A stretch of 13,627 nt of DNA, taken from NCBI GenBank assembly GCA_024276815.1, contig JAJRWM010000021.1, positions 1-13,627 of the forward strand, written 5' to 3'. Of this stretch, positions 1 to 13,627 are shown piece by piece; positions within the stretch are counted from its first letter, which is position 1; each line of letters opens with the position of its first letter. This stretch comes from a bacterium (lineage in GTDB: Bacteria; JACRDZ01; JAJRWM01). A model generated the notes under the pieces. That model did not search any database. It was not told the origin of the DNA and worked only from the letters and a program-made list of their open reading frames with translations. A program made the translations under genes and the position numbers.

Positions 1-56
1 GAGATGAATGTTATATCCTTGAGTGGATAATTAAGTAATATTTTTAAAAATAACGT

Positions 57-87
57 TTGATTAATTTAATTAAAATGCCGACAATAT
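57..87 (+). promoter_or_regulatory. Possible weak promoter upstream of prmA
   Basis: A TTGATT at 57-62 is followed after 19 bases by CAATAT at 82-87, inside a very A+T-rich stretch that also holds a perfect 14-base palindrome (TATTTTTAAAAATA, 39-52). The spacing is longer than ideal and the -10 match is weak. The first 38 bases may instead be the tail of an upstream gene, since stops in two frames occur at 28-30 and 36-38, so prmA could be cotranscribed with it. Low confidence. Confidence 0.25.
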
Positions 88-109
88 AAAAAATAGAAAA
101 ACATTAAGA

Positions 110-1021
110 ATGTCTTCTTCCCTGGATAATAAAAAGAATATAGATAACCTCGAGCATAAGCTGTATCAGGTTACGATCATGATTAATCCGGAAGCGGAAG
201 AAGCTGTTGTCGATTTTTTGTATTCCTGCTCGCCTGAAAGTGTATCCGTGGAAACTGGGCCTGAATTAGCCTACTGTATCAAGTCTTTTTTTAAAAACAA
301 CCCTGAAATTATTAATGCGAAACTACGTAGATACATTGATGGTCTGAATGAGTTTGGCCTTGCTCCCGGGAACTACTCAATTGAAACGGAAGAACTCAGG
401 GAGGAGGACTGGCAAAACTCCTGGAAGAAATTTTATCGGCCCCTGGAGATTGGGAAAACAATCCTGATCCTGCCCGCCTGGTTAGATGAACCGGTCAACA
501 ATCAAAGAACAATATTGAAACTAGATCCGGGAATGGCCTTTGGTACCGGGCAACACCCTACAACCTGTCTGTGCCTGGAGATGGCTGAGGATTACCTGAA
601 GCCGGCAATGACAGTCTTGGACGTTGGCTGCGGTTCCGGAGTGTTGTCCATATATGCCGCCTTAATCGGTTGTGACGAGGTCGTCGGGCTGGATAACGAT
701 TCTTCGATTACCTCTGTACCATCGCGCAATGAAACGCTCAATGATCTTAAATATCGGGTGCGATGGCTGATTGGTGAACTCGACGCAATTAAAAAGAAGG
801 ACTTCGATTTTTTATTTATGAACATTACCATTGATATCATCACAAAAATAGGCGAGAAGGCATTAAATCTCCTAAAGCATGATGGTGTTTGCTTATTTTC
901 CGGGATAATTTCCCCCGATAGAGAAAAAGCAATATCGTTTATTGAAAGTAACGGTCTGAAAATACTGGAAATCAGGGAAAAAGAAGAATGGCTTGGCATC
1001 GTGGGACTGAAAAATGCGTAG
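110..1021 (+). CDS. prmA: Ribosomal protein L11 methyltransferase
   Basis: Predicted cytoplasmic SAM-dependent methyltransferase that methylates ribosomal protein L11 (family knowledge). The 303-residue product is near the usual PrmA length of about 290-310. Seen in the sequence: the PrmA signature LDPGMAFGTGQHPTT at residues 138-152, then the class I SAM-binding loop LDVGCGSGVLS from residue 170, an acidic residue in the following VVGLDND strand, and a catalytic-loop equivalent NITI at about 238, where many homologues have NILA. The N-terminal 130 residues match the substrate-recognition domain in layout, including EEDWQNSWKKFYRPLEIG. The ATG at 110 has no convincing Shine-Dalgarno sequence. 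An ATG at 179 is possible but would cut into the N-terminal domain. The gene overlaps rsmE by 8 bases, so the two are probably translationally coupled. Confidence 0.95.
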   Translation: MSSSLDNKKNIDNLEHKLYQVTIMINPEAEEAVVDFLYSCSPESVSVETGPELAYCIKSFFKNNPEIINAKLRRYIDGLNEFGLAPGNYSIETEELREEDWQNSWKKFYRPLEIGKTILILPAWLDEPVNNQRTILKLDPGMAFGTGQHPTTCLCLEMAEDYLKPAMTVLDVGCGSGVLSIYAALIGCDEVVGLDNDSSITSVPSRNETLNDLKYRVRWLIGELDAIKKKDFDFLFMNITIDIITKIGEKALNLLKHDGVCLFSGIISPDREKAISFIESNGLKILEIREKEEWLGIVGLKNA

Positions 1022-1751
1022 GTTCCATCTGGACGTATCTCCTGAAGTCGGCGAAGTTGTTGATCTGCCACCCGACACCGCTCATCATATCCAACATGTC
1101 TTGAGGCTGAAACACGGTAATGAAGTTATTATTTTCAATGGTAAGGGGCAGGAATACATCGCCAAACTGTTGTTAGCTGATAATAAGCCGAGAATAGAAA
1201 TAAAAAACACCAAATTATTAAATAAACAGCGGGAAATAGAGCTTATTCTGGTCCAGGCTCTGGTTTCAAGCGCTAAGTTTGACACAATTATCCAGAAATC
1301 TACCGAATTAGGCGTAAACCGGATTATTCCTTTGATTTGTCAGCGTTCGCTTCCCATGCTGAAAAAAAATATCGTTGAAAAGAAAATGAACCGATGGCAA
1401 AAAATAATTACAGAGGCTGCCAGGCAGAGTGAAAGAGTCACCATTCCCCATATCTCGCCTCCTCAAAAATGGCGGGAAATATTCACCGGCTTCAACCTTC
1501 CGACAACGCTTAAACTTATCGCCTATGCCAGAGAACCGCTCAACAACCTGAAAAAGGTTTTACGCTCAGCGTCCCAATATGATAAAATCGTGATTACAAT
1601 CGGTCCCGAAGGCGGTTTTTCTCCTGAAGAAATTACCGAAACGCAAGACAATGGCTTTATCCCGGTGAGCATCGCCGACTGGATCTTGCGCACTGAAACG
1701 GCCGGTTTATCAGCGATTTCGGCTCTTAATTATCATTTAATGGGAGATTAG
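1014..1751 (+). CDS. rsmE: 16S rRNA (uracil-1498-N3)-methyltransferase
   Basis: SPOUT-class methyltransferase that makes m3U1498 in the small ribosomal subunit (family knowledge). The 245-residue length is typical. Visible motifs: an N-terminal PUA-like region (HHIQHVLRLKHGNEVIIFNGKGQEY), the central block KFDTIIQKSTELGVNRIIPL, then KIITEAARQSER, the knot motif IGPEGGF at 196-202, and the C-terminal ILRTETAGLSAISAL from residue 224. These form the trefoil-knot SAM pocket of the family. The ATG at 1014 lies inside the end of prmA and the next gene starts 3 bases after the stop, so prmA, rsmE and the HIT gene look like one operon. prmA-rsmE adjacency is common in bacteria. The strand leading into ILRTET reads GFIPVSIADW where a glycine-rich LGxR is usual, a minor divergence. 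Confidence 0.95.
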   Translation: MRRFHLDVSPEVGEVVDLPPDTAHHIQHVLRLKHGNEVIIFNGKGQEYIAKLLLADNKPRIEIKNTKLLNKQREIELILVQALVSSAKFDTIIQKSTELGVNRIIPLICQRSLPMLKKNIVEKKMNRWQKIITEAARQSERVTIPHISPPQKWREIFTGFNLPTTLKLIAYAREPLNNLKKVLRSASQYDKIVITIGPEGGFSPEEITETQDNGFIPVSIADWILRTETAGLSAISALNYHLMGD

Positions 1752-1754
1752 TCT

Positions 1755-2099
1755 ATGCCTGAATGCTTGTTCTGTAAAATAATCAGTGGCGATATTCCCG
1801 CCAAGAAAGCCTACGATGACGACCAGATACTCGCTTTCCATGATATCAATCCCCAGGCGCCGGTTCATATCCTGATAATCCCCAAAAAACACATTCCCAC
1901 AGTTGGCAATCTTGAAGATCCTGATTATGTTGTCGTCGGCAAGATGATTAAGGTCGCGAAAACGCTGGCCGCGGAGAATAATATTACCGCTTCCGGGTTT
2001 CGGTTGGTTTTCAATAATAACAAGGACGCCGGGCAAGTCGTTTTTCATCTGCATCTGCATCTTTTAGGCGGCCGTAAATTTACCTGGCCTCCGGGATAA
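1755..2099 (+). CDS. HIT-family nucleotide phosphoramidase (HinT-like)
   Basis: Small 114-residue histidine-triad protein, the normal length for the HinT branch, which hydrolyses adenosine 5'-phosphoramidates and related nucleotide conjugates in the cytoplasm (family knowledge). The catalytic triad motif HLHLHLLGGR starts at residue 98, and the C-terminus TWPPG resembles the WPPG ending of HINT1-type proteins. The N-terminus CLFCKI with Cys4 and Cys7 matches the zinc-site half found in many bacterial HIT proteins. Other family blocks are DDQILAFHDINPQAPVHILIIPKKH and the substrate-strand FRLVFNN. The ATG at 1755 is preceded by GGGAGATT with suitable spacing, overlapping the rsmE stop. It is the last gene of the tight prmA-rsmE cluster; a 50-base gap follows without an obvious terminator. 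Confidence 0.93.
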   Translation: MPECLFCKIISGDIPAKKAYDDDQILAFHDINPQAPVHILIIPKKHIPTVGNLEDPDYVVVGKMIKVAKTLAAENNITASGFRLVFNNNKDAGQVVFHLHLHLLGGRKFTWPPG

Positions 2100-2149
2100 A
2101 CAAGATGATTTGCCTGTATCCTGATTTGATAATAATTCTTGTAATATGA

Positions 2150-3124
2150 ATGAATAATAATAAATATAAAATCATAATAATAATTTACCTTGTCTGTGCT
2201 CCGTTGGTCTGGGGACAGGATAATATTAATCCCGACGAAAGGTTGGTTCCGGCGGGTAATGAAAAACAGTTAAGTGAATCAGAGGCCGCAAAAAAATTGG
2301 CAGACCAGCCGCTGGATAAATCGGACAAATTTCTTCTTGGCTTAGATTTGTTTAACCGGGAAAAGGCAAGAGCGCAAAGGGCGGGCGCGCTGGAAGTTAA
2401 TACTCCTCATCTTTATACCTCAGGTGGTTACACGAAAAAGGCAGTGTTGTTGATACATGGCTTTACCGCCTCCCCCTGGGAGATGAGCGACCTGGGGGGA
2501 TTCCTCAAAAAACGGGGAATCAACGCCTATGCCATGAGACTGGCCGGGCATGGCACCAAGCCTGAAGATTTGTTAAATATTAAATGGGGTGACTGGTATA
2601 AGTCGGTTGAAAAGGGGTTGGAGTTAACCGGATATCTGGGCGAGGAAGTCTGTGTGATTGGCGTCTCAACCGGCGGCGTGCTGGCTGTGAAGTTGGCCGC
2701 TGAGCATTCAGGGGAAATCCAGGGGATAGCCGTCTTGGCCCCGGCGATATTTTTACAGGACTGGCGGAGTTCTTTCACCGGCATCGGCAAGTACTTTTTA
2801 AAATACAGTGTACGGCCCCTGGAAGGTAAATACAAAGCTTATTATTACGAGAAAAGATCGGTCTCGGCCATCTGGGAATTGGTGAAATTAAGCCGTCACG
2901 TGAGAAAGATCGCCGGGAAGGTTGATATCCCGATTCTTATCATCCAATCCAGGGGCGATCAAACGGTCAAGCCCAAGGGCGCTGAATATCTGTATCGGCA
3001 GGTGCAATCCTCTGAGGATAACAAAAAACTCGTTTGGCTGGATAATGACCGTCATGTGTTAACCACGGACGAAAATCCTTTGCAAAGCCTGGTCTTTCAG
3101 TATGTCGGAAGCTTCCTGGATTGA
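2150..3124 (+). CDS. Exported alpha/beta-hydrolase, carboxylesterase/lipase-like
   Basis: Secreted or periplasmic serine hydrolase of 324 residues. An N-terminal signal peptide (basic start, hydrophobic IIIIIYLVCAPLVWG) is followed by about 65 poorly conserved residues, then the hydrolase core from about residue 95. The oxyanion-hole motif is LLIHGFTASPWEM, the nucleophile elbow is GVSTGG with Ser173, the acid is probably Asp270 in QSRGDQTV, and the base is His302 in NDRHVLT. The layout (MRLAGHGTKPEDLLNIKWGDWYKSVEKG) resembles the bacterial monoacylglycerol lipase/Est30 carboxylesterase group, which cleaves short- to medium-chain esters. The substrate here is unknown. There is no clear ribosome-binding site before the ATG at 2150, and an ATG at 2146 is out of frame and stops at once. 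The 3' end overlaps the next open frame by 23 bases. Confidence 0.8.
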   Translation: MNNNKYKIIIIIYLVCAPLVWGQDNINPDERLVPAGNEKQLSESEAAKKLADQPLDKSDKFLLGLDLFNREKARAQRAGALEVNTPHLYTSGGYTKKAVLLIHGFTASPWEMSDLGGFLKKRGINAYAMRLAGHGTKPEDLLNIKWGDWYKSVEKGLELTGYLGEEVCVIGVSTGGVLAVKLAAEHSGEIQGIAVLAPAIFLQDWRSSFTGIGKYFLKYSVRPLEGKYKAYYYEKRSVSAIWELVKLSRHVRKIAGKVDIPILIIQSRGDQTVKPKGAEYLYRQVQSSEDNKKLVWLDNDRHVLTTDENPLQSLVFQYVGSFLD

Positions 3125-4343
3125 AGGTTTAAAAGGCGATGATAATGGTTTTTATCTCAACAGAAAGTCAGGATTGAAGATCAAGGGGCGGAAAACAGCG
3201 GCTTTAATATTGGTAATGAGCGCCGTTATCTTTTCGATATCGTTATCAGCTCAAGAGAATCAGCTGGCAGAACTGGTTTCTTACCTGTTGCCGAATGAAA
3301 AACGAAACTGGTTTATAACACCGCTGGTTAACATAAACATATACGGTTTTCAGCCCGGCGGCGGTTTCCTGTTCAAAAACAAAAATGTTTTTGAACAAGG
3401 TTATCAAGCCGAAATTTATACTTTCATTGATTATACCGGCTACCAAAGCCATTATTTGAAATTTTACAACAAAAAACTGTTTGATAGCGTAATTGATACC
3501 AGGGTTGGTTTGTCTTATCAATATTCGTTTGAGCGTTTTTATGGTTTTGGGGCTGATACAGTCTCATATTCAGAAGATAACGACGATAATGATGAAAGCG
3601 TTTATAAATTAAGGCAGGGCGCTGCCCAGGTTTTACTGGGATACAACTTCCCCTTGACGATTAAAACGGAAATTGGCTTTCAGTGGAAGAAAACCCATAT
3701 CGGGGACGCCTGGCTTGATGGGCGGAAAAACGCTAAACAAATCGATCATTTGCAAGGCGTTGATGGCGGGTTAACCAATAATATTGTTTGTATTGTCAGC
3801 TATAATATTTTTCAGACCAGAGAACAATGCGCCCGGGAAAAAACGACCGCGTCCGTTAAAGCCCTTTATGACACGAGGATATCATCGCCTGAGGTAGACA
3901 GCGATTATACTTTTAATAAGCATCTATTCGAAATAAAGGGGTTGCTTAGTTGTCCTACGCAACGCTATTATTCATTATCCCGTATTTCGATGGACACTAT
4001 CAGCGGTGAGAAGACGAGTCTCCCCTTCTATGAATATCCTGCCTTAGGCGGTCTCGCCACGCTGAGGGGATTATCGGAAAACCGTTACCGGGATCGGGTG
4101 GCGGTGAATGGCGGCGAGGAAGTGTTCTGGCGGGCCGGGGGCGATATCTTGATATCGGTTTTTAGTGATTTCGGTAAAGTTTTCCCGGCTGTACGGTTTG
4201 TTACGCTCAACGACTACCAGACTTCTCTGGGGTGCAGTGTGGGAAGCAAATTGTTTAATTCGTTTGACGTAGCGCTGACAGTCGCTCAGGCGAATAAACA
4301 TCCCGGGCCGGTGTATTATTTTAACGCGACTAATATATTTTAA
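3102..4343 (+). CDS. Omp85/BamA-family outer-membrane barrel without POTRA domains
   Basis: Predicted outer-membrane beta-barrel of the Omp85 'surface antigen' (Bac_surface_Ag) type. The C-terminal third has the family hallmark PALGGLATLRGLSENRYRDR with Leu-Arg-Gly at 321-323, followed by GDILISVFSDFGKVF, the usual glycine/aspartate strand of the barrel. The protein ends in YYFNATNIF, with the terminal aromatic expected of a BamA-recognised beta-signal. At 413 residues there is room for a barrel but not for POTRA repeats. The signal peptide is internal (KIKGRKTAALILVMSAVIFSISLSA), preceded by about 24 unlikely residues. The true start may therefore be the in-frame TTG at 3174 rather than the ATG at 3102 that overlaps the esterase gene; neither has a strong ribosome-binding site. 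Patatin-linked Omp85 barrels pair a lipase-like domain with such a barrel, so the esterase neighbour is suggestive. Confidence 0.75.
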   Translation: MSEASWIEGLKGDDNGFYLNRKSGLKIKGRKTAALILVMSAVIFSISLSAQENQLAELVSYLLPNEKRNWFITPLVNINIYGFQPGGGFLFKNKNVFEQGYQAEIYTFIDYTGYQSHYLKFYNKKLFDSVIDTRVGLSYQYSFERFYGFGADTVSYSEDNDDNDESVYKLRQGAAQVLLGYNFPLTIKTEIGFQWKKTHIGDAWLDGRKNAKQIDHLQGVDGGLTNNIVCIVSYNIFQTREQCAREKTTASVKALYDTRISSPEVDSDYTFNKHLFEIKGLLSCPTQRYYSLSRISMDTISGEKTSLPFYEYPALGGLATLRGLSENRYRDRVAVNGGEEVFWRAGGDILISVFSDFGKVFPAVRFVTLNDYQTSLGCSVGSKLFNSFDVALTVAQANKHPGPVYYFNATNIF

Positions 4344-4387
4344 AATGCTTGGGAACTTTTTATCTTCTTGAGCAAGTTACGATCAGA

Positions 4388-4393
4388 TATAAT
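4388..4393 (+). promoter_or_regulatory. Possible -10 box for the TPR gene
   Basis: A perfect TATAAT lies in the 186-base gap before the TPR-protein gene. The hexamer 17 bases upstream (TTCTTG, 4365-4370) is a poor -35 match. If used, the transcript would run through the palindromic repeat at 4414-4482 before reaching the GTG start at 4530. Weak evidence. Confidence 0.25.
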
Positions 4394-4413
4394 TTATGAA
4401 ATCGTCAAACCAT

Positions 4414-4482
4414 TTAAAAGTTTTTGGAAAGGGGTCTGGGGAACAACCTTTTTGCCAAAAAGGTTTGCCCCAGCAAGAATTT
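4414..4482 (+). repeat. Dispersed palindromic repeat, copy 1 (GCC-loop type)
   Basis: First of four related intergenic elements, all on the + strand. The left flank is a TAAAAGTTTTTGG-type start followed by a G-rich stretch. The stem runs from CTGGGG (4436-4441) through ACCTTTTT, a GCC loop and AAAAAGGT to CCCCAG (4468-4473), with a small internal bulge. Copies 2, 3 and 4 are at 5670, 9716 and 11457. The structure resembles REP-like intergenic palindromes; its function is unknown. Confidence 0.75.
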
Positions 4483-4529
4483 ATACCTGACGGTAACAGG
4501 CTATAAGAAAATGATTAGGTGGGTGCGTT

Positions 4530-5579
4530 GTGCTTAAAAAATATTATTGGCGGTTGTTTTTCCTGCTCTTGATTTCTTTTTCCTTAATGCCTAATATTTA
4601 TGCTGTTGAAAAAGTTCTGGTTCTCGATTTTTCCATCAACAGCGGATCAAAAGAGAAGATCTGGATAAGCGAGGCGTTATCTCTTGATATTAGCGATAAC
4701 TTTATGTTGTTAGATAATTTTCAAACGGTAAGTTTTGCTGAAAAAGAGAAGGGGTTAAGCGGTTTATCAAAAAGTCAGCGGCAAGACCCGGTTGTTATTG
4801 GTGAATTATTTAACGCGACACAGGTGGTTATTGGAGAACTCGTTGAAGAAAAGAATTCAATAATCTGTTTCGGTAAGATCTATAATGTCGGCAAAGCAAA
4901 GAGCCGGCCCATAACGTTTAACGTCAGCGGCCGGACGAAATGGCTGCTGGATTTCAGTGAGGATATCAGTTGGAAAATCCTTGACCTGTTAAATTTGCGA
5001 AAGTTTACCAAAGAGGACGAAGATCGGTTAAGGTTTAAAATTAAGGATAACAAGCGGTTAAAGTTCTTTCTGGAGACAGAAAAAGCGTATATCTCCGGGG
5101 ATTACGCTAAAGCTCTCGCGGGTTATAAACGTTTTATGGAGGATGAACCAGGATTTATTACCACCCATCTGAGACTGGCTGATATTTATTTTAAATTTAT
5201 CGATTCTGATGAAAACTCGCTCAAACAAAGTGAATATTTTACCAAGATTAACGATGTTTTAAAGAAAGCTCTGAATCTGGATCATAGAAATCGCCGGATT
5301 TATTATTATCTGGGCGTGCTGTATTCTCATAATTCCTGGGTGGGCAGAGATTACCAGACAGGCGTTAAATATTTCAAACAGGCGACCGCGTGCTTCCCTT
5401 ATTATACTGAAGCGTATCGCGCCCTGGCCTATCTTTACGCGGAGAAAATGAAGGAATATGAAAAGGCGATAAATGTCTATGACCGGATCAGCGCTTATGA
5501 TCCCACGAACCCGATAATTGAAAAGGACATTGAGTATATTTTTAATTTAAGCCAGGGAGTTAAATACTTCAAACATTAA
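4530..5579 (+). CDS. Exported tetratricopeptide-repeat protein
   Basis: Protein of 349 residues with an N-terminal Sec signal peptide (KKYYWRLFFLLLISFSLMPNIYA, cleavage probably before VEKV). Residues 26-150 form an alpha/beta domain opening with KVLVLDFSINSGSKEKIWISEALSLDI, later VVIGELFNATQVVIGELV. This pattern resembles periplasmic FlgO/CsgG/TolB-like N-terminal domains that precede TPRs, a resemblance only. From about residue 180 there are TPR-like helices: EKAYISGDYAKALAGYKRFMEDEPGF, RIYYYLGVLYSH, DYQTGVKYFKQATACFPYYTEAYRALAYLYAEKMKEYEKAINVYDRISAYDPTNP. TPRs mediate protein-protein contacts, so an envelope scaffold role is plausible. The start is GTG at 4530 with AGGTGGGTG upstream as ribosome-binding site. 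It is followed 2 bases after the stop by a hairpin terminator, so it ends a transcription unit. No specific function recognised. Confidence 0.8.
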   Translation: MLKKYYWRLFFLLLISFSLMPNIYAVEKVLVLDFSINSGSKEKIWISEALSLDISDNFMLLDNFQTVSFAEKEKGLSGLSKSQRQDPVVIGELFNATQVVIGELVEEKNSIICFGKIYNVGKAKSRPITFNVSGRTKWLLDFSEDISWKILDLLNLRKFTKEDEDRLRFKIKDNKRLKFFLETEKAYISGDYAKALAGYKRFMEDEPGFITTHLRLADIYFKFIDSDENSLKQSEYFTKINDVLKKALNLDHRNRRIYYYLGVLYSHNSWVGRDYQTGVKYFKQATACFPYYTEAYRALAYLYAEKMKEYEKAINVYDRISAYDPTNPIIEKDIEYIFNLSQGVKYFKH

Positions 5580-5580
5580 C

Positions 5581-5601
5581 ACAGGCCGGTGGGCCTGTTT
5601 T
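5581..5601 (+). terminator. Rho-independent terminator after the TPR gene
   Basis: A 7-bp perfect stem ACAGGCC / GGCCTGT with a four-base loop (GGTG), followed by a short T run (5598-5601). It begins two bases after the stop codon of the TPR-protein gene. The T run is short, so termination may be partial. Confidence 0.65.
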
Positions 5602-5731
5602 AAGTGTGCTAACGGCCATTAACAATAGGGTCGAAGGTAATGGGTTTAAGTGAAGTTGGTCTGCGCGGATTAAAGTTTTTTGGAAAAGGGTTTGGGAAAG
5701 AACTTTTTTGCCAAAAAAGTTCTTTCCCAAG

Positions 5732-5853
5732 GTAAGGCGTCAGTCTTCCGGGGAAAAGACCTTCTTTGTCATTCCCGTGCCAACGGGAATCCACTGGATT
5801 CCTGCATACGCTGGCATGACATTACTGGTTCCCCCACTTCACTGACGCGTTAC
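5732..5853. mobile_element. 122-bp MITE-like element with IS66-type ends
   Basis: Non-coding insertion bounded by 13-bp terminal inverted repeats, GTAAGGCGTCAGT at 5732-5744 and its complement ACTGACGCGTTAC at 5841-5853 (12 of 13 match). It is flanked by a perfect 8-bp direct repeat, TTCCCAAG, at 5724-5731 and 5854-5861. Ends beginning with GTAA and an 8-bp target duplication are the published hallmarks of the IS66 family, so it was probably mobilised in trans by an IS66-type transposase; none is encoded in this window. The interior is palindromic and contains the GTCATTCCC/GGCATGAC element annotated separately. The target was a copy of the dispersed palindromic repeat. Confidence 0.7.
5768..5820. 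repeat. GTCATTCCC...GGCATGAC imperfect palindrome inside the MITE
   Basis: A 53-bp imperfect palindrome forming the core of the MITE-like insertion. It contains ATTCCC-8N-GGGAAT (5770-5789), the same format as the neisserial dRS3 repeat, and a second hairpin GGAATCC-ACT-GGATTCC. Similar GTCATTCCCG...GGGAATCCA repeats are dispersed in many bacterial genomes. It lacks its own flanking target duplication, so it is better read as part of the larger element. Confidence 0.6.
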
Positions 5854-5898
5854 TTCCCAAGGTTCTTCTTTCTTGAGTTTTTTTCTGATAATTGAAAG

Positions 5899-5931
5899 GG
5901 CCGAAGGCCATTAAAACAGGACGAAGTCCTG
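5899..5931 (+). other. Two adjacent GAA-loop hairpins
   Basis: GGCC-GAA-GGCC at 5899-5909 and CAGGAC-GAA-GTCCTG at 5917-5931, separated by an A/T-rich spacer. Both stems are perfect and share the GAA loop. They lie just upstream of the predicted promoter of the metalloprotease gene. They could be a terminator-like end, part of a small RNA or a REP-type repeat; no T run follows, so I do not call a terminator. Confidence 0.45.
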
Positions 5932-5941
5932 CCTGCGCTGA

Positions 5942-5971
5942 TTGACTAAAACCAGCAAAATATGGTATATA
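5942..5971 (+). promoter_or_regulatory. Sigma-70-like promoter for the metalloprotease gene
   Basis: TTGACT at 5942-5947 and TATATA at 5966-5971 with an 18-base spacer, about 40 bases before the ATG at 6014. A second TATAAT at 5982-5987 lacks a matching -35. This is the best promoter match in the window and it follows a terminator and repeat-rich gap, so an independent transcription unit starting here is likely. Confidence 0.5.
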
Positions 5972-6013
5972 TTATCATAGATATAATGTGGTGAAAGTGT
6001 GTAATTATCGAGC

Positions 6014-9000
6014 ATGATAAACATCAGAAAGATAATCTTGTTACCCATACTAACTGTTTTAGCGCTGGTGTGGTTCTTCTGGGGACTGAGCGGTGTTTAT
6101 GAAACGGAGAATAACCCGGTAAGCTTCAAAGCAAGGCTGAAAGCCGAACTCGCTTCCGGGAGTATTGATTATGATCAATACGCTCTTAATGTTTACTACT
6201 CCTTAAGAGAACCGGAAAAATTACCGCCCAGATATAAAAGCGGCGCGCTTTTTCAACCAGGTGAACGCTGCGCCACCTATTTGATCCGTGATGTGCAGAA
6301 GAACTGGCAGCGGCTTTCTCCCAAAACCCGGAAAATATTCTCCCGCTTAAATAAAGCGCCTGATTTACCCGATCAAATACCAAGTACGCATTTTGTCGTT
6401 CATTTTTATGACACTTCCACCAGCGCTAATGATTACGCGAACGCCTGTCTCGATTTTGCCGAGGAAGTCTGGCAGTATTTTCATAATGACAAAAGTTATC
6501 CTGAGCCGCAAACCGGTCAGTATCATCTTTATCTGGTGGATTTGGCGCCGGCGCTGGTTATTATGGAGCCACCTATTACGATACGGCAACCCAGACCTCT
6601 TATATGAGTATTAATGATAACTGGGTGCCCGGCAGGTATTTTACCGTTGGCGAGGATGCCGCCAGCGTTACCATCGCTCATGAGTATTTTCACGCCATAC
6701 AATTTGGCATCAATGAAAATCATAGCGACTGGTGGGCTGAAGCGACCGCGGTCTGGGCCGAGGATATTATTTATGACTCGGTTAACGATTATGAGCAATA
6801 CCTGGACCAGTTTTACGATTACCCCTACCTTGCTCTGAACGCCGTAAGCGGGCCTGGTACCACTGTGCCCTTACATGAATATGCCGCCAATGTCTTTCCC
6901 AGGTTTATTTCCGACCGGCTTGGTGACGATGAAATTCAGAAAATATGGGAAGAGTTTGTTACTTATGACACGGCTCTGGAAGCGATTAACGAGGCTTTAA
7001 AGTATGAAACTTATACTTTCGATGTCTTGTTTGATTCTTTCCTGATAGATAATTATACCAGGGATCACAAAGAAGGCAGGTTGGAAAACCTTGAACAAGT
7101 CTATGAAACCACCAACGTTCACGTCTACAGCACAACCAGTATCGCCTATGGCCAGACTATCAATGTCGATCGTACCCAGGATCAGGAAGAGCTGCCGCGC
7201 GGGCTGGGCGCCAACTATTTACGGATACTGCCTCCCGGCAACCTTTATGGCGACTTGCAAATAAGCTTCGATGGCGATGACAGTACGCCCTGGTCATTCC
7301 AGGTGATCAAAAGATTAGACACGACCTATAACATGGATACCACCTATTATTACCAGGTGGAACAACTGACGCTGGATACTACTGATAATACCGCTGTTAC
7401 CACCCTTAGTTTCTTTGGTCATGAATTTTATTCAGAAATAGTGTTGGTGCCCGCCGCTCTAACCTGGCTGGATGAAGATTATTTTGATGCCACCGGTTAT
7501 GAATACAGCTACAGTTTACATTTGGAACAGGATACGACCGCGCCCAAAGATGTCCGGGACTTAACCGCGGCTACCGGTTTCTATGAGGCGACTCTGTCGT
7601 GGAGCAATCCTGATGATTTTGACTATTCAGGCGCCATGATACGAAGAAATACGACTTCTTATCCGGCGAGTGAAAACGATGGCCAGTTAATCGCCAGCGC
7701 GATCAGTCCCCTTGCTGAGTATAGCGATCATTCAGTACTGGATCAGGACTATTATTATACCGTTTTCGCCTTTGACGGTATCCCCAATTACGCCGCCGGC
7801 GTGACCGCCCTGGTTCATTTCGCGACGGATACCACACCGCCCGGGGCGCCAATTAATGTCACGCCTCTTGAGGTGGACGAAAACCATGTGAAATTAAGCT
7901 GGAGTAAGCCTGCCGACGCTGATTTAAAGGGTATCGCTATTTACCGGGGTTCATATCCCAATACCAGCGGTACACCAGTGTACGACGGCTTGGGAACCGA
8001 TTTCTCTGACGGTCCGCTCACGCATGACACCACCTATTATTATTCTCTCTACGCTTATGATAAAGCGATCAACACCAATTATTCCGCCGCGGTCACGGTC
8101 CTGGTTAACATACCGGTTGATGTCAACGCTCCGTCGGCGCCCCAACCTTTGACCAGAACGCCGTATAACGGTTATATCAGGTTCACCTGGAGTGATCCGG
8201 CCGAGAGTGATTATGAGGGTGTGCGGTTTGCCTATGACAGTACGGTTACGCCGGCGACTCCTAATGACGGGACTTATGTTCAAGTGCCTAAAAACACCCA
8301 AATGGTGGAAATTTCCGGTCTGGATAACGACACCCGCTATTATTTTTCCGTGTTCAGTTATGATGAGATTCCCAACTATTCCTCCCCGGTACAGCTTAGC
8401 GAGCAGCCTGACGGTGTTCCGCCGCTGATTAACACGGTTGTGCTGCCAAACCCAATATTTAAAGAATATCTGGATATCAATATCATTTCCACGGAGGAAC
8501 TGCAAGCGAGTCTTAGCGCCGGCGTTACCTTCAACGGTAGCGACGTGGCGGTCACCTTAGGCCGGCTGCCTAACCTGTATTTTGTCTACCAGGGGTCGTA
8601 TACGCTGCCTGACGGCTCAAGCGGCAACATAGTCGTCGAGGCCAGCGCACAGGACATTGCCGGCAATACCGCCTATGATACCACCAGTTTCGCGACCAAG
8701 ATGGTGATGAAGCGTGACGGCGCGACGCTGGCCAACTCAAAAAACAATGTGACCCTGACAATCCCGGGCGGGGCGATGAGCAAGGACGCCAATGTCACCT
8801 TGCTCCCGGTCAGTAAATATACCTATAAAACACCTTTAGCCCTGGTTGGCGAAGGGGTGAATATCTACTCGCCGAAAGCCGAGTTCCAGTCCCCGGTCAG
8901 CCTGAGCTTTGATTACAGCGGTCAAAAGATAAGCCCGGCGGCGGAGAAGAAATTAGGGCTTTATCACTATGATGATGGTCAGTGGGTCTTTGTCAGCAAT

Positions 9001-9669
9001 AATTTCTCAGAACAAAAAATAACGATTTCAACTAAATTAAAGGGAGCCTATGCTCTCTTTATTGACGAGGTTCCCCCTTTGATTACTTCGATTTCACCCA
9101 ATGGCGGCCGGAAATTCAAGTTTAAAAATCCTGAGATCAGCGCGAACATTGATGACATCGGTTGCGGAGTTGATCCGGCATCAATCACCTTAACTGTGAA
9201 TTCGGAGAGGGTGCCGGTACGCTATAATCCCAAGACCGGCAAGATTAGCGCCGGCGGTTTCAGGGTCGTTGACGGGCCAAATACTTTTGTTCTTCAGGCC
9301 GCTGACAAGGTCGATAATATAAGCTTACCCATAACAACTGTCGCTCTGGCTACGGGTAAGGTTGAATTTGGTAAAGTTTTCGCCTATCCTAATCCGGCTC
9401 ATGATAAGACCACGATTCGCTATGAAAGTGAGAAACCAAACGTCAATATCAGCTTGATGATTTTTGATCTGGCGGGAGAACTGGTTTTTCATAAGGATGA
9501 AATCTACCGTGAAAGTCAGGAAGTTAGCTATTTAACCTACGATTATACCTGGAGGTGTAGAAACGACCGCGGTAAAAGGATTGGCAGCGGAATCTATATC
9601 TATCGGATGGAAATGACCAGCGACGGCAAAAGCGACACCTATATTGGCAAGCTGGCTGTCGTGCGCTAG
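6014..9669 (+). pseudogene. Large exported zinc metalloprotease with FN3 repeats, frameshifted
   Basis: One gene read in two frames: 6014-6607 (197 aa) and 6604-9669 (1021 aa). The first frame gives ...YHLYLVDL up to residue 177 (codon at 6542-6544) and then nonsense. The second frame, read upstream of its ATG from 6544, gives GAGAGYYGATYYDTATQTSYMSINDNW, so one missing base at 6544-6545 joins them into about 1218 residues. Domains, restored numbering: N-terminal hydrophobic signal or anchor 7-25; metalloprotease with HEYFH at 223-227 and probable third ligand Glu243 in WWAEATAVW, resembling MXAN_6640-type putative metalloproteases; three FN3 modules of about 97 residues from 507, 606 and 703; Ig-like regions; a ZU5-like segment (IPGGAM); and a C-terminal YPNP...GSGIYIYRM domain like FlgD-Ig/type IX sorting domains. 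A genuine pseudogene or an assembly error are both possible; no decay is seen elsewhere in the frame, which favours the latter or a recent mutation. Confidence 0.75.
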
Positions 9670-9715
9670 AGCGTGTCGCGATCAGCTGTAAACTTTATTT
9701 GCCGATCTGCCAACC

Positions 9716-9785
9716 TAAAGTTTTTGTGGGGGGTTATAGGGGGGCGGTCTTTTTTCGAAAAAGAGTCCCCCTAACAAAAGTTGCA
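9716..9785 (+). repeat. Dispersed palindromic repeat, copy 3 (TCG-loop type)
   Basis: Begins TAAAGTTTTTG like the other copies, then a G-rich stretch and a stem from TAGGGGGG (9737-9744) through CTTTTT, a TCG loop and AAAAAG to CCCCCTA (ending 9773), with an internal bulge. It lies in the 139-base gap between the metalloprotease and the PorV-like gene, the only notable content of that gap. Confidence 0.7.
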
Positions 9786-9808
9786 CTTTGCTTTAAACAG
9801 GAATTATT

Positions 9809-10732
9809 ATGAGACGTTTTATCTTTTTTATGGTCATATTCAGCTTGATTTTCCTCCCCTGTCGTCTGGAAAACGCCTTTGCCCGGGAGGGAGACGCCGG
9901 AGCGCCGGGAGCTTTTCTTAAGCTTGGCAGCGGTGTCAGGGCGCTTTCAATGGGCAAGGCTTTTGTCGCGCTGGCTGACGACGCTTCCGCTTCCTACTGG
10001 AATCCGGCTGGTTTAATTCAAATCAAGGGCGGAGAGATTTCTTTGATGTACGCCGAGCCTTTTGGTAAAGTCGCCGGCATTACCCATCAAAATATTGCCT
10101 ATGCCCGTGAAACCAGGTATTTTAATTACGGGCTGAACTTTATCTATGCCGGGGTTGAGGGGCTGGAAAGATATAATACTGACGCGGAAAGCGCCGGGAA
10201 CTTTGGCAGCCAGGAATGGGCCTTGCTGACTTCCCTTGCCTATTCTCCTTCGCCGCGGTGTGCCTGGGGGACAACCTTCAAGCTGGTTAACCAGAAGATC
10301 GAGGATTATCAGGCGAACGGTTTTGGCGCTGACCTTGGGCTGTTGTTTAAATCAGACAAAAAACCGTTGAGGGTTGGTATAACATGCGAGAACTTGACCC
10401 AGCCGGCGGTTAAACTCAGAGACACGGTTGAGTACTATCCGAGAAGAATCCATTACGGCATCATGTTTAAACCGTTTAAATATCGCCAGATCCTGACGAG
10501 TCTGGTTACCGCTGACCTGGTATCCCAGACGGACACCGTGCCCAAGCAGTTCTATGGTACGGAAATCGGGCTATACAGGATGGTGTTTTTGCGGGGTGGC
10601 TATAATACCGCTTCCCTTGAACAGAGCTTTGGTTCGGGATTAAAAATAAAACGGTTCAGTGTTGATTACGCTTACCTGATCCATCCCTATTTGGGAGATA
10701 CGCACCGGGCTGGTCTGGCGTTGAAGTTTTAG
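9809..10732 (+). CDS. PorV/PorQ-family outer-membrane protein
   Basis: Predicted outer-membrane barrel of 307 residues. Sec signal peptide at 1-25 (RRFIFFMVIFSLIFLPCRLENAFA, cleavage before REGDAG). The mature N-terminus has the family signature GAFLKLGSGVRALSMGKAFVALADDASASYWNPAGL, followed by alternating strands with many aromatic and glycine residues (INYGLNFIYAG-like) and a C-terminal phenylalanine (AGLALKF). The family (UPF0164/PorV/PorQ) is related to the FadL-like barrels; in Bacteroidota PorV shuttles type IX secretion cargo to the attachment complex. Its place directly after a protease with a YPNP-type C-terminal domain fits a cargo-and-shuttle relationship, which is inference. A good ribosome-binding site (AGGAATTATT) precedes the ATG, and its stop codon overlaps the AGGAG of the next gene, so the two are co-translated. 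Confidence 0.8.
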   Translation: MRRFIFFMVIFSLIFLPCRLENAFAREGDAGAPGAFLKLGSGVRALSMGKAFVALADDASASYWNPAGLIQIKGGEISLMYAEPFGKVAGITHQNIAYARETRYFNYGLNFIYAGVEGLERYNTDAESAGNFGSQEWALLTSLAYSPSPRCAWGTTFKLVNQKIEDYQANGFGADLGLLFKSDKKPLRVGITCENLTQPAVKLRDTVEYYPRRIHYGIMFKPFKYRQILTSLVTADLVSQTDTVPKQFYGTEIGLYRMVFLRGGYNTASLEQSFGSGLKIKRFSVDYAYLIHPYLGDTHRAGLALKF

Positions 10733-10744
10733 GAGTAAAGGTAC

Positions 10745-11428
10745 ATGAATAACACGTCTACAAGCAAAAGAATAATTACGCTGATAATGATCCTGCTTTG
10801 CTGCGTTTTTGTCATTTTGGGTTGCGCTATGCCTTCTTCTTCAGGCGGCGGCGGTGACGATGATGATCCCCCCCCCACCCCACCACCTCCACCCACGCCT
10901 ACGTTAAGTGAAATGGTGGACAGTACCTGGGACGCTTACAACGCCGGTGATTTGGTGAAAGCCAGAAGCCTTGTTTTTGAAACAGACAATCTCTATGATC
11001 CTAACCTCAACAACCTTGATAAGATTTACGCGCCCTACTGGAATGTCTCAGCCTGGATTTACGCCGCTAACGGTGAATTGTTCAGCGCTTTATTGCATTT
11101 TTCTTACGCGATTGACTCTGACAGCACTTTTATGGACGCCTATGTCGGGGAAGCGAACGTGTATTTACTCAGAGATCAATACGCGGAGGCTATCAACAGC
11201 GGCGTGATAGCGGTTGGCCTGGACGCAGGCTACAGTCCGGGACATGACGGGCTGAGCATAACCCAGGTGCGGCTGATTCTCGCGCAAGCTTATCTTTATA
11301 ATGGGGATATCACAAATTCCCTCTTATACGTCAACCAGATAGACCCCTCATATTCGCCCGGCGACGCCGGTTACGATCCTGATCCGAACACTGACCTGTT
11401 TATGAAGATTCAGGCTCTCATTCCATAA
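10745..11428 (+). CDS. TPR-like lipoprotein
   Basis: Predicted lipoprotein of 227 residues. The signal peptide ends in a lipobox ILGC with the lipidated cysteine at residue 27, followed by a low-complexity linker of Ser, Gly, Asp, Pro and Thr (SSSGGGGDDDDPPPTPPPPPTPT). Residues 55-225 are helical with TPR-like character (TWDAYNAGDLVKARSLVFETDNLYDP, NVSAWIYAANGELFSALLHFSYAIDSDSTFMDAYVGEANVYLLRDQYAEAINSGVIAVGLDAGY, LAQAYLYNGDITNSLLYVNQIDPSYSPG). The ATG at 10745 follows AGGAG at 8-base spacing and lies 12 bases after the PorV-like gene, so it belongs to the same operon. It probably sits at the outer or inner membrane as an accessory partner of the PorV-like barrel. A run of nine C lies in the linker codons (10868-10876). 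No specific function recognised. Confidence 0.75.
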   Translation: MNNTSTSKRIITLIMILLCCVFVILGCAMPSSSGGGGDDDDPPPTPPPPPTPTLSEMVDSTWDAYNAGDLVKARSLVFETDNLYDPNLNNLDKIYAPYWNVSAWIYAANGELFSALLHFSYAIDSDSTFMDAYVGEANVYLLRDQYAEAINSGVIAVGLDAGYSPGHDGLSITQVRLILAQAYLYNGDITNSLLYVNQIDPSYSPGDAGYDPDPNTDLFMKIQALIP

Positions 11429-11456
11429 GTTTTGGGAGGAATTGTGACCGGTCAAT

Positions 11457-11552
11457 TAAAGTTTTTAGTGCTTTAACAACACGTACGATAGGTATGGGGA
11501 GGTGCCGGAAACCGACTTTTTTCGAAAAAGGGGGTTTCCAAGGTTCTTTCTT
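11457..11552 (+). repeat. Dispersed palindromic repeat, copy 4 (TCG-loop type)
   Basis: Starts TTAAAGTTTTT like the others, then about 30 unrelated bases (11468-11496) split the left flank from the G-rich GGGGAGGTGCC. The stem pairs GGAAACC...CTTTTT with AAAAAG...GGTTTCC around a TCG loop (11507-11539), with two mismatches. The right flank CCAAGGTTCTTTCTT is intact and serves as the reference for copy 2. It lies between the convergent lipoprotein and guaA genes. Confidence 0.7.
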
Positions 11553-11553
11553 C

Positions 11554-11571
11554 TAAAATCCTTTGATTTTA
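11554..11571. terminator. Weak hairpin between convergent genes
   Basis: A 7-bp perfect stem TAAAATC / GATTTTA with a CTTT loop, 17 bases beyond the guaA stop. On the + strand it is followed by TCTTTT; on the - strand by a purine-rich stretch without a T run. It is A/T-rich and thus weak. It may act for the + strand operon or contribute to bidirectional termination together with the repeat next to it. Confidence 0.35.
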
Positions 11572-11587
11572 TCTTTTGACTTTGACG

Positions 11588-13123
11588 TTACTCCCATTCG
11601 ATGGTGGCGGGTGGTTTGGAGCTTATATCATAGGTGACCCGGTTAACGCCTTTGACTTCGTTGATTATGCGATTGGAGATTATCGCCAGGACATCGTAGG
11701 GGAGGCGGGACCAGTCCGCGGTCATGCCGTCCTGGCTACCCACGCAACGCACGGCGATCACGTTTTCGTAGGTTCGCTCGTCACCCATAACGCCCACGGT
11801 TTTGATAGGCAGGAGCACGGCGAAGGCCTGCCATACTTTGTCATATTGATCATTTTTTTTCAGCTCTTCGAGGACGATGACGTCAGCCTCACGAAGCACC
11901 CGCAACCTTTCTCTGGTTATGTCACCGATGATTCTGATTGCTAACCCCGGCCCGGGGAAGGGGTGGCGTCCCAAGATATCTTGCGGAATACCCATTTCCC
12001 GACCGACTTGCCTTACCTCGTCCTTGAACAGTTCCCGCAGGGGTTCGACCAGTTCAAACTTTAAATCTTCGGGCAGACCGCCCACGTTGTGGTGCGACTT
12101 GATTACCGCTGACGGCCCTTTGACTGAGACGCTTTCAATCACGTCAGGGTACAGCGTGCCCTGCGCCAGAAAATCAATTTGTCCTATTTTGGCCGCTTCC
12201 TCCTCGAATACCCGGATGAATTCACAGCCGATTATTTTACGTTTTTTCTCCGGGTCTTCCTCGCCTTCCAGTAAATCCAAAAAGCGGTCTTCAGCATCGG
12301 CGTAGACCAGATTGATATGAAAATTATTGCGGAATATCTCAATCACCTTGTCCGCCTCATTGGCGCGCAGTACGCCGTTGTTAACGAAGATGCAGGTCAA
12401 CTGGTCGCCAATAGCCTTATGAATCAGCACGGCGGTAACCGCTGAGTCGACTCCGCCGCTTAATCCGCAGATGACCTTCCCGTCGCCAACCCGGCCGCGG
12501 ATATCCTCAATCGCGCTTTCAACAAAGGCTTTCATTGTCCAGTCGGCGGACATACCGCATACTTCAACGCAGAAGTTGCGTAAAATCTTGTCGCCCTCAG
12601 GAGTATGGATAACTTCCGGATGAAACTGGATACCATACAAATTATCTTTGTTGATCACGGCTTGCGGAGCGTTATCAGTCGAGGCGACCACCTCGAAGCC
12701 GTCCGGCAACCTGGTTACCTGATCGCCATGACTCATCCACACCGTGATTTGCCCTGAGATATCCCTGAACAATGGATTACCCTGATTAATATCCAGCATT
12801 GCCCGGCCGTACTCACGTTTTTGCGACGGCTCGACTTTGCCCCGCAGGCTGTCAACCATAATCTGCATACCGTAACAAATACCCAGGATCGGGATCCGCC
12901 AGGTAAAGATTCCGGGATCGATCTTGGGAGCGTCGGGAGCGTAAACACTTGCCGGACCGCCGGAAAGGATAATTCCCTTTGGTTTCAACTCTTTAATTTT
13001 CCCCAAATCCGTATTATATGGATGAATTTCACAATAAACGTTACTCTCCCTGACGCGACGGGCGATGAGCTGAGTGTACTGGGAGCCGAAGTCCAAAACC
13101 ACGATTAGTTCCTGGTGTTTCAT
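11588..13123 (-). CDS. guaA: GMP synthase (glutamine-hydrolysing)
   Basis: Converts XMP to GMP using ATP and glutamine, the last step of guanylate synthesis, in the cytoplasm. The 511 residues are the full usual length. The N-terminal class I glutamine amidotransferase has Cys83 in ILGICYGMQ, with His168 and Glu170 in FHPEV. The central ATP pyrophosphatase domain has the PP-loop LSGGVDS at 221-227. The C-terminal dimerisation domain carries [14 protein letters not shown] and ends KPPATIEWE as expected. The ATG at 13121-13123 is preceded on the - strand by AAGGA with 8-base spacing. It stands alone here (no guaB in the window) and is convergent with the lipoprotein gene. It is the only - strand gene in the window. 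Confidence 0.97.
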
Positions 13124-13164
13124 AAATATTTTCCTTGTCTCCGTTTTATTTATGCGGTCACGGA

Positions 13165-13183
13165 TAGCGGGCTTTACCCACTA
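13165..13183 (-). promoter_or_regulatory. Hairpin in the guaA 5' leader
   Basis: On the - strand the leader contains TAGTGGG, a TAAAG loop and CCCGCTA, a 7-bp stem with one G-U pair, about 40 bases before the guaA start codon. It does not match a purine riboswitch that I recognise. It may be a regulatory or stability hairpin. Confidence 0.3.
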
Positions 13184-13268
13184 CGGACAACTTACGGTTG
13201 ATAAGCGCTATAACTTGCTGTTATCGTTGATATAATAAAGCACAATATTCGTTTGTCCCTGATATAGA

Positions 13269-13298
13269 AATATAGCTTAATCAAGCCCCAAAAAGCAA
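13269..13298 (-). promoter_or_regulatory. Candidate guaA promoter
   Basis: On the - strand, TTGCTT (13293-13298) and TATATT (13269-13274) are separated by 18 bases. The -10 is good and the -35 is moderate. It would give a leader of about 140 bases including the hairpin at 13165-13183. Confidence 0.35.
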
Positions 13299-13627
13299 TT
13301 TTTTTCTTGAATTTTTCGTGAACCGGGAATACGCTTTAGCAAAATTTACCCTTGATTGCGCTTTGCTCTGGCCCTTATCCGGTTGACTGGTTTCAGTTAT
13401 CGGGATACAGATTAAAAAACAGGTATATCAGGATAATGATTTCCTGGCAGATGAAGGAAACGACAGCAGTCAACCTGAAAACCTGGCATATAGCAGTTAT
13501 TAATCATAATGTTACATGTTTGGGAACGCTTTGCCGATAAGTGAGGTATGCGGGGGATAAAACCAGATACCAAATTTAGTAGCGCTGCCGACATCGCTTC
13601 GATGTGTAAGCAGGAACGCTGTCCCAA
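13299..13627. other. Gene-free stretch at the window edge
   Basis: I see no convincing gene, tRNA or rRNA here. The short open frames have no family features. Visible structure: a 6-bp hairpin ACATCG-CTT-CGATGT near 13592-13606, and two similar GGAACGCT words (near 13522 and 13611). The region may be the beginning of a feature that continues beyond the window. Confidence 0.4.

Follow-up and report, generated by a model that had tools for sequence, protein, structure and literature searches.

IS66-type MITEs that often insert at a fixed distance upstream of predicted promoters in an uncultured bacterium

ISDge4, a member of the ISBst12 group of the IS66 family, is a single-ORF element with inverted ends and an 8-bp target duplication, and it has been caught inserting within a coding gene (PMC12898284). 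The Mutator-superfamily elements TnGBS, ISLre2 and ISKra4 insert upstream of sigmaA promoters and keep a fixed distance from the −35; the distance reported for these Mutator-like elements is 15–17 bp (16 from the right repeat), and their orientation bias has been ascribed to unequal inverted repeats (PMC3942029). Bacterial MITEs in general (MITEAba12, PMC6382973, is an example) are short, non-coding elements with inverted ends and a target duplication, which are moved in trans.

The element described here is a 122-bp non-coding MITE in a window of 13,627 nucleotides (the whole stretch of DNA that was analysed; contig C139 of a 2.39-Mb assembly of 246 contigs). With the ISBst12 group its family shares imperfect inverted ends GTAANNNNTCAG, an 8-bp duplication and probably a single transposase ORF of 450–490 aa, but the element itself is a 122-bp derivative, and the relatives tested were without promoter targeting. 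The single-ORF organisation, lacking tnpA/tnpB, holds for the relative in another genome, G121, the middle of the family's own long element being unassembled. As in TnGBS, ISLre2 and ISKra4, insertion takes place at a constant spacing before the −35 and shows an orientation bias together with unequal ends, whereas the transposase superfamily is unrelated and the distance is 19 bp rather than 15–17 bp. The general features of bacterial MITEs listed above are all shared, although the parent family and the target preference differ. We regard the feature as very probably an IS66-family (ISBst12-like, single-ORF) MITE whose family has an often promoter-anchored target. IS66 MITEs are already a known kind, and it is the fixed-distance insertion at promoters which is provisionally new for IS66: there was no report of it in the literature searched, which lacked the main IS66 papers.

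Table 1. Features of the MITE and of its insertion site (window coordinates)
Feature	Position	Strand	Remarks
IS66-type MITE, predicted non-autonomous	5732–5853	+	Boundaries identical across all copies, ~30 full-length in the genome
Left terminal inverted repeat GTAAGGCGTCAGT	5732–5744	+	Beyond 13 bp unlike the long-element ends (CTTCCGG)
Right terminal inverted repeat GTAACGCGTCAGT	5841–5853	−	Runs on as GAAGTGGGGGA, equal to both long-element ends
Target-site duplication TTCCCAAG, left copy	5724–5731	+	Abuts the element
Target-site duplication TTCCCAAG, right copy	5854–5861	+	Abuts the element
Imperfect internal palindrome TGTCATTCCCG...CATGACA	5767–5821		Fold z = −6.75
TTGAGT at offset 19 from the element	5873–5878	+	TTGACA position of many sister copies; no usable −10 box follows in this copy
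Near-perfect host hairpin, about 19-bp arms	5692–5730		Element inserted at its 3′ foot

The anatomy of the element (Table 1) agrees with the preliminary description, which had proposed a candidate non-autonomous IS66 derivative with 13-bp inverted repeats beginning GTAA and an identical 8-bp sequence abutting both sides. The left repeat matches the reverse complement of the right at 12/13 positions, the duplication is present on either side, and no credible ORF was found within the 122 bp. Further copies in the genome share its limits, and most of them carry 8-bp duplications. Every check put forward in the preliminary description came out in its favour. The assembly holds 30 full-length copies with 92–100% identity and about 10–12 partial ones; every full copy begins and ends at the equivalent bases, with lengths of 122–125 bp that reflect a 3-bp insert in three copies and a 1-bp insert in one. 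Because the same 122 bp recurs in this way, the element is not a chance arrangement. Once the flanks were oriented, perfect 8-bp duplications were seen in 18/30 full copies and 7/8 matches in two more. GTAA termini are found in nearly all copies, and likewise in the relatives, and the pattern GTAANSCGTCAGT gave 98 genome matches compared with 0 for the reversed control. What defines a MITE is thus seen here: multiple short non-coding copies with precise common boundaries and target duplications at dispersed sites. In a search of 386 genomes, GTAANNCGTCAGTGAAGTGGGG was present in its own genome only. Just three of the other genomes covered by the searches belong to the phylum of the host.

The interior of the element has a wider distribution. 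Short matches in unrelated phyla were obtained for the palindrome part ATTCCCG...CGGGAATCCA, restricted to element positions 30–65 and 60–90; in the search for DNA relatives of the MITE in other phyla, only this internal ATTCCCG...CGGGAAT palindrome matched and the ends did not. The core GTCATTCCCGTGCCAACGGGAATCCA matches short palindromic repeats in the genomes of several unrelated phyla, and the MITE may, judging by these matches, be a widespread repeat enclosed by IS66-type ends.

Many of the GTAANSCGTCAGT matches lie in longer elements and not in the 122-bp one. These longer elements have the same 13–23 bp ends and are present in about 10 copies. The right end of the MITE equals the long-element ends for about 22–24 bp, and its left end for the first 13 bp only. 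The long elements are interrupted by contig breaks, being found on about 20 contigs which end mostly about 140 bp inside the element; this appears to be the signature of a multi-copy repeat collapsed by the assembler. One end, GTAANSCGTCAGTGAAGTGGGGGGAGGGGG..., opens a frame MGFCEPCFEKQQQIDTLSEENLRLKARL, and the complement of the other, GTAANSCGTCAGTGAAGTGGGGGATTAGCT..., closes the frame ...ETLMSILHTLKLRGFDVRERFKATLDSLAADPQSDVYDLLFSPDTS. In a genome search the product of the closing end (P0001; 51%, E = 4e-5) found a complete relative in another phylum, the G121 element. This is 1527 bp long, has GTAA ends (GTAAAGATTCAG) and is flanked by the 8-bp duplication GACTAATA; the product of its single ORF (P0002) matches DDE_Tnp_IS66 (PF03050) with E = 5e-36 and zf-IS66 with 2e-5, the latter just under the model cut-off. 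In pairwise comparisons with P0002 the start product of the long element showed 54% identity over 28 aa (E = 6e-8) and P0001 showed 46% over 50 aa of the C-terminus (E = 2e-10), both coding termini matching in order and in the correct orientation. Single-ORF IS66 relatives in three other genomes (G050, G235 and G364) are 1.49–1.56 kb long, with GTAANNNTTCAG ends and 8-bp duplications that are mostly perfect. In a plasmid tblastn search the C-terminal fragment also matched, weakly (E about 0.7–0.9), four proteins annotated as IS66 transposases and one place that carries no annotation. Among viral contigs, one search gave a single chance match and another none.

The membership of the MITE in the IS66 family, as first proposed, is thus well supported at the sequence level, because the copies, duplications and ends are joined by long-element termini that match P0002. 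The middle of the long element, with the catalytic domain, is absent from the assembly, so the full-length partner in the host is inferred from the two ends and from the complete relative elsewhere. A PF03050 search of the assembly returned no match, which is what an unbinned interior of the long element would give. The missing middle would encode a working transposase, in a PF03050 ORF that would start MGFCEPCFEKQQQ and end LLFSPDTS, and this enzyme would mobilise the MITE in trans through the shared GTAANNCGTCAGT ends.

A family-wide feature, beyond the account in the preliminary description, is where these elements insert. Outward-reading flanks were taken from the MITEs and from the long-element ends (96 in total, 88 retained after dropping those which were too short or ran straight into another copy). 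Exact TTGACA was seen in 14 flanks at offset 19 and in one at 18, with no occurrence at any other offset from 0 to 59, against an expectation of 0.03 per offset (binomial P about 1e-33). Offset 19 corresponds to the 8-bp duplication plus 11 bp. TTGA alone occurred 24 times at offset 19, no other offset exceeding 4, and the peak was seen separately for MITEs (10/54) and for the other ends (14/34). A −10 box (TATAAT-like) lay 16–18 bp past the −35 in 21/26 flanks, compared with 5 and 1 at control spacings; after exact TTGACA it is usually 17–18 bp on. When the −35 and −10 were combined in a promoter score, with a pass at ≥8/12, 33/88 flanks passed at offset 19 compared with 1.8% at control offsets. 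The flanks are otherwise unrelated to one another (≤51% identity). Only 13/30 full MITE copies passed the score, and targeting is therefore a preference and not a rule. Outward ORFs were near 24/33 promoter-like flanks and 26/52 others, only a mild excess. The promoter-facing end of the MITE, whose ends are unequal, was the left one in 12 flanks and the right one in 2 (P = 0.006). Taken together, the flanks indicate that the family often inserts at a fixed distance before predicted sigma70-type promoters of its uncultured host. Related IS66 copies in three other genomes gave the offset-19 pattern in 0/24 flanks (P = 9e-5 compared with the host's own flanks); the single copy in G121, closest of the relatives at the protein level, carries TTTACA-N17-TATCCT at offset 19 and scores 9/12 on one side.

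We consider it likely that this IS66 lineage has independently evolved promoter-guided transposition, with the element end placed 19 bp upstream of the −35 hexamer; in the literature searched, such a property was described for Mutator-like prokaryotic transposases only. The transposase would cut the target with an 8-bp stagger, 11 and 19 bp upstream of the hexamer, and the duplicated segment would fall at about −54 to −47. The promoter would be read by the enzyme itself or by a bound partner, for example RNA polymerase or sigma. An alternative which we think unlikely, though it deserves to be weighed, is that the transposase recognises the TTGACA hexamer alone as a DNA motif, with no regard to the promoter as such. 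The −35 hexamer is the strongest component of the pattern, one flank (L015_L) has a perfect TTGACA with no clear −10, and the window copy has TTGAGT with no −10; since some sites have the hexamer only, motif recognition is kept as a rival. Against it, −10 boxes follow 11/14 exact hexamers at insertion sites compared with 27/112 (24%) of background TTGACA sites in the genome (P = 1e-4), and at some sites (L151, L144 and L030) a good −10 goes with a poor −35. The enrichment of the −10 box favours recognition of the promoter over that of the hexamer.

It is very improbable that these are ordinary IS66 MITEs inserting at random, the pattern being left by selection as genic insertions were lost and harmless ones upstream of promoters persisted. 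Many copies are indeed intergenic and some, including the window copy, lie away from promoters, but such a process would spread the distances, whereas the −35 lies at exactly 19 in 14 of the 15 exact cases, and related IS66 elements, subject to comparable selection, lack the pattern. This explanation was rejected on account of the fixed offset. Also very improbable is movement by a Mutator-superfamily transposase of the ISLre2/ISKra4/TnGBS kind. The insertion geometry does come near the 15–17 bp of that group (PMC3942029), and the duplication lengths are similar. Against this, the long elements, which share both the ends and the targeting, encode correctly oriented IS66-like termini, and the combination of GTAA ends and 8-bp duplications is that of IS66. 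A genome search with PF06782 (ISLre2) gave no match, a weak point given that the control likewise had none.

If promoter-guided transposition by this IS66 lineage is true, promoter targeting arose at least twice in DDE transposases, and the family offers an independent system for asking what is recognised, be it a DNA motif, sigma or RNA polymerase. Within a poorly known phylum, a single genome would then carry MITEs scattered in front of its promoters. Landing at about −50 would spare genes while allowing upstream control to be rewired, and each copy would be a natural promoter-tagging event, so that in uncultured bacteria the insertions would mark likely promoters at base-pair precision.

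Some targets appear to have been used repeatedly. Seven MITE copies are separated by exactly 8 bp from the end of another copy (contigs C60, C103, C189, C199, C226, C228 and C239). In C226, C228 and C239 the MITE is situated between a promoter-like site (with a score of only 7/12 in C226) and an older element, the duplication being common to both elements, which would be the expected product of repeated use of one promoter-anchored 8-bp target.

The window copy is one of the non-promoter insertions of the family. Its two flanks score 4 and 5 of 12, where 5/12 is the background level, and it lies downstream of the gene at 4530–5579, having inserted into a host hairpin repeat. The hairpin (Table 1) belongs to a repeat of the host, relatives of which lie at 4414–4465, 9717–9766 and 11515–11552. 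The preliminary description had proposed that the pre-insertion site could be reconstructed from an uninterrupted copy of this repeat: when the flanks were joined minus one duplication they did align across the junction to 11515–11552, only loosely (80% over 40 columns, E = 0.015).

Several further observations concern the host repeat and its surroundings. The repeat, AAAGTTTTTGG... followed by a terminator-like hairpin, is intergenic and occurs in the window at the three relatives just listed and at 5670–5730. Repeats of this type also adjoin other elements of the family (contigs C3 and C198), and one further copy, L005, seems to have entered the same TTCCAAGGTTCTT motif. Downstream in the window, ORFs at 6014–6607 and 6604–9669 overlap in different frames and look like one secreted protease-like protein, which a frameshift near 6600 would split in two.

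Other observations concern the elements themselves. The two bases after GTAA (element positions 5–6 and their mirror; window 5736–5737 and 5848–5849) occur as GG, CG, CC, TG, TC or GA. They switch at both ends and in all copies, in conflict with the copy relationships at other sites (site-pair incompatibility 27/44, compared with 9/55 among other columns), and the long-element ends vary likewise; the switching may reflect either the way in which the element transposes or an exchange between ends. At one locus (L003, contig C60, near 3360–3420) a 44-bp stub of a long-element end adjoins a MITE. Immediately beyond the stub come 11 bp and TTGACA-N17-TAAATT, the spacing on the promoter side being retained with the remaining element gone. 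Finally, elements of 62–96 bp with the same ends, other interiors and no matching 8-bp duplications are found on contigs C145, C157 and C244 (L157, L159 and L174), and are probably older related MITEs.
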